The notes below the pieces were generated by a model, which saw only the letters and a program-made list of their open reading frames with translations, had not been told where the DNA came from and did not search any database. From Luteibacter rhizovicinus (GTDB taxonomy: Bacteria > Pseudomonadota > Gammaproteobacteria > Xanthomonadales > Rhodanobacteraceae), in contig NZ_SMCS01000003.1 in the NCBI RefSeq assembly GCF_004342265.1, positions 186,001-250,000 of the forward strand: a stretch of DNA of 64,000 nt, read 5' to 3'. Below are positions 1 through 64,000 of this stretch, in pieces (positions within the stretch are counted from its first letter, which is position 1; the number at the start of each line of letters is the position of its first letter). The translations under genes were made by a program, and so were the position numbers.

Positions 1-1
1 G

Positions 2-1084
2 GATGCGGGCTTGTGCGGCTGGGGCGAGCCGGTAGTGGAAGGTCGCGCGCATACCGTCGCCGCGGCGGTCGACGAGCTGTCCGATTATCTGATCGGCAAG
101 GATCCGCGCAACATCGAGGACCTCTGGAACCTGATGTATCGCGGCGGCTTCTATCGTGGCGGCCCGGTACTGATGAGCGCGATCGCGGGCATCGACCAGG
201 CGCTGTGGGACATCAAGGGCAAAGACCTGAACCAGCCGGCGCACGTGCTGCTTGGCGGCCCGGTGCGCGATCGCATCCGCGTGTACTCGTGGATCGGCGG
301 CGATCGCCCGGCCGACACCGCCAAGGCGGCGAAGGATGCCGTGGCTCGCGGATTCACCGCCGTGAAAATGAATGCCACCGAGGAACTGCAGTACGTCGAT
401 ACCTACGACAAGGTCGAACGCGTACTCGAAAACCTGCAAGCGGTGCGCGATGCGGTCGGACCGCACGTCGGCATCGGTCTGGATTTCCACGGCCGCGTGC
501 ACAAGCCGATGGCCAAGGTGCTGATGCGCGAACTGGCGCCATTCAAACTGATGTTCATCGAGGAGCCGGTGCTCTCCGAGCATCTGGAATCGATTCCCGA
601 ACTGGCTGCGATTTCACCCGCGCCTATCGCACTCGGCGAGCGGCTGTATTCGCGTTACGACTTCAAGCGCGTGCTGCAGATCGGTGGCGTGGACATCCTG
701 CAGCCCGATCCCTCGCACGCCGGCGGCATCACCGAAACGCGCAAGATCGCCGCGATGGCCGAAGCGTACGACGTGGCCATCGCGCTGCACTGCCCGCTCG
801 GCCCGATCGCGCTGGCGGCCAATCTGCAACTGGACGCGGTCTGCCATAACGCGTTCATCCAGGAGCAAAGCCTGGGTATCCACTACAACGCAGCCAACGA
901 TCTGCTCGACTACGTTTCGGACCGCAGTGTCTTCACCTACGAGGATGGCTACGTCACCATTCCGCAGGGGCCGGGCCTGGGCATCACGGTGAACGAAGAG
1001 TACGTGGCCGAACGCGCCGCCGTCGGTCATCGCTGGCGTAACCCGGAGTGGCGCCATGCGGATGGCAGTGTGGCGGAGTGGTGA
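2..1084 (+). CDS. dgoD: D-galactonate dehydratase, 5'-truncated by the window edge
   Basis: This enolase-superfamily enzyme dehydrates D-galactonate to 2-keto-3-deoxy-galactonate in the De Ley-Doudoroff galactose pathway. The visible 360 codons align end to end with the Escherichia coli protein from about its residue 22, so only some 20 N-terminal residues lie outside the window. Expected metal and acid/base motifs are present: GLDFHGR, FIEEPV, GERL and HCPLGP, and the C-terminus ends in SVAEW as in E. coli DgoD. The frame is open at base 2, and the TTG at 11 is not a real start. The gene converges on an alpha-galactosidase operon, which suggests one galactoside and galactose catabolic locus whose other genes lie upstream of the window. 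Confidence 0.93.
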   Translation, partial: DAGLCGWGEPVVEGRAHTVAAAVDELSDYLIGKDPRNIEDLWNLMYRGGFYRGGPVLMSAIAGIDQALWDIKGKDLNQPAHVLLGGPVRDRIRVYSWIGGDRPADTAKAAKDAVARGFTAVKMNATEELQYVDTYDKVERVLENLQAVRDAVGPHVGIGLDFHGRVHKPMAKVLMRELAPFKLMFIEEPVLSEHLESIPELAAISPAPIALGERLYSRYDFKRVLQIGGVDILQPDPSHAGGITETRKIAAMAEAYDVAIALHCPLGPIALAANLQLDAVCHNAFIQEQSLGIHYNAANDLLDYVSDRSVFTYEDGYVTIPQGPGLGITVNEEYVAERAAVGHRWRNPEWRHADGSVAEW

Positions 1085-1207
1085 TCGAAGCGACTTGCCA
1101 GTAAGCGTCGGCGACCTTCATTTCCGCCGTCTCTGCCTGCGCGCACTGCTGTCCGGAATAATCGATCCTCGGGTCGGAAGAATAAGCGACAGGCCCTGTC
1201 CCCTTCA

Positions 1208-1264
1208 CCGTCGCTCCTGCGCAGGCAGGAGCCCAGTGCGATGCATGGGGTTGTCGCGATCACG
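1208..1264 (+). repeat. Left member of an inverted pair of REP-like repeats
   Basis: The segment begins CCGTCGCTCCTGCGCAGGCA and ends in GGGGTTGTCGCGATCACG. It is matched, in reverse orientation and with scattered mismatches, by bases 1639-1695. Each copy contains its own short palindrome (CCTGCGCAGG in this one). It lies in the 671-base gap between dgoD and the alpha-galactosidase gene, where no gene could be supported. Confidence 0.6.
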
Positions 1265-1404
1265 CTCGATCAGCTCTTCGCCGTAGCGTCGTACATCGCA
1301 CAGATGCCTGCCGGATGGTGAGGCGTGCTGTGACGAAGAGCTGCAGTGTTGTGCTCTCAATAAATCGCATGCGTTTTTCGGATTAAGTCGAAAGCATCCG
1401 CTCG

Positions 1405-1556
1405 CCCTCATCGTCGTTCCGGCGCACGCCGGAACCCGCGTCGAGGCGGTCGGTGTTCGCGACAGCGATGGTCGCTTTCAAGCGGACGCCTCAGCGTTCG
1501 GGCTTGCCGCACGTGGTCGCTGCGGACCCCGGCGTACGCCGGGGTGACGATGAGGG
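1405..1556 (+). repeat. Intergenic repeat of about 150 bp with palindromic ends, copy A
   Basis: Both ends carry strong hairpins: TTCCGGCGCACGCCGGAA near the left end and CCCCGGCGTACGCCGGGG near the right end. The outer edges read CCCTCA and TGAGGG. A second copy lies at 22514-22664 in the opposite orientation, and most positions along the full length agree, including the interior. It sits between the two arms of another inverted repeat pair (1208-1264 and 1639-1695). There is no coding potential; it is probably a small non-autonomous mobile repeat. Confidence 0.75.
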
Positions 1557-1638
1557 AACGGCCACGGTTGGCACGCAGGCTTGTGTAGGGGTGTGCTCGA
1601 GCGCGATGTCCTCGAGGTTGCAGAAAGTGCTGAACCCA

Positions 1639-1695
1639 CGTTATCGCGATAACCCCTTGCACCGCACCATATTCCTGCCTGCGCGGGAATGACGG
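1639..1695 (-). repeat. Right member of the inverted pair of REP-like repeats
   Basis: This is the reverse-complement partner of 1208-1264. It starts CGTTATCGCGATAACCCC and ends ATTCCTGCCTGCGCGGGAAT followed by GACGG. The inner TTATCGCGATAA is a perfect palindrome in this copy and is degraded in the other. Confidence 0.6.
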
Positions 1696-1707
1696 TTAGG
1701 TAATCGA

Positions 1708-1739
1708 ACGAGTCATCCTGTCATCTACGACCGGATGAC
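1708..1739. other. Perfect 9-bp inverted repeat downstream of the alpha-galactosidase gene
   Basis: Arms GAGTCATCC (1708-1716) and GGATGACTC (1731-1739) enclose a 14-base loop. The hairpin lies just past the stop codon of the minus-strand alpha-galactosidase gene and could protect or end its transcript. No T-run follows on either strand, so it is not a classical terminator. Confidence 0.4.
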
Positions 1740-1746
1740 TCCCGAA

Positions 1747-1773
1747 GGCGGTCGCTCAGCGGCCGCCTTTTTT
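1747..1773 (+). terminator. Intrinsic terminator on the plus strand overlapping the alpha-galactosidase stop codon
   Basis: Bases 1747-1767 fold into a GC-rich stem of about nine pairs with a three-base loop, followed by six T at 1768-1773. On the plus strand this would end readthrough from dgoD. The minus-strand stop codon of the convergent alpha-galactosidase gene (1756-1758) lies inside the stem-loop. Confidence 0.6.
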
Positions 1774-4026
1774 CTGTGCACCGACGCGCTCGAACACCAC
1801 GGCAGCAGCATCCAGATCGCCGCGCAGTTCGATATCGATACCGTGATGCTTCCAGTACGCTCCGCTGGCGACCGCCGGCGTACCTGCCGCGACTTTGCCG
1901 TGGATCAGTCGATAACGATACTGCGCCGCATCGTCCAGGCCTTGCAGATAAAGCGTGGGGTAAGCCAGCGCCTCCTGACCCTGGCGCAGGAAGGCGAACA
2001 GAACGGCCTGGCTGCCGTCGGCCGCTACCGATTCCGTCGCCGATTGCGGTGCACGATCCTGCGGCGACAGCAGGCGATATAGCCGCCCATGGAGCACGGT
2101 TTCGCGAATGCCCTTATAGGCGGCGATGTAGGCGCGCGCGGTGGCATCTTCGGCGGGCGTCCACTCCAGGATGTTCGCGCCGATACCCAGACCCCCCTGC
2201 ATGGACGCCAGGAAGCGGAAGTCCAGCGAGCTGCGCCGCCCGTTGACCCAGTTCGGCGACCCGGTCACCCACGACATCATCACGGCCGGGGCATACGCAT
2301 ACGAGAAACCGTCCTGGATCGACAGGCGATCGGATGGATCGGTGTTGTCCGAAGGCCACACTTCGTCGGTCAGTCCCATGATGCCCAGATCGACGCGGGC
2401 GCCGCCGCCCGAGCAGGACTCTATCTCGACGTTCGGATGACGCTCGCGCAACCGGCGCAGGATGTCGTAAAGATTCTGCACGTAGGCGACGTACACCTTC
2501 TGCTGCTGTTCGGGCGGCATCTGCGGCCAGCCGGGTTCGGACCAGTTGCGGTTGTAATCCCATTTCAGGAACTGGATGTCGTTTTTGCTGAGCAGGTCGT
2601 CCAGCATGTTGAACACGTACGCGCGCACATCCTCGCGCGCCAGGTTCAGCACCAGCTGATTGCGCGCCACGCTGCGCTGCCGTCCCTCGAAATTGAGCAC
2701 CCAATCCGGATGCTGCCGATACAGGTCGCTGTCCGGATTGACCATCTCCGGCTCGACCCAAATGCCGAAGCTCATATCCAGCCCATGCACTTTGTCGATC
2801 AGCGGCTTGAGGCCATTCGGGAATTTCTCGCGATTGACCACCCAGTCGCCAAGCCCCGCATGATCGCTGTTACGCGCGCCAAACCAGCCGTCATCGATGA
2901 CGAAACGTTCGACACCCAGCTTCGCGGCCTTTTCGGCCAGACGCTCCTGGTCGGCCTCGTTGACCTTGAACTCCGTGGCTTCCCACGAGTTGTAAAGGAC
3001 GGGTCGCGGTTTCAGTTTCGAACTGCCGGGCAAGATCCGCGTCAGTTCGAATTTATGCATAAGACGCGACGCTTCGCCGATGCCTTCGTCGGTATAGCCT
3101 GCGTAGAACACCGGCGTATCGAGGCCCTGCCCCGGTTCGAGCCGGTAGGCAAAATCGAATGGATTGAAACCGCCGGTGACGCGTACCTGGCTAAGGATGT
3201 CCTGATCGATGTGGATGCTCCACGAACCGCTCCATGCCAGTGCACCGAACCAGACACGCCCGTGCGACTCGTTCCATTCGGCACCGCGTGCGATGGCGAA
3301 CCACGGATTGTTCTCGTCGCCCGTCGAACCGCGCCGGCTCTCCAGCTCGGTGGCGCCCGGCGTCAACGGCCGCGTGCGTACGTGCCATTCGCCGGCCCAT
3401 GTGCCGGTGAGATAGCGCAGCGAGTAATCGGTAGCAGGCGGCAGGTTCCAGCTGGCTGCCGCGGCACGGTCGATGGTCAGCGGCTGCGATGCGTGGTTTT
3501 CGATCCGGGCCGAACGGCCGATGATGCCGGTGGCCGGATCGACGATGTAACGCAGTGCCACCGTTACATCGGCCTTGCTGTCACGTAGCGTGACCTGCAG
3601 GCTGCCGTTCTCGATTTTGTAACTGTCGTAGCGAAGTATCAGGTCGCGATTGCCGTCGGCGAAATGCAGTTTCAGATCGGGCATGACCGTGATCGGGCCG
3701 CCCCAGCCTGCGTATTCCTGCGGCGTGTTGGCGCCCACGGGATCGAACGACGAGCGTTCCTTATGCACCGTGGCCGGACCGATGGGATCGTCCGTCGCCA
3801 GCCGCGATCCCCAGTAGAGCGTCTGCAGTATGCCGTCACCATTCACGCCAAAGGCGTAAGTGACCTTACCCGCGTCGATCCGGAAGACCCGGTGTTCGGC
3901 GTCGTAGCGAATCGGCGTGCCCTGTTGTTGCGAGACCGCCGATGTGGCGCCAACCGTCGTGACGGCACTTCCTACCAACGTGCTCAGCGCAAGCATGGCG
4001 GCAACCACGGTCGTCTTCGTTCGCAT
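1756..4026 (-). CDS. Secreted GH36 alpha-galactosidase
   Basis: The protein is predicted to hydrolyse terminal alpha-1,6-galactosyl residues of melibiose- or raffinose-type sugars. The 756-residue protein starts at ATG 4026, with AGAGGA about 10 bases upstream, and has a Sec signal peptide of about 28 residues, so it acts outside the cytoplasm. After an N-terminal beta domain, the catalytic barrel carries the KWDYN nucleophile motif (Asp490) and SCSGGGARVD, then PSDNTDP with the likely acid/base Asp560. The 70-residue spacing fits family GH36. An in-frame GTG at 4029 is a less likely start. It is the last gene of a receptor-epimerase-glycosidase cluster. Confidence 0.93.
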   Translation of the reverse strand: MRTKTTVVAAMLALSTLVGSAVTTVGATSAVSQQQGTPIRYDAEHRVFRIDAGKVTYAFGVNGDGILQTLYWGSRLATDDPIGPATVHKERSSFDPVGANTPQEYAGWGGPITVMPDLKLHFADGNRDLILRYDSYKIENGSLQVTLRDSKADVTVALRYIVDPATGIIGRSARIENHASQPLTIDRAAAASWNLPPATDYSLRYLTGTWAGEWHVRTRPLTPGATELESRRGSTGDENNPWFAIARGAEWNESHGRVWFGALAWSGSWSIHIDQDILSQVRVTGGFNPFDFAYRLEPGQGLDTPVFYAGYTDEGIGEASRLMHKFELTRILPGSSKLKPRPVLYNSWEATEFKVNEADQERLAEKAAKLGVERFVIDDGWFGARNSDHAGLGDWVVNREKFPNGLKPLIDKVHGLDMSFGIWVEPEMVNPDSDLYRQHPDWVLNFEGRQRSVARNQLVLNLAREDVRAYVFNMLDDLLSKNDIQFLKWDYNRNWSEPGWPQMPPEQQQKVYVAYVQNLYDILRRLRERHPNVEIESCSGGGARVDLGIMGLTDEVWPSDNTDPSDRLSIQDGFSYAYAPAVMMSWVTGSPNWVNGRRSSLDFRFLASMQGGLGIGANILEWTPAEDATARAYIAAYKGIRETVLHGRLYRLLSPQDRAPQSATESVAADGSQAVLFAFLRQGQEALAYPTLYLQGLDDAAQYRYRLIHGKVAAGTPAVASGAYWKHHGIDIELRGDLDAAAVVFERVGAQKKGGR

Positions 4027-4116
4027 CACTTGTCTATCCTCTGGATCGTCGGGCGTTGCCGCCTCGCATGCCGACCGGGCCGCGGTCGTGCCGTAGTTAC
4101 TTATTGAGAGAATCGT

Positions 4117-5013
4117 TCATACCAGATCATCGTCGACCGCGCGAAATACAAAGCGGCGCGCGAGGCTGGCCTGTGGTGCCAGAAGCGTCATCCCGTTCGC
4201 AACCGCACCGCCCGGCAGATGGACGGCATTGATCGCATGATCCACCGGCTCGAAACAGAAGAATTCCTGATCGGCGGGCGTGTAAAGCACGAATGCATCG
4301 ACATCCGCCTCCACGTGCAGGCGAAGTCCCTCCCGTGGCCACGATATGACGGCACTCCCCGTCCACGGTCGGAAACAATGGTTCAGCCCTTCGGCAGGTA
4401 ATGCCCGGTTGCGATTGAAATCCCATGCGGTCGGCACATCGACGAGAGCCACCGGCAACGGCGAATGTCCATCGTTGACCCAGACCTTCGATGCCGGCGC
4501 GAGCAACTCCACGGCGCCGTGTCGCGGAAAGAAGGGATGCAGGCCAAGACCGAAGGGCATGACGGATGAACCGATATTCGTCACCCGCAGATCGACCTGC
4601 AAGGTATCGTCGCGTAGCGCGTAATGCATGCTCGCCCGATACGAATAGGCGTCAGGCGTCGTTTCAGTCAGTTCCAGGACGACTTCATGCTCGCTGTGAC
4701 GCACCGGTTGCCACACGCGCTGCCAGCCACTGCCGTGAATCGGCAACGGCTCATCGTCGCGGTTGGGCGACAACGAAACGCGACGGCCGGCCACCTCGAA
4801 CCCGCCGCCAGAAATACGATTGCCCCACGGCAGCAACGGATAGCAGGCCAGCTGGTTGGGATCCAGCTGGCCCTCCGGTGCCGCAAGCAACGGATCGTAA
4901 GGAAGCATCAGGGGAATCGACTCTGCTCGTCCGCACCAGTCGAAGCCGGCGAGACTTCCGCCGGCTTCGGGCAGTACCCGCACGCTTAGTCTTGCGTTTT
5001 TCAGATGCAGCAA
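4117..5013 (-). CDS. Aldose 1-epimerase family protein (galactose mutarotase-like)
   Basis: This 298-residue cytoplasmic-type beta-sandwich protein probably interconverts the anomers of the galactose released by the neighbouring alpha-galactosidase. Family features include an early NRI segment (PWGNRISGGGF), the HG segment (PIHGSGW), GLHPFF with a candidate catalytic His, and FEPVDHA with the candidate catalytic Glu. The start is a TTG at 5013, with GGAGAT eight bases upstream; no ATG fits the N-terminus. It lies 28 bases downstream of the receptor gene and 90 bases upstream of the alpha-galactosidase start, so the three are probably one transcript. The sugar specificity is inferred from context. 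Confidence 0.85.
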   Translation of the reverse strand: MLHLKNARLSVRVLPEAGGSLAGFDWCGRAESIPLMLPYDPLLAAPEGQLDPNQLACYPLLPWGNRISGGGFEVAGRRVSLSPNRDDEPLPIHGSGWQRVWQPVRHSEHEVVLELTETTPDAYSYRASMHYALRDDTLQVDLRVTNIGSSVMPFGLGLHPFFPRHGAVELLAPASKVWVNDGHSPLPVALVDVPTAWDFNRNRALPAEGLNHCFRPWTGSAVISWPREGLRLHVEADVDAFVLYTPADQEFFCFEPVDHAINAVHLPGGAVANGMTLLAPQASLARRFVFRAVDDDLV

Positions 5014-5041
5014 GAGCAGCTATCTCCGACCGTCGCCCGGC

Positions 5042-7876
5042 TCACCACGATCCACGAATACCCATGAAGAGCGTGCGCCCATTGGCTTCGGCATAGCTCT
5101 CGCGGTCCAGATAGACCTGGTACTGCGAGATGGTTTCGTTCGTGAGATTGGTTTCGTCCAGGAAGATAGAAACATGATCGTTGATCTTGTAGTTGGCACT
5201 GAAGTCCAGCTGCCCGTACGACTTCACCGTGGTCGGCTGGCCTTGTCCGCCAGCGATGGATGCCAGGTACTTGTCGCGCCAGTTATACGCAAGGCGCAGT
5301 TCCAGCGGACCCTTCTGATAGTAGATCGTGCCATTGGCCGAATCGCCGATACCCGGCACCGCGAACTTGCCCGAGGTGGAGATGATGTTGGGGCTGATCG
5401 ACGCGTCGCTGGTGACATAGGTGTAGTTGGTGGTAATACCCAGGCCATCGAACGGCGACGGCAGTTGCTTGAACTGATAGTTGAAGGTGAACTCCGCACC
5501 CTTGATCACGGCGCTGTTCAGGTTGACCGGTTCGGTCAGCTGGAACGGAAACCCGAGGATCGAGGTCGAACGCGTAATCAGCGTGCTGAAGTTGCTGACC
5601 TTCTTGTAGAACGCATCGAGCGCGATGTAGCTGGTATCGCTGAAATACCATTCCAGGCCGGTATCCAGATTCTTCGACGTATACGGATTCAGCCCCGTGT
5701 TGCCCTGCTCGACCGTCTGGTTCTGCGGACGGAAGTTATAGGACACCGCAGCCGAGAGATTGCCAAGGTCCGGACGGGTCAACGTCTTTGATGCGGCAAG
5801 ACGGAAGATCAGGTCGTCGCGCAGGTTCAGCTTGAAAGCGGCCGACGGCAGCCAGTTGAAGTAACTGCCCTTGCGGGAAATCGGCTGCAACGGACCGTAG
5901 GTCGGGATCGCATTGGTGGGATCGTTGGGATTGACGGCAATCCCCACGATCGGCGCCGAATACGCCGACGAGGTGGTGCTCGTCTTCGTATAGCGCGCGC
6001 CGAGATTCAGGTTCCAGGGCATGTTCGCCCAGTCGCCCTGCAGGTTGGCCATGGCGTAAGCCGACTCGATACGCTCGCGGATCCGGCTATACGTGTTGGG
6101 ATCGGGCCGTGCGCCGAAGCCGCCGTTCGCATCGAGGATGGCCTTGAACGCTTCGGGATTCGGTAGCTGGTTGTATGCGGCAGGCGTCGCCAGATAGGCA
6201 AACAGCTTGTTGACGTCGTACGCCACCCACTGCTGCGGGAAGCCGGGCGATGCGCCGTTTACCAGGCTGCCGGCATTGTAGATATGCGCATCGACGGCAC
6301 TGGCCGGCACGGGGACGACATAACCGCAGTACTCGGAGCAGCCGAAGCTGCCGGGCTGGCTGTAGGTGACCTGGGTCTTGGACTGATCGGAACGCTCGAT
6401 GCCGAAGTCCAGCTGCGACAGCGTGCCGTCAAGGAAGGTCTTGGACAGGTGCAGACGATTCTGCAAAATGCTGTCGCTGACGTTCGGGCTTTGCGTGCCC
6501 GTGTTGGGTACGTGCGCATACAGAGTATTGATGTCGGTCGGCGACAGGTTGCCCGTGTAGCTGGGCAGATTGTTCGCGCCGTTGTTCGTCCACGACGGGT
6601 TCACACCGATGTTGCGCGTACCCAGCACCACGAAATAGCCGTTCGCGGACTGCTTGTTCCACGCCTTGGACACGGCCGTGTCCCAGTCGATCTGGGTCGA
6701 GTCGTTTATCTTGTAGGAAATATTGGCGCCAAACTGCTCGTTCATCGCATCGCGCGGATTGGACTGTTCGGCGTAGTCGTTAGACATACCGCCGCTGCCG
6801 TTCTCCGTAAAATGCTGCGCCGTGCCGTTGGCATTGGGCGTGATCGACTGGATAACGCCGGTATTGGTGAACAAGCCGAAGGCGTTGTACTTGGAGTCGA
6901 TTTTGTATTCCGACACCAGGCCGTCGAGCTTTACCGTCAGGTTGTCGAACGGAATCCAGTCGATCGCACCGTTGAACGACTTACGCGTCCGGGTTTCCGT
7001 GGTGACCTGACCCTGCAGCGTCTGCGGCAAAGCGATGTTGGTATAGCTGGGATTGATCCGCGAGAAATCCTGGTTGGTCAACCAGCCCAACGTATCCACC
7101 GACTGCTGGACGTGGTCGCGCTTGTAATAGACGAACGAGGCCAGCCAGGCGAAGGTGTGATCCTTGTTGCTGTCGCCGATCATGCCCGAGACCTTGGGCG
7201 TGGTCTTGCTCGACAGGCCACCACCAATATTGTCGTTAACGCCTGCCGCGCTTCCCGTCATATGGAAGCCGTTGAAGTCCAGCGGCCGCGCCGTAAGGAT
7301 ATTGACGGTGCCGCCAATGCCGCCTGCGTCGACATCGGCGGAGCTGGTTTTCTGCACCACCGCCTGCTGGATCACTTCCGAGGGCAGCACGTCGAAGTTG
7401 AACGCGCGATCGGACGACGCCGACGCCATCGTGCGGCCGTTGAGCAGGACGTTGACGAAGGTAGGACCGAAACCGCGAACCGTGATCTGGTTCGACTCGC
7501 CGCCACTACGATTGACCGAGACGCCGGGTACGCGCTGCAGCGCGTCGGCGACGTTCTGGTCGGGGAACTTGCCCGCCTCTTCGGCCGACACCGAGTCGAC
7601 GATGCCGTTCGAATCCTGTTTGGTGAGCTGTGAACGGTACAGCGAGCCGATCTGGCCGGTCACCGCGATCGCATTCAGGTCGGTTACCTTTTTGGCATCG
7701 GCCTTGGTCGAAGCATCTTGCTCGCCCGTGGGAGACGATGCGGATGCGGTGTCGCTCTTTGCCGGGCCAGCCGGGGCGTCCTGCGCATGTGCATTCGTGT
7801 AGCCGATGACGCAGGCTGCACTCATGACTGCCACCAAGGCGTTGCGCACGGAAAGCGCCAGTATCTTTCGCTGCAT
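5042..7876 (-). CDS. TonB-dependent receptor, carbohydrate-uptake type
   Basis: This outer-membrane active transporter has 944 residues. A signal peptide of about 31 residues ends NAHA. A TonB-box-like segment (NAIAVTG, near residue 70) and a plug domain (FPDQNVADALQRVPG, GGTVNI) follow, and then a long barrel ending in an aromatic residue (GIRGSW). Size and plug motifs match the large Xanthomonas-type carbohydrate receptors (TIGR01782-like). It is the first gene of a cluster with an epimerase and an alpha-galactosidase, so its ligand is probably an alpha-galactoside. The 5' leader is long and contains a hairpin at 8088-8123. Confidence 0.92.
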   Translation of the reverse strand: MQRKILALSVRNALVAVMSAACVIGYTNAHAQDAPAGPAKSDTASASSPTGEQDASTKADAKKVTDLNAIAVTGQIGSLYRSQLTKQDSNGIVDSVSAEEAGKFPDQNVADALQRVPGVSVNRSGGESNQITVRGFGPTFVNVLLNGRTMASASSDRAFNFDVLPSEVIQQAVVQKTSSADVDAGGIGGTVNILTARPLDFNGFHMTGSAAGVNDNIGGGLSSKTTPKVSGMIGDSNKDHTFAWLASFVYYKRDHVQQSVDTLGWLTNQDFSRINPSYTNIALPQTLQGQVTTETRTRKSFNGAIDWIPFDNLTVKLDGLVSEYKIDSKYNAFGLFTNTGVIQSITPNANGTAQHFTENGSGGMSNDYAEQSNPRDAMNEQFGANISYKINDSTQIDWDTAVSKAWNKQSANGYFVVLGTRNIGVNPSWTNNGANNLPSYTGNLSPTDINTLYAHVPNTGTQSPNVSDSILQNRLHLSKTFLDGTLSQLDFGIERSDQSKTQVTYSQPGSFGCSEYCGYVVPVPASAVDAHIYNAGSLVNGASPGFPQQWVAYDVNKLFAYLATPAAYNQLPNPEAFKAILDANGGFGARPDPNTYSRIRERIESAYAMANLQGDWANMPWNLNLGARYTKTSTTSSAYSAPIVGIAVNPNDPTNAIPTYGPLQPISRKGSYFNWLPSAAFKLNLRDDLIFRLAASKTLTRPDLGNLSAAVSYNFRPQNQTVEQGNTGLNPYTSKNLDTGLEWYFSDTSYIALDAFYKKVSNFSTLITRSTSILGFPFQLTEPVNLNSAVIKGAEFTFNYQFKQLPSPFDGLGITTNYTYVTSDASISPNIISTSGKFAVPGIGDSANGTIYYQKGPLELRLAYNWRDKYLASIAGGQGQPTTVKSYGQLDFSANYKINDHVSIFLDETNLTNETISQYQVYLDRESYAEANGRTLFMGIRGSW

Positions 7877-8424
7877 GTCGAGCCCCTGCTATTAGATTGA
7901 TTTTTTGAGATCCGCACCGGCTTTGCCACTGCGCATCGGCCCCAACGCGGCGTAGCCGTTTGCAGTCCGACCATGAAACGTGCCTTATCGCTCGCACGCA
8001 TCGCGCACCGCCGGAACTATCCGGTCAGCACAAAGTCCACCGCTTGGGAACGCCTATCTCCGCCCACCCCATGACCTCATCCATCGTGAAGCGGAAGGCT
8101 TAGGTCGCCTTCCTCTACGCTTCAGCCGCGTGGGCTGGGATCATGCTTAAGTCTAATTGTCGTATTGTAGGATAATAGTAATTTCTGAAAGCGCGGCAAG
8201 CTGCACCGCAGCATGAGAGCGGATGCACGCACCCTCGTCTGGCGCCGGGGCGGCCCAGGTGAATTCGCGAAACGTCGGACTGAGTAATGACCATGCAGCC
8301 GGACACCGACACGGCATGCGCTTGTTACTGGCCGATAGTTACCTGTGGCGACAGAAACGGATTACGTCGACGCGGAAATCGTCCCGGCGGCATCGCTGCC
8401 GGGGCGGTTACGGCCGAAGCCGGG
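7877..8424. other. Noncoding region upstream of the TonB receptor operon
   Basis: This 548-base gap holds no supported gene. It should contain the promoter of the minus-strand receptor operon. Visible elements are a stem-loop at 8088-8123 and a short A+T-rich block at about 8147-8187, which stands out from the surrounding G+C-rich DNA and could hold a promoter or operator. No convincing -35/-10 pair or LacI-type palindrome could be assigned. Confidence 0.5.
8088..8123 (-). promoter_or_regulatory. Stem-loop in the leader of the TonB receptor gene
   Basis: An inner perfect stem GGAAGGC (8093-8099) / GCCTTCC (8107-8113) has a seven-base loop. An outer stem GAAGC (8088-8092) / GCTTC (8119-8123) extends it across a five-base bulge. 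It is about 212 bases upstream of the receptor start. It may be a leader structure or the end of an upstream unit; no T-run follows. Confidence 0.35.
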
Positions 8425-9150
8425 TCAATCTCCCGGACGCATTTCTCCGACGACCTTGCCCTTCTCGTCGAGCATCCGCAGCGACGGCGTACCGTCCGCC
8501 GCCACCTGCATCACGATGCGCGGGTTGCCCTTCATGTCGGCCATGTTCAGCATCACGCTGCCGTCCTTGGCATTTCGACCCAGGATCATGCGAGGGGTCG
8601 GACCGCCCCGCTCGGCGAAGAACACCTTGAACCTGGCTTCTTGCTGATCTCTCGGCAGATCCTTTATCGACTGGAAAAGATCTATCTCTTCCATGATCGA
8701 GTAATCCGGATAGTCGGTGAACTGCAGCTTTGTTGAGCTTCGATTGCCATCCTGCTCAGCATCGAGAGCCATGGTCTGGTCCTGCTCATAGGCGTCGAAC
8801 GAGAGATGGCCGCCGGAACGCTTCACGCCATCCTTGCCTTTCTCGCCGCCGAAGGTCAGGCCGCCGTTCTCGGTGCCTTCGCCGTTGAGGAAGATCATTC
8901 CCGCTTCCCGGCGACCCGCTGGATGCGGGTATTCCTTGTCCTTGACGAAGACCCCGGGGGCCTTGCCCTTGCTGGACACAATCAGGCGTAACGTACCGTC
9001 GGGCTCGCGCACGTTGATCCGCTGCACATCGAGCTGTTCGAGAGTCATCGACTTCGGCGACGACACGAATCCGCTAAGCACGGTCACCGCGAATACAGCG
9101 GTCAGTACGCCGGAATAAATAACAAGGAAACGCTGACCCAGAGGTTTCAT
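8425..9150 (-). CDS. Membrane-anchored protein of unknown function
   Basis: The 241-residue protein begins with a basic stretch and one hydrophobic segment (about residues 8-28), probably an uncleaved anchor or signal sequence. The rest is hydrophilic and looks beta-rich, with recurring RINVREPDG, RLIVSSK and RIVMQVAADG segments that suggest a repeated strand-turn unit. The start at ATG 9150 has GGGAG at a good distance. I do not recognise a family with a known role. It stands 41 bases upstream of another secreted protein on the same strand and may be co-transcribed with it or follow it. Confidence 0.75.
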   Translation of the reverse strand: MKPLGQRFLVIYSGVLTAVFAVTVLSGFVSSPKSMTLEQLDVQRINVREPDGTLRLIVSSKGKAPGVFVKDKEYPHPAGRREAGMIFLNGEGTENGGLTFGGEKGKDGVKRSGGHLSFDAYEQDQTMALDAEQDGNRSSTKLQFTDYPDYSIMEEIDLFQSIKDLPRDQQEARFKVFFAERGGPTPRMILGRNAKDGSVMLNMADMKGNPRIVMQVAADGTPSLRMLDEKGKVVGEMRPGD

Positions 9151-9191
9151 CGCTTACTCCCGTTATAGCCGCCGCGGACCGGACAGTCCGA

Positions 9192-10052
9192 TCAGGATCG
9201 GTCGAGCGGCGTAATCAATGTCAGACCGCTACCGACCAGATACACGCCACCATCCGGCAACGCGTCGGCAACGCCGTTCTTTTCGTCTTCAGGCCCTCCG
9301 GTCGGGCCCATCCATACGACAGCTTCCTTCGGCCCGGGCACATAGGCTTGCCAAACGCCGTAGTCGTCCTCGATGACACCGTTCTTCCGCAGGCGGAACT
9401 GGATAGGCACGCGCGCCACCCAACCGGCATCGGCGACATGCGGTCCCTGCGTCGGCAGATTGAACGTCCAGTCGCGAACGGCCTGCTTCGACACATTGGC
9501 AAACAGCTTCCGCCACGCACGCATGTCCGCGTCCGAAGCCACCGCCTGCAAATTGACCTGTTCCGCGTCCGCATCGGTCACCCGGCCATCGCGCCCCACA
9601 TGTATCAGCAGGTAAACGGATGCCGCCACGCCCGCCTGAATCGCCGACCGCGGATATTCCGGAGGACGCTGCTGCTTCTGGCTGATCGTTTCGCCGGGCA
9701 CGTCGTCACCGAAATGCGCGCCCTTGACCCGGGCGACATAGTTGCCGTCATCCTGCCGGGATGCGACGAGACGCAAGCTCATGCTTGCATGCGCGGGAAC
9801 GGCCTTGCCGTCGGCCAGCACGGGCTTGAACCGCCATATCGCGGCACTGCGCTGGATAAGGGTGACGACCTCGGGCGATAGCCTGTCCGGCCGGTCGAGC
9901 ACATATTTCGATACCGTCCCATCGGGAGCCACATCGATCGCCCCCGTCACCAGCATGCTGGCCTCGATCTGCTTACGAATGGCACCGGGCCCGGCCGCAA
10001 CCGCCAACCCCGCCAGCAACATGCAAATCATCCCCGGTACGTATCGCTTCAT
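9192..10052 (-). CDS. Secreted protein with a TonB C-terminal-like region, unknown role
   Basis: The 286-residue protein starts at ATG 10052, which gives a clean signal peptide (MKRYVPGMICMLLAG to AVAAG) behind a GGGGGC-type ribosome site. A longer frame to 10163 lacks a signal and is rejected. The middle (RPPEYPRSAIQAGVAASVYL and VGRDGRVTDADAEQ) resembles the C-terminal domain of TonB-like energy transducers, which pairs with TonB boxes of receptors. There is no N-terminal transmembrane anchor or proline-rich spacer, so it is not a normal TonB. It may be a periplasmic protein that reuses this fold. Confidence 0.7.
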   Translation of the reverse strand: MKRYVPGMICMLLAGLAVAAGPGAIRKQIEASMLVTGAIDVAPDGTVSKYVLDRPDRLSPEVVTLIQRSAAIWRFKPVLADGKAVPAHASMSLRLVASRQDDGNYVARVKGAHFGDDVPGETISQKQQRPPEYPRSAIQAGVAASVYLLIHVGRDGRVTDADAEQVNLQAVASDADMRAWRKLFANVSKQAVRDWTFNLPTQGPHVADAGWVARVPIQFRLRKNGVIEDDYGVWQAYVPGPKEAVVWMGPTGGPEDEKNGVADALPDGGVYLVGSGLTLITPLDRS

Positions 10053-10171
10053 GCGCGCCCCCGTTTTGGTGGGAGGGAGTATGCCTTGAATAGGGCGCAG
10101 ATGAGCAGGGCTTCTATTAAGCAATGTCGGACCCTTATCAAGAAGGCGCCTCACTGGCTTCACTTATCGAG

Positions 10172-10371
10172 TCAAGCGATTTCCTTGACTACAACATCGA
10201 TCTGAATACCATCAATCTTAGGCGCTCTGATTCAGAACACGTATAGACGATTCCCACGGACGTTCCTGCAAACAGGCGACGAGTACCAGCACCAATGTCG
10301 CCCGCGTGTGCGCGCATGCCCGGGAACACCAGCATGTGAACGAGGATACAAAGCGATCTGCGCATAGGCAT
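10172..10371 (-). pseudogene. Remnant of a small secreted-protein gene, paralogue of the 11412-11905 gene
   Basis: An ATG at 10371 behind GGGGAA opens a signal-peptide-like start (MPMRRSLCILVHMLVFPGM), but this frame ends at 10189 with no recognisable domain. In a second frame the DNA encodes IRAPKIDGIQIDVVVKEIA and then a stop at 10172. This closely resembles ISTARVDGVQVDIVVAEKIS in the gene at 11412-11905. A stop and at least one frame change separate the two parts. It is therefore read as a deleted, frameshifted copy of that gene. Confidence 0.55.
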
Positions 10372-10468
10372 AGGTTCCCCACGACCCATATATTTGGCTG
10401 TATCAGTCGGACAACCGATATAGCAACGCGTTCCGACACAGGAAACAGACATAAGAATCCGGAACGAA

Positions 10469-10864
10469 CTAGAGCCGGCGCATGCATTCCGACTCGCTAT
10501 ACCGCATCGTGACATCCATGACTGGAAAGACCATGTCGCTCCTCAGCAGCCCATAAGGCATACCCAACTTGTCGGCGGCGCATCGCTTCACCTTGAATAG
10601 CAGCTCGCCCCGCGCTTTCAGGATGAAGCTCGCCACACCCGTGCTGTCGGTCACTCTGGTTTCGACGTAGTTCCGTTTGCATGCGATCAGTATGGGACAC
10701 GAATAGTCATACAGAGCGACCGCCTTGCTCCTTACCCCCGCACCGTCATCATCGTTGACGACATGAACATTTATGCGGACGATTTTTTCCACACAACCTG
10801 TGGCGGAAGCCAAAAGAACGAACGCAGCGCCCCATAACCTGCAGAGCAGTATCCATGAATTCAC
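10469..10864 (-). CDS. Small lipoprotein of unknown function
   Basis: The 131-residue product starts at GTG 10864, with GGGAGG six bases upstream. It has a short lipoprotein signal ending ASATGC, and its mature part is about 105 residues. The mature sequence reads like one beta domain (KIVRINVHVVNDDDG, then VTDSTGVASFILKARGEL). This resembles a carboxypeptidase-regulatory or transthyretin-like fold, but no family is certain. Six further cysteines occur after the lipidated one. It belongs to a run of small exported proteins in lower-G+C DNA, consistent with acquired or rapidly changing genes. Confidence 0.65.
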   Translation of the reverse strand: MNSWILLCRLWGAAFVLLASATGCVEKIVRINVHVVNDDDGAGVRSKAVALYDYSCPILIACKRNYVETRVTDSTGVASFILKARGELLFKVKRCAADKLGMPYGLLRSDMVFPVMDVTMRYSESECMRRL

Positions 10865-10908
10865 ATCAAACCTCCCACTCCCGCCCCTGATCGTCATGCC
10901 TCTTCTGT

Positions 10909-11379
10909 CTAATCCGTGACACCCAGCGAACGAAGCCATTCACTTGAAACCTTGCATTGATTTCCGGCGAAATCAAGAACTGAATTGTCAGCTGCCACTG
11001 TCTGGATAACGCCGCCCTCGTAGACCAGATCGACGACAAGGCGTGGATCAATAGATCGGTGCGCCTCCCCGCAGTCGAATTTGTGCATCTCGTCCACCAC
11101 ACTCTTCAGACCAGCCGCATCCTTGTGTACTACCGGGGTCACCTGGCTACGAATACTTTCGACAGATTGCCGGGCTCGATAAAGGGTATGGAATCCGACG
11201 TAGTAGATTCGCACCTCTTGAGGCAGCGGTAACACCGGGCGGGCAAAGCTCGTCGAACAACAAAACATAGCGACTGCAAGGTACCCCACACTCTTCGGGA
11301 AGGAACGCGTATACGCCCCACCCGGAGTTATCGCTCTGTCCCAGCCCGGCGACGAACCTCTACCGTTACGTACCTGCAT
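10909..11379 (-). CDS. Small secreted protein of unknown function
   Basis: The gene would give about 156 residues from ATG 11379, but the start is uncertain because the hydrophobic signal (VGYLAVAMFCCSTSFA) lies some 30 residues in. The mature part has EVRIYYVGFHTLYRARQSVE followed by a charged region with two cysteines (FDCGEAH and GNQCKV) that could form a disulfide. No family is recognised. It lies 44 bases upstream of the small lipoprotein gene at 10469-10864 and overlaps a 40-codon signal-peptide frame at 11366-11488, so the 5' end may be rearranged. Confidence 0.5.
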   Translation of the reverse strand: MQVRNGRGSSPGWDRAITPGGAYTRSFPKSVGYLAVAMFCCSTSFARPVLPLPQEVRIYYVGFHTLYRARQSVESIRSQVTPVVHKDAAGLKSVVDEMHKFDCGEAHRSIDPRLVVDLVYEGGVIQTVAADNSVLDFAGNQCKVSSEWLRSLGVTD

Positions 11380-11488
11380 GCAGGGCGCCCCCGACCTGAT
11401 TGATTCGATCATCAGCGCATGCCAACGAAAAGCAAGGCAATGCCACAGCGGCGAGAAAGGTCGCACTCAGCACGCTTAGTGTCCGCAT
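11366..11488 (-). pseudogene. Signal-peptide fragment, possible truncated 5' end of a secreted-protein gene
   Basis: ATG 11488 follows AGGTGG and opens a convincing Sec signal (MRTLSVLSATFLAAVALPC to SLACA), but the frame stops after only 40 codons. It overlaps the start of the next secreted-protein gene in another frame and the 3' end of the frameshifted gene at 11412-11905. It is either a very small peptide or the stranded 5' end of a decayed gene. Confidence 0.35.
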
Positions 11489-11905
11489 ATGCCACCTGAG
11501 ACGGAGGAAGTATTTCGCTACTAATTTTTTCGGCGACAACGATATCGACCTGAACGCCATCGACCCTGGCCGTACTGATCAGGTAGTCAACGACATACAG
11601 ATAGATTTCTACCCGCGTGGGAGTGATCCACGTCACGCGTGGTTCGGCACTCATTGACGAAGGTCCATACCCCAACACATCCAGATGCTTGCCATCCCCT
11701 TTCACCAGATAGATCGAAGCCTCATCTGTGTGGAGAATGTCATCGCATAACGTCTCAGCCATGTGAACGGAATAGTCCGTAGTACCAGTCGATTCGATCT
11801 CTCTGTCATCGCTCGCACAGATACGCTCAGCGAATCGTCCTCCGAGCAAGCCGTACATACGGCCATGACAGTTGAAAGCATCAAGATAGCGCGAAGCGCA
11901 GGCAT
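11412..11905 (-). pseudogene. Frameshifted small lipoprotein gene
   Basis: ATG 11905 opens a lipoprotein signal (MPALRAILMLSTVMAVC to TACSEDD), but that frame soon becomes unlike a natural protein and stops at 11702. The neighbouring frame over the same DNA reads as a plausible acidic mature domain (SDDREIESTGTTDYSVHMAE, DEASIYLVKGDG) and continues to 11412. The two join by a one-base shift near 11815-11850. Either the gene is inactive or the assembly has an error here. Its C-terminal part is echoed by the remnant at 10172-10371, so it belongs to a local paralogous family of unknown function. Confidence 0.55.
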
Positions 11906-12045
11906 AACGAGAAAAGGAAAGCACTTTTCCGGATTCCGCTTCAGATGATCATTCCCCCAGGTATGGAACAAGCCCGGATAAATGCCTTTCTTCGTTAGCT
12001 ACATCGCTTAGTGTGGCAGTCATCCATGCTGCAATGACTCGTCGA

Positions 12046-12366
12046 TCAGTACACTTCAGCCACAAATCGAATGTAGTCATCCAAAGTGAGAATGGGCACG
12101 TCAACCATCCTCCCTCTCTTCCTCGCAAATGACTTCATTTCCATAGTGAGAATGCCGTGACCCGAGTCCCATTCGTTCCCTGGCTCAGGTGCCAGTCCCA
12201 CCGCAAAACGATCCAATGGGCGCAGTCGATCAACCGGCACGCAGAGTTCGTCGGCAACGTGCTGCAGAAGCGCAATTACCAGTTCGCTATCAATCCCGGA
12301 GTCGGCATAGAACCTCTTGTACAGTTCGCTTGGGGCAATACTTTCGCGCCCTGCAAGCTTACTCAC
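12046..12366 (-). CDS. Small acidic protein, DUF1493-like
   Basis: The 106-residue cytoplasmic protein begins at GTG 12366, with GGAG eight bases upstream. Its pattern (GIDSELVIALLQHVADELCV, then RGRMVDVPILTLDDYIRFV) resembles the DUF1493 family, small helical proteins of unknown function. The family assignment is from memory of its pattern and is tentative. It lies in the lower-G+C stretch among small exported proteins. Confidence 0.6.
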   Translation of the reverse strand: MSKLAGRESIAPSELYKRFYADSGIDSELVIALLQHVADELCVPVDRLRPLDRFAVGLAPEPGNEWDSGHGILTMEMKSFARKRGRMVDVPILTLDDYIRFVAEVY

Positions 12367-12672
12367 CCGCCATCTCCATGTACTCTCATACCACCTTCGT
12401 CTCGACGCTTTTCAAAGTAGGAAATACACTCTCAGCACCTCGTCAATCGTTTGTCTCGTCTCCTCCGACTCTGAATGCCAACGCGCCGTGGCAGTGTAAG
12501 CAAAGCGAAGATATGCGCTGCCGATGCCGAGACACGAGTCATGTACATTTCGCTGCTTTTCCGGAGGAAGCCGCGAATCGTTTCCCCGAAGCCCATTACA
12601 AAGCAATAAGAATAATTCGCCCGCCCGCTGACAGCCTATGACGCAAGAACTTGCGGCCCGGGCGAGGAAACT
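12367..12672. other. Gap between divergent small genes, no gene supported
   Basis: This 306-base stretch separates the DUF1493-like gene (minus) from a small unknown gene (plus). A minus-strand frame ending at 12412 (C-terminus DEVLRVYFLL) has no credible start or ribosome site. It may be the tail of a lost gene. Otherwise the region should contain the two divergent promoters. Confidence 0.4.
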
Positions 12673-13089
12673 GTGCAGTTGTGGAAAGCTACTCTGCGAG
12701 CCTGGAAATATCCAATCGCCTCACCCGCAGTCGGCGAAAACGACGGAGCAGATGCAGTGACGCCCCCTGTCAACGAATGGCTTACGATCGTCGTCTATCG
12801 TGTCTTCCACGATATTCCTCGGTTGATCCTTGCTGTAGACAGCATAGGAAAATTCTGGATATTCGACAGCAAATTCGACAACGAACGGGACGACTACTCG
12901 CCTGTATACATCGTCTATCCTGCTGGAGACGAGCGCGACGGAGCGCAACGGATATTCACGCATATTGCCGATGGTTCGGCAGTACCGGGTGAGTACACTA
13001 CACGTGCGCTCGTGAATACCGTGGAGTTTGACCAGACGCGACGGCAACAGCTTCTGATCAAGTCATTACGGGAAGTTGATGCCATCTGA
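12673..13089 (+). CDS. Small cytoplasmic protein of unknown function
   Basis: The 138-residue protein has no signal peptide and no membrane segment. It starts at GTG 12673 (GAGGA six bases upstream) or at GTG 12757 (GGAG eight bases upstream); the second would give 110 residues. The core reads as one compact alpha/beta domain (WLTIVVYRVFHDIPRLILAV, FWIFDSKFDNERDDY), with charged, tyrosine-rich loops. The size and acidic character are like bacterial immunity proteins, but no toxin gene is near, and this is only an impression. It is in the lower-G+C region. Confidence 0.6.
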   Translation: MQLWKATLRAWKYPIASPAVGENDGADAVTPPVNEWLTIVVYRVFHDIPRLILAVDSIGKFWIFDSKFDNERDDYSPVYIVYPAGDERDGAQRIFTHIADGSAVPGEYTTRALVNTVEFDQTRRQQLLIKSLREVDAI

Positions 13090-13129
13090 AAGTCGACAGA
13101 CATACGCCTGTCGACCATAGATGCATGCA

Positions 13130-13840
13130 TCACTTCGGATAATCGAGCTTCGGATACCAGTCGCTGGCCCGCCCTTCCGGCGTGGTGTCGAGAACAGTCC
13201 AGATCGGCATCAGGTCGGGCGCGCCGCGCGGGTCCTGGCCGGGGTCGGCGGAGTCGAAGCCCATCTCGCCGCTCCAGAAGTGACGGATCGTACCGTCGCG
13301 GCGCGTGAACACGTTCAGTCCCGCATCGTCGCCGCCGTCCTTGGAGATGGCGTGATAGTCGCGACTGAAGCGGCCGTCTGTATCGGAATACAGTTTGAGG
13401 GCGCGCCAGCCGCGCTCCTTCTTGAAAGCGACGAGGCGTTCGATGGGCGAACGTGCAACAACGGCCAGCGCAACGCGTTGTTCGATGTCGCGCGCCTCGC
13501 CATCCCACGCACTCAGCAGCGACGTACACATCGGACAGGGGCGCTCGCGCTGCGGGCCATACATGTAGCTGTAGACGACAAGAGTCTGCTTGTCGCCGAA
13601 AAGTCCGGCGAAATCGGTCGGCCCCTCTTCGCCCTGGAAGCGATAGTCGACGGTAACCCCGCCACCGGGCGGAAGGGCGCGGCGCTGTTCGGCGACACGT
13701 TCGATGTGCCTGCGCAATTCGATCTCCTCGCCGAGCAATGCATTGCGCGCGCGGCGGTAATCGGCGCTTTCGTTAGGAAAGGTAACTCCGTTGCGTTTCA
13801 CCAGCTCGGCGACGGGGACAAGGTTCGGAACCTGCGTCAT
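13130..13840 (-). CDS. DUF899 family thioredoxin-fold protein
   Basis: The 236-residue protein matches the DUF899 family, which has a thioredoxin-like fold with unclear biochemical role. Seen are the LRRHIERVAEQRRALPPGG segment, the PCPMC cysteine pair where thioredoxins carry CxxC, and the C-terminal SDWYPKLDY. ATG 13840 behind AGGAGA is chosen. A longer open frame reaching 14353 runs over the glutathione transferase gene and is rejected. It lies 25 bases after that gene and is probably co-transcribed, suggesting a shared role in oxidative or electrophile stress. Confidence 0.88.
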   Translation of the reverse strand: MTQVPNLVPVAELVKRNGVTFPNESADYRRARNALLGEEIELRRHIERVAEQRRALPPGGGVTVDYRFQGEEGPTDFAGLFGDKQTLVVYSYMYGPQRERPCPMCTSLLSAWDGEARDIEQRVALAVVARSPIERLVAFKKERGWRALKLYSDTDGRFSRDYHAISKDGGDDAGLNVFTRRDGTIRHFWSGEMGFDSADPGQDPRGAPDLMPIWTVLDTTPEGRASDWYPKLDYPK

Positions 13841-13865
13841 AACCAATCTCCTGTGAGTGGACGGA

Positions 13866-14525
13866 TCAATCGCGATCGGGCGCGCCAAGCGGGAAAAACG
13901 GGCGGTAGGGGCGCGCTTCGTCGACGGCGCGTGCGAACGACGGACGCGCGAGCAATCGTTGCCGGTAGGCAATGACATTCGCGAACGAGTTGTCGATGCG
14001 ATGCGTCCAGTCGGCATAGAACAGGAAGGGCGCGGCACCGCAATCGGCAAGGCTGAACGTATCGCCGGCGGCCCATTCGCGGCCGGCCATGATTTTGTCG
14101 AGGCAACCGTAGGCGGTATCGAGCATTTCCCGCGCATCGGCAACGCCACGCGGATCGCGCTCCGCCTCCGGGCGCAGGCGGTCGAATACCACTTTCTGCT
14201 GCGGTGTCGAAATGTAATTGTCGAAGAAGCGATCCATTTCGCGAACACCGATCGCGGCGCGGGCATCGGAGGGCAGCAACGATACCGGCCCCGGGTGATG
14301 CAGCTCCAGATACTCGACGATGATGCTTGCCTCGGTAACAGTGCGTCCGGCATCCACCAGCACGGGAAAGCGCTTCAGCGGCCAAAGCGCCGCGAATTCC
14401 TCGTATATCTGCGGATTCTCATTCGACAACACCCGCCATTCGAACGGCGTACCGTTTTCGTACAGCGCGACCAGCACCTTCTGGCAATACGAGGAAAACG
14501 GGTGTGCATAAAGCGTCAATTTCAT
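13866..14525 (-). CDS. Glutathione S-transferase family protein
   Basis: The 219-residue cytosolic protein has an N-terminal thioredoxin-like domain (LTLYAHPFSSYCQKV, then FPVLVDAG and the conserved TEASIIVEYL) and an all-helical C-terminal domain with GDTFSLADC. The family conjugates glutathione or reduces substrates with it; the exact substrate cannot be read. ATG 14525 is preferred because it starts directly at the first strand; GTG 14534 would add three residues. The DUF899 gene follows after 25 bases. Confidence 0.88.
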   Translation of the reverse strand: MKLTLYAHPFSSYCQKVLVALYENGTPFEWRVLSNENPQIYEEFAALWPLKRFPVLVDAGRTVTEASIIVEYLELHHPGPVSLLPSDARAAIGVREMDRFFDNYISTPQQKVVFDRLRPEAERDPRGVADAREMLDTAYGCLDKIMAGREWAAGDTFSLADCGAAPFLFYADWTHRIDNSFANVIAYRQRLLARPSFARAVDEARPYRPFFPLGAPDRD

Positions 14526-14610
14526 CGGGGTCACTCAGGCGGCGGAAGAGGTTCTTTACCTGACGACGAACGATAGCTGGCGAAATCGACATCCGTATCG
14601 CTTGTCGATT

Positions 14611-15507
14611 TCAGCGAGCCTCCACCCGTTCGCGTAGCAGATCGATGAAGGCACGGACCTTGGCCGACGGCTTGGCGCCTGGATAGACGGCATGGATGCC
14701 GCCGTCGGGCAGATGGAAACCTGGCAGAAGCGGTCTCAGCGCGCCGCTGGCAAGATCGTCGGCCAGCATGTAATCGGGCAGCACGGAAATGCCGTGCCCC
14801 GCACGCACGAATTCACGCACGGCGTGCGTGCTGTTGGAACTGGTGACGGGATTCGTCCGGACGGCGTGCTCGCCGCCCGTCGCGTCGGTGAAGGTCCAGC
14901 GGGTCGGCGACGACAGGACGGCCAGAGCGATCCAGTGATGCTTCGCGAGATCGGCCGGATGATCGGGGTTTCCGTGACGTGCCAGATAGTCCGGCGCACC
15001 GACCGGTATCTGCCGGAATCCGGCGAGTCGCGTTGCGCGCAGACTGGAGTCGCGCAGCCAGCCGAGGCGAATCGCCACGTCGAAACGCTCGGCGATCAGA
15101 TCGACGATGCTGTCCGCGATGACCAGCTCGACGGTGACGTCGGGAAAGGCCTGTGCGTAAGCGGCCAGCGCCGGCGCGACGATGGTCGGGCCATGATCTC
15201 CCGCCGCTGCGACGCGCAGCAGTCCGCGTGGTGTTTCGCGGCAAGCGTTCAGCCGCTCGATAGAGGCTTCGGCGTCGGCGAGGATGCGTACGCAATCCGC
15301 ATGGAAAAGTTCGCCCGCTTCGGTCAGCGACATACGGCGCGTGCTGCGCACGACGAGGACGATGCCAAGCTCTTCCTCCAGCTTCGCCAGATGCTGGCTG
15401 ACCATGGCCTTGGTCGTGCCCAGCTGATCGGCGGCCGCGGTGAACGAGCCGGCGCGGACAAGCGCGGCGAAGACGGCGAGGCGATTGAGGTTGACGTCCA
15501 GAGCCAT
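14611..15507 (-). CDS. LysR family transcriptional regulator
   Basis: The 298-residue protein has an N-terminal winged helix-turn-helix (FAALVRAGSFTAAADQLG to LGIVLVVRSTRRM, residues about 5-60) and a C-terminal effector-binding domain typical of the family. It is divergent from the NAD(P)-binding gene at 15774 across 266 bases that also hold a REPIN. LysR regulators commonly control the divergent neighbour, so that gene is the likely target, though the REPIN lies between them. Confidence 0.92.
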   Translation of the reverse strand: MALDVNLNRLAVFAALVRAGSFTAAADQLGTTKAMVSQHLAKLEEELGIVLVVRSTRRMSLTEAGELFHADCVRILADAEASIERLNACRETPRGLLRVAAAGDHGPTIVAPALAAYAQAFPDVTVELVIADSIVDLIAERFDVAIRLGWLRDSSLRATRLAGFRQIPVGAPDYLARHGNPDHPADLAKHHWIALAVLSSPTRWTFTDATGGEHAVRTNPVTSSNSTHAVREFVRAGHGISVLPDYMLADDLASGALRPLLPGFHLPDGGIHAVYPGAKPSAKVRAFIDLLRERVEAR

Positions 15508-15529
15508 GGCGGAGTCTCTTCATGAATTT

Positions 15530-15668
15530 TGTAGGAGCCCGCTTGCGGGCGAAAGCCAACGGAGCGGCTATGCTGTGCGTGACATCCGCAGCCTGTAGAT
15601 CGGGCTCGCGGAGGTGGGCACCCGGCTTCCTCGCCTTGTTGGCTTTCGCGCGCAAGCGCGCTCCTACA
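15530..15668 (+). repeat. REPIN-like doublet 1
   Basis: This 139-bp element opens with TGTAGGAGCCCGCTTGCGGG and closes with the inverted GCGCAAGCGCGCTCCTACA. Both outer arms are REP hairpins. The interior begins AAGCCAACGGAGCGGC and ends GTTGGCTTTCG, which also pair. It matches 28952-29090 nearly base for base over the interior. REP doublets of this type are moved by RAYT transposases, and no such gene is in this window. Confidence 0.85.
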
Positions 15669-15773
15669 GTGTAAAGCTTTGCTTGACGATCCGTTCCCGC
15701 CAGAGGCATTTATCCGAAACGATTCAAGGCGCATCCTGACTGCCTCATCCCTCCAGACACAGGTCGTACCGTT

Positions 15774-16403
15774 ATGAAGATCGCTCTCTTTGGCGCCACC
15801 GGCCATATCGGTGCCGGCATCCTCGACGAAGCACTTAGCCGCGGCCACGACGTGGTGGCTGTCGTCCGGGATCCGTCGCGTCTTAAGGTCACCCATCCGA
15901 AGCTCCAGGTCGTGCAGGGCGATGTCTCCGACACCAACAGCTTCGCGAAAGCCATCGCGGGTAGCGATGCTTCCATCGCCAGCCTGAACGGTCCGGCCGA
16001 CGCCCTCGTCAGCGCCGCCAACAACCTGCTTGCCGCTCTGCCGAAAGCCGGTATCCGCCGGCTTGTATGGGTTGGCGGCGCCGGCAGCCTGCTGACGCCA
16101 GCCGGTACCCGCGTGATCGACGCACCGGATTTCCCCGAGGCATGGAAGGGTGCCGCGAATGCGCAGGTCAAGGCGCTGGAAGCCTTCCTGGCAACAACGG
16201 CTGATATCGACTGGACCTATGTGAGCCCCGCCGGCGAGATCGGCCCGGGCCCGAAGACCGGAACCTACCGTGTTGGCGACGACCATCTTCTGCTCGACGC
16301 GGATGGGCACAGCCGCATTTCGATTGCCGATTTCGCAGCTGGATTGGTCGATCGGGCCGAGAAGAACGATAAGCCTCGTCGGCGGATTACTATCGCTTAC
16401 TGA
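15774..16403 (+). CDS. NAD(P)-binding Rossmann oxidoreductase (NmrA/YwnB-like)
   Basis: The 209-residue protein starts with the dinucleotide-binding motif GATGHIGAG and keeps the layout of atypical short-chain dehydrogenases of the NAD(P)H-binding family: VVRDPSRL, QGDVSD, VWVGGAGS and YVSPAGEIGPG. The substrate is unknown; relatives act as quinone reductase-like or redox-sensing proteins. It is divergent from a LysR regulator and followed by a solo REP. Confidence 0.88.
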   Translation: MKIALFGATGHIGAGILDEALSRGHDVVAVVRDPSRLKVTHPKLQVVQGDVSDTNSFAKAIAGSDASIASLNGPADALVSAANNLLAALPKAGIRRLVWVGGAGSLLTPAGTRVIDAPDFPEAWKGAANAQVKALEAFLATTADIDWTYVSPAGEIGPGPKTGTYRVGDDHLLLDADGHSRISIADFAAGLVDRAEKNDKPRRRITIAY

Positions 16404-16429
16404 CGACTTTTTGCGTCCCGCTGCGCAGG

Positions 16430-16454
16430 GATCGCGCTCAAGCGCGCTCGCACA
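16430..16454 (+). repeat. Solo REP
   Basis: The short segment GATCGCGCTCAAGCGCGC plus CTCGCACA resembles the right arm of the REPIN doublets (CGCGCAAGCGCGCTCCTACA). It stands alone between the NAD(P)-binding gene and rlmJ and could act as a weak transcript-end hairpin. Confidence 0.5.
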
Positions 16455-16514
16455 AGGGGCCGGGTTGCGGTGATGGGCCGGTATACTCAGGAGCTATCCA
16501 CGCCGGCCCGGCCC

Positions 16515-17420
16515 ATGAATTACCGCCACTCCTTCCATGCCGGCAACTACGCCGACGTTCTGAAACATATGGTCCTCATCGCGCTTATCGACGCGATGAA
16601 GACCAAACCGACGCCGTTCTGCTATATCGACACCCACGCGGGACGCGGCCTTTACGACCTGCGTGGCTCCGAAGCGCGCAAGACCGCCGAATCCGATGCC
16701 GGCATCGGCCTGCTGCGCAATGCCACCGGCCTTCCGCCCCTGCTCTGGAAATTGCTGGAAACGGTGAAGGCGGCGGGCGGCGAAGGCGACGATTCGCTGC
16801 GCGTTTACCCCGGCTCGCCGTGGATCGCCACTCATCTGATGCGCCCCGACGACAGCGCCCAGCTTTGCGAATTGCAGGGCGACGAAGCCCAGGCGCTTCG
16901 CCAGCTATTCCGTAGCGACGCGCGCGTGCACGTCCATCAGCGCGACGGTTACGAGGCACTCAAGGCCATGACTCCGCCGAAGGAAAAGCGTGGTCTGGTC
17001 CTGATCGATCCGCCTTTCGAAGCGCAGGACGCGGAATTCCGCACGATCGAGAAAAGCCTGAAAAGCGCTCTCGAACGCTGGCCGACCGGCGTCTACGCCG
17101 TCTGGTACCCCGTCAAGCTGCGCAGCCATGTCCAGCCGTTCCACCGCTGGCTGACCAAGTGCGGCGCGCGGCGCGTGCTGGTCACCGAAATCCTGCTGCA
17201 TCCGGACGATTCGCCGCTGCGGCTCAACGGCACCGGCCTTGCCATCGTGAACGCCCCGTGGAAACTCGACGACACCCTGCGCGATAGCCTCCGCTATCTG
17301 CCCAAGTTGCTGGGCAAGGACCGCCAGGCGGAATACAAGTTGTCATGGCTGGTGGAAGAAGGTCAGGATGAACAACCGCCTCACCCGGCATTTCCGCCGC
17401 ATTCAACCCGGCGCAGGTAA
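16515..17420 (+). CDS. rlmJ: 23S rRNA (adenine(2030)-N(6))-methyltransferase RlmJ
   Basis: This enzyme methylates A2030 of 23S rRNA using S-adenosylmethionine. The 301-residue sequence opens with the family signature NYRHSFHAGNYADVLKH. It continues with the SAM-site segment YIDTHAGRGLYDL and the catalytic LIDPPFE motif that characterises N6-adenine methylation. ATG 16515 is chosen because the family starts at this signature; upstream in-frame codons to 16470 do not resemble it. No clear Shine-Dalgarno is visible. Confidence 0.95.
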   Translation: MNYRHSFHAGNYADVLKHMVLIALIDAMKTKPTPFCYIDTHAGRGLYDLRGSEARKTAESDAGIGLLRNATGLPPLLWKLLETVKAAGGEGDDSLRVYPGSPWIATHLMRPDDSAQLCELQGDEAQALRQLFRSDARVHVHQRDGYEALKAMTPPKEKRGLVLIDPPFEAQDAEFRTIEKSLKSALERWPTGVYAVWYPVKLRSHVQPFHRWLTKCGARRVLVTEILLHPDDSPLRLNGTGLAIVNAPWKLDDTLRDSLRYLPKLLGKDRQAEYKLSWLVEEGQDEQPPHPAFPPHSTRRR

Positions 17421-17451
17421 CGTAACCGCGTATCGAGAGGAGCTGCGTCCC

Positions 17452-17964
17452 ATGCGTAACCGTCTTGCCCGTCTGCTCGTTCATGCCGCCGTGCCGGCCT
17501 GCGCTCTCGCGCTTGCCGCCTGCGCCCCGACGCCGATCTACAAGGCCACGCCCAACACCGTGGCCGTCCCGCCGCAGCAAGTGGCGCGCACCCCCGAACG
17601 CTATGGCTCGTCCGACGTGATCTGGGGTGGCCGCATCGTGCAGGTACGCAATTTCCCCGACCATAGCGAGGTCGAGGTACTGGCCTACCCGCTCGACGGA
17701 TCGCAGCGCCCACAGGCTAACGATGTCGGCAGCGGCCGTTTCATCGCGGTGATGCCCGGCTACGTGGAAAGCTTCGACTATCCGGCCGGCGGCCTGGTCA
17801 CCATCGCGGGCCGATTGGGTGGAACGCGTTCGGCGAACGTCGGGGAAGCGCCTTACGTCTATCCGCTGGTCACGGTGAACCAGTCTCACGTCTGGACGGC
17901 CAACGAGTTGTCCAGCGGCCGTTCGAACGTCAGCTTCGGCGTGGGCGTCGGCGTCATCCGCTAA
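17452..17964 (+). CDS. Slp family outer-membrane lipoprotein
   Basis: The 170-residue protein starts at ATG 17452 behind GAGAGGAG. It has a lipoprotein signal ending LAAC at about residue 24. The mature part matches the Slp (starvation-inducible lipoprotein) family: PPQQVARTPERYG, VIWGGRIVQVRNF, EVLAYPLD, GYVESFDYPAGGLVTIAG and YVYPLVTV. Members are outer-membrane lipoproteins linked to stationary-phase or acid stress in enterobacteria. It follows rlmJ by 31 bases on the same strand. Confidence 0.9.
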   Translation: MRNRLARLLVHAAVPACALALAACAPTPIYKATPNTVAVPPQQVARTPERYGSSDVIWGGRIVQVRNFPDHSEVEVLAYPLDGSQRPQANDVGSGRFIAVMPGYVESFDYPAGGLVTIAGRLGGTRSANVGEAPYVYPLVTVNQSHVWTANELSSGRSNVSFGVGVGVIR

Positions 17965-18015
17965 TCGAGTCGCGGCGCTCCGCGCGAGCGCCGCTTTCCA
18001 GGGGAAGGGAGTTAC

Positions 18016-18924
18016 ATGTCAGGACACGCCGATTCGAAGCGCGCCATTTTTCTCGCGCTCGGTGCCAATTTCGCCATCTTCGTCGCCAAGCTGGTCGCCG
18101 CGATCTTCACCGGTTCGGGCGCCATGCTCGCCGAAGCCGTGCACTCGCTGGCGGATTGCGGCAACCAGGGTTTGCTGCTGCTCGGCATGCGTCAGGCGAA
18201 ACGTCCGCCATCGATGGACTATCCCCTGGGCTGGGGACGCGCGCTGTATTTCTGGTCCTTTCTTGTCGCGATGATGCTTTTCAGTGTCGGCGGCATGTTC
18301 TCGGTCTACGAGGGCGTCCACAAGCTCACTCACGCCGAACCGTTGAAGTGGCCGTGGCTTGCGGTCGGCGTGCTGACTTTCAGCATTGTCGCCGAAGGCT
18401 TCTCGATGCATGGCTGCATGCAGGAAGTAAACAAGGCGCGGCAGGGTCGCGGTCTGTGGACCTGGTTTCGCGAAACGCGCGCCAGCGAATTGCTGGTTAT
18501 CTTCGGCGAAGACCTGGCCGCCCTGATCGGCCTGTGCCTGGCGCTGCTGGCCATCCTGGCCACGATGATCACGGGCAACCTGATCTACGACGCGCTGGGC
18601 ACTATCGCCATCGGCGTGCTTCTCATCGCGGTCGCCATCGCCATTGCGCGCGAGGTCAAGGCGCTGCTGATCGGTCAGGGCGTGGAACCCATGCGCCGCG
18701 CGGAAATGATGACCTTCCTCGAAGCCCGTCCCGAGATCGACCTCGTCTATAACCTGCTCACGCTGCAGATGGGTCAGGACGTCATGGTTGCCATCAAGGC
18801 GAAAATGGCCCCTACCCCCACCGCCCGCGCCATGATCGAAGCCATCAATAACGTCGAAGCGGACTTCAAGGCCGAATTCGACGACGTTCGCTGGAGTTTC
18901 TTCGAGCCCGACTACGCGGACTGA
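18016..18924 (+). CDS. Cation diffusion facilitator family transporter
   Basis: The 302-residue inner-membrane protein has about six hydrophobic segments in its first 220 residues and a cytoplasmic C-terminal domain. The family metal site is represented by HSLADCGNQ in the second helix and ELLVIFGEDLAAL in the fifth; in the first the usual HxxxD pattern holds. Members exchange divalent cations such as Zn, Fe or Mn for protons, mostly exporting them. There is no His-rich loop. The start at ATG 18016 follows GGGAAGGGAG. A second, different CDF protein is encoded at 51137-52105. Confidence 0.87.
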   Translation: MSGHADSKRAIFLALGANFAIFVAKLVAAIFTGSGAMLAEAVHSLADCGNQGLLLLGMRQAKRPPSMDYPLGWGRALYFWSFLVAMMLFSVGGMFSVYEGVHKLTHAEPLKWPWLAVGVLTFSIVAEGFSMHGCMQEVNKARQGRGLWTWFRETRASELLVIFGEDLAALIGLCLALLAILATMITGNLIYDALGTIAIGVLLIAVAIAIAREVKALLIGQGVEPMRRAEMMTFLEARPEIDLVYNLLTLQMGQDVMVAIKAKMAPTPTARAMIEAINNVEADFKAEFDDVRWSFFEPDYAD

Positions 18925-19003
18925 CGTCGCTGGGACACCTCGCACGGTCTTTACGGCCAGCCGGGGTAGAATCGATGAATTGTCCCGTAATCCTGTCGAG
19001 TCC

Positions 19004-22000
19004 ATGCCCGTCACGCTTCCCCGTCCGCCACTGCCGGTCAACGCACGTACCCGCCGCTACTGGGCCACGCCACAGGGATCGTCCTGGGCGTTGCAGGTCG
19101 CCGAAGCCGCACGGGATGTCGACAGCCTCGTCGTCGTGGTCGCCCGCGACACCAAAAGCGCCGACAACCTGGAAAGCGAGCTGGGCGTCTTCGCCGGCGA
19201 ACTGCCCGTCCTGCATTTCCCCGACTGGGAAACCCTGCCCTACGACGTCTTCAGCCCGCATCCGGAAGTGGTGTCGCAACGCATCGCAACGCTGTACCGC
19301 TTACCGACCACGCGCCGCGGCGTACTGGTAGTACCCGTCGCGACACTGATGCAGCGCATCGCACCGCGCGCGCACGTCACCGGCTCGGGACTGGTGCTGC
19401 ACAAGGGACAAAAGCTGGACCTCGCCGCCGAACAGAGGCGCCTGGAAGCGGCCGGCTACCGCAACGTTCCGCAGGTCACCGAACCCGGCGACTTCGCGGT
19501 ACGCGGCGCGCTGATCGACATCTATGCGATGGGCGCCGACGAACCGTATCGCATCGAACTGTTCGACGACGAAGTGGAATCGATCCGTACCTTCGATACC
19601 GAGACGCAGCGTTCGCAACATCAGGTCGAGAGCGTCGATCTGCTGCCCGCGCGCGAGTTCCCGCTGACCGACGAAGCGGCCAAGGGTTTCCGCGCCAGTC
19701 TGCGCGATCGCTTCCCCATCGATATCCGCCGCTGCCCGCTCTATCAGGATATGAAAGAAGGCGTCACGCCGGGTGGCATCGAATACTACCTGCCGCTGTT
19801 CTTCGCCAAAACCGAAACGCTGTTCGACTACATCGCCGACAACGCCCTCTTCATTCTTGGCGAAGGCGCGCTGGAAGCGGCAGAACAATTCTGGACGCAG
19901 ACCGGCGAGCGCTACGACCAGCGCGCGCACGACATCGAACGCCCGGTGCTGCCCCCGGCGGAGATTTATCTCCCGCCCGACCATCTGCGCGAGTCGCTGA
20001 ACAAGCAGATCCGCATCGATGTCGTGCCAGCCGGACGCGAACATGCGGTCGAACTCGGCACCCAGCCCGCGCCGGAAGTGCCGCTCAACCGGAAGGGCGA
20101 GGAACCGGGAACGTCGTTGCGGCGTTTCGTCGGCGCCTATCCCGGCCGCATCCTGATCGCCGCGGACTCGGCCGGCCGCCGCGAAGCGCTGATCGAACAA
20201 ATGGCCGCGGCGGGCCTGAAACCCGTCATGGTCGATGGCTGGCGCGATTTTCTCGGCAAGGACGAACACCTCGCGATCACGGTCGCGTCGCTGGAACAGG
20301 GCTTCGCACTGACCGAACCCGCGCTGACGGTACTGACCGAGCGCGAACTCTTCGGCGAACGCGTGCGTACCGAACGCAAACGCCGCAAGGGTGCGGCACG
20401 CGATCCGGAAAGCATCATCCGCGACCTCACCGAACTGTCGATCGGTTCGCCCATCGTGCATATCGACCATGGTGTGGGTCGCTATCAGGGTCTGGTTTCT
20501 CTCGACGTCGGCGACATGCCGGGCGAATTCCTCACCATCGAATACGCCAAGGGCGACAAGCTCTACGTGCCGGTCGCGCAGCTGGGTCTCGTCAGTCGAT
20601 ACACGGGCACAGCACCCGAGCTGGCACCGCTGCATTCCCTGGGCGGCGATGCATGGGAACGCGCGCGCAAGAAGGCCGCGGAGAAGGTCCGCGATGTCGC
20701 CGCAGAATTGCTCGGCATCTATGCGCAGCGCGAAGCACGTCAGGGCGAGGCGCTGGCCGTCGACCGGCAGATGATCGAGGAATTCGCCAGCACCTTCCCC
20801 TTCGAGGAAACGCCCGACCAGCAGAATGCGATCGATGCCGTTATCGTCGATCTTGCAGCACCACGTGCCATGGATCGCGTCGTATGCGGCGACGTGGGTT
20901 TCGGCAAGACCGAAGTCGCGCTACGCGCCGCGTTCGCCGCGGCGACGGCGGGCAAGCAGGTCGCCGTACTCGTGCCGACCACCCTGCTCGCCCAGCAGCA
21001 TTACCGCAACTTCGCCGACCGCTTCGCCGACTGGCCGGTGCGCGTCGACGTACTGTCCCGTTTCAAGTCGAAGAAAGACGTGGACATCGCGCTTGCCAGG
21101 CTCGCCGACGGCAGCATCGACGTCATCGTCGGCACGCACAAGCTGTTGCAGCCGGATGTGAAGTTCAAGAACCTCGGACTGGTCATCGTCGACGAGGAAC
21201 AGCGCTTCGGTGTCCGCCAGAAAGAACAGCTGAAAAAGCTGCGCGCGGAAGTCGACCTGCTGACCCTGACCGCGACGCCTATCCCGCGCACACTGAATAT
21301 GGCCATGAACGGCTTGCGCGATCTGTCGATCATCGCGACACCGCCCGCGCATCGCACCGCCGTGCGAACGTTGATTTCGGCTTACCAGCCCGCGCTGATC
21401 CGCGAAGCCATCCAGCGCGAACTGGCACGCGGCGGCCAGGTGTACTTCCTGCACAACGAAGTGGACAGCATCGAACGAACGGCACGCGAACTGGAAGTGC
21501 TGGTCCCCGAGGCACGCATACGTATAGCGCACGGCCAGATGCCCGAGCGCGAGCTCGAACAGGTCATGGCCGACTTCCATCGCCAGCGTTTCAACGTACT
21601 GGTGTGCACGACGATCATCGAATCGGGCATCGACATCCCCACCGCCAATACCATCGTAGTCAACCGCGCCGACCGCTTCGGTCTGGCGCAGTTGCACCAG
21701 CTGCGCGGTCGCGTGGGGCGTTCGCATCATCGCGCGTATGCCTACCTCATCGTGCCCGACCGCAAGGCCATGACGGCCGATGCGGAGAAACGCCTCGAAG
21801 CGCTTGCGTCGCTGGAAGAGCTGGGCGCCGGCTTCACATTGGCCACGCACGATCTGGAGATTCGCGGCGCGGGCGAAATGCTCGGCGAAGAGCAGTCCGG
21901 CCAGATCCAGGAAGTAGGCTTCGGTCTTTACACCGAATTGCTGGAGCGCGCGGTGCGTGCGCTGAAGTCCGGCAAGGTGCCGGATTTCGATCTGACTTCG

Positions 22001-22453
22001 GAGCACGAAACGGAAGTCGAGCTGCATGTCCCGGCGCTGATCCCCGATGACTACCTGCCCGACGTGCATACGCGTCTGACGCTGTACAAGCGCATCGCCA
22101 GCGCGCGCGACGACGATGCATTACGCGAGCTACAGGTGGAGATGATCGACCGCTTCGGCCTGTTGCCCGATGCCACGAAACATCTGTTCGCCGTCGCGGC
22201 GCTGAAGCTGCAGGCCACGCCGTTGGGCATTCGCAAGGTGGATTTCGGTGCCAACGGGGGTCGCGTGACCTTCCGCGACAAGCCGGACATCGATGCGATG
22301 GCATTGATCAAGCTCATCCAGACCCAGCCGCGCATCTTCAAGATGGAGGGGCAGGACAAATTGAAGGTATTGCTGGAGTTGCCCGGAGCGGCGGAGCGGA
22401 TTCGTACGGCGCAGGATTTGCTGGTTTCGCTTGGGGCGCGTCGGGCGGCTTGA
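19004..22453 (+). CDS. mfd: Transcription-repair coupling factor Mfd
   Basis: Mfd removes stalled RNA polymerase at DNA lesions and recruits UvrA. The 1149-residue protein shows the UvrB-like N-terminal module (FPDWETLPYD), the CarD-type polymerase-interaction domain (IGSPIVHIDHGVGRYQG, about residue 480) and the RecG-like motor. The motor has Walker A GDVGFGKTE (about residue 630), DEEQRFG (about 730) and TATPIPRTLNMA; a C-terminal TRCF domain follows. ATG 19004 gives the usual length; an upstream in-frame TTG at 18980 is less likely. Confidence 0.97.
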   Translation: MPVTLPRPPLPVNARTRRYWATPQGSSWALQVAEAARDVDSLVVVVARDTKSADNLESELGVFAGELPVLHFPDWETLPYDVFSPHPEVVSQRIATLYRLPTTRRGVLVVPVATLMQRIAPRAHVTGSGLVLHKGQKLDLAAEQRRLEAAGYRNVPQVTEPGDFAVRGALIDIYAMGADEPYRIELFDDEVESIRTFDTETQRSQHQVESVDLLPAREFPLTDEAAKGFRASLRDRFPIDIRRCPLYQDMKEGVTPGGIEYYLPLFFAKTETLFDYIADNALFILGEGALEAAEQFWTQTGERYDQRAHDIERPVLPPAEIYLPPDHLRESLNKQIRIDVVPAGREHAVELGTQPAPEVPLNRKGEEPGTSLRRFVGAYPGRILIAADSAGRREALIEQMAAAGLKPVMVDGWRDFLGKDEHLAITVASLEQGFALTEPALTVLTERELFGERVRTERKRRKGAARDPESIIRDLTELSIGSPIVHIDHGVGRYQGLVSLDVGDMPGEFLTIEYAKGDKLYVPVAQLGLVSRYTGTAPELAPLHSLGGDAWERARKKAAEKVRDVAAELLGIYAQREARQGEALAVDRQMIEEFASTFPFEETPDQQNAIDAVIVDLAAPRAMDRVVCGDVGFGKTEVALRAAFAAATAGKQVAVLVPTTLLAQQHYRNFADRFADWPVRVDVLSRFKSKKDVDIALARLADGSIDVIVGTHKLLQPDVKFKNLGLVIVDEEQRFGVRQKEQLKKLRAEVDLLTLTATPIPRTLNMAMNGLRDLSIIATPPAHRTAVRTLISAYQPALIREAIQRELARGGQVYFLHNEVDSIERTARELEVLVPEARIRIAHGQMPERELEQVMADFHRQRFNVLVCTTIIESGIDIPTANTIVVNRADRFGLAQLHQLRGRVGRSHHRAYAYLIVPDRKAMTADAEKRLEALASLEELGAGFTLATHDLEIRGAGEMLGEEQSGQIQEVGFGLYTELLERAVRALKSGKVPDFDLTSEHETEVELHVPALIPDDYLPDVHTRLTLYKRIASARDDDALRELQVEMIDRFGLLPDATKHLFAVAALKLQATPLGIRKVDFGANGGRVTFRDKPDIDAMALIKLIQTQPRIFKMEGQDKLKVLLELPGAAERIRTAQDLLVSLGARRAA

Positions 22454-22513
22454 GTTGGGAGTAGCGATAAGGTCTACGCGCGAGGTACAGATTCTGCTTC
22501 ACCGCGTCACCTT

Positions 22514-22664
22514 CCTCACCGTCACCCCGGCGCACGCCGGGGTCCGCAGCAACCACGTAGGGCAAGACCAACGCGGGGACGCCCGGCTTGAAAGCGGCCA
22601 ACGCGGTCGCGACAACCGATCGCCTCGCCGCGGGTTCCGGCGTGCGCCGGAACGACGGTGAGGG
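22514..22664 (-). repeat. Intergenic repeat of about 150 bp with palindromic ends, copy B
   Basis: This is the inverted partner of 1405-1556. The left end holds CCCCGGCGCACGCCGGGG and the right end TTCCGGCGTGCGCCGGAA, and the interior agrees with copy A at most positions when reverse-complemented. It occupies most of the gap between the convergent mfd and egtD genes, where it may also stop transcription. Confidence 0.75.
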
Positions 22665-22746
22665 TAAGAACAACCGTGAGGGGTAAAACGACGGTGGAGG
22701 ACAAAGGTGTTTCGGTTTCAGCGAACGCGCCGTGACCGGGCTTCTG

Positions 22747-23727
22747 CTAAACAGCCGGCGCACGCACCAGATACTGCACGCTGAACTGCCCATCGGCATC
22801 CAGCCAGACCTGCTGGACTGCCAGCCCGGCCTTCGCCGCCAGCTGCGCGAAATCGTCCAGCGAATATTTGCAGCTGTATTCGACCTGCATCGCCTCGTTC
22901 TCGCGGAACGAGAACGCTTCGTTGCCGACATGAACATCCTGACGCACCGTACTGACCAGCGTCGTTTCGATACGTCCCGCCATCGGGTTGTAATGCGCGC
23001 GATGCCGAAAAGCCGACACGTCGAAGTCGGTGCCGATTTCCCGGTTGAGGCGAACCAGCATATTGAGCGTGAACTCGGACGTGACGCCCGCGGCATCGTT
23101 GTACGCCGCTTCGATCGTTGCGCTGTCCTTCTTCAGATCGACACCGATGAGGACACCGCCGCCGTCGCTCATTTCGGCACGCATCTGACGCAGGATTTTG
23201 ATCGCTTCCTTCGTCTCGAAATTGCCGATCGTGGAACCCGGGAAATAGATCACCGTGCGTCGCGGCGAACGCGCCGCCACCGGCAGACGCAGTGGCTGGG
23301 TGAAGTCGGCGCAGACCGGCTGTAGCGGAATATCGGGGAAACGGGTGGCGAGTTCGGCGACGCTATCGAGCAGCGCACTACGCGAAATCTCCACCGGAAC
23401 GTAAGCCACGGGCGCGTGCAGGTGTTCGAGCAACATGCGCGTCTTGATGCCACTGCCGCTGCCATATTCGACAATGCGGACCTCCGGGCCGAGCAGGTCG
23501 GCGATATCCGCCGCGTGCTCGCGCATGATCGAGATTTCCGCACGCGTGAGGTAGTACTCCGGCTGTTCGCAGATCGTCTCGAACAACTGCGAACCGCGTT
23601 CGTCGTAAAACAGTCGGGACGGCAGCTTCTTGGGCTTTGCCGCCAGACCGTGACGAACCGTCTCCGTCGTATCTTCGATATCCGGGTGACGGTCGTCGAG
23701 ACGAATCTCTTTGGGCTGGGCACTCAT
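22747..23727 (-). CDS. egtD: L-histidine N-alpha-methyltransferase EgtD
   Basis: EgtD trimethylates histidine to hercynine with S-adenosylmethionine, the first committed step of ergothioneine synthesis. The 326-residue protein has the family features: LPSRLFYDERGSQLFE near the N-terminus, the SAM loop IVEYGSGSGIKT, FPGSTIGNF, and DLKKD followed by YND in the histidine site. ATG 23727 is chosen; an upstream extension to 23856 overlaps egtB. It overlaps the egtB stop by four bases (ATGA), so the two are translationally coupled. Confidence 0.95.
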   Translation of the reverse strand: MSAQPKEIRLDDRHPDIEDTTETVRHGLAAKPKKLPSRLFYDERGSQLFETICEQPEYYLTRAEISIMREHAADIADLLGPEVRIVEYGSGSGIKTRMLLEHLHAPVAYVPVEISRSALLDSVAELATRFPDIPLQPVCADFTQPLRLPVAARSPRRTVIYFPGSTIGNFETKEAIKILRQMRAEMSDGGGVLIGVDLKKDSATIEAAYNDAAGVTSEFTLNMLVRLNREIGTDFDVSAFRHRAHYNPMAGRIETTLVSTVRQDVHVGNEAFSFRENEAMQVEYSCKYSLDDFAQLAAKAGLAVQQVWLDADGQFSVQYLVRAPAV

Positions 23728-25001
23728 CGATCGTTTCCTAAGCGTATTCCCGAAAACTGCCAACGGGCATGAGGCGGGAAAAAATTGCGATAGGTAGCGC
23801 GGATGTGATCGCCTGGCGTGGCACAAGAGCCACCCCGAAGCACCCACTGACCGCACATGAATTTGCCGTTGTACTCACCGAGCGCGCCAGCCAGCGGCGC
23901 GAAGCCCGGATAACTTACATATGGGCTGGCGGTCCATTCCCAAACGTCGCCGTACATCTGGCGTAGTAGCTCGCCGGAGGTGTCCGCGCCGGGATGCAGC
24001 GCGCCCGATTCCTGGAAGTTGCCGTCCACGGCCAGCGGAGCGGCCATCGTTTCCCATTCCGCCTCGCGGGGTAGCCGCGCCCCGGCCCAGCGGGCGAAGG
24101 CGTCGGCTTCGAAATAGCTGATGTGCGACACAGGAGCGTGCGGGTCGATGGCGCGACGCCCCTGCAGCGTGAATTCGGTATCCAGCGATTCGTCCCAATA
24201 GAACGGCCGCTGCCAGCCTTCGGCCTGCACGGTGGACCAGCCCTCGGAAAGCCACAGGGTGGGCGTGCGGTAACCGCCGTCCCGTACGAAGGCCAGATAC
24301 TCGGCGTTGGCGACCGGCCGGTTGGCCAGCGAACCGGCCTGACGGTACACGCGGTGTCTCGGCCCTTCGTTGTCGAAGGCGAAGCCACGTCCGTCATGGC
24401 CGATGTCCACGACACCCTCGTCGAAGGGTATGTAGGCCAGGGCGATCGCCGCCTGGGACACCGCACGCGGGCTGTCGGGCGCGAAGGCTGGCGCCAGCGG
24501 GTTCAGCGAGAACGCATGTTTGATGTCCGTCAACAGCAGCTCCTGGTGCTGCTGTTCGTGCTGGAGACCCAGTTCGACCAGCGCCGGCAACGCCTCGTCG
24601 TCCTGTCGGGCCAGTAGCCCCGCCACCGCATCGTCGATCCGGCGACGATAGTCGAGAACGTCATCCAGTACCGGCCGGGTAAGCAGGCCACGCTGGGGGC
24701 GGGCATGCATCGGACCGACCGACTGGTAGTAGGAGTTGAACAGGTAATGCCATTCGGGGTTCCGGCTGACATACGCCGGATCGCGGCCGAGGATGAACTG
24801 TTCGAAGAACCACGTCGTGTGCGCCAGGTGCCACTTCGTCGGGCTGGCGTCGGGCATCGACTGGACGACCGTGTCTTCCGGGTGCAGGTGGCTCGCCAGA
24901 TGAGTCGTCTGGTGGCGGATGCGGAGAAAACGGGCGGTAGTGTCCTTCAGATCCGCGGCCGCCGAAGCGGCCGGGTCACTCGCACGGGGGCGGGCTGTCA
25001 T
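23724..25001 (-). CDS. egtB: Ergothioneine biosynthesis protein EgtB (hercynine sulfoxide synthase)
   Basis: EgtB is the iron-dependent enzyme that joins hercynine to a thiol donor with oxygen. The 425-residue protein has the DinB-like N-terminal half, with WHLAHTTWFFE and the iron-binding HEQQHQE motif (about residue 150). The FGE-sulfatase-like C-terminal half includes PREAEWE, YGDVWEWTASPY and WVLRGGSC, ending IRLGND. egtD overlaps its end. No separate egtA, egtC or egtE is in the window. The thiol donor, cysteine or gamma-glutamylcysteine, cannot be read. Confidence 0.95.
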   Translation of the reverse strand: MTARPRASDPAASAAADLKDTTARFLRIRHQTTHLASHLHPEDTVVQSMPDASPTKWHLAHTTWFFEQFILGRDPAYVSRNPEWHYLFNSYYQSVGPMHARPQRGLLTRPVLDDVLDYRRRIDDAVAGLLARQDDEALPALVELGLQHEQQHQELLLTDIKHAFSLNPLAPAFAPDSPRAVSQAAIALAYIPFDEGVVDIGHDGRGFAFDNEGPRHRVYRQAGSLANRPVANAEYLAFVRDGGYRTPTLWLSEGWSTVQAEGWQRPFYWDESLDTEFTLQGRRAIDPHAPVSHISYFEADAFARWAGARLPREAEWETMAAPLAVDGNFQESGALHPGADTSGELLRQMYGDVWEWTASPYVSYPGFAPLAGALGEYNGKFMCGQWVLRGGSCATPGDHIRATYRNFFPPHARWQFSGIRLGNDR

Positions 25002-25220
25002 GAAAAATTCCGTGCACGCGTGCGTGCGTCGAGAAGAGGGTCGGACGCTTGAATCATCGTGCGAACGATGCCCGAGGAAACGTTCAAAAGATGTGAGCGG
25101 AAACCGCGCGGCGGCTTAACGGCATGTGCACCTGTGTGAGGCGGCATCTCGCATTTCGCCCGGACGCGGCCTATCTTTGTCAGGCATGGCGTCATTAACG
25201 ATCGCCTACCGGAGGCTCCC

Positions 25221-25661
25221 ATGAAAGCCGCTGTCCGTTACCTCTGTATTGCATCTACCTTTCTTGCCGGCGTCGCGCAGGCACAGAACCCGCCTCCGCA
25301 CGTTCCGCTGCGCCCGATAGGCGAGTGTCTGCGAACGGATCGCATCAACGACTATCACGTTATCAACGACAAGACGGTAATCCTTCGCAACGGGCCGAAC
25401 TACTTCATCGTGAAGACGTCGGTCGCCTGTCCCCGTGTCGATCTGGGCGGAGGCATCCGTTTCCGTACGAACGAAGCCAATAAGTCCATGGACGCGTTCA
25501 CCATTTGCGGCGACATCAACGAAGCCGTCATCCGTCGCGACGACCCACCCTGCCCGGTCGCGTCCGTCGAGAGGACCGACGAAGCGACGTATACGAAGAT
25601 GTCGAAACAGAAAGGCGTACATCACGGCAACCCGGCTGGCCCGAACGGCTCCGTTCCGTAA
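25221..25661 (+). CDS. Small secreted protein, DUF6491-like
   Basis: The 146-residue protein has a signal peptide of about 22 residues ending AQAQ. The mature domain of about 100 residues includes GECLRTDRINDYHVINDKT and VACPRVDLGGG, plus two further cysteines (TICGD and PPCPV). The pattern fits DUF6491, a family of exported proteins of unknown function common in Xanthomonadales-type genomes; the assignment is tentative. A strong bidirectional terminator follows at 25682-25707. Confidence 0.75.
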   Translation: MKAAVRYLCIASTFLAGVAQAQNPPPHVPLRPIGECLRTDRINDYHVINDKTVILRNGPNYFIVKTSVACPRVDLGGGIRFRTNEANKSMDAFTICGDINEAVIRRDDPPCPVASVERTDEATYTKMSKQKGVHHGNPAGPNGSVP

Positions 25662-25681
25662 CGGGAATTCAGCGCAAAAAA

Positions 25682-25707
25682 AAGCCCGGCGCGAGCCGGG
25701 CTTTTTT
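25682..25707. terminator. Bidirectional intrinsic terminator
   Basis: The perfect stem AAGCCCGGC (25682-25690) / GCCGGGCTT (25695-25703) has a four-base loop, is preceded by eight A and followed by six T. It separates the convergent genes at 25221-25661 and 25726-26148 and can serve both. Confidence 0.9.
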
Positions 25708-25725
25708 GTTTGCGCATCTTTACGA

Positions 25726-26148
25726 TCAATAGCCGTCGTCGCGCACGTAACGCGTCGTGTAACCGTCGTCGACGACGGTACGGGTCTCGTAGACGCGACG
25801 CTCGACAACTACGGGAGCGCGTTCGTAAACGACCGGGCGGCTATAGACGACCGGCTGGTCGTAGTAAACCGTCTCACGCGGTGCCGTGGCGTTGGCAACG
25901 AGACCGACCACCGCACCGGCAATGATGGCACCGGCGATCCAGCGACCAGCGTTATCGTAGTGACCACCGCCGCGGTAATACCCGCCACCGCCGTGATAAC
26001 CGTAACCGCCGCCGCGATAGTATCCGCCGCCGCCGTGGTAACCGTATCCGCCGCCACGGCCGTGATCCCACGCAAACGCACCGGGTGCGAAAGCCATCAG
26101 GCCCGCGGCGGCAAGCGCGATGGTGGTTTTAAGCAGATGACGTTTCAT
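25726..26148 (-). CDS. Exported glycine/tyrosine/histidine-rich protein with a glycine-zipper segment
   Basis: The 140-residue product has a signal peptide ending GAFA (residue 26). Two 14-residue tandem repeats rich in Gly, Tyr and His follow (residues 34-61). A hydrophobic glycine-zipper stretch (WIAGAIIAGAVVGLV, about 70-84) is followed by a Val/Tyr/Arg-rich tail (VVYSRPVVYERAPVV). The role is unknown. Such proteins are commonly envelope-associated, and the His-rich repeats might bind metal, which is inference. GGAGGT precedes the ATG. Confidence 0.8.
   Translation of the reverse strand: MKRHLLKTTIALAAAGLMAFAPGAFAWDHGRGGGYGYHGGGGYYRGGGYGYHGGGGYYRGGGHYDNAGRWIAGAIIAGAVVGLVANATAPRETVYYDQPVVYSRPVVYERAPVVVERRVYETRTVVDDGYTTRYVRDDGY
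25966..26049 (-). repeat. 42-base tandem repeat inside the Gly/Tyr/His-rich gene
   Basis: Two imperfect 42-base units encode the identical 14-residue peptide GYGYHGGGGYYRGG twice. Synonymous differences between the units show that the repeat is not a recent slip and that the peptide is maintained. Confidence 0.8.
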
Positions 26149-26205
26149 TTTCAGGTGACCTCCGGCTGGTGGTGTAAGCGTCGCGCCAGCGCACTGAATA
26201 GCTAC

Positions 26206-28356
26206 TTAAGGGTTTTTGGCCCAGGGATTCACGAATGGGTGCTTCAACAGCCAGCAACCGTGGATGTCCGCACGACGGGTAAAGTCGAACGGGATACTCG
26301 GACTGCTCCAGTTCTCGATAGAGAAGTGGGGGTCGAGTGCCTCGTGATCAAGCTTGAAACGACGGAAATTGTTAGAGAAAACAATGACGCCATCGGGAAG
26401 AAGGCGCTCTTTGCAAGCCATCAGCAATTTGACGTGGTCGCGCTGGACGTCGAAATCGTCCGCCCGCTTTGAGTTGGAGAAGGTCGGCGGATCGACATAG
26501 ATCAGGCCGTATTGCATGGACCGGTTCTGAATGAACTCCAACGCATCTTCCTGAACCAATCGATGGCGAGTGCCCGTAAAGTCGTTCAGGGCAAGATTCC
26601 GGGACGCCCATTCGAGGTAAGTCGCGGAAAGATCCACGCTGGTCGTGTCGCGCGCGCCACCCGCTGCCGCGTAAACGCTGGCGGTGGCCGTATAGGCGAA
26701 AAGGTTCAGGAAATGCTTGCCGGCGGCAAGTTCCCGGATCTTCGCGCGAACCAGGCGGTGATCGATGAAAAGACCGGTATCCAGATAGTCGGTGAGGTTA
26801 ACCAGGAAACGCAGCCCACCCTCGCCCACCTCGATAAACTCGCCCTTCTGGTCGAACTGCCCGTACTTCGAACCGCCCTTCCCGCGCTCGCGCGTTTTGA
26901 CCGCCACGCGATCGCGCGGTACGCCGAGCACATCGCCGGCCACGCGCGCGATCTCGCGCATGCGGGTCCGGGCCACGTCCACCGGCACGTCGTCCGGTGC
27001 TTTGTATTCCTGGATGTGCAACCAGTCGCCATACACGTCGATGGCGGCGGCGTATTCGGGCAGGTCCTGGTCGTACGCGCGATAGCATTCGATGCCTTCG
27101 CGGGTCAGGCGCTTGCGCAGGTGACGCACGTTCTTTTCCAGCCGGTTGCGCAGCATTTCCGCGCCCGCCGACAACGGCTTCTGTTCGCGTGGCGGCGCGT
27201 CGTGGGCGTTGAGTTCGAACGTGAGCAGCGGTGTTTCGAGCGCACCGTTGTACAGCGCGTAACGCTTGTCGGGACGCAGGCGGAGCGCACGGCCCAGCTC
27301 TTCGTCGCCGGCGAGTACGGCAGCACGCCAACCCTTGAAACGATCGCGCAGGGTCTGGCCGAAGGCGCTGTAAAGCGCCGGCAGTTCGGCACGGTCGCCC
27401 AGGCGTTCGCCGTACGGCGGATTGGTGATGACCAGTCCGCGCGGCATCTCCGGCGGCGGCTCGATATGCGCCGCGTCGCGGCGTTCCAGATGCAGGAAGC
27501 CCGCCACGCCCGCCACCTGGGCGTTGAGCTTGGTCGTCTGCACCATTTTCGGATCGGAATCGCTGCCGAAGAATACCGGCCGCAGGTTGCGCAGGCCTTC
27601 GTCGGCGCGGGTACGCGCTTCCATGAACAGCTCACGCCATATCTGGATGTCGTGCTTCAGCCAGCCAAGGAAACCGAAGTATTCCCTGCGCAGGCCGGGT
27701 GCGACGTCGGCCACCATCAGGGCGCCCTCGATCAGCAGCGTGCCCGAACCGCACATCGGATCGACCAGCGCGCCGCCTTCGGCATAGATGGCCGGCCACA
27801 GGCTGCGCATCAGCATGGCGGCGGCGAGGTTTTCCTTCAGCGGCGCCTCGCCCTGCACTTCGCGCCAGCCGCGACGGTGCAGCGGCAGGCCGGAGAGATC
27901 GATGGACAGCGTGGCGCGGTCGCGGCGCAGACGCAGGTTGATGCGTACGTCCGGTTCCTGCGGGTCGACATCGGGGCGCGCGCCGATGCGGTCGCGGAAC
28001 TGGTCGACGACGGCGTCCTTCACCTTCAGCGCGATGTACTGGCTATGCGTGAGCTTGCTCTGCGCGGTGACCGCATCGACCGCCATCGTGCCATGCGGCG
28101 CCAGGTGCTCCGCCCAGTCGATCGCCTGGACGCCCTCGTACAGTGCCTCCGGGTCGGCGGCGTCGAATTCGGCCAGCGGCATCAGGATACGACTGGCCAG
28201 CCGCGACCACAGGCAAGCCCGGTAAGCGGTGGTCAACGTGCCGGAGAAATGCACACCGGCCAGCGCCTCGCGGACATCTTCCGCGCCCAGGGCGGCCAGT
28301 TCGTCGCGCAGCAGGTATTCAAGGCCCTTCGGGCAGGTCGCGAAGAAGGCGGTCAT
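26206..28356 (-). CDS. rlmL: Bifunctional 23S rRNA methyltransferase RlmKL
   Basis: The 716-residue protein carries out two 23S rRNA modifications: N2-methylation of G2445 (RlmL half) and N7-methylation of G2069 (RlmK half). Visible are an N-terminal THUMP region, then RlmL motifs DPMCGSGTLLIEGAL and ITNPPYGERLGD, and in the C-terminal half the RlmK domain with FLNLFAYTATASVYAA and IYVDPPTFSNSKR. Length and domain order are normal. Its start overlaps the stop of the upstream hydrolase gene by four bases. Confidence 0.95.
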   Translation of the reverse strand: MTAFFATCPKGLEYLLRDELAALGAEDVREALAGVHFSGTLTTAYRACLWSRLASRILMPLAEFDAADPEALYEGVQAIDWAEHLAPHGTMAVDAVTAQSKLTHSQYIALKVKDAVVDQFRDRIGARPDVDPQEPDVRINLRLRRDRATLSIDLSGLPLHRRGWREVQGEAPLKENLAAAMLMRSLWPAIYAEGGALVDPMCGSGTLLIEGALMVADVAPGLRREYFGFLGWLKHDIQIWRELFMEARTRADEGLRNLRPVFFGSDSDPKMVQTTKLNAQVAGVAGFLHLERRDAAHIEPPPEMPRGLVITNPPYGERLGDRAELPALYSAFGQTLRDRFKGWRAAVLAGDEELGRALRLRPDKRYALYNGALETPLLTFELNAHDAPPREQKPLSAGAEMLRNRLEKNVRHLRKRLTREGIECYRAYDQDLPEYAAAIDVYGDWLHIQEYKAPDDVPVDVARTRMREIARVAGDVLGVPRDRVAVKTRERGKGGSKYGQFDQKGEFIEVGEGGLRFLVNLTDYLDTGLFIDHRLVRAKIRELAAGKHFLNLFAYTATASVYAAAGGARDTTSVDLSATYLEWASRNLALNDFTGTRHRLVQEDALEFIQNRSMQYGLIYVDPPTFSNSKRADDFDVQRDHVKLLMACKERLLPDGVIVFSNNFRRFKLDHEALDPHFSIENWSSPSIPFDFTRRADIHGCWLLKHPFVNPWAKNP

Positions 28357-28883
28357 GCGGGCTCTCCAGACAGCCCGGCCAGGAAGGCGCGGAACTGGGT
28401 TTCAATAGTAGGCAAAGTCGCGCCCAGACGATGGTCGTCGTCCAGCAGCAGCGCCGGGATGGCCGCCTTGCGGGCGAACGCGATCGCCTCGTCGACCGGA
28501 CAGACCTCGTCGCGATAGCCGTGGATCATGAACGTAGGAACACCTTCGCGGGCGGCGAAAGGCCTGGCGTAGCCCGGAATGCGTGCCGGCAGGGCAAGCA
28601 GGAACAGGCCCGCTACCGGGGTATCGACCGAAGCCAGCCCCGAAACGAAGGCACCCATGCTCGATCCCACCAGCACCGGGGGGACCGGCGAGGCCGCGAT
28701 GGCGGCGCCAAGGCGCGCCAGACGCGGATCGATGCTGCCGGCGTGACCCAGGGCGTCGTCCTCGCGGTAGTCGGGCCGCGTGGTAGACCAGCCGAGCGAT
28801 TCGGCAAGCGCGGCGAGCACGCTGACCTTGGTCGCGTCCGGACCGCTGTCCGAGCCATGGGAAAGGATGATGTGGCCGCGCAT
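28353..28883 (-). CDS. Alpha/beta hydrolase family protein (YqiA/esterase-like)
   Basis: The 176-residue protein begins IILSHGSDSG and has the nucleophile elbow VGSSMG. An acidic residue in GYRDEVCPVD and DDDHRLG near the end supply the rest of a Ser-Asp-His triad. It is a small single-domain hydrolase of unknown substrate. ATG 28883 is chosen; an upstream extension would run through a REPIN. It overlaps rlmL by four bases, so both are on one transcript, but the functional link is unclear. Confidence 0.82.
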   Translation of the reverse strand: MRGHIILSHGSDSGPDATKVSVLAALAESLGWSTTRPDYREDDALGHAGSIDPRLARLGAAIAASPVPPVLVGSSMGAFVSGLASVDTPVAGLFLLALPARIPGYARPFAAREGVPTFMIHGYRDEVCPVDEAIAFARKAAIPALLLDDDHRLGATLPTIETQFRAFLAGLSGEPA

Positions 28884-28951
28884 GGCGGTCTCCGTACGCG
28901 GGATGACTGCGTATGGTAGCAAACGGCCAGCGCGAGCTTCGGGCAGGAAGT

Positions 28952-29090
28952 TGTAGGAGCCCGCTTGCGGGCGAAAGCCAACGGAGCGGCTATGCTGTGC
29001 GTGACATCCGCAGCCAGTAGATCGGGCTTGCGAAGGTGAGCATCCGTCTTCCTCGCCCTGTTGGCTTTCGCCCGCAAGCGGGCTCCTACA
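28952..29090 (+). repeat. REPIN-like doublet 2
   Basis: This 139-bp element has the same outer REP arms as 15530-15668 (TGTAGGAGCCCGCTTGCGGG and its inverse) and an almost identical interior in the same orientation. Its two arms are still fully complementary, which suggests a young copy. It fills the gap between the hydrolase (minus) and amidase (plus) genes. Confidence 0.85.
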
Positions 29091-29121
29091 CTCAGGTGCG
29101 GCCCGTGAGAGACTTGCGACC

Positions 29122-29673
29122 ATGCCACCGATCCAGCACACCCCCCTACCCTACGAGCTGCTCCTGCCCACCCGCGCACCGGGCGACATCGACCTGATCG
29201 TCGTCCATTGCACCGAGCTGCCGGATCTCGCCATCGCTCGCGAATATGGCGAGAAAGCACACTACGAGAGCGGCGTGGGTCACAGCGGTCATTACTATGT
29301 CGACCGCGACGGCACGACGCTGTGTTACGTCGACCCGCTGCGGGTCGCCAACCACACGCGCGGATACAACCCGCGATCCATCGGTATCGAGCTGGTGAAC
29401 ACGGGGCGCTATCCCGACTGGTTCCATTCCGCGCGGCAGGTCATGACCGAGCCCTACCCCGACGTACAGATCGACGCCCTGTCGAGCCTGCTCGCCGACC
29501 TTCGGACGCGCTTCCCGGGTATCCGCCTCATCGCCGGCCACGAGGATCTCGACGTCGCCACGGTGCCCGCCAGCGACGACCCCTCGCGAGAAGTCCCGCG
29601 CAAGCGCGATCCGGGCCCGATGTTCCCGTGGGATGCCGTGCTCGAGCGCTCTGGCCTTGAGCGCTCGCCCTGA
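29122..29673 (+). CDS. N-acetylmuramoyl-L-alanine amidase, AmpD-like
   Basis: The 183-residue Amidase_2 protein cleaves the bond between N-acetylmuramic acid and the stem peptide. Candidate zinc ligands are the His in VVHCTE, the His in AGHEDLD and the Asp in RDPGPMFPW, in the order found in AmpD. The segments HYYVDRDGT and SIGIELVN also match. There is no signal peptide, so a cytoplasmic wall-recycling role is likelier than a secreted lytic one, but identity with AmpD itself is not certain. Confidence 0.85.
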   Translation: MPPIQHTPLPYELLLPTRAPGDIDLIVVHCTELPDLAIAREYGEKAHYESGVGHSGHYYVDRDGTTLCYVDPLRVANHTRGYNPRSIGIELVNTGRYPDWFHSARQVMTEPYPDVQIDALSSLLADLRTRFPGIRLIAGHEDLDVATVPASDDPSREVPRKRDPGPMFPWDAVLERSGLERSP

Positions 29674-29729
29674 GGCACAGCCGCTATACTCCGAACCCTT
29701 CGAACGTATCCGCTCCAGGGGCTAATCGC

Positions 29730-30596
29730 ATGTCGGACAACCACGTCGCCGAACTCGTCGACCTGCTCGAACTCGAACGGCTGGAAGACAACCTCTTCCG
29801 CGGACAGAGTCGCGATATCGGCACCCGTTACGTGTTCGGAGGCCAGGTGCTCGGGCAGGCGCTTTCCGCCGCCCAGCGCACGGTCGACCCGAAACGCGAG
29901 GCCCATTCGTTGCACGCGTATTTCCTGCGTGCCGGCGACATCAACGCCCCCATCGTCTACAGCGTCGAGCGCACGCGCGACGGCGGTTCGTTCTCCTCGC
30001 GTCGCGTCGTGGCGATCCAGCACGGCCAGCCGATCCTCAATGGCTCGGTGTCGTTCCAGGAACCGGAAGCAGGTTTCGAGCACCAGCTATCGATGCCCGA
30101 AGTGCCTGCGCCCGAAGACATCGAACCGATGCACCCGCTGTCCGCCGAAAAACTCGCCGCTCTTCCGGAAAAGATGCAGCGCTGGCTCGGCATCGACGGA
30201 CCGTTCGAGTTTCGCCACGTATGGCCGCGCGACGAGATCAAGCCGGCGAAGCGTCCGCCTTATCAGCACATCTGGTTCCGCCTGACGGCGCCCATCGGCG
30301 ACTCGTCCGCGCTGCATCGCTCGTTGCTGGCTTATGCGTCGGACTTCCATCTGATCGGCACGGCCACCCTGCCCCACGGCCTTTCCTATCTCAGCCACAA
30401 CATGCAGATGGCCAGCCTGGACCATGCCCTGTGGTTCCATCGTCCGTTCCGTATCGACGAATGGCTGCTGTATTCGTTCGACAGCCCGACGACGCAGGGA
30501 TCGCGCGGACTGGCGCGCGGCATGATCTATACCCGCGACGGCCGCCTGGTGGCGTCGACCGCGCAGGAAGGCCTGATCCGCATCCGGCCGGACTGA
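29730..30596 (+). CDS. tesB: Acyl-CoA thioesterase II TesB
   Basis: TesB hydrolyses acyl-CoA to free fatty acid and CoA. The 288-residue double-hotdog protein has the family motifs: the N-terminal LELERLEDNLFRG, YVFGGQVLGQAL, SLHAYFLRAGD, and the C-terminal SLDHALWFHRPFR with GLARGMIYTRDG. CAGGGG precedes the ATG. Length is standard. The LysR gene follows after 15 bases and may be co-transcribed. Confidence 0.95.
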   Translation: MSDNHVAELVDLLELERLEDNLFRGQSRDIGTRYVFGGQVLGQALSAAQRTVDPKREAHSLHAYFLRAGDINAPIVYSVERTRDGGSFSSRRVVAIQHGQPILNGSVSFQEPEAGFEHQLSMPEVPAPEDIEPMHPLSAEKLAALPEKMQRWLGIDGPFEFRHVWPRDEIKPAKRPPYQHIWFRLTAPIGDSSALHRSLLAYASDFHLIGTATLPHGLSYLSHNMQMASLDHALWFHRPFRIDEWLLYSFDSPTTQGSRGLARGMIYTRDGRLVASTAQEGLIRIRPD

Positions 30597-30611
30597 TCCG
30601 GCCCGACGACG

Positions 30612-31511
30612 ATGAGTATCGAACTACGTCACCTTCGTTACTTCATCGCTGTCGCGGACGAATTGCATTTCAGCCGGGCCGCCGAACGGCTCGGTATATC
30701 GCAGCCGCCCCTGAGTCAGCAGATCCGCGATCTCGAACGGATGCTGGGCGTGCGACTGCTAAGACGAACCAACCGGCGCGTCGAACTTACCGACGCCGGC
30801 ACGGTGTATCTCGATGCCGCGCGCGCCATCCTTGCGCAGGTAGAAGAAGCATCGGATCTGGCCCGGCGTGCCGAACGCGGCGAAGTGGGCGAGCTGCGCG
30901 TCGCCTTTACGCGTTCGACGCCGCTGACCGCGATGATTCCACGCGCGATTCTTGCGTTCCGACAGGCCTTCCCCGCCGTGCGCCTGATTCTGGAAGAGCG
31001 CAACACACTGCAACAGATCGAAGCGTTGCTCGACGGCCGCCAGCAGGTCGGCATACTGCGCCCGGCGGACCTGCCCGACATGCTTGTCTCGCAACGCCTG
31101 TTCGCCGATCCGTTGGTGGTGGTGCTGCGTACCGATCATCCGTTACTGGCCGGACGTACGCGGCGCAAACTGGCGATGACCGATCTGGCCGGCGAAGCGT
31201 TCGTCGTATTCGCGTCGTCGGCGGGAACCGGCATTCATCGGCAATTTCTCTCGATGTGCCGGCATGCGGGATTCTCGCCGCGCATCAGTCAGGAAGCCGG
31301 CGAAGCATCGACGATCATCGGACTGGTATCGGCAGGTCTGGGGGTCGCCGTACTCCCATCGTCGCTACGGCACGTCCAGGTCGAAGGCGTCACCTATCTG
31401 CCGATCGCCTCGCCTGAGGCCACCAGCGATGTGCACGTGGTGCATCGTCGCGGAGATACCTCGCCGCTCGTCGCGCATTTCACACGGCTGCTTCTGGCCC
31501 AACGGGACTAA
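30612..31511 (+). CDS. LysR family transcriptional regulator (BenM/CatM-like)
   Basis: The 299-residue regulator has the helix-turn-helix segment DELHFSRAAERLGISQPPLS and a C-terminal effector domain. The N-terminal RHLRYFIAVADE form is typical of the BenM/CatM branch. Its last 32 bases overlap, tail to tail, a convergent MFS transporter gene. Regulation of that transporter is a reasonable guess, but the arrangement is convergent, not divergent. Confidence 0.92.
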   Translation: MSIELRHLRYFIAVADELHFSRAAERLGISQPPLSQQIRDLERMLGVRLLRRTNRRVELTDAGTVYLDAARAILAQVEEASDLARRAERGEVGELRVAFTRSTPLTAMIPRAILAFRQAFPAVRLILEERNTLQQIEALLDGRQQVGILRPADLPDMLVSQRLFADPLVVVLRTDHPLLAGRTRRKLAMTDLAGEAFVVFASSAGTGIHRQFLSMCRHAGFSPRISQEAGEASTIIGLVSAGLGVAVLPSSLRHVQVEGVTYLPIASPEATSDVHVVHRRGDTSPLVAHFTRLLLAQRD

Positions 31512-32772
31512 GCGTCGTGTCGGGCAACGTCCGTAGCTTGAGCGCGATCGCCAGTCCGACCAGTACCAGCACCGACACATAGACTGCGACACCGGGCCAG
31601 CCCCAGCGCGTCCAGGCCAGACCGCCCACGGAACCGGCGATGCTCGAGCCCATGTAATACGAGAAAAGATACAACGACGACCCATGCGCTTTCGCGATAC
31701 CCGCGCGACGCCCGACCCAACTGCTCGCGATCGAATGACCGCCGAAGAACCCGAACGTCAGCAGTGCGATGCCCGCCACGATGGCGACCAGCGACGAACT
31801 CAGGGTCAAAGCCACACCGGCCAGCATCAGGACGAACGAAGTCCACAGCACGCGATCGCGGCCAAGCCGTCCCGCCAGCGAGCCCATCCACGTCGAACTG
31901 CCCACGCCGATGACATACACCATGAAGATCGCACCGACATGCGATTGCGTCAGGCCGAACGGCGGTGCGAGCAGACGAAAGGCGACGTAGTTGTAGACCG
32001 TGACGAACGCGCCCATCAACAGAAAACCTTCGGCGAACAGCCACGGCAGCCCCTTGTCTCGCCACAACGATGCGAACGATCCCGCAAGCGCTTTCGGACT
32101 GGCACGACGCGTTTCGAAAAACTTCGACGCAGGCAGCCAACGCGCCACCAGCCATGCGGCCACCAGCCCGAGTGCGCCGAGCACGCCCACCGCCACGCGC
32201 CACGACGCGTGATCGGCGGCGAAGCCGGAGATCAATCGTCCACCCATGCCGCCAATCGCGTTGCCGCCGATATATAGCCCCATGGCGAAACCGAGCGAAT
32301 CGCTGTGAATCTCCTCGCTGACATAAGTCATCGCCACGGCGGGAAGACCGGCAAGCGTCAGGCCGAGCAGCGCGCGCAAGACAAGAAGGCTGCCCCACGT
32401 CGGCGCTACCGCGGTGAGCAGAACCAGGATCGACGAACCCAGCAGCGACGCAAGCATGATGGGCTTGCGGCCGCGCACATCCGACAACGCGCCGGCGAAG
32501 AGCATCGCCACCGCGAGTACGCCCGTGGTGAATGAGAGCGACAGGCTGCTTACCGCCGCACTGACGCCGAAGGCACGCGAGAAATCGGGCATCAGCGGCT
32601 GCACGCAGTACATCAGACCGAACGTCGCGAAACCGGCCGCGAACAGGGCCAGGTTCGTACGACGGAACGCGGACGTACCGTGGCGGATGCGCTGGTCGTA
32701 CGCGACGGATAGCGGACCGGACGAACCGTCCAAGGGATGTCTCCAGGCCGGGCGCGAAGGCACCCGAGGCAT
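31480..32772 (-). CDS. MFS transporter, YnfM-like
   Basis: This 430-residue inner-membrane protein has about twelve hydrophobic segments and MFS signatures: GALSDVRGRKP between helices 2 and 3, and ALLGLTLAGLPAVAMTYVSEE in the fourth-to-fifth helix region, as in the YnfM/arabinose-efflux-like group. The substrate is unknown. It overlaps the LysR gene end by 32 bases. The first 30 residues are unusually polar, so a later start is possible. Confidence 0.9.
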   Translation of the reverse strand: MPRVPSRPAWRHPLDGSSGPLSVAYDQRIRHGTSAFRRTNLALFAAGFATFGLMYCVQPLMPDFSRAFGVSAAVSSLSLSFTTGVLAVAMLFAGALSDVRGRKPIMLASLLGSSILVLLTAVAPTWGSLLVLRALLGLTLAGLPAVAMTYVSEEIHSDSLGFAMGLYIGGNAIGGMGGRLISGFAADHASWRVAVGVLGALGLVAAWLVARWLPASKFFETRRASPKALAGSFASLWRDKGLPWLFAEGFLLMGAFVTVYNYVAFRLLAPPFGLTQSHVGAIFMVYVIGVGSSTWMGSLAGRLGRDRVLWTSFVLMLAGVALTLSSSLVAIVAGIALLTFGFFGGHSIASSWVGRRAGIAKAHGSSLYLFSYYMGSSIAGSVGGLAWTRWGWPGVAVYVSVLVLVGLAIALKLRTLPDTTLSPVGPEAAV

Positions 32773-32843
32773 CCAAGGTTAGGGGTCGCGGTCCTGGCGA
32801 TCGATATACCGGCGCGTCTGCTTCGATACGTCCGGCGAATGAC

Positions 32844-33326
32844 TCAACGCGCCGTCGTACCGGCCGCGCTGTCCCAGCGAATCGCAGTATCGAGTTCGTC
32901 GGGGGTAAGCATCATCTCGTCCCGCACGAGGGTCTGCCGGGTGGGACCGTCCTTGCGGGCCACCACATGGTCGCCGCTGCGCGCCAGTTCATGGACGCTC
33001 TCCGTGCCCAGCATCGTCGCGGCACGCTCGTTGTCCGTCGCCAGCAGGATCAGCAGCGTCTGCGAATGCTTCGTATCGATGAAGGTCACGCCGCTTGTTG
33101 CGCCGGAAGCCGCCAGGTCTTTCGCGCCGACCGGCACCGCTTTCACGCGTCCCGCCCAGCGCGGCGGCCCGACGAAGCTGTAGCCCGCGGCATCGTCCCG
33201 CCATGCGAATGTCTTCATGGGTTCGGCCTCGGGCGCGCGCGTACCGTGTACGCCGGGTGGAGGGGACGGCGCGGCGCCGGCTCCCAGCGGAAGGGCAAGC
33301 AACAATCCAAGAGTCAGGGCTTTCAT
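32844..33326 (-). CDS. Small secreted protein of unknown function
   Basis: The 160-residue protein from ATG 33326 has a signal peptide (MKALTLGLLLALPLGAGA, cleavage near residue 18). The mature domain of about 140 residues has FAWRDDAAGYSFVGPPRWAG, then TSGVTFIDTKHSQTLLILLA. The pattern of an aromatic pair, FVGPPRW and a hydrophobic strand suggests a small beta-rich periplasmic domain. No family is recognised. An upstream extension to 33386 would add an arginine-rich, unlikely N-terminus. Confidence 0.65.
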   Translation of the reverse strand: MKALTLGLLLALPLGAGAAPSPPPGVHGTRAPEAEPMKTFAWRDDAAGYSFVGPPRWAGRVKAVPVGAKDLAASGATSGVTFIDTKHSQTLLILLATDNERAATMLGTESVHELARSGDHVVARKDGPTRQTLVRDEMMLTPDELDTAIRWDSAAGTTAR

Positions 33327-33385
33327 GGCGCGGCTCCGTCGATGTATCCGGACCTGCAGCCTACGCTCTTGCCGCCCCCGGAACA

Positions 33386-34372
33386 TCAGGCCCCACGATC
33401 GGCGCCCGCTTCTGCCGCCACATGCGGGTCGCCGGCGCTGTCACGGCCGCTCATCCAGGCAAACAGCACGATGCCCGCGACGACAGCCACGGCGCCCAGC
33501 GAGGCAACGGGGCCCGGCAGCGCCTCGTTCAGGAAAACCAGTCCGATGACCGTGGCGAACAGGAGTTCGGCCGCCTGCATCGCTTCGACGGCGGCGAGCG
33601 CGGTCGGCTGGCGTCCGACCATGGCGGTCGCGTGGAAGAAAAGAACCGTTGCGATCACGCCCGACGAAAGCGCGACGCCACCGGCCAGCAGTAACTCGGT
33701 CGACGTGGGCGGACCGACCGTCACCCAGGTAACGGCTGCCAGCAGCAACCAGAGCGGCCAGCTGCACAACGTCATGCCGAACACCCGCTGCACCGCGTTC
33801 AGTTCGGTACCGCTGCGTTCCAGATGCAGAAGGATCATGCGGTTGCCCAGCGGATAGGCGAACGCCGAAAGGATCACCGCACCCACGGCCAGCCATGCGG
33901 CGGTATCGAGCGAACCGTGCGCGTGACCGATCTGCATCGTCATGACGCCCGCCAGAATCAGTGCGCCAACGGCCAGCGCGCGCCAGGACAACCGGCGCCG
34001 CTCGTCGCGATAGATCAGCGGCGCAAGCAAGGGACCGGCGAGCACCGTCGACTGGAAGCTACCCGCGATAAGCCACGCCGGTCCGCTGCTGGCCGCCCAT
34101 GTCAGCGGCACGCCGAACAGCACGAAACCGATGCTGCTCCACAGCCACCATGCACGCGGATGCCGGCGCAGTTCATTGGGTAACGCACCCAGGCCGCCCT
34201 GAAACGGCAGTACGACGGCCAACAGGGGCAACGTAATCAGGTAACGCCCGATCACGGCCCATTGCCAGTGACCGCCGGAACTGACCACGGCACGGTTGAG
34301 GACATAGGTCAGCGTGAAGAAAAGTGCGGAGAGCAGCGCCAGCGCGACGGCCCTCAAGGCGGTGGAGCGCAT
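33386..34372 (-). CDS. EamA/DMT-type multidrug resistance exporter family protein
   Basis: The 328-residue inner-membrane protein has about ten hydrophobic helices in two homologous halves. It matches the putative multidrug-resistance efflux (EmrE, PF13536-type) branch of the drug/metabolite transporter superfamily: [47 protein letters not shown] and [15 protein letters not shown]. The start at ATG 34372 begins directly at the first helix; the frame continues to 34693 but is not membrane-like. The substrate is unknown. Confidence 0.85.
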
Positions 34373-34493
34373 GGCTGACCTTCCTTGGACGGACGAGCGT
34401 CGATTGTCGCATACGCGAAATACCCGGCGCCCCTTCAAACGAATGACACACAACTGTGACCCAATGCGCGATATCTCATCCGGGCTTTCTGAT

Positions 34494-36083
34494 ATGCGCC
34501 GCTTCCGTCTTCCCTTTCTGAGAGTCCCTGGCCTGCGCCATGCCTTCGCGCTGCGCATCGTGTGCTTCCTCGTCGTCATGCTGGTCGCCGCCGCGATCGG
34601 CGTGGGCGTCATGACCCGCACGCAGACCGCCGTGAGACAGATGTATGCCAGCGACCTGGCCACGGCGACCGTCGTCGGCCGGATCATGAACAACTACCGC
34701 GCCAGCACGCAGGAAGCTACCGAGGCCGTGCAGATGAAACTGCCGTCCCGGTCCGAAACGGCGGCCTCCTCCATCGCCACGAACCAGGCGCTGGCGGCGA
34801 AGCTGTGGAGCGCCTTCCTCGATGTCGCCGGCGGCCTTCCCGCAGGCGACGAGATGGCCTCCTTCGCGTCGCACAAGGAAGCGCTCGACAAATATTTCGG
34901 CCGCATCGCCACGTCGATCCAGACGGAAAAATACGACGAAGCCGCCGAGACGCAGGACAACCTCCTGCTGCCGATCTACACCACGCTGCAGAGCGACGCG
35001 GCGAATATTCTCGATAAGGTCGCGGAAAGCGGCGCGGCGCGTTATGCGTCGGTCGATGCGCAGGTGACGTCCGGGCGACTGTGGATGCTGGCGACATTGT
35101 TGCTCGGCCTGGGTGTCGCGGTAGCGCTCGATCTGTGGCTGCTTCGCCGTGTCACCCGCGCACTGGCCGCCGCGTCCAGGGTAGCCGTCGACATCACGTC
35201 GGGGCGCCTCGGCCACGAGCCCCACTCCACCACGCGCGACGAACTCGGCGCGCTGGCCCGTTCGCTTTCCGACATGGACGGAAAGTTGTCGGACATCGTT
35301 CGCGATATGCGCGACGGCGCCACGACCGTGCGCATCGCGGCATCGCGCATGACGCTCGGCAGCGCCGAACTCGCCACGCGGACACAGTCGCAGGCTGCCG
35401 CGCTGGAAGAATCGTCATCGCAGATCGGGGTGCTTTCCGCCTCCGCCGCTCATCACGCGACCCTTGCCGCGACCGTCGAAACCGACGTGCGCGCTGTGTG
35501 CGAATGGACCGGGCGCGGCCGCGACGTACTGGAACGCACCGTCGAAGCCATGAACGGCATCCACGCCACCAGCGATCGTATCGGCGATGTCGTCGCCCTG
35601 ATCGAAAGCATCGCGCTCCAGACCAACCTGCTGGCACTGAACGCCGCGGTGGAAGCGGCGCACGCGGGCGAACACGGCCGGGGCTTTGCCGTCGTCGCGG
35701 ACGAAGTGCGCAGCCTGTCGCAGCGCTGCTCTGCCTCAGTGCGCGAAATCAAAACCCTCGTCGCCGACAACGGCGAACGCGTGACGGCGGGCATGGCTCT
35801 AGTCGGCGACACGCGCGACACGCTGGGCGCTATTGCGACGGGCGTGGAACGCGTTGCCGGAAGCATCGCGGTCATCGCCAGCGGCAGTCGCGACCAGTCC
35901 CTGTCGTTCGGACAGATCGATGCGGCGCTGGATGAGATGAACACGATTACCCAGAAGAATTCCGACCTGGTCGACGAGATGGCCGGCGCGTGCCGCGTGC
36001 TTCAGGGCCAGGCCGATGCGCTGGGCGAAAGCGTGGCGTATTTCACGCTGGACGAGCTGGAAGAAGAGCCCGTGGCGGTGTGA
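34494..36083 (+). CDS. Methyl-accepting chemotaxis protein
   Basis: The 529-residue inner-membrane chemoreceptor has transmembrane helices at about residues 20-40 and 190-212. They flank a four-helix-bundle-type periplasmic domain of about 150 residues (MCP_1/4HB-like). HAMP and a signalling coiled coil follow, with the conserved tip [20 protein letters not shown] and [14 protein letters not shown]. There is no C-terminal CheR-binding pentapeptide (it ends EEEPVAV). ATG 34464 is an alternative start. The ligand is unknown; no other chemotaxis genes are nearby. Confidence 0.93.
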
Positions 36084-36097
36084 CCTCCACTCTATAT

Positions 36098-36235
36098 GTA
36101 GGAGCCCGCTTGCGGGCGAAAGCCAACAGGGTGAGGAAGCCGGATACTCACATCCGCGAGCCCGATGTCCCGGCTGCGAATGCCACCCACGGCATCGCCG
36201 CTACGTTGGCTTTCGCTCGCAAGCGAGCTCCTACA
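36098..36235 (-). repeat. REPIN-like doublet 3, interior inverted
   Basis: The outer arms are the same REPs as in copies 1 and 2 (TGTAGGAGCCCGCTTGCGGG and inverse). The interior, however, aligns with theirs only after reverse complementation: the GAGGAAGCCGG segment lies on the left here and on the right there. It follows the chemoreceptor stop by 15 bases and may shape the 3' end of that transcript. Confidence 0.8.
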
Positions 36236-36326
36236 AAAAGGGAGCGTTACGGTTTGAGGAACCATCGATAGCCCCACCCAGCCACCCGGAGTATCTTCAG
36301 CCACATCGCACGACAAGGAGTTCGCC

Positions 36327-36812
36327 ATGTGGCTACGTTCGACCGCCGCCCTCATGACCATCGCCGCACTGACGGCATGCAACCACCCCTCGCCCGCCGA
36401 TCAGCACAACACACCGACACCGAAGGCCAACGCCAGCGACGCGGTCGCCGCGACGGCGACGCCCGGCCCGGCATGGCTTCAGGGCGAATGGAAACCTTAT
36501 AGCAATGCCTTCCTCGGTCTGCACGAGCTCACCGTGACGGGCAAGTCGCTCAGCTGGGCCGGATGCCACGACGTACCGTTCGATATCGTGGACGCCGGCG
36601 AGAACCAGGTCACCCTGCGTCTTCCGCCCGCCAGTGCGTGCAAGCTCAACGACATCCCGCCCACGCGGATGGACACCATCCGGCTCAAACTGCGCAAAGA
36701 CACCTGCGATCTGGACGTTTCTATTTTTGCCTCGCCCGACGCGGCCAGGCGCGACGAACCGTCGGCTGCCGGTCTGTACGGTAAACCGGAGTGCCCCGCC
36801 GCGAAAACGTAA
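36327..36812 (+). CDS. Lipoprotein of unknown function
   Basis: The 161-residue protein has a short lipoprotein signal ending LTAC at residue 18. A disordered Pro/Ala/Thr linker follows, then a C-terminal domain of about 110 residues starting PAWLQGEWKPY. That domain has four cysteines (AGCHD, SACKL, DTCDL, PECPA) that could form two disulfides. GEWKPY plus LHELTVTGKSLSW suggests a lipocalin- or META-like small barrel, but this is a weak impression. It converges on hutF with only three bases between the stop codons. Confidence 0.7.
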   Translation: MWLRSTAALMTIAALTACNHPSPADQHNTPTPKANASDAVAATATPGPAWLQGEWKPYSNAFLGLHELTVTGKSLSWAGCHDVPFDIVDAGENQVTLRLPPASACKLNDIPPTRMDTIRLKLRKDTCDLDVSIFASPDAARRDEPSAAGLYGKPECPAAKT

Positions 36813-36815
36813 CGG

Positions 36816-38177
36816 TCAGGCGCCGGCCAGCCGCTCGACCACCCGCCGGTAATCGACGGCGGCCTGCGTTTCGCGCGGATGCGAGAAGTTACGCACACGC
36901 CATTTCCCGCCGACCATCACATCGCGCACCAGCGCGGTGTTGCCCGCGAACAGGAAGCTGTCCAGCGCATCGGTTCCGCTGCGCGCCGCCAGCAGCGGTG
37001 CCGCATCGTCCAGTACGACGAGGTCGGCTCGCGCGCCCGACTCGATGCGACCGATGGGTTGTGCCGAAGCGCGCGCCCCGCCTTCCAGTGCCGCGTGCCA
37101 TAACGTGGCGCCGACGCTGTCGCCAGCGTGACGCGCCGCGATATTGCGATGCCGCGTTACAAGACGCTGACCGTATTCGAGCCAGCGCAGTTCTTCGACC
37201 GGCGATACCGAAATATGCGAATCGGACCCGATACCGAGGCAGCCACCCGCGTCCAGATAGTCCGCCAGCGGGAACAGGCCGTCGCCGAGATTGGCCTCCG
37301 TGGTGGGACACAGACCGGCCACCGCGCCGCTACGCGCCAGCCGCTGGGTTTCATGCCCGGTCAGATGGGTCGCGTGCACCAGCGTCCAGCGGGCGTCCAC
37401 GTTGGCGTTATCCAGCAGCCACTCGACTGGCGTCGTGCCGCGGATGGCCAGGCAGTCCTGCACTTCGCCGATCTGTTCGGCGATATGAATATGTATCGGC
37501 ATATCCTGGGCAACGCCCGTCGCGAGTACGGCACGCATCGCGTCCGGCGGAACCGCGCGCAGCGAATGCAGCGCGATGCCAATACGCAGCATGGCATGCT
37601 CCATGGGCTTCAGCCGCTCGAGCAGGTCGACGTACTGGCCGACGTCGTGATGGAAGCGGCGCTGCCGCTCGCCGAGCGGCCGGCCATCGAAACCACCGGT
37701 CATGTACAGCACGGGCAGCAGCGTCAGACCGATGCCGGCATCCCGTGCCGCTTCGATCAGCGCGAGCGACATCGCGGCCGGATCGTCGTAGCGCACACCG
37801 CCCGGACCATGGTGCAGATAGTGGAATTCGCAGACCTGCGTATAGCCCGCCTTGAGCATTTCGATATACAGCTGGGTAGCGATGACCTTCACATCGTCCG
37901 GACCCAGCGCGGCGGCGAAGGCGTACATCGTTTCGCGCCAGGTCCAGAAACTGTCGTCGCCCGGACCCCGGCGCTCGGCCAGCCCAGCCATGGCGCGCTG
38001 GAATGCATGCGAATGGAGGTTGGGCATGCCCGGCAGCGCGAACCGGCCAATATGGCTGCCTTCCGCGGCCGCATCGGCCGGCGCGAACAGACCGTCGGCG
38101 ATGCCGACCCCGTTCCCACCCTCGCGCCAGTTGCGTTCATGCCAGACGAAGTCGGCGTTCAGGGCGGACACGGACAT
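36816..38177 (-). CDS. hutF: Formimidoylglutamate deiminase HutF
   Basis: HutF deaminates N-formimino-L-glutamate to N-formyl-L-glutamate in the five-step histidine degradation pathway. The 453-residue amidohydrolase shows PGMPNLHSHAFQRAM (metal ligands), VCEFHYLHH, HIHIAEQ with GEVQ, CPTTEANLGDG and GSDSHISVSP with the catalytic Asp. ATG 38177 follows AAGGAA; in-frame codons continue to 39101 but run antisense through the next gene. It is divergent from the operon that contains hutI, sharing an 81-base promoter region. Confidence 0.96.
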   Translation of the reverse strand: MSVSALNADFVWHERNWREGGNGVGIADGLFAPADAAAEGSHIGRFALPGMPNLHSHAFQRAMAGLAERRGPGDDSFWTWRETMYAFAAALGPDDVKVIATQLYIEMLKAGYTQVCEFHYLHHGPGGVRYDDPAAMSLALIEAARDAGIGLTLLPVLYMTGGFDGRPLGERQRRFHHDVGQYVDLLERLKPMEHAMLRIGIALHSLRAVPPDAMRAVLATGVAQDMPIHIHIAEQIGEVQDCLAIRGTTPVEWLLDNANVDARWTLVHATHLTGHETQRLARSGAVAGLCPTTEANLGDGLFPLADYLDAGGCLGIGSDSHISVSPVEELRWLEYGQRLVTRHRNIAARHAGDSVGATLWHAALEGGARASAQPIGRIESGARADLVVLDDAAPLLAARSGTDALDSFLFAGNTALVRDVMVGGKWRVRNFSHPRETQAAVDYRRVVERLAGA

Positions 38178-38258
38178 GGACAATTCCTTCAGGGCGGATA
38201 GCCGATGGTAGCCCTTCCTCCGTAACGGCAACCAGCGGCCCCGGGCCCCTGGGGCATA

Positions 38259-39839
38259 ATGAGCGCCATGAACGAAGCGCACCCCGACCAGACTCCCAAG
38301 CTGCAGGTACGCCAGGCGCGACCGTCCGACGTTCCGCAACTCGTCGCCCTCACCGCGCGGGTCTATACGCCCGAATGGGGTCATTCCGCGGAAATGCTGC
38401 AAGGCCAGCAGACCCACTTCCCCGAAGGGCAGTTCGTCGTCGAGTACGAGGGCGTTATCGTCGGCTTCTGCGCCACGTTCCGTATCGCCGAGGCCGTCGC
38501 GCTCGCACCGCATACCTGGATGCAGATCACGGGAGGCGGTTTCGCCTCGCGCCACGACCCGAAGGGCGACTGGCTCTACGGCATGGAAGTAGTGGTGCAC
38601 CCCGAGTACCGCGGCATGCGCATCGGCCAGCGTCTGTACATGGCACGCAAACGCCTGTGCACGGACCTGAAGCTGCGCGGCATCGTTTTCGGCGGACGCA
38701 TTCCGGGTCTGGCACGCACCATCCAGCGCTACGGCAGCGCGGAAGCGTACGTGCAGGCCGTGGTCGAAGGTCGCCGCCGCGATCAGACGCTGAGCTTCCA
38801 GTTGCGCAACGGTTTCGAAGTAGTGGGCATGCTGCGCGAATACGTGCCGTCGGATCACGAATCCCTCGGCTACGCGGCGCACCTGGTCTGGCGTAATCCG
38901 CGCCTGCTCGATCATCCCGACATGCCGCGCGTATCGCAGCCGCATCGCCTTCCCGATTCGGTACGCGTGGCCTCGGTGCAATACCAGCAGCGCCGGATTG
39001 CTTCGTTCAAGGATTTCGAAACCCAGGTCGAGTACTTCGTCGATATCGCGGCCGAATACGACGCCGACTTCGTCGCCTTCCCCGAACTGCTGACGCTGCA
39101 ACTGCTGTCGATTGAGAACGCCGAGCTGTCACCGGTCGATTCGATCCGCCGGCTTTCGGAATACACCGACGAGGTAAAGGAACTCTTCCACCGGCTCGCG
39201 GTGCACTACAACATCAACATCATCGGCGGCTCGCATCCCACGCGCCAGCCGAATGGCGATATCCACAACGTCTGCTACGTCTGCCTGCGCGACGGCTCGA
39301 TCCACGAACGCGAGAAGCTGCATCCGACGCCCAGCGAACGCAACGTGTGGAACATCACAGGCGGCGATACGGCGGCCACCATCCAGACGGACTGCGGGCC
39401 AATCGGCGTGATGATCTGCTACGACTCCGAATTTCCCGAAGTCGCGCGGCATCTTACCGATCAGGGTGCACTGATCCTGTTCGTACCCTTCTGCACCGAC
39501 GTGCGCGAAGGCTATCTGCGCGTGCGGTACTGCTCGCAGGCGCGCGCCATCGAGAACCAGTGCTACGTCGTGCTGTCCGGCAATGTCGGCAATCTTCCCG
39601 GCGTGAACAACTTCGACATCCAGTACGGACAAAGCTGCATCCTGACGCCCAGCGACTTCCCGTTCGCGCGCGACGGCATCGCGGCCGATTCGACGCCGAA
39701 TATCGAAACCGTGCTGTTCGCCGACCTGCGGCTGGAGAACCTGGCCCGCGCGCGCAATTCGGGCGCGGTGCAGAACCTGAAAGACCGTCGTTTCGATTTG
39801 TATCAGGTCCGCTGGTCGCGTACGACGGAAGGCAAGTGA
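38259..39839 (+). CDS. GNAT acetyltransferase fused to a carbon-nitrogen hydrolase (nitrilase family)
   Basis: The 526-residue protein joins an N-terminal GNAT domain (residues about 15-210; VVHPEYRGMRIGQRLY is the acetyl-CoA loop) to a C-terminal nitrilase-superfamily amidase (about 230-520). The hydrolase triad is visible as FPELLTL (Glu), REKLHPT (Lys) and MICYDSEF (Cys). The fusion is a known family architecture, but its substrate is not established. It overlaps the chloride-channel gene by four bases and is divergent from hutF, which hints at a link to histidine-derived nitrogen. Confidence 0.92.
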   Translation: MSAMNEAHPDQTPKLQVRQARPSDVPQLVALTARVYTPEWGHSAEMLQGQQTHFPEGQFVVEYEGVIVGFCATFRIAEAVALAPHTWMQITGGGFASRHDPKGDWLYGMEVVVHPEYRGMRIGQRLYMARKRLCTDLKLRGIVFGGRIPGLARTIQRYGSAEAYVQAVVEGRRRDQTLSFQLRNGFEVVGMLREYVPSDHESLGYAAHLVWRNPRLLDHPDMPRVSQPHRLPDSVRVASVQYQQRRIASFKDFETQVEYFVDIAAEYDADFVAFPELLTLQLLSIENAELSPVDSIRRLSEYTDEVKELFHRLAVHYNINIIGGSHPTRQPNGDIHNVCYVCLRDGSIHEREKLHPTPSERNVWNITGGDTAATIQTDCGPIGVMICYDSEFPEVARHLTDQGALILFVPFCTDVREGYLRVRYCSQARAIENQCYVVLSGNVGNLPGVNNFDIQYGQSCILTPSDFPFARDGIAADSTPNIETVLFADLRLENLARARNSGAVQNLKDRRFDLYQVRWSRTTEGK

Positions 39840-41233
39840 GCGTGGAAGACCCGATCCCCCGCGCATCGCGGTTCGACCGCATGCGCCAGCTTGGCCAGCA
39901 CGAATGGCTGTCTCCCTCCGAATGGCGACGACGACTATTGTTCTGGACGGGCGCCATCGCCGTCGGTCTTTCCGCCGTGTTCTTCGCCAAAGCGGCCGAC
40001 TATGCGTTCGAAGTATTCCATTCCGTCGTCGAGCGGGGCTGGTGGTGGCCGCTGCTTATCACGCCAGCGACGTTCGCCCTGCTCTGCTGGCTGACCCAGG
40101 GCGCACTCAAGGCGACGCGCGGCTCCGGCATTCCGCAGGCCATCGCCGCACTGAAGGTCGAAGACGAAACCTTCCGCACACGTCTTCTGTCGCTGCGCGT
40201 CGCCGTGGGGAAAATGGCACTGACCCTCGCCGCCTTGCTGGGCGGTGCGTCGGTAGGCCGCGAAGGCCCGACCGTGCACGTGGGCGCCGGCATTCTTTAT
40301 TCGCTGGGCCGTCGCTTCGGTTTCTCCGATCCCACTGCCGCGGGCCGTTTCATTCTGGCCGGCTCGGCGGCGGGTCTGGCCGCGGCGTTCAACACGCCGC
40401 TCGCGGGCGTCGTTTTCGCGATCGAGGAAATGTCGGGCACTTTCGAACATCGCATGAGCGGCACCCTGCTCACCGCCGTCATCGTCGCGGGTGTCGTGTC
40501 TCTTGGCATCATGGGCAACTACGCCTACTTCGGCGACATCACCGCGTCGCTGCCGCTGGGCAAAGCGTGGCTGGCCGTGCTGCTGACCGGCGCGATCGGC
40601 GGTCTTGCCGGCGGCTTGTTCGCGCGGATGATCGTGCCCGATGCACGCGGCTTGCGCGGACTGGTGGCGCGACTACGCGCCCGCCAGCCGATCGTTTTCG
40701 CCGCCGCCTGCGGCCTCGCACTGGTGCTGCTCAGTCTGCTCAGTCAGCAAGGGCTCTACGGCACGGGCTATGCGCAGGCGCGCGATATTCTTCAGGGCCA
40801 TCCCCATACGGGTCCAGCCTTCGGCCTGCTGAAATTCCTGGGCAATATCGCCTCGTCCTGGGCCGGCATTCCCGGCGGTATTTTCTCGCCGGCCCTGGCC
40901 GTCGGTGCCGGTCTGGGCGAAAACGTCGCCTCGCTGCTGCCCGGTGCCGATGCGCCCGCCGTCGTCCTGCTCGGCATGGCGGCTTATCTCGCTGGCGTCA
41001 CTCAGGCACCGCTTACCGCCGCTGTGATTTCGCTCGAACTCACGGCGAACCGGCAGATGGCATTGCCGATCATGGCCGCTTGCCTGCTGGCGCGTGCCGT
41101 GTCGTCGCTGGTATGCCGCGTGCCGGTGTACAAAGCGCTCGCCAATAACCTCATCGCCGGCTACGAAGAAGAGCGCGCGAAGCGCGACGCGCCGGTCGCC
41201 ACACCCGACAAGGAAGAGGCCGTCCACCCATGA
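39836..41233 (+). CDS. ClC family voltage-gated chloride channel/antiporter
   Basis: The 465-residue membrane protein has the ClC filter motifs [17 protein letters not shown] and [12 protein letters not shown] and lacks C-terminal CBS domains. The GREGP Glu is present, the gating glutamate that allows chloride/proton exchange in bacterial members. The start is GTG 39836, overlapping the previous stop (GTGA), with GGAAGG upstream. The end overlaps the hutI start (ATGA). The three genes are therefore translationally coupled. Confidence 0.93.
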
Positions 41234-42468
41234 CTACCGATACGCGCATGGACCAGCTCCTGCTGGACGTGAATCTCGCTACCATGACCGACAATGGCCG
41301 ACCCTACGGCGCTATCGAGCATGCGGCGATCGGCTGGCGCGATGGGTTGATCGTCCATGTCGGCCCCATGAGCGAACTTTCCGGTGATCCGCACGCGCTG
41401 GCCCACCGGGTGGATTCGATGCCGGGCGCATGGATCACGCCGGGCCTCGTCGACTGCCACACGCACCTGGTGTTCGGCGGCGATCGGGCGACCGAATTCG
41501 AGCAGCGGCTGGAAGGCGTCAGCTACGAAGAGATCGCCCGCAAGGGTGGTGGCATCGTCTCCAGCGTGCGCGCCACGCGCATGGCCGACGAAGACGAGCT
41601 TCTCGCGCAGTCCCTGCCCCGTGCGCGCGCACTCGTCGCCGATGGCGTGACCACCCTCGAAATCAAATCCGGTTATGGACTGGAGCCCGATGCGGAGCGC
41701 CGCATGCTGCGCGTCGCACGACGCATCGGCCGCGAACTGGGCATTACCGTGCGCACGAGTTTTCTCGGACTGCATGCGTTGCCGCCGGAATATCGCGAAC
41801 GCCGCGACGACTACGTCGGGCTCGTCTGCGAAACCATGCTGCCCGCGCTCGCCGACGAAGAGCTGGTCGACGCCGTGGACGCGTTCTGCGAAACCATCGG
41901 CTTTACCCACGCGGAAACGCAGCGCCTGTTCGAACGTGCGCGCGACCTCGGCCTTCCCGTCAAACTCCACGCCGAGCAACTCTCGGACCTGGGTGGCGCG
42001 GCACTGGTCGCATCGTTCGAAGGTCTGTCGGCCGACCACCTCGAATGGGCAAGCGAAGACGGCGTGCGCGCCATGGCCGCCGCAGGCACGGTCGCCGTGA
42101 TGTTGCCGGGCGCTTACTACGCCCTGCGCGATACGCGGCCACCGCCCATCGAACGCTTCCGGCAACACGGCGTCCCCATGGCCGTCGCCACCGACCTCAA
42201 TCCCGGTACATCGCCTCTTCTTTCCCTGCGACTGGCGATGAGCATGGCCTGCACGCTTTTCCGCATGACGCCCGAAGAAGCCTTGCGCGGCGCGACCGTA
42301 CACGCGGCACGCGCGCTTGGCCTCGACGATCGCGGCCAACTGGCTTCCGGCCTGCGCGCCGACCTGACGGTCTGGAACGTGGGACATCCCGCGGAACTGT
42401 CGTACTGGATTGGCGGCAATCTGCGCCGCGATAGCTGGGTCGCGGGCGAACGACTGATCGTTGCCTGA
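41230..42468 (+). CDS. hutI: Imidazolonepropionase HutI
   Basis: HutI hydrolyses imidazolone-5-propionate to N-formimino-L-glutamate, the substrate of HutF. The 412-residue amidohydrolase shows [12 protein letters not shown] (metal ligands), the RKGGGI loop, [21 protein letters not shown] and [10 protein letters not shown]. Length is normal. It is the last gene of the coupled GNAT/nitrilase-clc-hutI set. hutH, hutU and the final deformylase are not in the window. Confidence 0.96.
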
Positions 42469-42632
42469 CGACACCCGCACGACGCGGCGCGTGACGCCGG
42501 CCACGAAACGGAACATCGTGCCGGCCGCTTCCGGCGCACGTGGTATAAAGACGGCTCGACGCGGATCTCGCCCGCGCCGACAGACATGGAATGGTCTCGC
42601 ACTCGTCCCGGGTGTGCGCACAGAGGATCGTG

Positions 42633-44492
42633 GTGAGCGTAGCAACCGAACAGTCAAAGACACGGCCGTCCCTTCCGGAGGGTCGACGCTGTGTACGCAT
42701 GGCGGTCGCGTTGCAGATAGTCGGCGCGATGGCGATCGGTTGTACCGCTCCTTCCTTGAAACAAGCGCCGCCACGGCCGGATGCGCCTTCGCCCGAGCAT
42801 CTCCGAACATTCGAAGATGCTGGCGTGTCGTCAGCTCCCGTGCCGAAAGCGCCCGCGCCGGTCTCGGCCGTACCGGCGTTCGTCGACCTACCCGTTCCAC
42901 ACTCAAGCGAGCCGATGGAATGGCGAACTGCCAATCGTCCCGATATCGGCGCCATCGGCTGGCCGCACTCCCAGGCACCTGCTGGGATGCCAGTCGCGGA
43001 TGAAGAACCTGCATCGTTTCCTGTGCAGCCGTGGCACGTGTGGCTGGTAGGTCTACTGTTTGTCGCCCTGCTCGCTTCGCGCTTTCATCTGCGCAGGGCG
43101 CATCCATCCGCTATCGCTGTAGCGCCACCGCCACCGCCACCGAAGCGCAAAGCACGCACGCTGCCATGGACTTCGTCGTCGTTGGGCCACGCATTCGCGT
43201 GGGTCCATGCGACGGACACAGTTGTCGATATGACCCATGCCGCCATGCATCAATCTCCGGCGACATCGAATCACGAAATGGCGGATACCGATACGTTATT
43301 CGTTCGCTTCGAACGTGCGGCCCAAATCGAAGGCAACGACATACCGTGCATTCGCGTCGCCACGGACGGCCCGCTTCCCGTGTTGTTCCGCGTGGACACG
43401 TCGACGCGCCTGCCTCCCTTGCCACACGCCGAGTCGTTGCTCGTGGAAGCCGCAAAGAAAACATCCGACGAACGACTGACCGCATGCGTCCTTCTTATTC
43501 GTCTCTGGTTACTGCAAGCGGAGGACACCAGCGCGACGGAAGCTACGCATCTGCACGAACGCGCCGAGTTGTTGATTGCCAAAGCCGCCGAAGAAGCGAC
43601 AATCGACGAACGCCCGGTCTGGCGCGCACTGTCGATGACGCTTGCGCTGGCCCGCTCGTCAAGTGAAACCCGTGCGGCACGACTGCTGGCCCTGCGAGCC
43701 ATTGCGTCGGACTGCGCGGCGGACATCGAAGAAACACACGCGCCCGTTCTCGACGTATGGCTGGACGTATTGCTGTCATGGGCGACCCAACAACCCGGAA
43801 CGGCCGCCGCGCGTTACGCACAAGCGACGCAAGTATGCGAACGGCTGGCGACCATTCAGGGATACGAAGACTACGCACAACGCCGACACGCCAACATCTG
43901 GCGCGCACGCGCCGAAGCGGAAGGCGAAGCAAATCGTCTCGGTCATCTGGAAGCCGCACAGAGCCTGCTCGACGATCTCTACGACCGCGCCCCCAGCCCG
44001 ATCCTCGCCAACGCTGTCGCCGCCACGGCTTACGCCCGGGCCAACTTGCTGCCGCCCAGCGACGCTGCAGCGGTTTATTCTCATGCCTTGATGCATGCCA
44101 TCGCCGCCGAGGCCGATGCACACTGCCGCGCCGATGCCCTGCAATGCCGGTTGGCCATACAGCTCGCTTACGAAGAACTTCCCGAATGCGGCGCGCAAGG
44201 CGACGTCGCGCTTCGCCTTGCACACCGTCTCGAGGCCATCCCGGCGCGAGGCATCGACACGCTCTGTCGCATGGCGGAGGTCTATCTGCGTCACGACGAT
44301 TTCGCCACGGCATGCCGCACCTGCGAACGCGCATGGAAAACGGGATCGGCACCGGCACCCCTGCTTCGCATCTGGCGACGCGCGCGTGACCGCTGGGCCG
44401 GATCGCTTCCCGCCATATCCGACGAACCCGCTCTTTCCGAAACCACGCGTCGCTTCCGCATCGCGAGCGCGACCGCATCCATGCACCGATAA
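42633..44492 (+). CDS. FimV-like membrane protein with a helical TPR-type C-terminal region
   Basis: The product has about 619 residues from GTG 42633, which follows AGAGGA at good spacing; ATG 42591 is possible but lacks a site. In order it shows a hydrophobic N-terminal segment ending AMAIGC (a possible lipobox), a Pro/Ala-rich linker, and a clear transmembrane helix WHVWLVGLLFVALLAS near residue 138. A PPPPPPK stretch follows, then about 400 residues of Ala/Leu/Glu-rich helices in TPR-like pairs. The order resembles FimV without LysM. The function is unknown. An FkbM methyltransferase gene follows after 14 bases. Confidence 0.7.
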   Translation: MSVATEQSKTRPSLPEGRRCVRMAVALQIVGAMAIGCTAPSLKQAPPRPDAPSPEHLRTFEDAGVSSAPVPKAPAPVSAVPAFVDLPVPHSSEPMEWRTANRPDIGAIGWPHSQAPAGMPVADEEPASFPVQPWHVWLVGLLFVALLASRFHLRRAHPSAIAVAPPPPPPKRKARTLPWTSSSLGHAFAWVHATDTVVDMTHAAMHQSPATSNHEMADTDTLFVRFERAAQIEGNDIPCIRVATDGPLPVLFRVDTSTRLPPLPHAESLLVEAAKKTSDERLTACVLLIRLWLLQAEDTSATEATHLHERAELLIAKAAEEATIDERPVWRALSMTLALARSSSETRAARLLALRAIASDCAADIEETHAPVLDVWLDVLLSWATQQPGTAAARYAQATQVCERLATIQGYEDYAQRRHANIWRARAEAEGEANRLGHLEAAQSLLDDLYDRAPSPILANAVAATAYARANLLPPSDAAAVYSHALMHAIAAEADAHCRADALQCRLAIQLAYEELPECGAQGDVALRLAHRLEAIPARGIDTLCRMAEVYLRHDDFATACRTCERAWKTGSAPAPLLRIWRRARDRWAGSLPAISDEPALSETTRRFRIASATASMHR

Positions 44493-44506
44493 CGACAGGA
44501 GTCCCC

Positions 44507-45253
44507 ATGAACACGACCGCCACCGACCAGCCCACACGCCTGTGGAACACCCGCTACGGTGTCGCCGCCGCCATCCCCACGATCGATCCCGTGGCGCGCG
44601 CGATGCAGCTCTACGGCGAATGGGCGGAACAGGAAATCGACCTGCTGAGCGCCATCGTCGAGGAAGGCCATAGCGTGCTGGAAGCCGGCGGCGATTACGG
44701 TGCCCACGCGCTATGGCTGGCGCGAGCCGTCGGTCTGGACGGTCGCGTACATGTTGCCGAGCCCCGGCGCATCGCGTTTCAGCAGCTCTGCGCCAACGTG
44801 GCGATCAATGGGCTGGCGAACGTCCACACCTATCCCGTATGGCTCGGACGATCGTCCGGTCGGTCGACTCTCGGCGCACTGTTGCCCGAAACGTCCAGTC
44901 CGACCGAAGCCGTACGTACCGAAACCATCGACAGCCTCGCACTGGATGCGCTGCACCTGCTCAAGGTCAACCTGCGCGGCGCCCTGCACGACGTACTGAC
45001 CGGCGCCACCGAAACCCTCCGCCGCCATCGGCCGATGCTGTACGTACGGCTGTCCGGCATCGACATGGCGGAAACCGAAGTACAGGCCATCAAGGACCTG
45101 GGCTACCGCGTCTGGTCCCACGTGCCCTACCTGTACAACCCCGCGAACCACGCCGGGCATACCGCCAACGTGTTCCCGGGCATCGTCCAGCAGAACGCCA
45201 TCGCGGCGCCCGTCGAGAGCCGGTTTGAATTCGAGGAGCGGCTGGAGCTTTGA
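44507..45253 (+). CDS. FkbM family methyltransferase
   Basis: The 248-residue SAM-dependent methyltransferase has the family layout: VLEAGGDYGAHALWLA (SAM loop I), VHVAEPRRIAFQQL (acidic position of motif II), AVRTETIDSLAL with DALHLLKVNLRGA, and the C-terminal MLYVRLSG. FkbM enzymes O-methylate sugars or lipids, so a glycan target is plausible. The usual VDVGAN in loop I is altered to LEAGGD. ACAGGAG precedes the ATG. Its short distance from the TPR gene indicates one operon. Confidence 0.85.
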   Translation: MNTTATDQPTRLWNTRYGVAAAIPTIDPVARAMQLYGEWAEQEIDLLSAIVEEGHSVLEAGGDYGAHALWLARAVGLDGRVHVAEPRRIAFQQLCANVAINGLANVHTYPVWLGRSSGRSTLGALLPETSSPTEAVRTETIDSLALDALHLLKVNLRGALHDVLTGATETLRRHRPMLYVRLSGIDMAETEVQAIKDLGYRVWSHVPYLYNPANHAGHTANVFPGIVQQNAIAAPVESRFEFEERLEL

Positions 45254-45337
45254 AGGCGCGGGCCATGTGCACGCATGGTCCAAAACCTTTTCGACAAGAA
45301 TCCGCAATTTCTTGCGAAATCAATAACATCAATTGAA

Positions 45338-45364
45338 GATGCGAATCACTATCACTCATAATCA
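45338..45364. promoter_or_regulatory. Candidate Fur box upstream of the flavin electron-transfer operon
   Basis: Reading on the minus strand, the A+T-rich segment contains GATTATGAGTGATAGTGATT, three imperfect repeats of the GATAAT-type Fur hexamer. The plus strand has GCGAATCACTATCACTCATA. It ends 32 bases before the start codon at 45397, a normal operator position. The match is partial and was judged by eye. Confidence 0.4.
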
Positions 45365-45396
45365 TCCCCTGACCTTCATGCGTCCCAGGGAAATTT

Positions 45397-46329
45397 ATGT
45401 CGCTTGCCTCTGCTTATCGCTCGCGCGGTTTGCGTGCCTTTTTCGCACTCGTCGTTCTGGGCCTGATCTGCGCCCCGGGCGCCAGAGCGGAAGAGAGCCA
45501 GTTCGGTTACGTCTACACCACCGACCTTTTGCCGAAGGGTGCGAAGGAAGTGGAGCAATGGGCTACCTGGCGCCGACAGAAAACAGGCGGCTACTTCGAC
45601 CAGCTCGATGGCCGCACCGAATTCGAATACGGCCTGACCGACAAACTCCAGGTCGCCTTCTACGCGAACTACGTATGGGCCCGCGCCTATCACAATGGCC
45701 CCTTCGGCGAGACCACGCCGCCGGAACCGCTGTCCTATGACCGGCCGGGTCCGGACGACCGTTACAACGCCCGACGTTTCGTGGGTTTCTCCGGCGAAGC
45801 CATCTATCGCCTGTTGAGTCCGTACACCGACCCCATCGGCGTCGCCGTCTACATCGAGCCCACCGTGGGGCCCGCATTCCGCGAGCTTGAAGCGAAGCTG
45901 ATTCTGCAGAAGAACTTCATGGACGACCGCCTGGTCACGGCCTTCAACTTCACCTACGCGCCGGAATGGCGTTACGACATCGTCGATGGCGATCCGACCC
46001 GGAAAAAATGGGGTTACGAGACCGACGTCAATGCGAACTTCGCCGCGTCGTACCGCTTCGCGCCGAACTGGTCGGCGGGCTTCGAATTGCTCAACGAACA
46101 CGAATACAACAGCTACACGTTCAGCAAAGAGTCGAACAACGGCTTCTTCTTCGGTCCGGTCATTCACTACGGCGGCAAGAAACTCTTCATCACCGCGACC
46201 TTCCTCGAACAATTGCCCTGGGCATCGGAACATTCGGATACGGTAGCGGGCGCCATCGTCGACCGCCGCATCTACGACAACGATTTCGAAAAGTATCGCG
46301 TACGTATCAAAGCCGGCTGGTACTTCTGA
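45397..46329 (+). CDS. Outer-membrane-like protein, DUF6662-like
   Basis: The 310-residue protein has a signal peptide of about 31 residues (ending GARA). The beta-rich body has alternating aromatic residues (FGYVYTTDLLPKG, EFEYGLTDKLQVAFYANY, KLFITATFLEQ) and a C-terminal aromatic residue (RIKAGWYF), as expected for an outer-membrane barrel. The pattern fits DUF6662, a family of unknown role; this assignment is from memory. AGGGA precedes the ATG. It is the first gene of a four-gene set with an FMN-binding protein nine bases downstream, and could be a porin or sensor for the reductase module. Confidence 0.78.
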   Translation: MSLASAYRSRGLRAFFALVVLGLICAPGARAEESQFGYVYTTDLLPKGAKEVEQWATWRRQKTGGYFDQLDGRTEFEYGLTDKLQVAFYANYVWARAYHNGPFGETTPPEPLSYDRPGPDDRYNARRFVGFSGEAIYRLLSPYTDPIGVAVYIEPTVGPAFRELEAKLILQKNFMDDRLVTAFNFTYAPEWRYDIVDGDPTRKKWGYETDVNANFAASYRFAPNWSAGFELLNEHEYNSYTFSKESNNGFFFGPVIHYGGKKLFITATFLEQLPWASEHSDTVAGAIVDRRIYDNDFEKYRVRIKAGWYF

Positions 46330-46338
46330 GGTCATGTC

Positions 46339-46869
46339 ATGAAATCGCGATTCCTGTTAATTCCCGCCTACGCGCTGGTGATAAGCGCACCCGTGCAGGC
46401 CACCGTATACCTCAGCGTCGAGCAGGCGCAGGCATTGATGTTTCCCGGTGCCACGTTCACGCCCGACTTCGTCACGCTGACGCCCGATCAGATGAAGGCG
46501 ATCGAGAAGAGCTCGGACGTCAACGTGCTCTCGCCCGACCTCAAGGTGTGGCGCGCGTCGACGGGAGGCTGGTTCATTGCCGACCAGGTCGTGGGCAAGC
46601 ACGAATTCATTCCGTTCGCCGTAGCCATCGATGCGCAAGGCGCCGTTAAAGCCGTGGAAATCCTCGAATACCGCGAGACCTATGGCGACCAGGTACGCAA
46701 CGCATCGTGGCGTGCCCAGTTCACCGGCAAGACCAAGGATGCTCCGCTCAAACTCGGTGGCGACATCCAGAACATATCCGGCGCCACGTTATCCAGCCGG
46801 CACATCACCGACGGCGTCAAGCGCCTACTCGCGACCTATGCCCTTGTCCTCGCCAACCAGAAAAGTTGA
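46339..46869 (+). CDS. Exported FMN-binding domain protein
   Basis: The 176-residue protein has a signal peptide ending PVQA and one FMN_bind domain. The flavinylation motif is ISGATLSS near the C-terminus, preceded by Asp (GGDIQN), with Thr150 the likely attachment site for FMN. The KAVEILEYRETYG strand is also typical. Such proteins carry a covalent FMN and pass electrons in the periplasm, as in RnfG/NqrC-type subunits. The next gene, an ApbE enzyme that attaches FMN, overlaps its end by 32 bases, strongly supporting the role. Confidence 0.92.
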   Translation: MKSRFLLIPAYALVISAPVQATVYLSVEQAQALMFPGATFTPDFVTLTPDQMKAIEKSSDVNVLSPDLKVWRASTGGWFIADQVVGKHEFIPFAVAIDAQGAVKAVEILEYRETYGDQVRNASWRAQFTGKTKDAPLKLGGDIQNISGATLSSRHITDGVKRLLATYALVLANQKS

Positions 46870-47716
46870 ACGCGCGCGGCCGCTGCTCGGCACGACGGTA
46901 AGCATCCGTATCGACCGCATGGGCGAAGCGCGTGCGCATCAAGCGATCGATGAAGCGTTTTCCGCCATCGAACGCGTCCATGCGCTGATGAGCTTCCACG
47001 AAGCAGGCAGCGATCTGTCGCGCTTGCATGCGGCGGTGCCGGGAGAGCGCGTTATTCTCGATGTGCAGACGGTCGATGTTCTGCGCGAAGCGCTGACATT
47101 GTCCGGCCGTACCGATGGCGCCTTCGATGTTACTGTCGCGGCGCAACTGGTCGCCGGAGGTCTTCTTCCGGCTCCAACCAGTGGATCGTTGCCGGCAGAT
47201 GGAGCCTGCTGGAAAGACATCGACATGGACGATGACCGCAGCGTGAGTCTGCGACGGCCGCTCTGGATCGATCTTGGCGGCATCGCGAAAGGCTATGCCG
47301 TCGACCGGGCCGTCGACGTGCTGTGCTCGCACGGCGTCGGCCATGCATGCGTCAACGCCGGCGGCGACTTGCGCACCCTTGGCGAAGGACCGCATCGGGT
47401 CGCCATCGCCACCGATGAGACGCAGCCCTCCCACTACCCCGTGATCGAACTGGGCGAGGCATCGATGGCAACGAGTAGCGGACGGGCATTTTCCACGGCG
47501 GCAACCGGCCCGCATATCGACGGACGGCATCGCTCGACCATGGGCCTGAACCAGAGCGTCACCGTGATCGCCGAACAATGCATGCACGCCGATGCGCTGA
47601 CCAAAGTCGTCATGGCCATGGAAACGCAGAGCGCCGATCTCTTGCGCCATTACAACGCCGTGGCTTACCTGCAAGACGCGGCAGGCCACTGGACTCAACT
47701 CGGCGTTTCGACGTGA
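46838..47716 (+). CDS. apbE: FAD:protein FMN transferase (ApbE family)
   Basis: The enzyme transfers FMN from FAD to a Thr or Ser in target proteins, here most likely the FMN-binding protein encoded just upstream. The 292-residue protein has the family motifs RTDGAFDVTVA, WIDLGGIAKGYAVD, CVNAGGDLRTLG and HADALTKVVMAM (metal site). The start at ATG 46838 lies inside the previous gene. No signal peptide or lipobox is seen, unusual since the presumed target is exported. It overlaps the next gene by four bases (GTGA). Confidence 0.93.
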   Translation: MPLSSPTRKVERARPLLGTTVSIRIDRMGEARAHQAIDEAFSAIERVHALMSFHEAGSDLSRLHAAVPGERVILDVQTVDVLREALTLSGRTDGAFDVTVAAQLVAGGLLPAPTSGSLPADGACWKDIDMDDDRSVSLRRPLWIDLGGIAKGYAVDRAVDVLCSHGVGHACVNAGGDLRTLGEGPHRVAIATDETQPSHYPVIELGEASMATSSGRAFSTAATGPHIDGRHRSTMGLNQSVTVIAEQCMHADALTKVVMAMETQSADLLRHYNAVAYLQDAAGHWTQLGVST

Positions 47717-48195
47717 AGACGCATACGCATCCCCACAATGTCGTAGGCCAGCATCGAGCGTCTCTTCGACTATCGCGCCAACGCCGATACATGGTGTATG
47801 CCATCGGCTGGACGCTGTGGCTGAGCGGCGTACTCTGGCTGGTCTTTCATTACGCGTTGATGCGTAAAGGACCCTTCGGAGACGAACCGCAGCCACTGGA
47901 AACATGGTGGCTACGACTGCACGCCGCCATGGCATTTGCCTCACTGTGGGGTTTCGGCCTGGTGTGGGGCGTTCATATCGTGGCCGGCTGGCGTACGCAA
48001 CGGCAACGCATCTCCGGTGGATTAGCCGTGGGACTGCTGGTCTGGCTATCCCTCACCGGCTATCTGCTCTATTACCTCACCGACGACCGCTGGCGAGATA
48101 TCAGCGCCGTCACCCATTGGGCGACGGGGCTTGCGTTACCGGTGCTGCTGGCAATCCATATTGTCCTTGGACGGCGCCGTTCCGGACGATGGTGA
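47713..48195 (+). CDS. Four-helix membrane protein with conserved histidines, putative b-type cytochrome
   Basis: The 160-residue inner-membrane protein starts at GTG 47713, coupled to apbE. It has four hydrophobic helices. Histidines lie in or at them: FHYALM (helix 1), RLHAAMA and GVHIVAG (helix 2), THWATG and AIHIVLG (helix 4). This is the pattern expected for two membrane hemes, as in cytochrome b561 or ferric reductase-like domains, although no exact family is recognised. In context it would carry electrons across the inner membrane to the exported FMN protein. Confidence 0.75.
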   Translation: MKTHTHPHNVVGQHRASLRLSRQRRYMVYAIGWTLWLSGVLWLVFHYALMRKGPFGDEPQPLETWWLRLHAAMAFASLWGFGLVWGVHIVAGWRTQRQRISGGLAVGLLVWLSLTGYLLYYLTDDRWRDISAVTHWATGLALPVLLAIHIVLGRRRSGRW

Positions 48196-48323
48196 ACCTT
48201 GCCCTCGTCCCGCGGGAGTCGGCCACAAAAAAAGTGGCCTGCTTCCCTTGGGCCCGAACCCGCTTATTCGAGGCCACCCAACAAGGTCAACTTACTCACA
48301 TCTATTTCTTGAAAACAAAATGA

Positions 48324-48908
48324 CTACAAAACGTCCGTCGCCGCGCTTTGATCGCACGTCGTCGCGGGACTGATCGCGACCGGAGTTGCTTCGACTGACG
48401 CTCCGCCATGCGATGTCAATTCGAATACATTCACGTAGCAACCATCGCCCGGTTTGATTTCATAGTCCTTGCCATTCTGCGGATGGAATGAAAACTCCTT
48501 GAGGCAGTTGGCGTTGCCGATCACCCTGACGCTCGAGTCGACAGGTGCGATGTTGTACGTAACCCGGATAACGGCCGGCTTATCGGCCTCGATGTAGTAC
48601 TCGTAGTAGACGGGAGGCGTTTTGCTCCACTTCGGCATTCCAATGCTTGTCGGAGCGGGCTTAAGAAGCGTCAAGGCTTCTTTCTTCGTCATGTGAGGCG
48701 AACCGACCATGGTCCTGCCAGCTTTCGGCTGATCGCCGATGCAAACCATGTTGGTGACTACCTCCACGCTGGAACGCTCGTTGTCATAGTCGAGCCGAAG
48801 CCGGGCCGATGCGCCGTCAGGCTTTGTACTGGTGCTTGGTCTGACGGCTTGCTGGCAGCCACACAGGGCAACGCAAATCAACAGCGAACCTGCAATTATT
48901 TTTTTCAC
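48324..48908 (-). CDS. Lipoprotein of unknown function
   Basis: The 194-residue product starts at GTG 48908, which gives a compact lipoprotein signal (MKKIIAGSLLICVALCGC). ATG 48941 is an alternative. The mature domain of about 175 residues is hydrophilic, with RLRLDYDNERSSVEVVTN, PPVYYEYYIEAD, IRVTYNIAPVDSSVRVIG and three further cysteines. It reads as a two-sheet beta domain. No family is recognised. The DNA is less G+C-rich than the core genes. It faces the membrane-protein gene at 47713-48195 tail to tail. Confidence 0.65.
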   Translation of the reverse strand: MKKIIAGSLLICVALCGCQQAVRPSTSTKPDGASARLRLDYDNERSSVEVVTNMVCIGDQPKAGRTMVGSPHMTKKEALTLLKPAPTSIGMPKWSKTPPVYYEYYIEADKPAVIRVTYNIAPVDSSVRVIGNANCLKEFSFHPQNGKDYEIKPGDGCYVNVFELTSHGGASVEATPVAISPATTCDQSAATDVL

Positions 48909-48994
48909 GACGCCATTCTCTATATTTGCGCATTGAACCATTGAAGAAGACTTCGGGTCGCCACGCCGATATCCCGGACGCCACAGAACGAAGT

Positions 48995-49660
48995 TCAATT
49001 CGCTTTAACGGCATCCGGAAAAATGTCTTTAGTAAGTACCGGGTCGATCGGTTTGAAGTCGTTCTGCAACGAGCAGGCAAGCAGCGTGCCCCTACTGCCA
49101 TCGGGAAGCGTATCTTCCGACAGTTCAAGCACACGCTCCGGCATCCGCGTGGCCGGCCATCCCTTGCTGGCGGCTACCCGCGGCGCGACCCATGCGCTGC
49201 CGTCCCAAATTTCAACACGCACGTACGAACTATCACGCTTCATCTGACGGCCCTGCGCGGAATCGACGAGGGCCGCCACCGCCCCCAATGCGTCCGACGG
49301 CCTTCCGCTGAGATAAACACCCCAGAAAACACCAGACGCAGAGGGGTCGAACATAAATCCGACAACCTGCAGACCAGCGCCTTCGTCCTTGGCTTTCGAG
49401 AACGCCGCCTTTAGATATCTGGAGTCCGCGACATTGCCGACGAAGCGTGTGTAGCCAGGACTCGGAGACTCAGTCTTCCCATAGTCAGCCAGTTCCGGAT
49501 GCCCGGCCATGTAACGAAAGAATCCTCCGTCGCAGGCGACCAGCGCTGAAACCAGACCCATTGGTGCGGCGGACGCCGCAACGGAAGTGATCGTGCCGAT
49601 CACGGCTACGGCAATACATGCCATCCGGCAAACCCGGTGGCGTTTGGTGATGCGGTTCAT
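48995..49660 (-). CDS. Secreted protein of unknown function
   Basis: The 221-residue protein from ATG 49660 follows CAGGGGAA and has a signal peptide (positive start, hydrophobic run to VAASA, about residue 31). The mature part has GFFRYMAGHPELADYGKTES, FVGNVADSRYLKAAF, MKRDSSYVRVEIWDGSAWVA and a C-terminal LLACSLQNDFKP. Two cysteines (VACDGG and LLACS) may pair. No family is recognised. It is 86 bases upstream of a lipoprotein gene on the same strand and may form a unit with it. Confidence 0.7.
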   Translation of the reverse strand: MNRITKRHRVCRMACIAVAVIGTITSVAASAAPMGLVSALVACDGGFFRYMAGHPELADYGKTESPSPGYTRFVGNVADSRYLKAAFSKAKDEGAGLQVVGFMFDPSASGVFWGVYLSGRPSDALGAVAALVDSAQGRQMKRDSSYVRVEIWDGSAWVAPRVAASKGWPATRMPERVLELSEDTLPDGSRGTLLACSLQNDFKPIDPVLTKDIFPDAVKAN

Positions 49661-49846
49661 TTCCCCTGTCCCCTTGCATGCTCGAGTCGCAAAACCGAGT
49701 GTGCGACCCATCGATAGCAGTGAACGATACGCGAGATGGATAACGCGATCTGTAGGTCTTTTCCTACATCATTTCATGCACAGTCGGGACAGCCCCTTAA
49801 AATTCGCGATGCCGTCGATGCACGACTTCAGCCCCGCGAAAGCGGT

Positions 49847-50104
49847 CTAGCAAGAGGCCTTTGCTCGATACAACGCCATGACGAGATCCGCCGCCTCGTC
49901 CGCCAAATCCCCCAGCGACGACATGGCCCGCGCCATATCGTCCGGATCGAAATCGGTATTGGCGGTCAACGACATCATCCGCAGAAGCGACTTCGCCGCG
50001 GTCATGCGGGAATAGGCAGCGTCGTGCAGCGTTTGTGCCGGAAGATCGAGATGGCCCGCACAGAGGGGGCAAGCAACGTGCAGCGAAGATTCGGGATGCG
50101 GCAT
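49847..50104 (-). CDS. Small cytoplasmic protein with a CPLC motif, unknown function
   Basis: The 85-residue protein starts at ATG 50104 with AAGGAA upstream. An N-terminal VACPLCAGHLDLP segment may form half of a zinc site. The rest is predicted as two amphipathic helices (MTAAKSLLRMMSL, MARAMSSLGDLADEAADLVMALYRAK) and ends in Cys. It may be a small adaptor or regulator. A stem-loop at 50129-50152 lies in its leader. Confidence 0.65.
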   Translation of the reverse strand: MPHPESSLHVACPLCAGHLDLPAQTLHDAAYSRMTAAKSLLRMMSLTANTDFDPDDMARAMSSLGDLADEAADLVMALYRAKASC

Positions 50105-50410
50105 TGACGGTTCCTTGTGTCCGATGAGCCGCCACCCCGTAAAGGGTGGCGGACGTGTCGGGGTCGAAAACCGGCTGTATCGTCAATCCCGGCCAGGCCA
50201 AAGCCTGCCCGACACGCCCACCATAAAGCGAGGGTAAACGCAGGGACAAATGTCACCTGCGTAACGATACAAGGACGGGTTTCGACACCCGGTCACCGAA
50301 AGAGTCGGCGACCGGCAAAGCATCCCAGCCCGTCATCCTCGCAACCATCCGATTATTCCGAAAAATACGACGAATATTCTTGAGAGTGGTGGTCGGGGTT
50401 GGCCAGCATC
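50105..50410. other. Noncoding gap with two hairpins
   Basis: This 306-base gap between two minus-strand small genes holds a 9-bp hairpin (50129-50152) and a second inverted repeat, ACGCAGG (50238-50244) / CCTGCGT (50256-50262). No gene is supported in it. Confidence 0.45.
50129..50152 (-). promoter_or_regulatory. Stem-loop in the leader of the CPLC small-protein gene
   Basis: The perfect 9-bp stem CCGCCACCC / GGGTGGCGG with a six-base loop lies 25 bases upstream of the start codon at 50104, just before the ribosome site. No T-run follows, so a translation- or stability-controlling role is as likely as termination. Confidence 0.4.
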
Positions 50411-50680
50411 TCAGATCGCACAAAGACCGGTGCACTCGGTCGACTTCATTACCTCAGCAATTTTCGTCACCGCTGGTTTAACGTCATCCGTCGCCGAGGC
50501 CATCATCCCCATCGCGATTCGTACGATCTGCGCGCGATAAGCAACAGGAAGGAATGCCGCCAGAACGTCTGCGTTCTTTGCGACTGCCGCAACGATCTGC
50601 CGCCGGTTCGCCGGACGAAACTCGGCCGCGTTCGCGGTCAGGAGGGCTCCAGCCACCGTGGCATAAACACCGTTACGCAT
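50411..50680 (-). CDS. Small protein of unknown function
   Basis: The 89-residue frame starts at ATG 50680 with no clear ribosome site. It is Ala-rich and mostly helical (ANRRQIVAAVAKNADVLAAF, RAQIVRIAMGMMASATD), ending KSTECTGLCAI with a C-terminal cysteine pair. An N-terminal hydrophobic stretch (VYATVAGALLTANAA) could be a short signal sequence. It looks like a natural protein, but nothing identifies it. Confidence 0.45.
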   Translation of the reverse strand: MRNGVYATVAGALLTANAAEFRPANRRQIVAAVAKNADVLAAFLPVAYRAQIVRIAMGMMASATDDVKPAVTKIAEVMKSTECTGLCAI

Positions 50681-50778
50681 CTGGGCAACACCACTGTTGA
50701 AATATATCGATGCTCGCCGCGCAAGACGGGCAACGCATGTGAGTCACGATAATCAGAAACGATTGTTCCCGAAGCCCC

Positions 50779-50810
50779 AAAAACAAAAACCCCCGCGAGG
50801 CGGGGGTTTT
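50779..50810 (-). terminator. Intrinsic terminator of the ribosomal protein THX gene
   Basis: The stem CCCCCGC (50790-50796) / GCGGGGG (50800-50806) has a three-base loop. On the minus strand it is followed by a T-rich run (bases 50789 down to 50779). It lies 65 bases downstream of the THX stop codon. Confidence 0.85.
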
Positions 50811-50874
50811 CATGTCGCAGCGGCGCTGAGATCAGCCGACCTTTAAAGAGTCGACCGGATCGAACCAACTCAGA

Positions 50875-51045
50875 TCAGGCCGACTTCTTACGCGGCGCAG
50901 CTGCCTTCTTCGGAGCGGCGGCGGCCTTGGGGGCTGCTGCCGGCTTCGCTACAACGCCGGTGACGACGTTGGTATGCGGGCGTGCGTTGCCGTAGCTGGC
51001 ACGATTGATCTTACCGCGGCGGGTCCTGCGATCACCCTTACCCAT
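50875..51045 (-). CDS. 30S ribosomal protein THX
   Basis: The 56-residue basic protein begins MGKGDRRTRRGKINRASYGN, the signature of the THX family of small 30S-subunit proteins, and continues into an Ala/Pro/Lys-rich tail typical of the proteobacterial versions. ATG 51045 follows AAGGAG; an in-frame extension to 51114 is not needed. A strong terminator follows, so it is a single-gene unit. Confidence 0.92.
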   Translation of the reverse strand: MGKGDRRTRRGKINRASYGNARPHTNVVTGVVAKPAAAPKAAAAPKKAAAPRKKSA

Positions 51046-51136
51046 GGGGAACTCCTTGAATTCATAAACGGACGGAACGGCCGACCATCGTAACAGCGCC
51101 CGCGCAAAGCGCAAGGGATACCGGACCGACGGGGGG

Positions 51137-52105
51137 TCAACGAACGCGGTGAGACCCGTCGGAACAGCCCTCCAGGTCGTCCGCGCACGGGCCTGGGTCG
51201 AACTGCACCGTGGCGTGGCCTACGCTGTAACGCTCGTTCAGCAAGGTCTTGATGGCCAGCAGGACGCGACCCTGGTCGGCGCCTTCCGTCAGCTCGGCAT
51301 GCAGGGTGGCCATGCGCGAGCCCGCGGTCACCTGCCAGACATGCACGTGATGCACGCCGACAATGGCCGGATCGACCGTGCGCAGCGTTTCCTCGACTTC
51401 GGTCAGATCTACGCCGTCCGGCGTCCCCTCCAGCAAAATATGCGACGAACGGCGCAGCAGGGCCCACGCGCTGCGCAGGATCAGCAGGGATACCAGTACC
51501 GACAGGACCGGATCGGCCCAGAGCCAGCCCATCCAGCGTACGGCCAGCGCCGCGAGGATGGCGGCGACCGAGCCCAGCAGATCGCCCAGCACGTGCAGGC
51601 TCGCGCCGGCGATGTTCACGTCGTCCGGATCGTGGTGATGCAGGGAGCGCAGAACGATCACGTTCACTATCAGTCCGACGACGGCGACGATCAGCATGAC
51701 GCCCGAGAGAATCGGCTGCGGATCGAACAGACGCTGGACGGCTTCGAAGACGATGAAAGCCACCAGCGCGAACTGGGTCAGCGCGTTGACGAAGCCGGCA
51801 AGCACTTCGATACGGCCGTAACCGTAGGTGCGCCGCGCGTCGGCGGGCCGGGCCGCGAAACGGGCGCCGAGGAAGGCCAGCAGCAGTGCCAGCGCGTCGA
51901 CAAGCATGTGCCCCGCATCGGCCAACAGCGCCAGCGATCCGGAAACGAAGCCGCCCGCCGCTTCGACGAAGAGCATCGCCGTGGTCAGTGCAAAAGCGAA
52001 TAACAGCTTGCGTTCGCTGGATGGCGCGTGGTCGTGTGCATCGCCATGGGCATGCCCATGATCGTGCTTGTGAGACGCGTGGTCGTGATCGTGTGTATGA
52101 GCCAT
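51137..52105 (-). CDS. Cation diffusion facilitator (ZitB/CzcD-like) with a His-rich N-terminus
   Basis: The 322-residue inner-membrane transporter begins with a run of about 25 residues containing 12 histidines, typical of zinc-handling CDF proteins. Six helices follow, carrying LLADAGHMLVDAL and SLHVLGDLLGSVAA, the two HxxxD metal-site motifs, and then a cytoplasmic domain with VHHVHVWQV. The family normally exports zinc or cobalt. ATG 52105 is 37 bases after the MerC-family gene, so both probably share the Zur-box promoter, a surprising arrangement for an exporter. Confidence 0.92.
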   Translation of the reverse strand: MAHTHDHDHASHKHDHGHAHGDAHDHAPSSERKLLFAFALTTAMLFVEAAGGFVSGSLALLADAGHMLVDALALLLAFLGARFAARPADARRTYGYGRIEVLAGFVNALTQFALVAFIVFEAVQRLFDPQPILSGVMLIVAVVGLIVNVIVLRSLHHHDPDDVNIAGASLHVLGDLLGSVAAILAALAVRWMGWLWADPVLSVLVSLLILRSAWALLRRSSHILLEGTPDGVDLTEVEETLRTVDPAIVGVHHVHVWQVTAGSRMATLHAELTEGADQGRVLLAIKTLLNERYSVGHATVQFDPGPCADDLEGCSDGSHRVR

Positions 52106-52142
52106 GTGCGGAATGCTAGGGATAGCCCCGCCGGTTACACAA

Positions 52143-52589
52143 TCACGGATGCGCGCATTCGGGGCCGTGCAGATGCCCGGCATGCTCGCTCTTGTCCACG
52201 CGCAGGTTGACGAAATGCGCCGACGCGACGAGCAAACCGCCGCAGGTCACCAGCACGCTGTGCACGATCAGCGAATTGCCGTGCAGGAACGTGACGCCAA
52301 GAATCAGCAGCATGAGCCCGGGTGCGACAAGGGCCAGCGGCAACCGTCGGCGATGCCGGCGGTAACCCGCCAGGAGCACGAACGTGGCAAGGACGCAGGC
52401 GAAACCGACGAAAGCGGCTTCGAAGCGATGATCCGCAAGGAAACCCAGGCCGATGACCGGCAGCAGCGCCAGGACGAACGGCAACGCCGCGCAGTGAAGA
52501 GCGCAAAGGAACGAGGCGGTGGCGCCAAGCCGGTCGGCGGCGTGCCACCAGCGGCGAGGGGTCGATGAGTCGTCGGTTTCTGGCGTCAT
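52143..52589 (-). CDS. MerC family membrane protein, probable metal transporter
   Basis: The 148-residue inner-membrane protein has four hydrophobic helices. A CALHC motif in the first (ATASFLCALHCAALPF) corresponds to the cysteine pair that MerC uses to bind mercury. The tail is rich in His and Cys (EHAGHLHGPECAHP). ATG 52589 is chosen. It starts 40 bases from a palindromic Zur-type operator shared with the divergent receptor gene, so zinc is a more likely substrate than mercury; no mer genes are nearby. Confidence 0.85.
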   Translation of the reverse strand: MTPETDDSSTPRRWWHAADRLGATASFLCALHCAALPFVLALLPVIGLGFLADHRFEAAFVGFACVLATFVLLAGYRRHRRRLPLALVAPGLMLLILGVTFLHGNSLIVHSVLVTCGGLLVASAHFVNLRVDKSEHAGHLHGPECAHP

Positions 52590-52628
52590 AAGAGTGGATA
52601 GCGTGACTAGTTGCACAGGTGCTGGCAA

Positions 52629-52651
52629 GCAATGTTACTTTATAACATTGC
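52629..52651. promoter_or_regulatory. Zur operator between the MerC-family gene and the zinc receptor gene
   Basis: Perfect 9-bp arms GCAATGTTA (52629-52637) and TAACATTGC (52643-52651) flank a five-base spacer. This agrees closely with the known Zur consensus half-site AATGTTA of proteobacteria. It lies 27 bases before the receptor start and 39 bases before the MerC-family start, and a zur gene is 2.3 kb away. Confidence 0.85.
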
Positions 52652-52678
52652 AAAAATGAACCACGGAGTACGCCCTCG

Positions 52679-54682
52679 ATGCGCAACACCTTGCTAGCCC
52701 TGACTCTCGCCGCCACGTTCGGCACCGCCCTCCCCGCTCTGGCGGCCGACGCGGCCGACGATGCCGTACAGGACACGTCCACGGGCACGACCCGCAAGAA
52801 CACCCGGAATCTGGACGCCATCGTGGTGACCGCTGTCCCGCTTGGGCGGAACGCCGACCAGATCGTCGCACCGGTCGCGGTGCTGGCCGGGTCTCGTCTG
52901 GACGACGCCAGGAGCGTCTCGCTCGGAGAAACCGTCTCCGGCATTCCCGGGGTGCAAAGCACCGCCCTCGGCACGGCGGTAGGCCGCCCCGTGATCCGCG
53001 GCCTGGACGGTCCGCGCGTGTCGGTCCTCGAGAATGGCCTGTCCTCGCAGGACGTTTCGAACGTCAGCCAGGATCATGCCGTCACGCTCGAACCGTTTCT
53101 CGCCGACCAGATCGAAGTACTGAAAGGCCCGTCGACACTGCTTTACGGCTCGGGTGCGATCGGCGGCGTGGTCAACGTCGTCGACGGACGCGTACCCGAG
53201 AAAGCTCCCGAGAACGGATTCGCCGGACGCGCGGAACTGCGCAACGACAGCGTGTCGGACGGCCAGACTGGCCTCGTTCGCATGGACGCGGGCAACGATC
53301 GTTTTGCCATTCATGTCGACGGCATGCATCGCGACAACGGCGATTACGACATCCCGGGCGGCACGCTGGCCAATAGCGCGGTGAAAACGACGTCGGGGTC
53401 GGTCGGCGCATCCGTACTCGGCACGTGGGGTTATCTCGGTCTTTCGGTGTCGCGTTTCATGGATCTTTACGGCAGCCCGGCCGAACCCGGCCATCCGGAA
53501 GAAGGCGAGCCGGCCGTCCACATCAAGATGGCGCAGACGAATTACAACCTCAAAGGCGGTTTCGTGCAGCCGTTCGAGGGGATCGAGAAAATCGAATTCA
53601 ATCTCGGCCACAACAGCTATCAGCACGTCGAATACGAAGGCGACACACCGGGCACGACATTCTCGACGAACAGCAATCAGGGACGCCTTGTCGTCACCCA
53701 TGCTCCGGTGGCCGGATGGGAGGGCGCGTTCGGCGTACAGACCCAGCATCGCCAGTTCGCGGCCGTCGGCGAAGAGACCTTCGTTCCCGCGACCACCACG
53801 AAAGGTATCGGCGTGTTCCTCACCGAACAGCGCGACTTCGGCCCGGTGAAAATCGAACTCGGTGCACGTCGCGATTCGCAGAGCGTCCAGCCGGTCAATG
53901 GCGCGAAGCGCGATTTCCATCCCAACAGTCTTTCGGGCGGCATCGCGTGGCGCTTCGCCGAGCGCTGGTACCTGAGTTTCAATCTGGATCACGCGGAACG
54001 CGCTCCATCGGAAGAAGAGCTCTTCTCCAACGGACCGCACGCCGCATCGGCCACGTTCGAAATCGGCGATCCGAACCTCGGTAAGGAATCGTCGAACCAG
54101 GCCGAACTCGGACTGCATTTCCATGGCGATGTCGTCGAAAGCAAGGTTGCGATTTACTACAACCGCTACAAGGACTTCATCTATCTCGCCGATACCGGCA
54201 CTGTCGAGGACGACTTGCCCGTGCGCAACTGGGCGCAGCACGACGCGACGTTCCGCGGCGCCGAAGCCGAAGCGACCTTCCATCTGGCCAAGGGCCCAAG
54301 CGGCAACTGGGACCTTCGCGCTTTCGGCGACACCGTGCGCGCCACGCTCGACAACGGCGGCGGCAATCTCCCGCGCATTCCCGCCGGTCGTCTCGGTGCC
54401 GAACTGAAATGGAATGCCGACAATCTGCGCGCGAGCGTGGGCGCGGTGCGTTATTTCAAGCAGGACAAGGTGGCCGAGTTCGAAACCGATACGGCGGGCT
54501 ACACGCTGGTGAACGCACACGTCGCCTGGACCTTCGTCAACGACGAACGCAGTCAGTGGGAAGCTTTCGTCGACGGCAATAATCTGACCAACCAGACGGC
54601 CCGGCCGGCGACGTCGCTGTTCAAGGACGTGGCCCCGATGCCGGGGCGGAATGTGTCGGTGGGTGTGCGGGCTTTCTTCTGA
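52679..54682 (+). CDS. TonB-dependent receptor, ZnuD-like zinc receptor
   Basis: The 667-residue outer-membrane receptor has a signal peptide ending LAADA, a TonB-box-like segment (LDAIVVTA, near residue 45), a plug (SLGETVSGIPGVQ, IRGLDGPRVSVLENG, LKGPSTLLYGSGAIGG) and a barrel ending GVRAFF. This plug type is shared with ZnuD of Neisseria. A loop with EPGHPEEGEPAVH could contact metal. The Zur operator just upstream supports zinc uptake as its role. It is divergent from the MerC-CDF pair. Confidence 0.92.
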   Translation: MRNTLLALTLAATFGTALPALAADAADDAVQDTSTGTTRKNTRNLDAIVVTAVPLGRNADQIVAPVAVLAGSRLDDARSVSLGETVSGIPGVQSTALGTAVGRPVIRGLDGPRVSVLENGLSSQDVSNVSQDHAVTLEPFLADQIEVLKGPSTLLYGSGAIGGVVNVVDGRVPEKAPENGFAGRAELRNDSVSDGQTGLVRMDAGNDRFAIHVDGMHRDNGDYDIPGGTLANSAVKTTSGSVGASVLGTWGYLGLSVSRFMDLYGSPAEPGHPEEGEPAVHIKMAQTNYNLKGGFVQPFEGIEKIEFNLGHNSYQHVEYEGDTPGTTFSTNSNQGRLVVTHAPVAGWEGAFGVQTQHRQFAAVGEETFVPATTTKGIGVFLTEQRDFGPVKIELGARRDSQSVQPVNGAKRDFHPNSLSGGIAWRFAERWYLSFNLDHAERAPSEEELFSNGPHAASATFEIGDPNLGKESSNQAELGLHFHGDVVESKVAIYYNRYKDFIYLADTGTVEDDLPVRNWAQHDATFRGAEAEATFHLAKGPSGNWDLRAFGDTVRATLDNGGGNLPRIPAGRLGAELKWNADNLRASVGAVRYFKQDKVAEFETDTAGYTLVNAHVAWTFVNDERSQWEAFVDGNNLTNQTARPATSLFKDVAPMPGRNVSVGVRAFF

Positions 54683-54720
54683 CGAAGAAAGTTCTCTAAA
54701 GAAGCTCCCGCAAAGCTCTC

Positions 54721-54869
54721 TGTGGGAGCGCGCCTGCGCGCGATAGGCAACGAAGCGCTGAAGCGGAATCGCACGACCCAGAGGCCGGCCAAATCAGATG
54801 GCCGCCCTTCGGCTCAGTCGCGTTTGCGTCACCGCCCTGTCGGCTTTCGCGCGCAGGCGCGCTCCCACA
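54721..54869 (+). repeat. REPIN-like doublet 4, variant type
   Basis: The 149-bp element is bounded by TGTGGGAGCGCGCCTGCGCG and the inverted CGCAGGCGCGCTCCCACA. The outer arms are a GTGGGAGC variant of the other REPs, and the interior does not match copies 1-3 except at the CGGCTTTCG edge. It lies between the zinc receptor gene and the convergent zur gene. Confidence 0.75.
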
Positions 54870-54902
54870 GTGGATCGAGGGTCGCTGGAGGAACGAGGCT
54901 AC

Positions 54903-55382
54903 TCAGGCCTTACGGCAATTCTTGCAAACGCCATGCACTTCCAGCGTCTGCGCTTGCGGACGGAAGCCGAAGGCTTTCGCCTGCGCTTCGATCAGCTCCG
55001 CGACGCGCTCGTCGCACACTTCCTGCGCGCACGAACAGACATCGCAGATCAGGAAAGGAACCTGATGCGATTCGGCCGGATGGTGGCAGGAAACGTAGGC
55101 GTTGATCGACTCGAGCTTATGGATGAAGCCGTTCTCGAGCAGAAAGTCCAACGCGCGATACACCGTCGGCGGTGCGGCATTGCCGTGCGTCTCGCGCAGA
55201 CGATCGAGCAGGTCGTAGGCCTTTACCGGCTTGCCGGCGGCGGCCACCAGCTGCAGCACTTCGCGACGCAGCGGCGTCAGGCGAAGGCCACGCTCAGTAC
55301 TGGCGTCTTCCACCGCACGCACGAAGCTGCGAGCGTCGTCGTGGTGATGGGAATGCGTGTGCTGGGACGAGTCGGTGGTCAC
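54903..55382 (-). CDS. zur: Fur family regulator Zur
   Basis: The 159-residue zinc-dependent repressor has the Fur-family layout: the winged-helix LRLTPLRREVLQLVAA and APPTVYRALDFLLENGF, then the dimerisation domain with CHHPAESH and two structural zinc pairs, CDVCSC and CKNC. The PVKAYDLLDRL segment and the C-terminal CKNCRKA are characteristic of Zur rather than Fur. GTG 55382 lies eight bases after GAGG and is preferred over TTG 55388. An operator of the right type lies 2.3 kb away, upstream of the receptor. Confidence 0.93.
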   Translation of the reverse strand: MTTDSSQHTHSHHHDDARSFVRAVEDASTERGLRLTPLRREVLQLVAAAGKPVKAYDLLDRLRETHGNAAPPTVYRALDFLLENGFIHKLESINAYVSCHHPAESHQVPFLICDVCSCAQEVCDERVAELIEAQAKAFGFRPQAQTLEVHGVCKNCRKA

Positions 55383-55425
55383 GGGCAATACCTCGGGGAT
55401 GCCTGAAGCATAACATCGGGGCGAT

Positions 55426-55722
55426 TCAGCGCCTTTTCGAGGGCCTGGCCGACGGCAACGGTGGCGGTACGCCGGGCTTCCGCCGGACGGGCAGGAAGGG
55501 CACCACCCAGCCGAAGGGGCCGAGGATCAACGCCGCGACGATGCCAACCTTCAACCGCCCGCGCCACCAGCCCAGCAAGGCTCCCACGAGTACGAAGAAA
55601 ACGGTCCAGGCCAGCAGGCTCCACCACGGAGTCAGCGCCATCAGACGGGTGAGGATCGTCCACGACGCACCGGGATCCATGGGATCCACGCCCTGCATGA
55701 CCTTGTCGATCAGCTCGTCCAA
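55426..55722 (-). CDS. Small membrane protein of unknown function
   Basis: The 98-residue protein has two hydrophobic helices (WWSLLAWTVFFVLVGALLG and VGIVAALILGPFGWVVPF) joined by a short basic loop, and a Pro/Arg-rich tail. The only upstream start is TTG 55722; ATG 55698 would shorten it by eight residues. It lies between zur and gltX on the same strand, 66 bases after gltX. No function can be assigned. Confidence 0.65.
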   Translation of the reverse strand: MDELIDKVMQGVDPMDPGASWTILTRLMALTPWWSLLAWTVFFVLVGALLGWWRGRLKVGIVAALILGPFGWVVPFLPVRRKPGVPPPLPSARPSKRR

Positions 55723-55788
55723 TGGCGTGGTATCCGTGAAGACGGCACCCGGTGACGATCGGGAACGGGGAAACGCGCCCCCGCCCGA

Positions 55789-57192
55789 TCAGCCGCGTGC
55801 GCGAACCAGTGCGTCGTCGATGCGCTGCAAGGCACCTTCGCGCCCGGCGAGATAAATCGTGTGCTCGATCGACGGCGACACCTGGGTGCCGGTCATGGCC
55901 ACGCGCAGCGGAGCCGCGACCTTGCCCATGCCCAGCTCCAGCGCGGCCGCGACCTGCTCGACCACGCCATGGATCGCGGCGGGCGTCCACTCGTCGAGCG
56001 CCGCCAGACGGGTTTTCGCCTCTTCCAGCGCCTTCGGCGCCGTGTCGGTCTTCAGATGTTTCTCGATGGCCTTCTCGTCCCATTCGGCGATGGGCGCGTA
56101 CCACGTGCGTGCGCGCTCGGCCATTTCCTTCAGTGTCTGCACGCGATCGCGCAGCGCGACGATGACGTCGGCCGGCGCCGGACCCTGGTCGGGGTCGATA
56201 CCGATGCGACGCAGATGCCATTCGAATTCGGAGGCCAGTTCGAGCGGATCGTCGTTCTTGAGGTAATGCTGGTTCAGCCACGAGAGCTTGGCCAGATCGA
56301 AGCGCGACGCCGCGCGGTTGACGTCTGCGATGTCGAAAAGTGTCGTCATTTCCTCGACCGAGAAGATTTCCTGATCGCCATGCGACCAGCCCAGACGCAC
56401 GAGATAGTTGAGCAGCGCATGCGGCAGGAAACCGTCGTCGCGGTATTGCATGACGCTGACGGCGCCATGGCGCTTGGAAAGCTTCTGGCCATCCGGTCCC
56501 AGGATCATCGGCAGGTGCGCGAATTCCGGCACCGGCGCGCCCAGCGCGTGATAGACGTTGATCTGGCGAGGCGTGTTGTTGACGTGGTCGTCGCCGCGAA
56601 TGACTTCGGTGATGCCCATGTCGATATCGTCGACGACGACCGCGAAGTTATAGGTCGGAAAGCCGTCGGAACGGAAAATGACCAGATCGTCGAGCTCTTC
56701 GTTCGACCACTCGATGCGCCCTTTCACCTTGTCGTCGAATACGACGCTGCCGCTGGCCGGGTTCTTGAAACGGATGACGCGGTTCGGATCGTCGCGATAG
56801 GGTTCGTTGCGATCGCGGTAGTAGCCGTTGTAACGCGGCTTCAGTCCCTTCGCCATCGCCTCGTTGCGCATGGCCTCGATGTCTTCCTTGCTCTCGTACG
56901 CGTAGTACGCCTTGCCCTCGCGCAGCAGCCGGTCGGCCACCTCGCGGTAACGGTCCATGCGCAGCGTCTGATAGAACGGGCCCTCGTCGTGACGCAGGCC
57001 CAGCCAGGACATCCCGTCGAGGATGGCCTGGACGGCCTCCTGGGTCGAACGCTCCTGGTCCGTGTCTTCGATACGCAACACGAAGGTGCCGCCACGACGA
57101 CGGGCTTCCAGCCAGCAATAGAGCGCGGTACGCGCGCCGCCGATGTGCAGGTAGCCGGTGGGACTGGGGGCGAAACGGGTGCGAACGGTCAT
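55789..57192 (-). CDS. gltX: Glutamate--tRNA ligase
   Basis: This class I aminoacyl-tRNA synthetase charges tRNA-Glu. The 467-residue protein shows [19 protein letters not shown] with the HIGH-type motif near residue 15, the GDDHVNNT and [10 protein letters not shown] segments, and KLSKRHG as the KMSKS-type motif, followed by the helical anticodon-binding domain. Length and order are standard. The convergent or following genes give no operon partner. Confidence 0.97.
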
Positions 57193-57349
57193 CGGAGGCT
57201 TTGGTCGGAGGCGGACGAAAGACCGATTTTACCCGATGCGGGGTTCGTTCCCCTACGTCCGGGCCGTCATCGTCCCGTCATGCCCCGATAACCGCACGGA
57301 CACGGGCCGGGGCCAGCATGCACCTGAGCCCACGCTACCAGGCACAGCC

Positions 57350-58510
57350 ATGCGCATCGGCATCGTCACCGAGACCTACCCACCGGAGGTGAACGGCGTT
57401 GCCCTCACGGTTCGGGCACTTGTCCAAGGCATGGTCCGTCGCGGACATACGGTCGACCTCGTGCGGCCGCTGCGACCCGACCGCTCCGGCATACCCGACG
57501 CCGGAATCGACGCCCTCGATGTCGCAGGTGTGTCCCTGCCCCGTTATGCCGGCCTGCGCTTCGGCCTGCCGGCCCGTTACCGGCTCGAACGCCGGTGGCG
57601 CGAATCCCGCCCGGACGCGATCTATGTGGCCACGGAAGGCCCTCTGGGGTGGAGTGCGGTCAGCGCCGCCCGTCGCCTCGGCATTCCGGTCGCTACCGGC
57701 TTCCATACCCGTTTCGACACCTACGCCGACCACTACGGCATCGGCCTGCTGACGCCGCTGGTACGCAGCTACCTCGCACGCTTCCATCGGCGAAGCATGT
57801 CGACGCTGGTGCCGACGCGGGCGCTTGCCGAAGAGCTGGCGACGATGGGGGTGAACAATGTCCGCGTGCTCCGTCGCGCGGTCGACACCCGGCAGTTCCA
57901 TCCCTCGCGCCGCGATCCCGCCTTGCGAGCCACCTGGGGCGTAAGCGACGACACGCCTGTCGTGCTTTACGTCGGCCGCATCGCGCCGGAGAAGAACCTG
58001 CCGCTGTCCGTGGCGGCGTTTCGCGCCCTGCAGCGTCGCCTGCCCGACGCCCGCTACGTCTTTGTGGGCGACGGACCGGCACGTGCCGCGATCGCGGCAG
58101 CCAATCCGGATTTCATCTTCATGGGCGTACTGCATGGGGACGCTCTGGCGGCCGCCTACGCAAGCGCCGACCTGTTCGTCTTCCCGAGCCTTTCCGAGAC
58201 CTTCGGCAACGTGCTGCTCGAGGCCATGGCCTCGGGCGTGGCTGTCGTGGCCTATAGCGAGGGCGCGGCACGCGAACACATCCAGAATGGCCAGAACGGT
58301 ATCCGTGTCGTACCGGGTAACGAAGCCGGATTTATCGAACGCAGCGCCTCGCTCGGCGCCGATATCGCAGCGCGCCATGCCATGGGCCGCGCCGCGTGCC
58401 TCAGCGTGTCGTCTCTTTCGCCCGACGTCGTGATCGCCGATTTCGAAAGCCTCCTGCGCACGCTTGCCGAGGAAACCCGCCATGAACGTCCTGCCGCCAT
58501 CGTCGCCTAA
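57350..58510 (+). CDS. Glycosyltransferase family 4 protein (mannosyltransferase-like)
   Basis: The 386-residue GT-B enzyme opens IGIVTETYPPEVNGVALTV, continues with GFHTRFDTYADHYG, RRAVDTRQFHPSRRD and YVGRIAPEKNL, and has the donor-site FPSLSETFGNVLLEAMASG. This matches the GT4 group that includes GDP-mannose-dependent alpha-mannosyltransferases (MgtA-like). It probably glycosylates a membrane lipid. It overlaps by 29 bases a PAP2 phosphatase gene, as in known lipid-modifying pairs. The start at ATG 57350 lacks a strong ribosome site. Confidence 0.9.
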   Translation: MRIGIVTETYPPEVNGVALTVRALVQGMVRRGHTVDLVRPLRPDRSGIPDAGIDALDVAGVSLPRYAGLRFGLPARYRLERRWRESRPDAIYVATEGPLGWSAVSAARRLGIPVATGFHTRFDTYADHYGIGLLTPLVRSYLARFHRRSMSTLVPTRALAEELATMGVNNVRVLRRAVDTRQFHPSRRDPALRATWGVSDDTPVVLYVGRIAPEKNLPLSVAAFRALQRRLPDARYVFVGDGPARAAIAAANPDFIFMGVLHGDALAAAYASADLFVFPSLSETFGNVLLEAMASGVAVVAYSEGAAREHIQNGQNGIRVVPGNEAGFIERSASLGADIAARHAMGRAACLSVSSLSPDVVIADFESLLRTLAEETRHERPAAIVA

Positions 58511-59033
58511 GGTCACCCTCGATCGCCGCATGTGCATCGCGGCCAACCGCTGGGGCGCGCGTCGCGCCGTCGGCGCGTTCTTCGGCATCGTCAGCCGTCT
58601 GGGCGATGGCGTGTTCTGGTATGCGCTGATGAGCGTAATCGCGCTCGTCGGCGGTTGGCACGGCGTGGCGGTAGCGGTGCAGATGGCGCTGACCGGGCTG
58701 ACCGCGCTGATGCTTTATCGCGTACTGAAGCGCTGGACACGCCGGCCGCGCCCCTTCCGTACCTGCCCGGGCGTCATCGCCCACGTACCGCCGCTGGACG
58801 AGTTCAGCTTCCCGTCGGGACACACCCTGCAGGCCGTGTCGTTCACGGTGGTCGCGCTGGCTTATTACCCCATGCTCGCACCACTGCTGCTGGGCTTCAC
58901 GGCGCTGGTGGCCGCGTCCCGCGTGGTACTGGGCCTGCACTACCCGAGCGATGTCCTTGCGGCCATCGCGGTCGGGTGTGGGCTGGGTGGGGCGTCGATC
59001 TGGGTGGGGCGGACGATGCAGGCGCTGCTGTAG
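58482..59033 (+). CDS. PAP2 family phosphatase
   Basis: The 183-residue inner-membrane phosphatase has all three catalytic motifs: KRWTRRPRP, FPSGHT and SRVVLGLHYPSD. It has about five membrane helices. Typical substrates are phosphatidic acid, phosphatidylglycerophosphate or undecaprenyl diphosphate. GAGGAA precedes ATG 58482, and the gene overlaps the glycosyltransferase end by 29 bases, suggesting that its product feeds or follows the glycosylation step. Confidence 0.92.
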   Translation: MNVLPPSSPKVTLDRRMCIAANRWGARRAVGAFFGIVSRLGDGVFWYALMSVIALVGGWHGVAVAVQMALTGLTALMLYRVLKRWTRRPRPFRTCPGVIAHVPPLDEFSFPSGHTLQAVSFTVVALAYYPMLAPLLLGFTALVAASRVVLGLHYPSDVLAAIAVGCGLGGASIWVGRTMQALL

Positions 59034-59059
59034 CTATAGCAGGCAGCGCCGCATGGCGG

Positions 59060-59929
59060 TTACGCCGCGCGCGGCGCCTTCGACAGGATGCCCAGCATCG
59101 CGCCCAGCTTGTCGCGCATTTCGCGGCGATCGACGATGACGTCCACCGCGCCGTGTTCCACCAGGAACTCGGAACGCTGGAAGCCTTCCGGCAACGTTTC
59201 GCGCACGGTCTGCTCGATGACGCGCGGGCCGGCGAAGCCGATCAGCGCCTTCGGTTCGGCCACGTTGAGGTCGCCAAGCATGCCGAGGCTGGCCGACACG
59301 CCGCCCGTGGTCGGATACGTCAACACCGAAATATAGGGTACGCCTGCGTCACGCATGCGGGCGAGCGCCGCCGACGTCTTGGCCATCTGCATCAGCGAGA
59401 ACAGGCCTTCCTGCATGCGCGCGCCGCCCGTGGCGGAGAAGCACACCAGACCGCTACGTTCTGCAAGCGCCTGCTCGGCGGCACGGGCGAACTTTTCGCC
59501 GACGACCGAGCCCATCGAGCCGCCCATGAAGGCATATTCGAAAGCCACGGCGACCAGCGGACGATCGAGCAGCTTGCCCGACATGGCGATCAGCGCATCT
59601 TTTTCGCCCGTCGCCTTCTGAGCCGCAACGATGCGGTCCTTGTACTTCTTCTGATCCTTGAACTTCAGCGCATCGACCGGCTCAAGCTTCGGCCAGAGTT
59701 CGGTCGTGCTGCCTTCGTCGAAGAACGCCGTCAGGCGCGTACGGGCGCCGATGGCGTGATGGTGGCCGCACTTGGGGCACACCATCAGCGACTTTTCGAG
59801 TTCGGGGCGATAAAGCACGGTGCCGCAGCCCGCGCACTTCTCCCAAACACCTTCGGGAACCTTGCCCTTGCCGCCGGTCGCGCTCTGTGCGCGGGTCTTC
59901 GGCGTCATGATCTTCTGCAGCCAATTCAT
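59060..59929 (-). CDS. accD: Acetyl-CoA carboxylase carboxyltransferase subunit beta
   Basis: AccD with AccA transfers carboxyl groups from carboxybiotin to acetyl-CoA, the first step of fatty acid synthesis. The 289-residue protein has the N-terminal zinc finger (CAGC and CPKCGHH, about residues 34-56), then the crotonase-like fold with [19 protein letters not shown] and [21 protein letters not shown] precedes ATG 59929. It follows trpA by 41 bases, an order conserved in many gammaproteobacteria. Confidence 0.97.
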
Positions 59930-59970
59930 ACGAATACTCCAGTATTAATCCGCATCGGGCCTATCGCGCG

Positions 59971-60777
59971 TCAGGCCGGTCGCGCGTCTAGCGCGGCCCG
60001 GATCGGCGCGAGGAACCCGCTTGCACGTTCGGCGGCATCCTTGACGGACGTGGCGCCAGCCAACCGGTCGACGAGCGCGCTGCCAATAACCACGGCATCT
60101 GCGAACGCCGCGATGGCAACGGCACTTTCGGCGTTACGAACGCCGAAACCGACGGCGACCGGAGCCCGGGACATGGCACGGATCGAAGCCACCCGAGCTG
60201 CGATGTCGTCCGTACTTAGCTGGTCGCTGCCCGTGATGCCGGCCATCGACACATAATACAGGAAACCCGAAGCGGCCCCGCAGAGCCTTTCCATACGCGC
60301 GGGTGCGGTCGTGGGCGACGCGAGCAGGATCTGGTCGAGGCCCGCGGCGCGCAACGGCGCAAGCACGTGGGACTCCTCGATGGGGCAATCCACCAGCAGG
60401 ACGCCATCCACACCGGCCGCGACGGCATCGGCGGCGAAGCGCTCGTAGCCGTACATCTCGACCGGATTGAGATAGCCCATGAGCACGATCGGCGTATCGG
60501 CGTCGGTCTCGCGGAAGGTCTTCACCCAGCCCAGTATTTGCTTCAGGCCCACACCGCGAGCGATCGCGCGTTCGCTGGCATGCTGGATCACCGGACCGTC
60601 GGCCATCGGATCGGAGAACGGTACGCCGAGCTCGATCGCATCGGCGCCACCCGCCACCAGCGCGTGCAACATCGGCACGACGGCCTCCGGCGATGGATCC
60701 CCGGCGGTGACGAAAGGAATGAGTCCGGTGCGGCCGGCCGACTTCAGTGCCGCGAAACGTCGTTCGAAACGAGTCAT
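59971..60777 (-). CDS. trpA: Tryptophan synthase alpha chain
   Basis: TrpA cleaves indole-3-glycerol phosphate to indole and glyceraldehyde-3-phosphate and channels indole to TrpB. The 268-residue TIM barrel shows LIPFVTAGDP, ELGVPFSDPMADGPVIQ with the catalytic Glu, GVLLVDCPIEES with the catalytic Asp, and VGFGVRNAES. The start overlaps the trpB stop by one base (TGATG). Confidence 0.97.
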   Translation of the reverse strand: MTRFERRFAALKSAGRTGLIPFVTAGDPSPEAVVPMLHALVAGGADAIELGVPFSDPMADGPVIQHASERAIARGVGLKQILGWVKTFRETDADTPIVLMGYLNPVEMYGYERFAADAVAAGVDGVLLVDCPIEESHVLAPLRAAGLDQILLASPTTAPARMERLCGAASGFLYYVSMAGITGSDQLSTDDIAARVASIRAMSRAPVAVGFGVRNAESAVAIAAFADAVVIGSALVDRLAGATSVKDAAERASGFLAPIRAALDARPA

Positions 60778-61988
60778 CAGAGTTCGATACCTTCACGTGC
60801 GGCGATAGTGTGTACGTCCTTGTCGCCGCGACCGGAGAGATTAGCCAGCACGAGCGCATCGGCCGGCAGTTCGCGCGCGAGTTTCATCGCCTGCGCGATG
60901 GCGTGGCTGGATTCCAGCGCCGCCAGGATGCCTTCGGTACGCGCCAGCAGATGGAACGCTTCCAGTGCTTCGTCGTCGGTTACGCCGACGTACTCCGCGC
61001 GGCCGGCGTCCTTCAGGAACGCATGCTCGGGACCGACGCCCGGATAATCGAGGCCGGCGGAAATCGAATGCGTCTCGACGATCTGACCGTTCTCGTCGCT
61101 GAGTACATAGGTGCGATTGCCGTGCAGCACGCCGGGTTTACCGGCGGCGAGCGACGCCGCGTGACGTCCGGTTTCGATGCCGTCGCCCGCCGCTTCCGCG
61201 CCGACGATACGCACGTCGCGGTCGTTGAGGAACGCATGGAAAAGACCGATCGCATTCGAACCGCCACCGACGCACGCGGTGATCGCGTCGGGCAGACGTC
61301 CGTATTGTTCGAGCATCTGCTCGCGCGCTTCGCGGCCGACGATGGCGTTGAAATCGCGGACCATCTGCGGATACGGATGCGGGCCGGCGACCGTGCCGAT
61401 GATGTAGAACGTATCGGTCACATTGGTGACCCAGTCGCGCATCGCTTCGTTCAGCGCGTCCTTCAACGTCTTCGAACCGGACGTCACCGGCACCACTTCG
61501 GCGCCGAGCAGCTTCATGCGATAGACGTTGATCTTCTGCCGCTCGATGTCGACGGCGCCCATGTAGACGACGCACTTCAGACCCATGCGCGCGGCGACGG
61601 TCGCGCTGGCGACGCCATGCTGGCCCGCGCCGGTCTCGGCGATGATGCGCGTCTTGCCCATGTGCCGGGCGACCAGCGCCTGGCCGACGGTATTGTTTAT
61701 CTTGTGCGCACCCGTGTGGTTCAGGTCTTCGCGCTTCAGCAGGATCTTCGCGCCGCCGACGTGCTTCGACAGGCGCTCGGCGTGATAGATCGGACTGGGA
61801 CGGCCCACGTAATACTTCAGGTCGCGGTCCAGCTCGGCGATGAACGCCGGATCGTTGCGCAGACGGTTATAGGCTTCGGTCAGTTCGGCCAGGGGTTCCA
61901 TGAGCGTCTCGGCCACATAGATACCGCCGTAGTCGCCGAAGCGGCCGTGCGCATCGGGATAGGCGTGGAAATCCGCGATCTTGGTCAT
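60777..61988 (-). CDS. trpB: Tryptophan synthase beta chain
   Basis: TrpB condenses indole with serine using pyridoxal phosphate. The 403-residue protein has [14 protein letters not shown], whose Lys binds the cofactor, [10 protein letters not shown], and the phosphate-binding GGGSNAIG. It starts at ATG 61988, 34 bases after trpF, and is coupled to trpA. No leader peptide or attenuator is expected at this internal position. Confidence 0.97.
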
Positions 61989-62022
61989 GCCTTGCGTTAC
62001 CTGTGGTTGCTGCGCGCCTTGG

Positions 62023-62661
62023 TCAGGGCGATGCGCGCCTTACGGCTGAAATGAAGCGCTCCATCTTAGCCCCATCCTTGATACCCGGCGACGTCTCGAT
62101 GCCGCTGGACACGTCCACGGCCCATGGCCGCGCAACTTCGATTGCCTGCGCGACGTTGTCCGCGGTGAGCCCGCCTGCCAGGAGCAGGGGCTGGTCCAGA
62201 TCGGCCGGCATCAGCGACCAGTCGAAACGATGGCCGCTGCCGCCCATTTCGCCCAGACCGTGCCCATCCAGAAGCAGTCCGGCCGCGCGCGGGTAATCCC
62301 GAAGGCGCGCCAGCGCCGAAGCACCCTCGCCCATCGCGATGGCCTTCAGATAGCGCAGGCCGAAGGCGGCGCAGTCGTCGTCGCGTTCGTTGCCATGGAA
62401 CTGGAGCATGTCCGGGCGCACGGTGTCGACGACATGGGCAATCCAGTCGGGCTCGTCGTCCATCACCAGCGCCACTACGCTGACGAAGGGCGGCACGGTG
62501 GCGCGAATACGCGCGGCGGCTTCCGGTTCGATGAAACGCTTGCTGCGGCGGGTGAAAACGAAACCAATGGCATCCGCGCCGAGGTCCGCGGCAAGGTCCG
62601 CGTCTTCTTCGCGTGTGATGCCGCAGCATTTGATCCGCGTTCTCATGATCCGTGTTCTCAC
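62023..62661 (-). CDS. trpF: Phosphoribosylanthranilate isomerase
   Basis: TrpF converts phosphoribosylanthranilate to its enol carboxyphenylamino-deoxyribulose phosphate. The 212-residue barrel has [12 protein letters not shown] with the catalytic Cys, [20 protein letters not shown] and [16 protein letters not shown]. The start is GTG 62661, overlapping the truA stop (GTGA) behind GGAGGT. A 15-base near-exact repeat makes the peptide MRTRI twice, so ATG 62646 offers a second start. Confidence 0.95.
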
Positions 62662-63425
62662 AATGTCACCTCCATGGGAAGGCCCCAGTGCGCTTCGTAG
62701 CGCGGGCCCAGAAACGTCAATCCTTCGGCTGGCGCGGTGGCGCCGGCGACCTCGCGGTTACGTCCTTCCAGCAGTTCGGCCATCCACGCCACCGGCTGTT
62801 CGCCGCGCCCGATGGGCAGCAGCGAACCGACGATATTGCGCACCATGTGATGCAGGAACGCGTTTGCCTGGATTTCAACCACGACCTGGTTGTCTTCGCG
62901 GAACACGGAAATCGAATGTACGTTGCGACGCGCGTGCGTGGCCTGGCAGGAAATCGCCCGGAACGCCGAGAAATCGTGCTCGCCGATCAGGGCTTGTGCG
63001 GCGACGTGCATCGCTTCGGCATCCAGCGCGCGACGCTCCCACGCAACGAAGCGGGCATCCAGCGCCGGGCGTACCAGCCGCGGAAGAATACGGTAGCGAT
63101 ACTGCCGTGCGCGCGCGGAAAAGCGCGCATGGAAATCGTCGGCCACTGGCTGGGCCCACGTCACCGCTACGGAATGCGGCAGGTTCGAGCATGCGCCGAG
63201 AATCCAGCCGCGCATGTCGCGGACCACGTCGGTATCGAAATGAACGACCTGACAGCGCCCATGCACGCCCGCATCGGTACGGCCGGCGGCCGTGACCTCG
63301 ACAGGCTGTGCCGCGACCTTGGCCAGCGCCTTTTCGAGCGCGCCCTGCACGGTCGACGCATGGCTCAGCCGCTGCCAGCCGAAAAAGTCGGTGCCGTCGT
63401 ATTCGACGCCTAGAGCAATGCGCAT
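62658..63425 (-). CDS. truA: tRNA pseudouridine synthase A
   Basis: TruA makes pseudouridine at positions 38-40 in tRNA anticodon arms. The 255-residue protein begins [18 protein letters not shown] and has the catalytic [25 protein letters not shown] and [16 protein letters not shown] 63425 is chosen because the family starts at this sequence; the frame continues to 63521 without similarity. It is the first gene of the truA-trpF-trpB-trpA-accD run. Confidence 0.96.
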
Positions 63426-63518
63426 GGAGCAATGGACGGGTGGCGGAAACGCGTAAGGGTAGCACCCGAGGATAGCCGGGCGCTGCAGGAGCGCCCCCGT
63501 GTCCGGACCGGCAGAAAG

Positions 63519-63542
63519 CAAAAAGCCGGCTTTCGCCGGCTT
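63519..63542 (-). terminator. Intrinsic terminator after fimV
   Basis: The stem AAGCCGGC (63523-63530) / GCCGGCTT (63535-63542) has a four-base loop. On the minus strand it is followed by a short T-rich stretch. It lies 24 bases past the fimV stop and separates fimV from truA. Confidence 0.8.
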
Positions 63543-63565
63543 CCGCTTTACGGACGCGAAGGATC

Positions 63566-64000
63566 TCAGCCGATATCCGACAGAATCCGGCGTGCCGTGT
63601 CCTGCTGCATCTGCGAACCCTCGACGATCACTTCCTCGAGCATCGCGCGGGCACCATCGGCGTCGCCCATGTCTAGGTAGGCACGGGCCAGGTCGAGCTT
63701 GGTGTCGACCGGGTCGTCGCTGAAGTTCTCCGCTTCCGCGGCGAACGACGGTTCGTCGCCAAAGGACGGCTCGTCGAACTTCCAGGTGGACGGAACCTCT
63801 TCGGTGGCCGGCGTTTCGGCGACCGGCAGGTCATGCACCGGCTCGGAAGGAAGCACGTCGTCGAACGCCGAAACCGCGTCGTCGCGATGGGCGGCCGGCG
63901 CGACATACAGGGAGTCGGGAGTACCGATGTCGAACGCTTCCGGCGCGCTGTCGCGGGCTTCGGCGTCCGCGCGCTGCTGCGGCGTCAGATCGAAATTGAA
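63566..64000 (-). CDS. fimV: FimV C-terminal part, truncated by the window edge
   Basis: Only the last 144 residues are visible. They end in the conserved FimV C-terminal domain, with [19 protein letters not shown] and [17 protein letters not shown], a TPR-like helical hairpin. Upstream is an acidic, low-complexity stretch typical of the cytoplasmic part. FimV is an inner-membrane protein that organises type IV pili and polar complexes. The reading frame is open to base 64000. The truA start lies 141 bases downstream, past a terminator. Confidence 0.9.

Follow-up and report, generated by a model that had tools for sequence, protein, structure and literature searches.

The Zur-repressed genes treated in the available part of a review act in zinc uptake or sparing, and Zur activation of CDF genes is also described there (PMC6103462). 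Among the systems closest to the locus presented here, ZnuABC is an ABC importer that relies on a periplasmic binding protein. The Zur regulon of Caulobacter crescentus includes zrpW, znuGHI and znuK/L/M, and the zrpW promoter fragment was bound by Zur in EMSA (PMC4176598, available text). Vibrio ZrgABC consists of ZrgA, an ABC ATPase and a permease, and its further genes encode DUF2607 and DUF3299 (PMC9817125, available text). As for MerC, the protein of the mercury branch is a transporter according to the accessible part of PMC12193353. In Stenotrophomonas maltophilia, a merC homologue that has a Co-Zn-Cd gene nearby is under selection in a cystic-fibrosis lung; the main text of that paper never uses the word zinc and does not discuss zinc uptake (PMC5253648). 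A MerC-domain gene was 2.59-fold up in a Xanthomonas response-regulator mutant (PMC7698356). None of the literature matches listed linked MerC to Zur or to zinc uptake; regulon databases lay outside the scope of this search, and an earlier prediction of MerC as a Zur target is possible.

We analyzed a locus in a 64,000-nucleotide stretch of Luteibacter rhizovicinus DNA, the whole of which is called the window below. On balance, we lean towards a zinc-starvation locus that is repressed by Zur and in which a MerC-family protein imports Zn2+ across the inner membrane in place of ZnuABC. The locus resembles the Caulobacter regulon in its near-identical Zur box (17 of 19 letters of the operator core agree with the zrpW site) and in placing TonB receptors and an uncharacterized inner-membrane protein under apparent Zur control, but ZrpW differs in its reported six transmembrane domains (PMC4176598, available text).

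Genes and operator of the locus

The features of the locus are collected in Table 1. Profile scores agree with the gene calls of the preliminary description, which had named a MerC-family protein, a ZnuD-like receptor and, just beyond, zur. The PDB entry closest in sequence to the regulator, 7dh7, is presumably the Zur of Xanthomonas campestris.

Table 1. Features of the locus, with positions counted in the window
Feature	Position	Strand	Basis
ZitB-like CDF cation exporter gene	51137-52105	-	NF002923, 311.4 bits (cut-off 408)
MerC-family inner-membrane protein, 148 aa	52143-52589	-	PF03203, 91.7 bits (cut-off 27.6; full profile 1-108); motif comparison; hydrophobic segments
Zur-type operator, 9-5-9 palindrome, common to both divergent genes	52629-52651	.	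Sequence GCAATGTTACTTTATAACATTGC, both arms perfect
ZnuD-like TonB-dependent outer-membrane receptor, 667 aa	52679-54682	+	ZnuD (NF038289) ranks first among NCBIfam models at 446.4 bits, below its cut-off of 950; best PDB relative by sequence ZnuD 4rdr, 272.7 bits
zur, Fur-family zinc uptake regulator, 159 aa	54903-55382	-	NF008646 (NCBIfam equivalog), 143.7 bits, below cut-off 167; closest sequences in the PDB: 7dh7 (203.5 bits), titled 'Transcriptional regulator fur family', and 4mtd (123.6 bits), the Zur of E. coli

The palindrome between the divergent genes had been called near-perfect; in fact neither arm has a mismatch. It lies upstream of both start codons, 39 nt before the MerC ATG at 52589 on the minus strand and 27 nt before that of the receptor at 52679 on the plus strand. 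In the window, it was the only match to the box motif even when as many as 3 mismatches were allowed, and the shuffled controls gave 0 matches in 100 shuffles. No sigma-70-type promoter emerged from a consensus scan of 52500-52760.

The MerC protein carries C29-x-x-H32-C33 (CALHC) in helix 1 and H125-x-x-N128 in the last helix. Its His/Cys-rich tail, already pointed out in the preliminary description, reads SEHAGHLHGPECAHP; across 63 aligned rows, conservation of its residues H139, H141 and C145 is 90% or higher. Neither the MerC profile, searched against PDB sequences (E <= 1), nor a structural model of middling confidence (pLDDT 69), compared with PDB folds (E <= 0.001), gave a match.

The ZitB-like gene, which had been missed before, starts 37 nt past the merC stop. 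No terminator-like site was found at 52050-52300, nor a consensus promoter, and merC and the exporter gene possibly belong to one transcript. An exporter so close behind merC is odd for a starvation unit, and simple import does not explain it.

Zur-type boxes and zinc genes in the genome and its relatives

The preliminary description had suggested a search of the whole genome for the operator and for ZnuABC. In the 4.47-Mb genome, the two motif copies that rank highest (0 and 1 mismatch) sit immediately upstream of the two MerC-family genes, one at each gene. When up to 3 mismatches were allowed, the motif and its reversed control matched 13 places each, and therefore only the 0- and 1-mismatch sites were counted. 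The second boxed merC gene is divergent to a zrgA-ABC operon, with a ZigA-like GTPase gene further on. The ZrgA of this operon reaches 115.3 bits with PF10986 (cut-off 27.4) and has ABC_tran and FtsX/MacB neighbors, and its score with the NCBIfam equivalog (98.6 bits) is below the cut-off of 185. The operon has the three parts of Vibrio ZrgABC, but with a divergent MerC gene in contrast to the DUF genes of Vibrio. Because of this second locus, MerC is not the sole candidate in the genome.

A search of the genome that detected 11 of 14 controls gave no match to ZnuA (PF01297); ZIP had no match either, and ABC-3 had one marginal match. If the importer reading is right, MerC and ZnuABC would have in common a Zur-controlled inner-membrane zinc uptake step. 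MerC without any ZnuA, ZIP or ZrgA match occurs in 15 of the 24 sampled family genomes (E <= 0.001; one genome, G085, whose ZrgA match is below the cut-off, was treated as ZrgA-positive). Genomes with MerC have ZnuA less often than those without it (16/124 versus 11/26, raw counts that ignore kinship). Earlier, MerC had been proposed to take the place or part of ZnuABC: the missing ZnuA and ZIP matches here and the similar family genomes fit this, but the zrgA-ABC system offers a second candidate.

These zrgA-ABC genes also bear on an alternative that we regard as unlikely but worth keeping in view, namely that MerC is controlled by Zur without being a transporter on its own. It would then serve in the membrane as a zinc chaperone or as an accessory subunit, and the periplasmic zinc would go on to a ZigA-type GTPase or to another importer, either zrgA-ABC or an unknown one. 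MerC genes repeatedly stand beside zrgA-ABC and COG0523 genes, and a protein of just 148 aa, without a known energy source and with a His/Cys tail found across the family, would suit such a role. Nevertheless, the partner of the chaperone would have to be unknown in the 15 family genomes that lack ZnuA, ZIP and ZrgA matches, and the description of the mercury-branch MerC as a transporter also speaks against it.

Across relatives, a box was found upstream of most non-mercury MerC genes: 89/108 in the order, 79/80 among the named relatives (the best 80 of 433) and 29/38 elsewhere in the phylum (from a sample of 40 places taken from the phylum list). On the identical upstream stretches, 106 palindromes with permuted half-sites gave means of only 6.9, 2.3 and 6.2, respectively. 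A+T-rich promoters, considered as a cause of the box enrichment, are ruled out by these permuted palindromes. An earlier control, upstream of other mechanical ORFs in the sampled loci, had given 25/1012 and 34/348. At the threshold used, 19 of the 108 order genes and 9 of the 38 phylum genes have no box, and 17 of the 108 have neither a box nor any tested zinc gene, 7 of them in one family (f9). The order genes are mostly the best matches among those listed, and therefore weak members are under-sampled. The predicted Zur control of the window MerC is well supported by sequence, since the two best boxes of the genome precede its two MerC genes and the boxes in the samples far exceed composition-matched controls; the preliminary description gains support on this point.

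The comparison of neighborhoods that had been suggested showed zur in 79/80 named-relative loci. A CDF gene follows merC on the same strand after 12-103 nt in 72/80 of these relatives, that is, in 72/72 of those in which a CDF gene was found, and a CDF gene is also near MerC in 6 of 8 COG0523-linked MerC genes compared. This arrangement would be expected if merC and the exporter gene formed one zinc-balancing unit, for export or for supply of the periplasm, with MerC as a partner of the exporter instead of an importer. We consider such a unit improbable: in none of the 40 phylum loci was a CDF gene found beside MerC, whose neighbors there are zur, COG0523 or zrgA genes, and the other Zur-repressed genes of the review cited above act in uptake or sparing, though the same review describes Zur activation of CDF genes.

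Non-mercury and mercury-type MerC sequences

The window MerC and Tn21-type MerC belong to the same fold family, PF03203, as small multi-helix inner-membrane proteins, with a common Asp before helix 1 and a common His after helix 2; they are 31% identical over 91 residues. The differences lie in the motifs and in the surroundings. In Tn21-type MerC, helix 1 contains GCxxC and the last helix SxxD, the neighbors are mer genes and no box is present, whereas the window type combines CxxHC and HxxN with a box and neighboring zinc genes. The mercury-type GCxxC is absent from the window MerC, which has CALHC in its place and differs here from the six mercury-type rows. Both Cys of CxxHC/CxxQC are present in 108/108 non-mercury MerCs of the order and the last-helix His in 107/108, whereas the mercury-type rows differ at each; none of the eight mercury-type MerCs has the CxxHC/last-helix-His signature. 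Upstream of these eight genes no box was found (0/8), and merR adjoins all of them (8/8). In a quick tree with several long branches, the mercury rows and the window MerC fall on opposite sides of the starred branch.

No mer gene was found beside non-mercury MerC genes (0/108, 0/80 and 0/38) within flanks of 1.5 to about 8 kb, which reached up to 7 kb for the named relatives and only 1.5 kb in 30/112 order loci, and the two MerC loci of the genome itself (L011 and L013) gave no mer match. The locus had been described as free of mer genes, and so it is; a position mainly beside merA/merR, named in advance as evidence against the zinc role, is not seen among the 226 non-mercury MerCs.

An ordinary mercury-uptake MerC with zinc neighbors by chance would account for the passed PF03203 cut-off (the Pfam description is mercury resistance) and for the similarity to Tn21 MerC. 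We regard this as extremely improbable, given the mer-free surroundings of the 226 similar genes and the absence of GCxxC. Moreover, in a tblastn search of 72,556 plasmid records, the window MerC matched 4 ('MerC domain-containing protein') and Tn21 MerC 3,606. The chance explanation was rejected on motif, neighbors and tree.

MerC as a candidate zinc importer

Considering the context of its gene, we infer that MerC is probably a zinc importer. Under this importer reading, zinc-loaded Zur on the palindrome would switch off both divergent genes. When zinc becomes scarce, the ZnuD-like receptor would take zinc, free or carrier-bound, into the periplasm, and MerC would pass Zn2+ over the inner membrane via the first-helix CxxHC residues and the last-helix histidine, which may form one site. 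MerC would then be a small facilitator replacing ZnuABC. Several observations count against an importer: MerC has no known energy source, its structural model is of middling confidence without a significant fold match, an exporter gene closely follows merC here and in most of the named relatives, some MerC genes have no box or neither box nor zinc gene, and the genome has the zrgA-ABC system.

Since MerC is apparently switched by Zur and probably imports zinc, in this soil bacterium and in many of its relatives, the mercury name of the family may indicate the wrong metal. If the non-mercury MerC genes are zinc genes, most PF03203 members in the samples bear a misleading name (226 non-mercury versus 8 mercury-type, from partly overlapping samples). 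More broadly, and tentatively, PF03203 could be, at least in Pseudomonadota, mainly an unrecognized class of Zur-controlled zinc importers marked by a first-helix CxxHC and a last-helix HxxN, within which the mercury MerC would be one specialized branch whose site became GCxxC. In many Rhodanobacteraceae, MerC would be the only recognizable route of high affinity for zinc across the inner membrane, and zinc uptake would be what is under selection in the Stenotrophomonas merC of the cystic-fibrosis lung. If the non-mercury MerC genes serve zinc, they would supply the missing inner-membrane zinc uptake step for bacteria with Zur and MerC but without a ZnuA, ZIP or ZrgA match, and the choice between zinc and mercury within one small family would become testable by a few residues.

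A zinc role would likewise offer a way to explain the merC mutations under selection in that lung (PMC5253648). The S. maltophilia homologue belongs to a MerC subgroup other than that of the window, but its four reported residues, L16, C20, C24 and P35, are found at matching positions in 8/8 MerC copies beside a COG0523 gene, in genomes that appear to include Stenotrophomonas. Each of these eight copies has a 13-of-14 box.

The merC genes of this genome and their boxes

The genome that holds the window (4.47 Mb in 22 contigs, completeness rated 100%) contains two PF03203 matches. The preliminary description had placed a Zur-type palindrome between divergent genes for a ZnuD-like receptor and a MerC-family protein, with zur beyond, and all of these were located at 52143-55382. 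The palindrome was the single match in the window, and none was obtained in 100 shuffles. When the whole genome was searched for the operator AATGTTA-N5-TAACATT (the box), as had been proposed, the two best copies each lay directly upstream of one of the two MerC genes, with no mismatch at the window site and one mismatch at C3:180194 (C3, contig NZ_SMCS01000003.1). The remaining listed matches carried three mismatches each, at a frequency not above that of the reversed control. Across the second box, a divergent operon starts with ZrgA (PF10986, 115.3 bits), followed by an ABC ATPase and an FtsX/MacB-type permease. Further along this locus, the best model for a GTPase gene was the zinc chaperone ZigA (577.5 bits versus a cut-off of 600). 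The two MerC proteins share 32% identity over 149 alignment columns.

Features of the merC loci (window positions unless a locus, L, is named)
Feature	Position	Strand
ZitB-like CDF exporter gene	51137-52105	minus
MerC-family gene	52143-52589	minus
Palindrome	52629-52651	
ZnuD-like TonB receptor gene	52679-54682	plus
zur	54903-55382	minus
MerC paralogue at the second box, divergent from zrgA/ABC ATPase/permease; ZigA-like COG0523 GTPase further on	L013:1640-6728 (C3, left of window)	
MerC branch of family f9, boxless at the threshold used, some members CxxQC	L086, L090, L096, L102, L103, L104, L111	

One of the three-mismatch boxes, at L014:3603-3621 (C3:363602-363620), shares the CTTTA centre of the window's box and is not above background at this mismatch level; the gene just downstream encodes a Dpp7-like S46 peptidase (454.8 bits versus a cut-off of 1200). 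Between the receptor gene and zur we noticed by eye an imperfect REP-type inverted repeat (54707-54870; gtgggagcgcgcctgcgcgcg ... cgcgcgcaggcgcgctcccac). Beyond zur, a 98-aa ORF (55426-55722, minus strand) matched no Pfam or NCBIfam model.

Boxes and zinc-linked neighbours among relatives

MerC genes were sampled at three depths, which share species and are therefore not independent. PF03203 was present in 124 of 150 genomes of the order and in 54 of 249 phylum genomes. The order set comprised 112 loci (30 from the search, 80 picked and 2 of this genome) with 113 MerC genes, 5 of them of the mercury type. The named set consisted of the best 80 of 433 relatives, with titles mostly from Luteibacter, Rhodanobacter, Dyella, Frateuria and kin; in the scan of named genomes, Luteibacter supplied the closest relatives of the window's protein. 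The phylum set covered 40 places outside the order with 41 genes, including 3 of the mercury type. With a box called at 10 or more of 14 letters and at most about 330 nt upstream, 89/108 (order), 79/80 (named) and 29/38 (phylum) non-mercury MerC genes had one, versus 0/8 mercury-type genes. Permuted half-sites on the same stretches (106, same composition) gave means of 6.9, 2.3 and 6.2 and maxima of 31, 22 and 14, respectively. At 11 of 14 letters, 62, 65 and 22 boxes were counted versus control means of 0.9, 0.2 and 0.9. On this sequence evidence, the window's MerC gene is very probably under Zur control.

Among the genes tested in the named loci, the one closest upstream of merC was zur at 67 loci and the receptor gene at the other 13, and zur was present in 79 of the 80; the usual order there is thus zur, box, merC and mostly then a CDF gene. 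A receptor gene divergent to merC was found in the window and in 12-13 named loci. In the phylum set, zur, COG0523 or zrgA genes adjoin many MerC genes, with none of these in reach of several. In the order set, a zur, receptor, zrgA or COG0523 match was in the fetched flank of 67/108 genes, and either a box or one of these genes accompanied 91, leaving 17 with neither. Seven of these 17 form one branch in family f9 (quick tree), for which neither the box scan nor the scanned neighbours gave a tie to zinc: the neighbours were ABC-2 transporter, methyltransferase and HAD hydrolase genes at one locus and GNAT and MgtE genes at another, and at L102 MerC precedes an ABC-2 transporter gene pair. Two further arrangements were seen: tandem, overlapping MerC-like ORFs near zrg-type ABC genes (L123:5248-6224) and, outside the order, an operon-like, same-strand pair in which the gene for a TonB receptor immediately precedes MerC (L241:5795-8557).

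Residues of mercury-type and other MerC proteins

The preliminary description had taken a MerC found mainly beside merA or merR in relatives as evidence against a zinc role. In the flanks fetched, merR accompanied 8/8 and merA 7/8 mercury-type genes, and there was no mer match at any of the 108 (order), 80 (named) and 38 (phylum) non-mercury genes. The residues differ as well. Helix 1 carried the two cysteines of C-x-x-[H/Q]-C in 108/108 non-mercury proteins of the order (His in 88, Gln in 20), and HxxN in the last helix kept its His in 107 and its Asn in 105; by pattern, CxxHC occurred in 38/38 and HxxN in 36/38 non-mercury genes of the phylum set. In the six rows of the mercury type, one of which is Tn21 MerC, T or S replaces the first Cys, G or A replaces the His, an additional Cys lies three places past the second, and the last helix carries SxxD instead of HxxN. 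These rows form one side of a starred branch in a quick tree with several long branches. That the window's protein is a plain mercury MerC is, given the flanks and these residues, very improbable. Its predicted structure has four long helices, but with a pLDDT of only 69 and without a significant match in the PDB; the CxxHC and HxxN residues may meet in space.

PMC5253648 reports location-specific selection in a cystic-fibrosis lung on a gene of Stenotrophomonas maltophilia that is distantly homologous to merC; its mutations were L16P, C24Y and P35L, and C20 is named there as the partner of C24. The gene adjoins a P47K homologue near a Co-Zn-Cd resistance gene, and metal and antibiotic resistance are explanations considered there. 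Eight of our 12 loci with MerC near a COG0523 gene were compared (genera g26 and g55); in all eight, that MerC copy has L16, C20, C24 and P35 at exactly those positions, and its box matches 13 of the 14 letters. Judging from these matches, the S. maltophilia gene very probably encodes a MerC of the zinc type and has a Zur box, C20 and C24 being its CxxHC cysteines, and the selection described may concern zinc.

Zinc uptake routes and the adjacent exporter gene

The proposed genome-wide check for znuABC returned no match for ZnuA (profile positive in 11/14 controls) and a single, marginal one for ABC-3 (20.4 bits versus a cut-off of 20.1); ZIP likewise had no match (8/14 controls positive). The search for uptake routes covered ZnuA, ZIP, ZrgA and ABC-3. 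Of the same 150 order genomes, 27 had a match to ZnuA, 41 to ZrgA and 53 to ZIP; for the last two, the match exceeded the cut-off in 40 and 44 genomes, respectively. In the window's family, MerC was present in 24/24 genomes, 15 of which had no ZnuA, ZIP or ZrgA match (E <= 0.001). In the order, these three were missing from 50/124 genomes with MerC and from 8/26 without. ZnuA occurred in 16/124 genomes with MerC versus 11/26 without (p 0.001, kinship ignored), and the MerC-less genomes, among those listed, belong mostly to family f8. On sequence grounds we lean towards the proposal that the window's MerC is an inner-membrane zinc importer, put forward as a replacement for ZnuABC or part of it; an accessory or chaperone role in zinc uptake is a less probable alternative.

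The ZitB-like exporter gene begins 37 nt past merC, and no terminator-like site was found at 52050-52300. A CDF gene follows merC on the same strand after 12-103 nt in 72 of the 80 named relatives, the stretch fetched for the other 8 giving no CDF match; this spacing speaks for MerC and the exporter acting as a zinc-balancing unit. Against this, none of the 40 phylum loci gave a CDF match, so the pairing stands outside the wider pattern, and we regard a balancing unit as unlikely. If the window's MerC imports zinc, an exporter gene within a starvation unit needs explanation. The review PMC6103462 describes Zur activating a CDF gene in Xanthomonas campestris through a separate GC-rich site, with a like case in Streptomyces; by analogy, a second, zinc-activated start within merC could serve the CDF gene. 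Another way out is that the exporter guards against zinc shock upon resupply.
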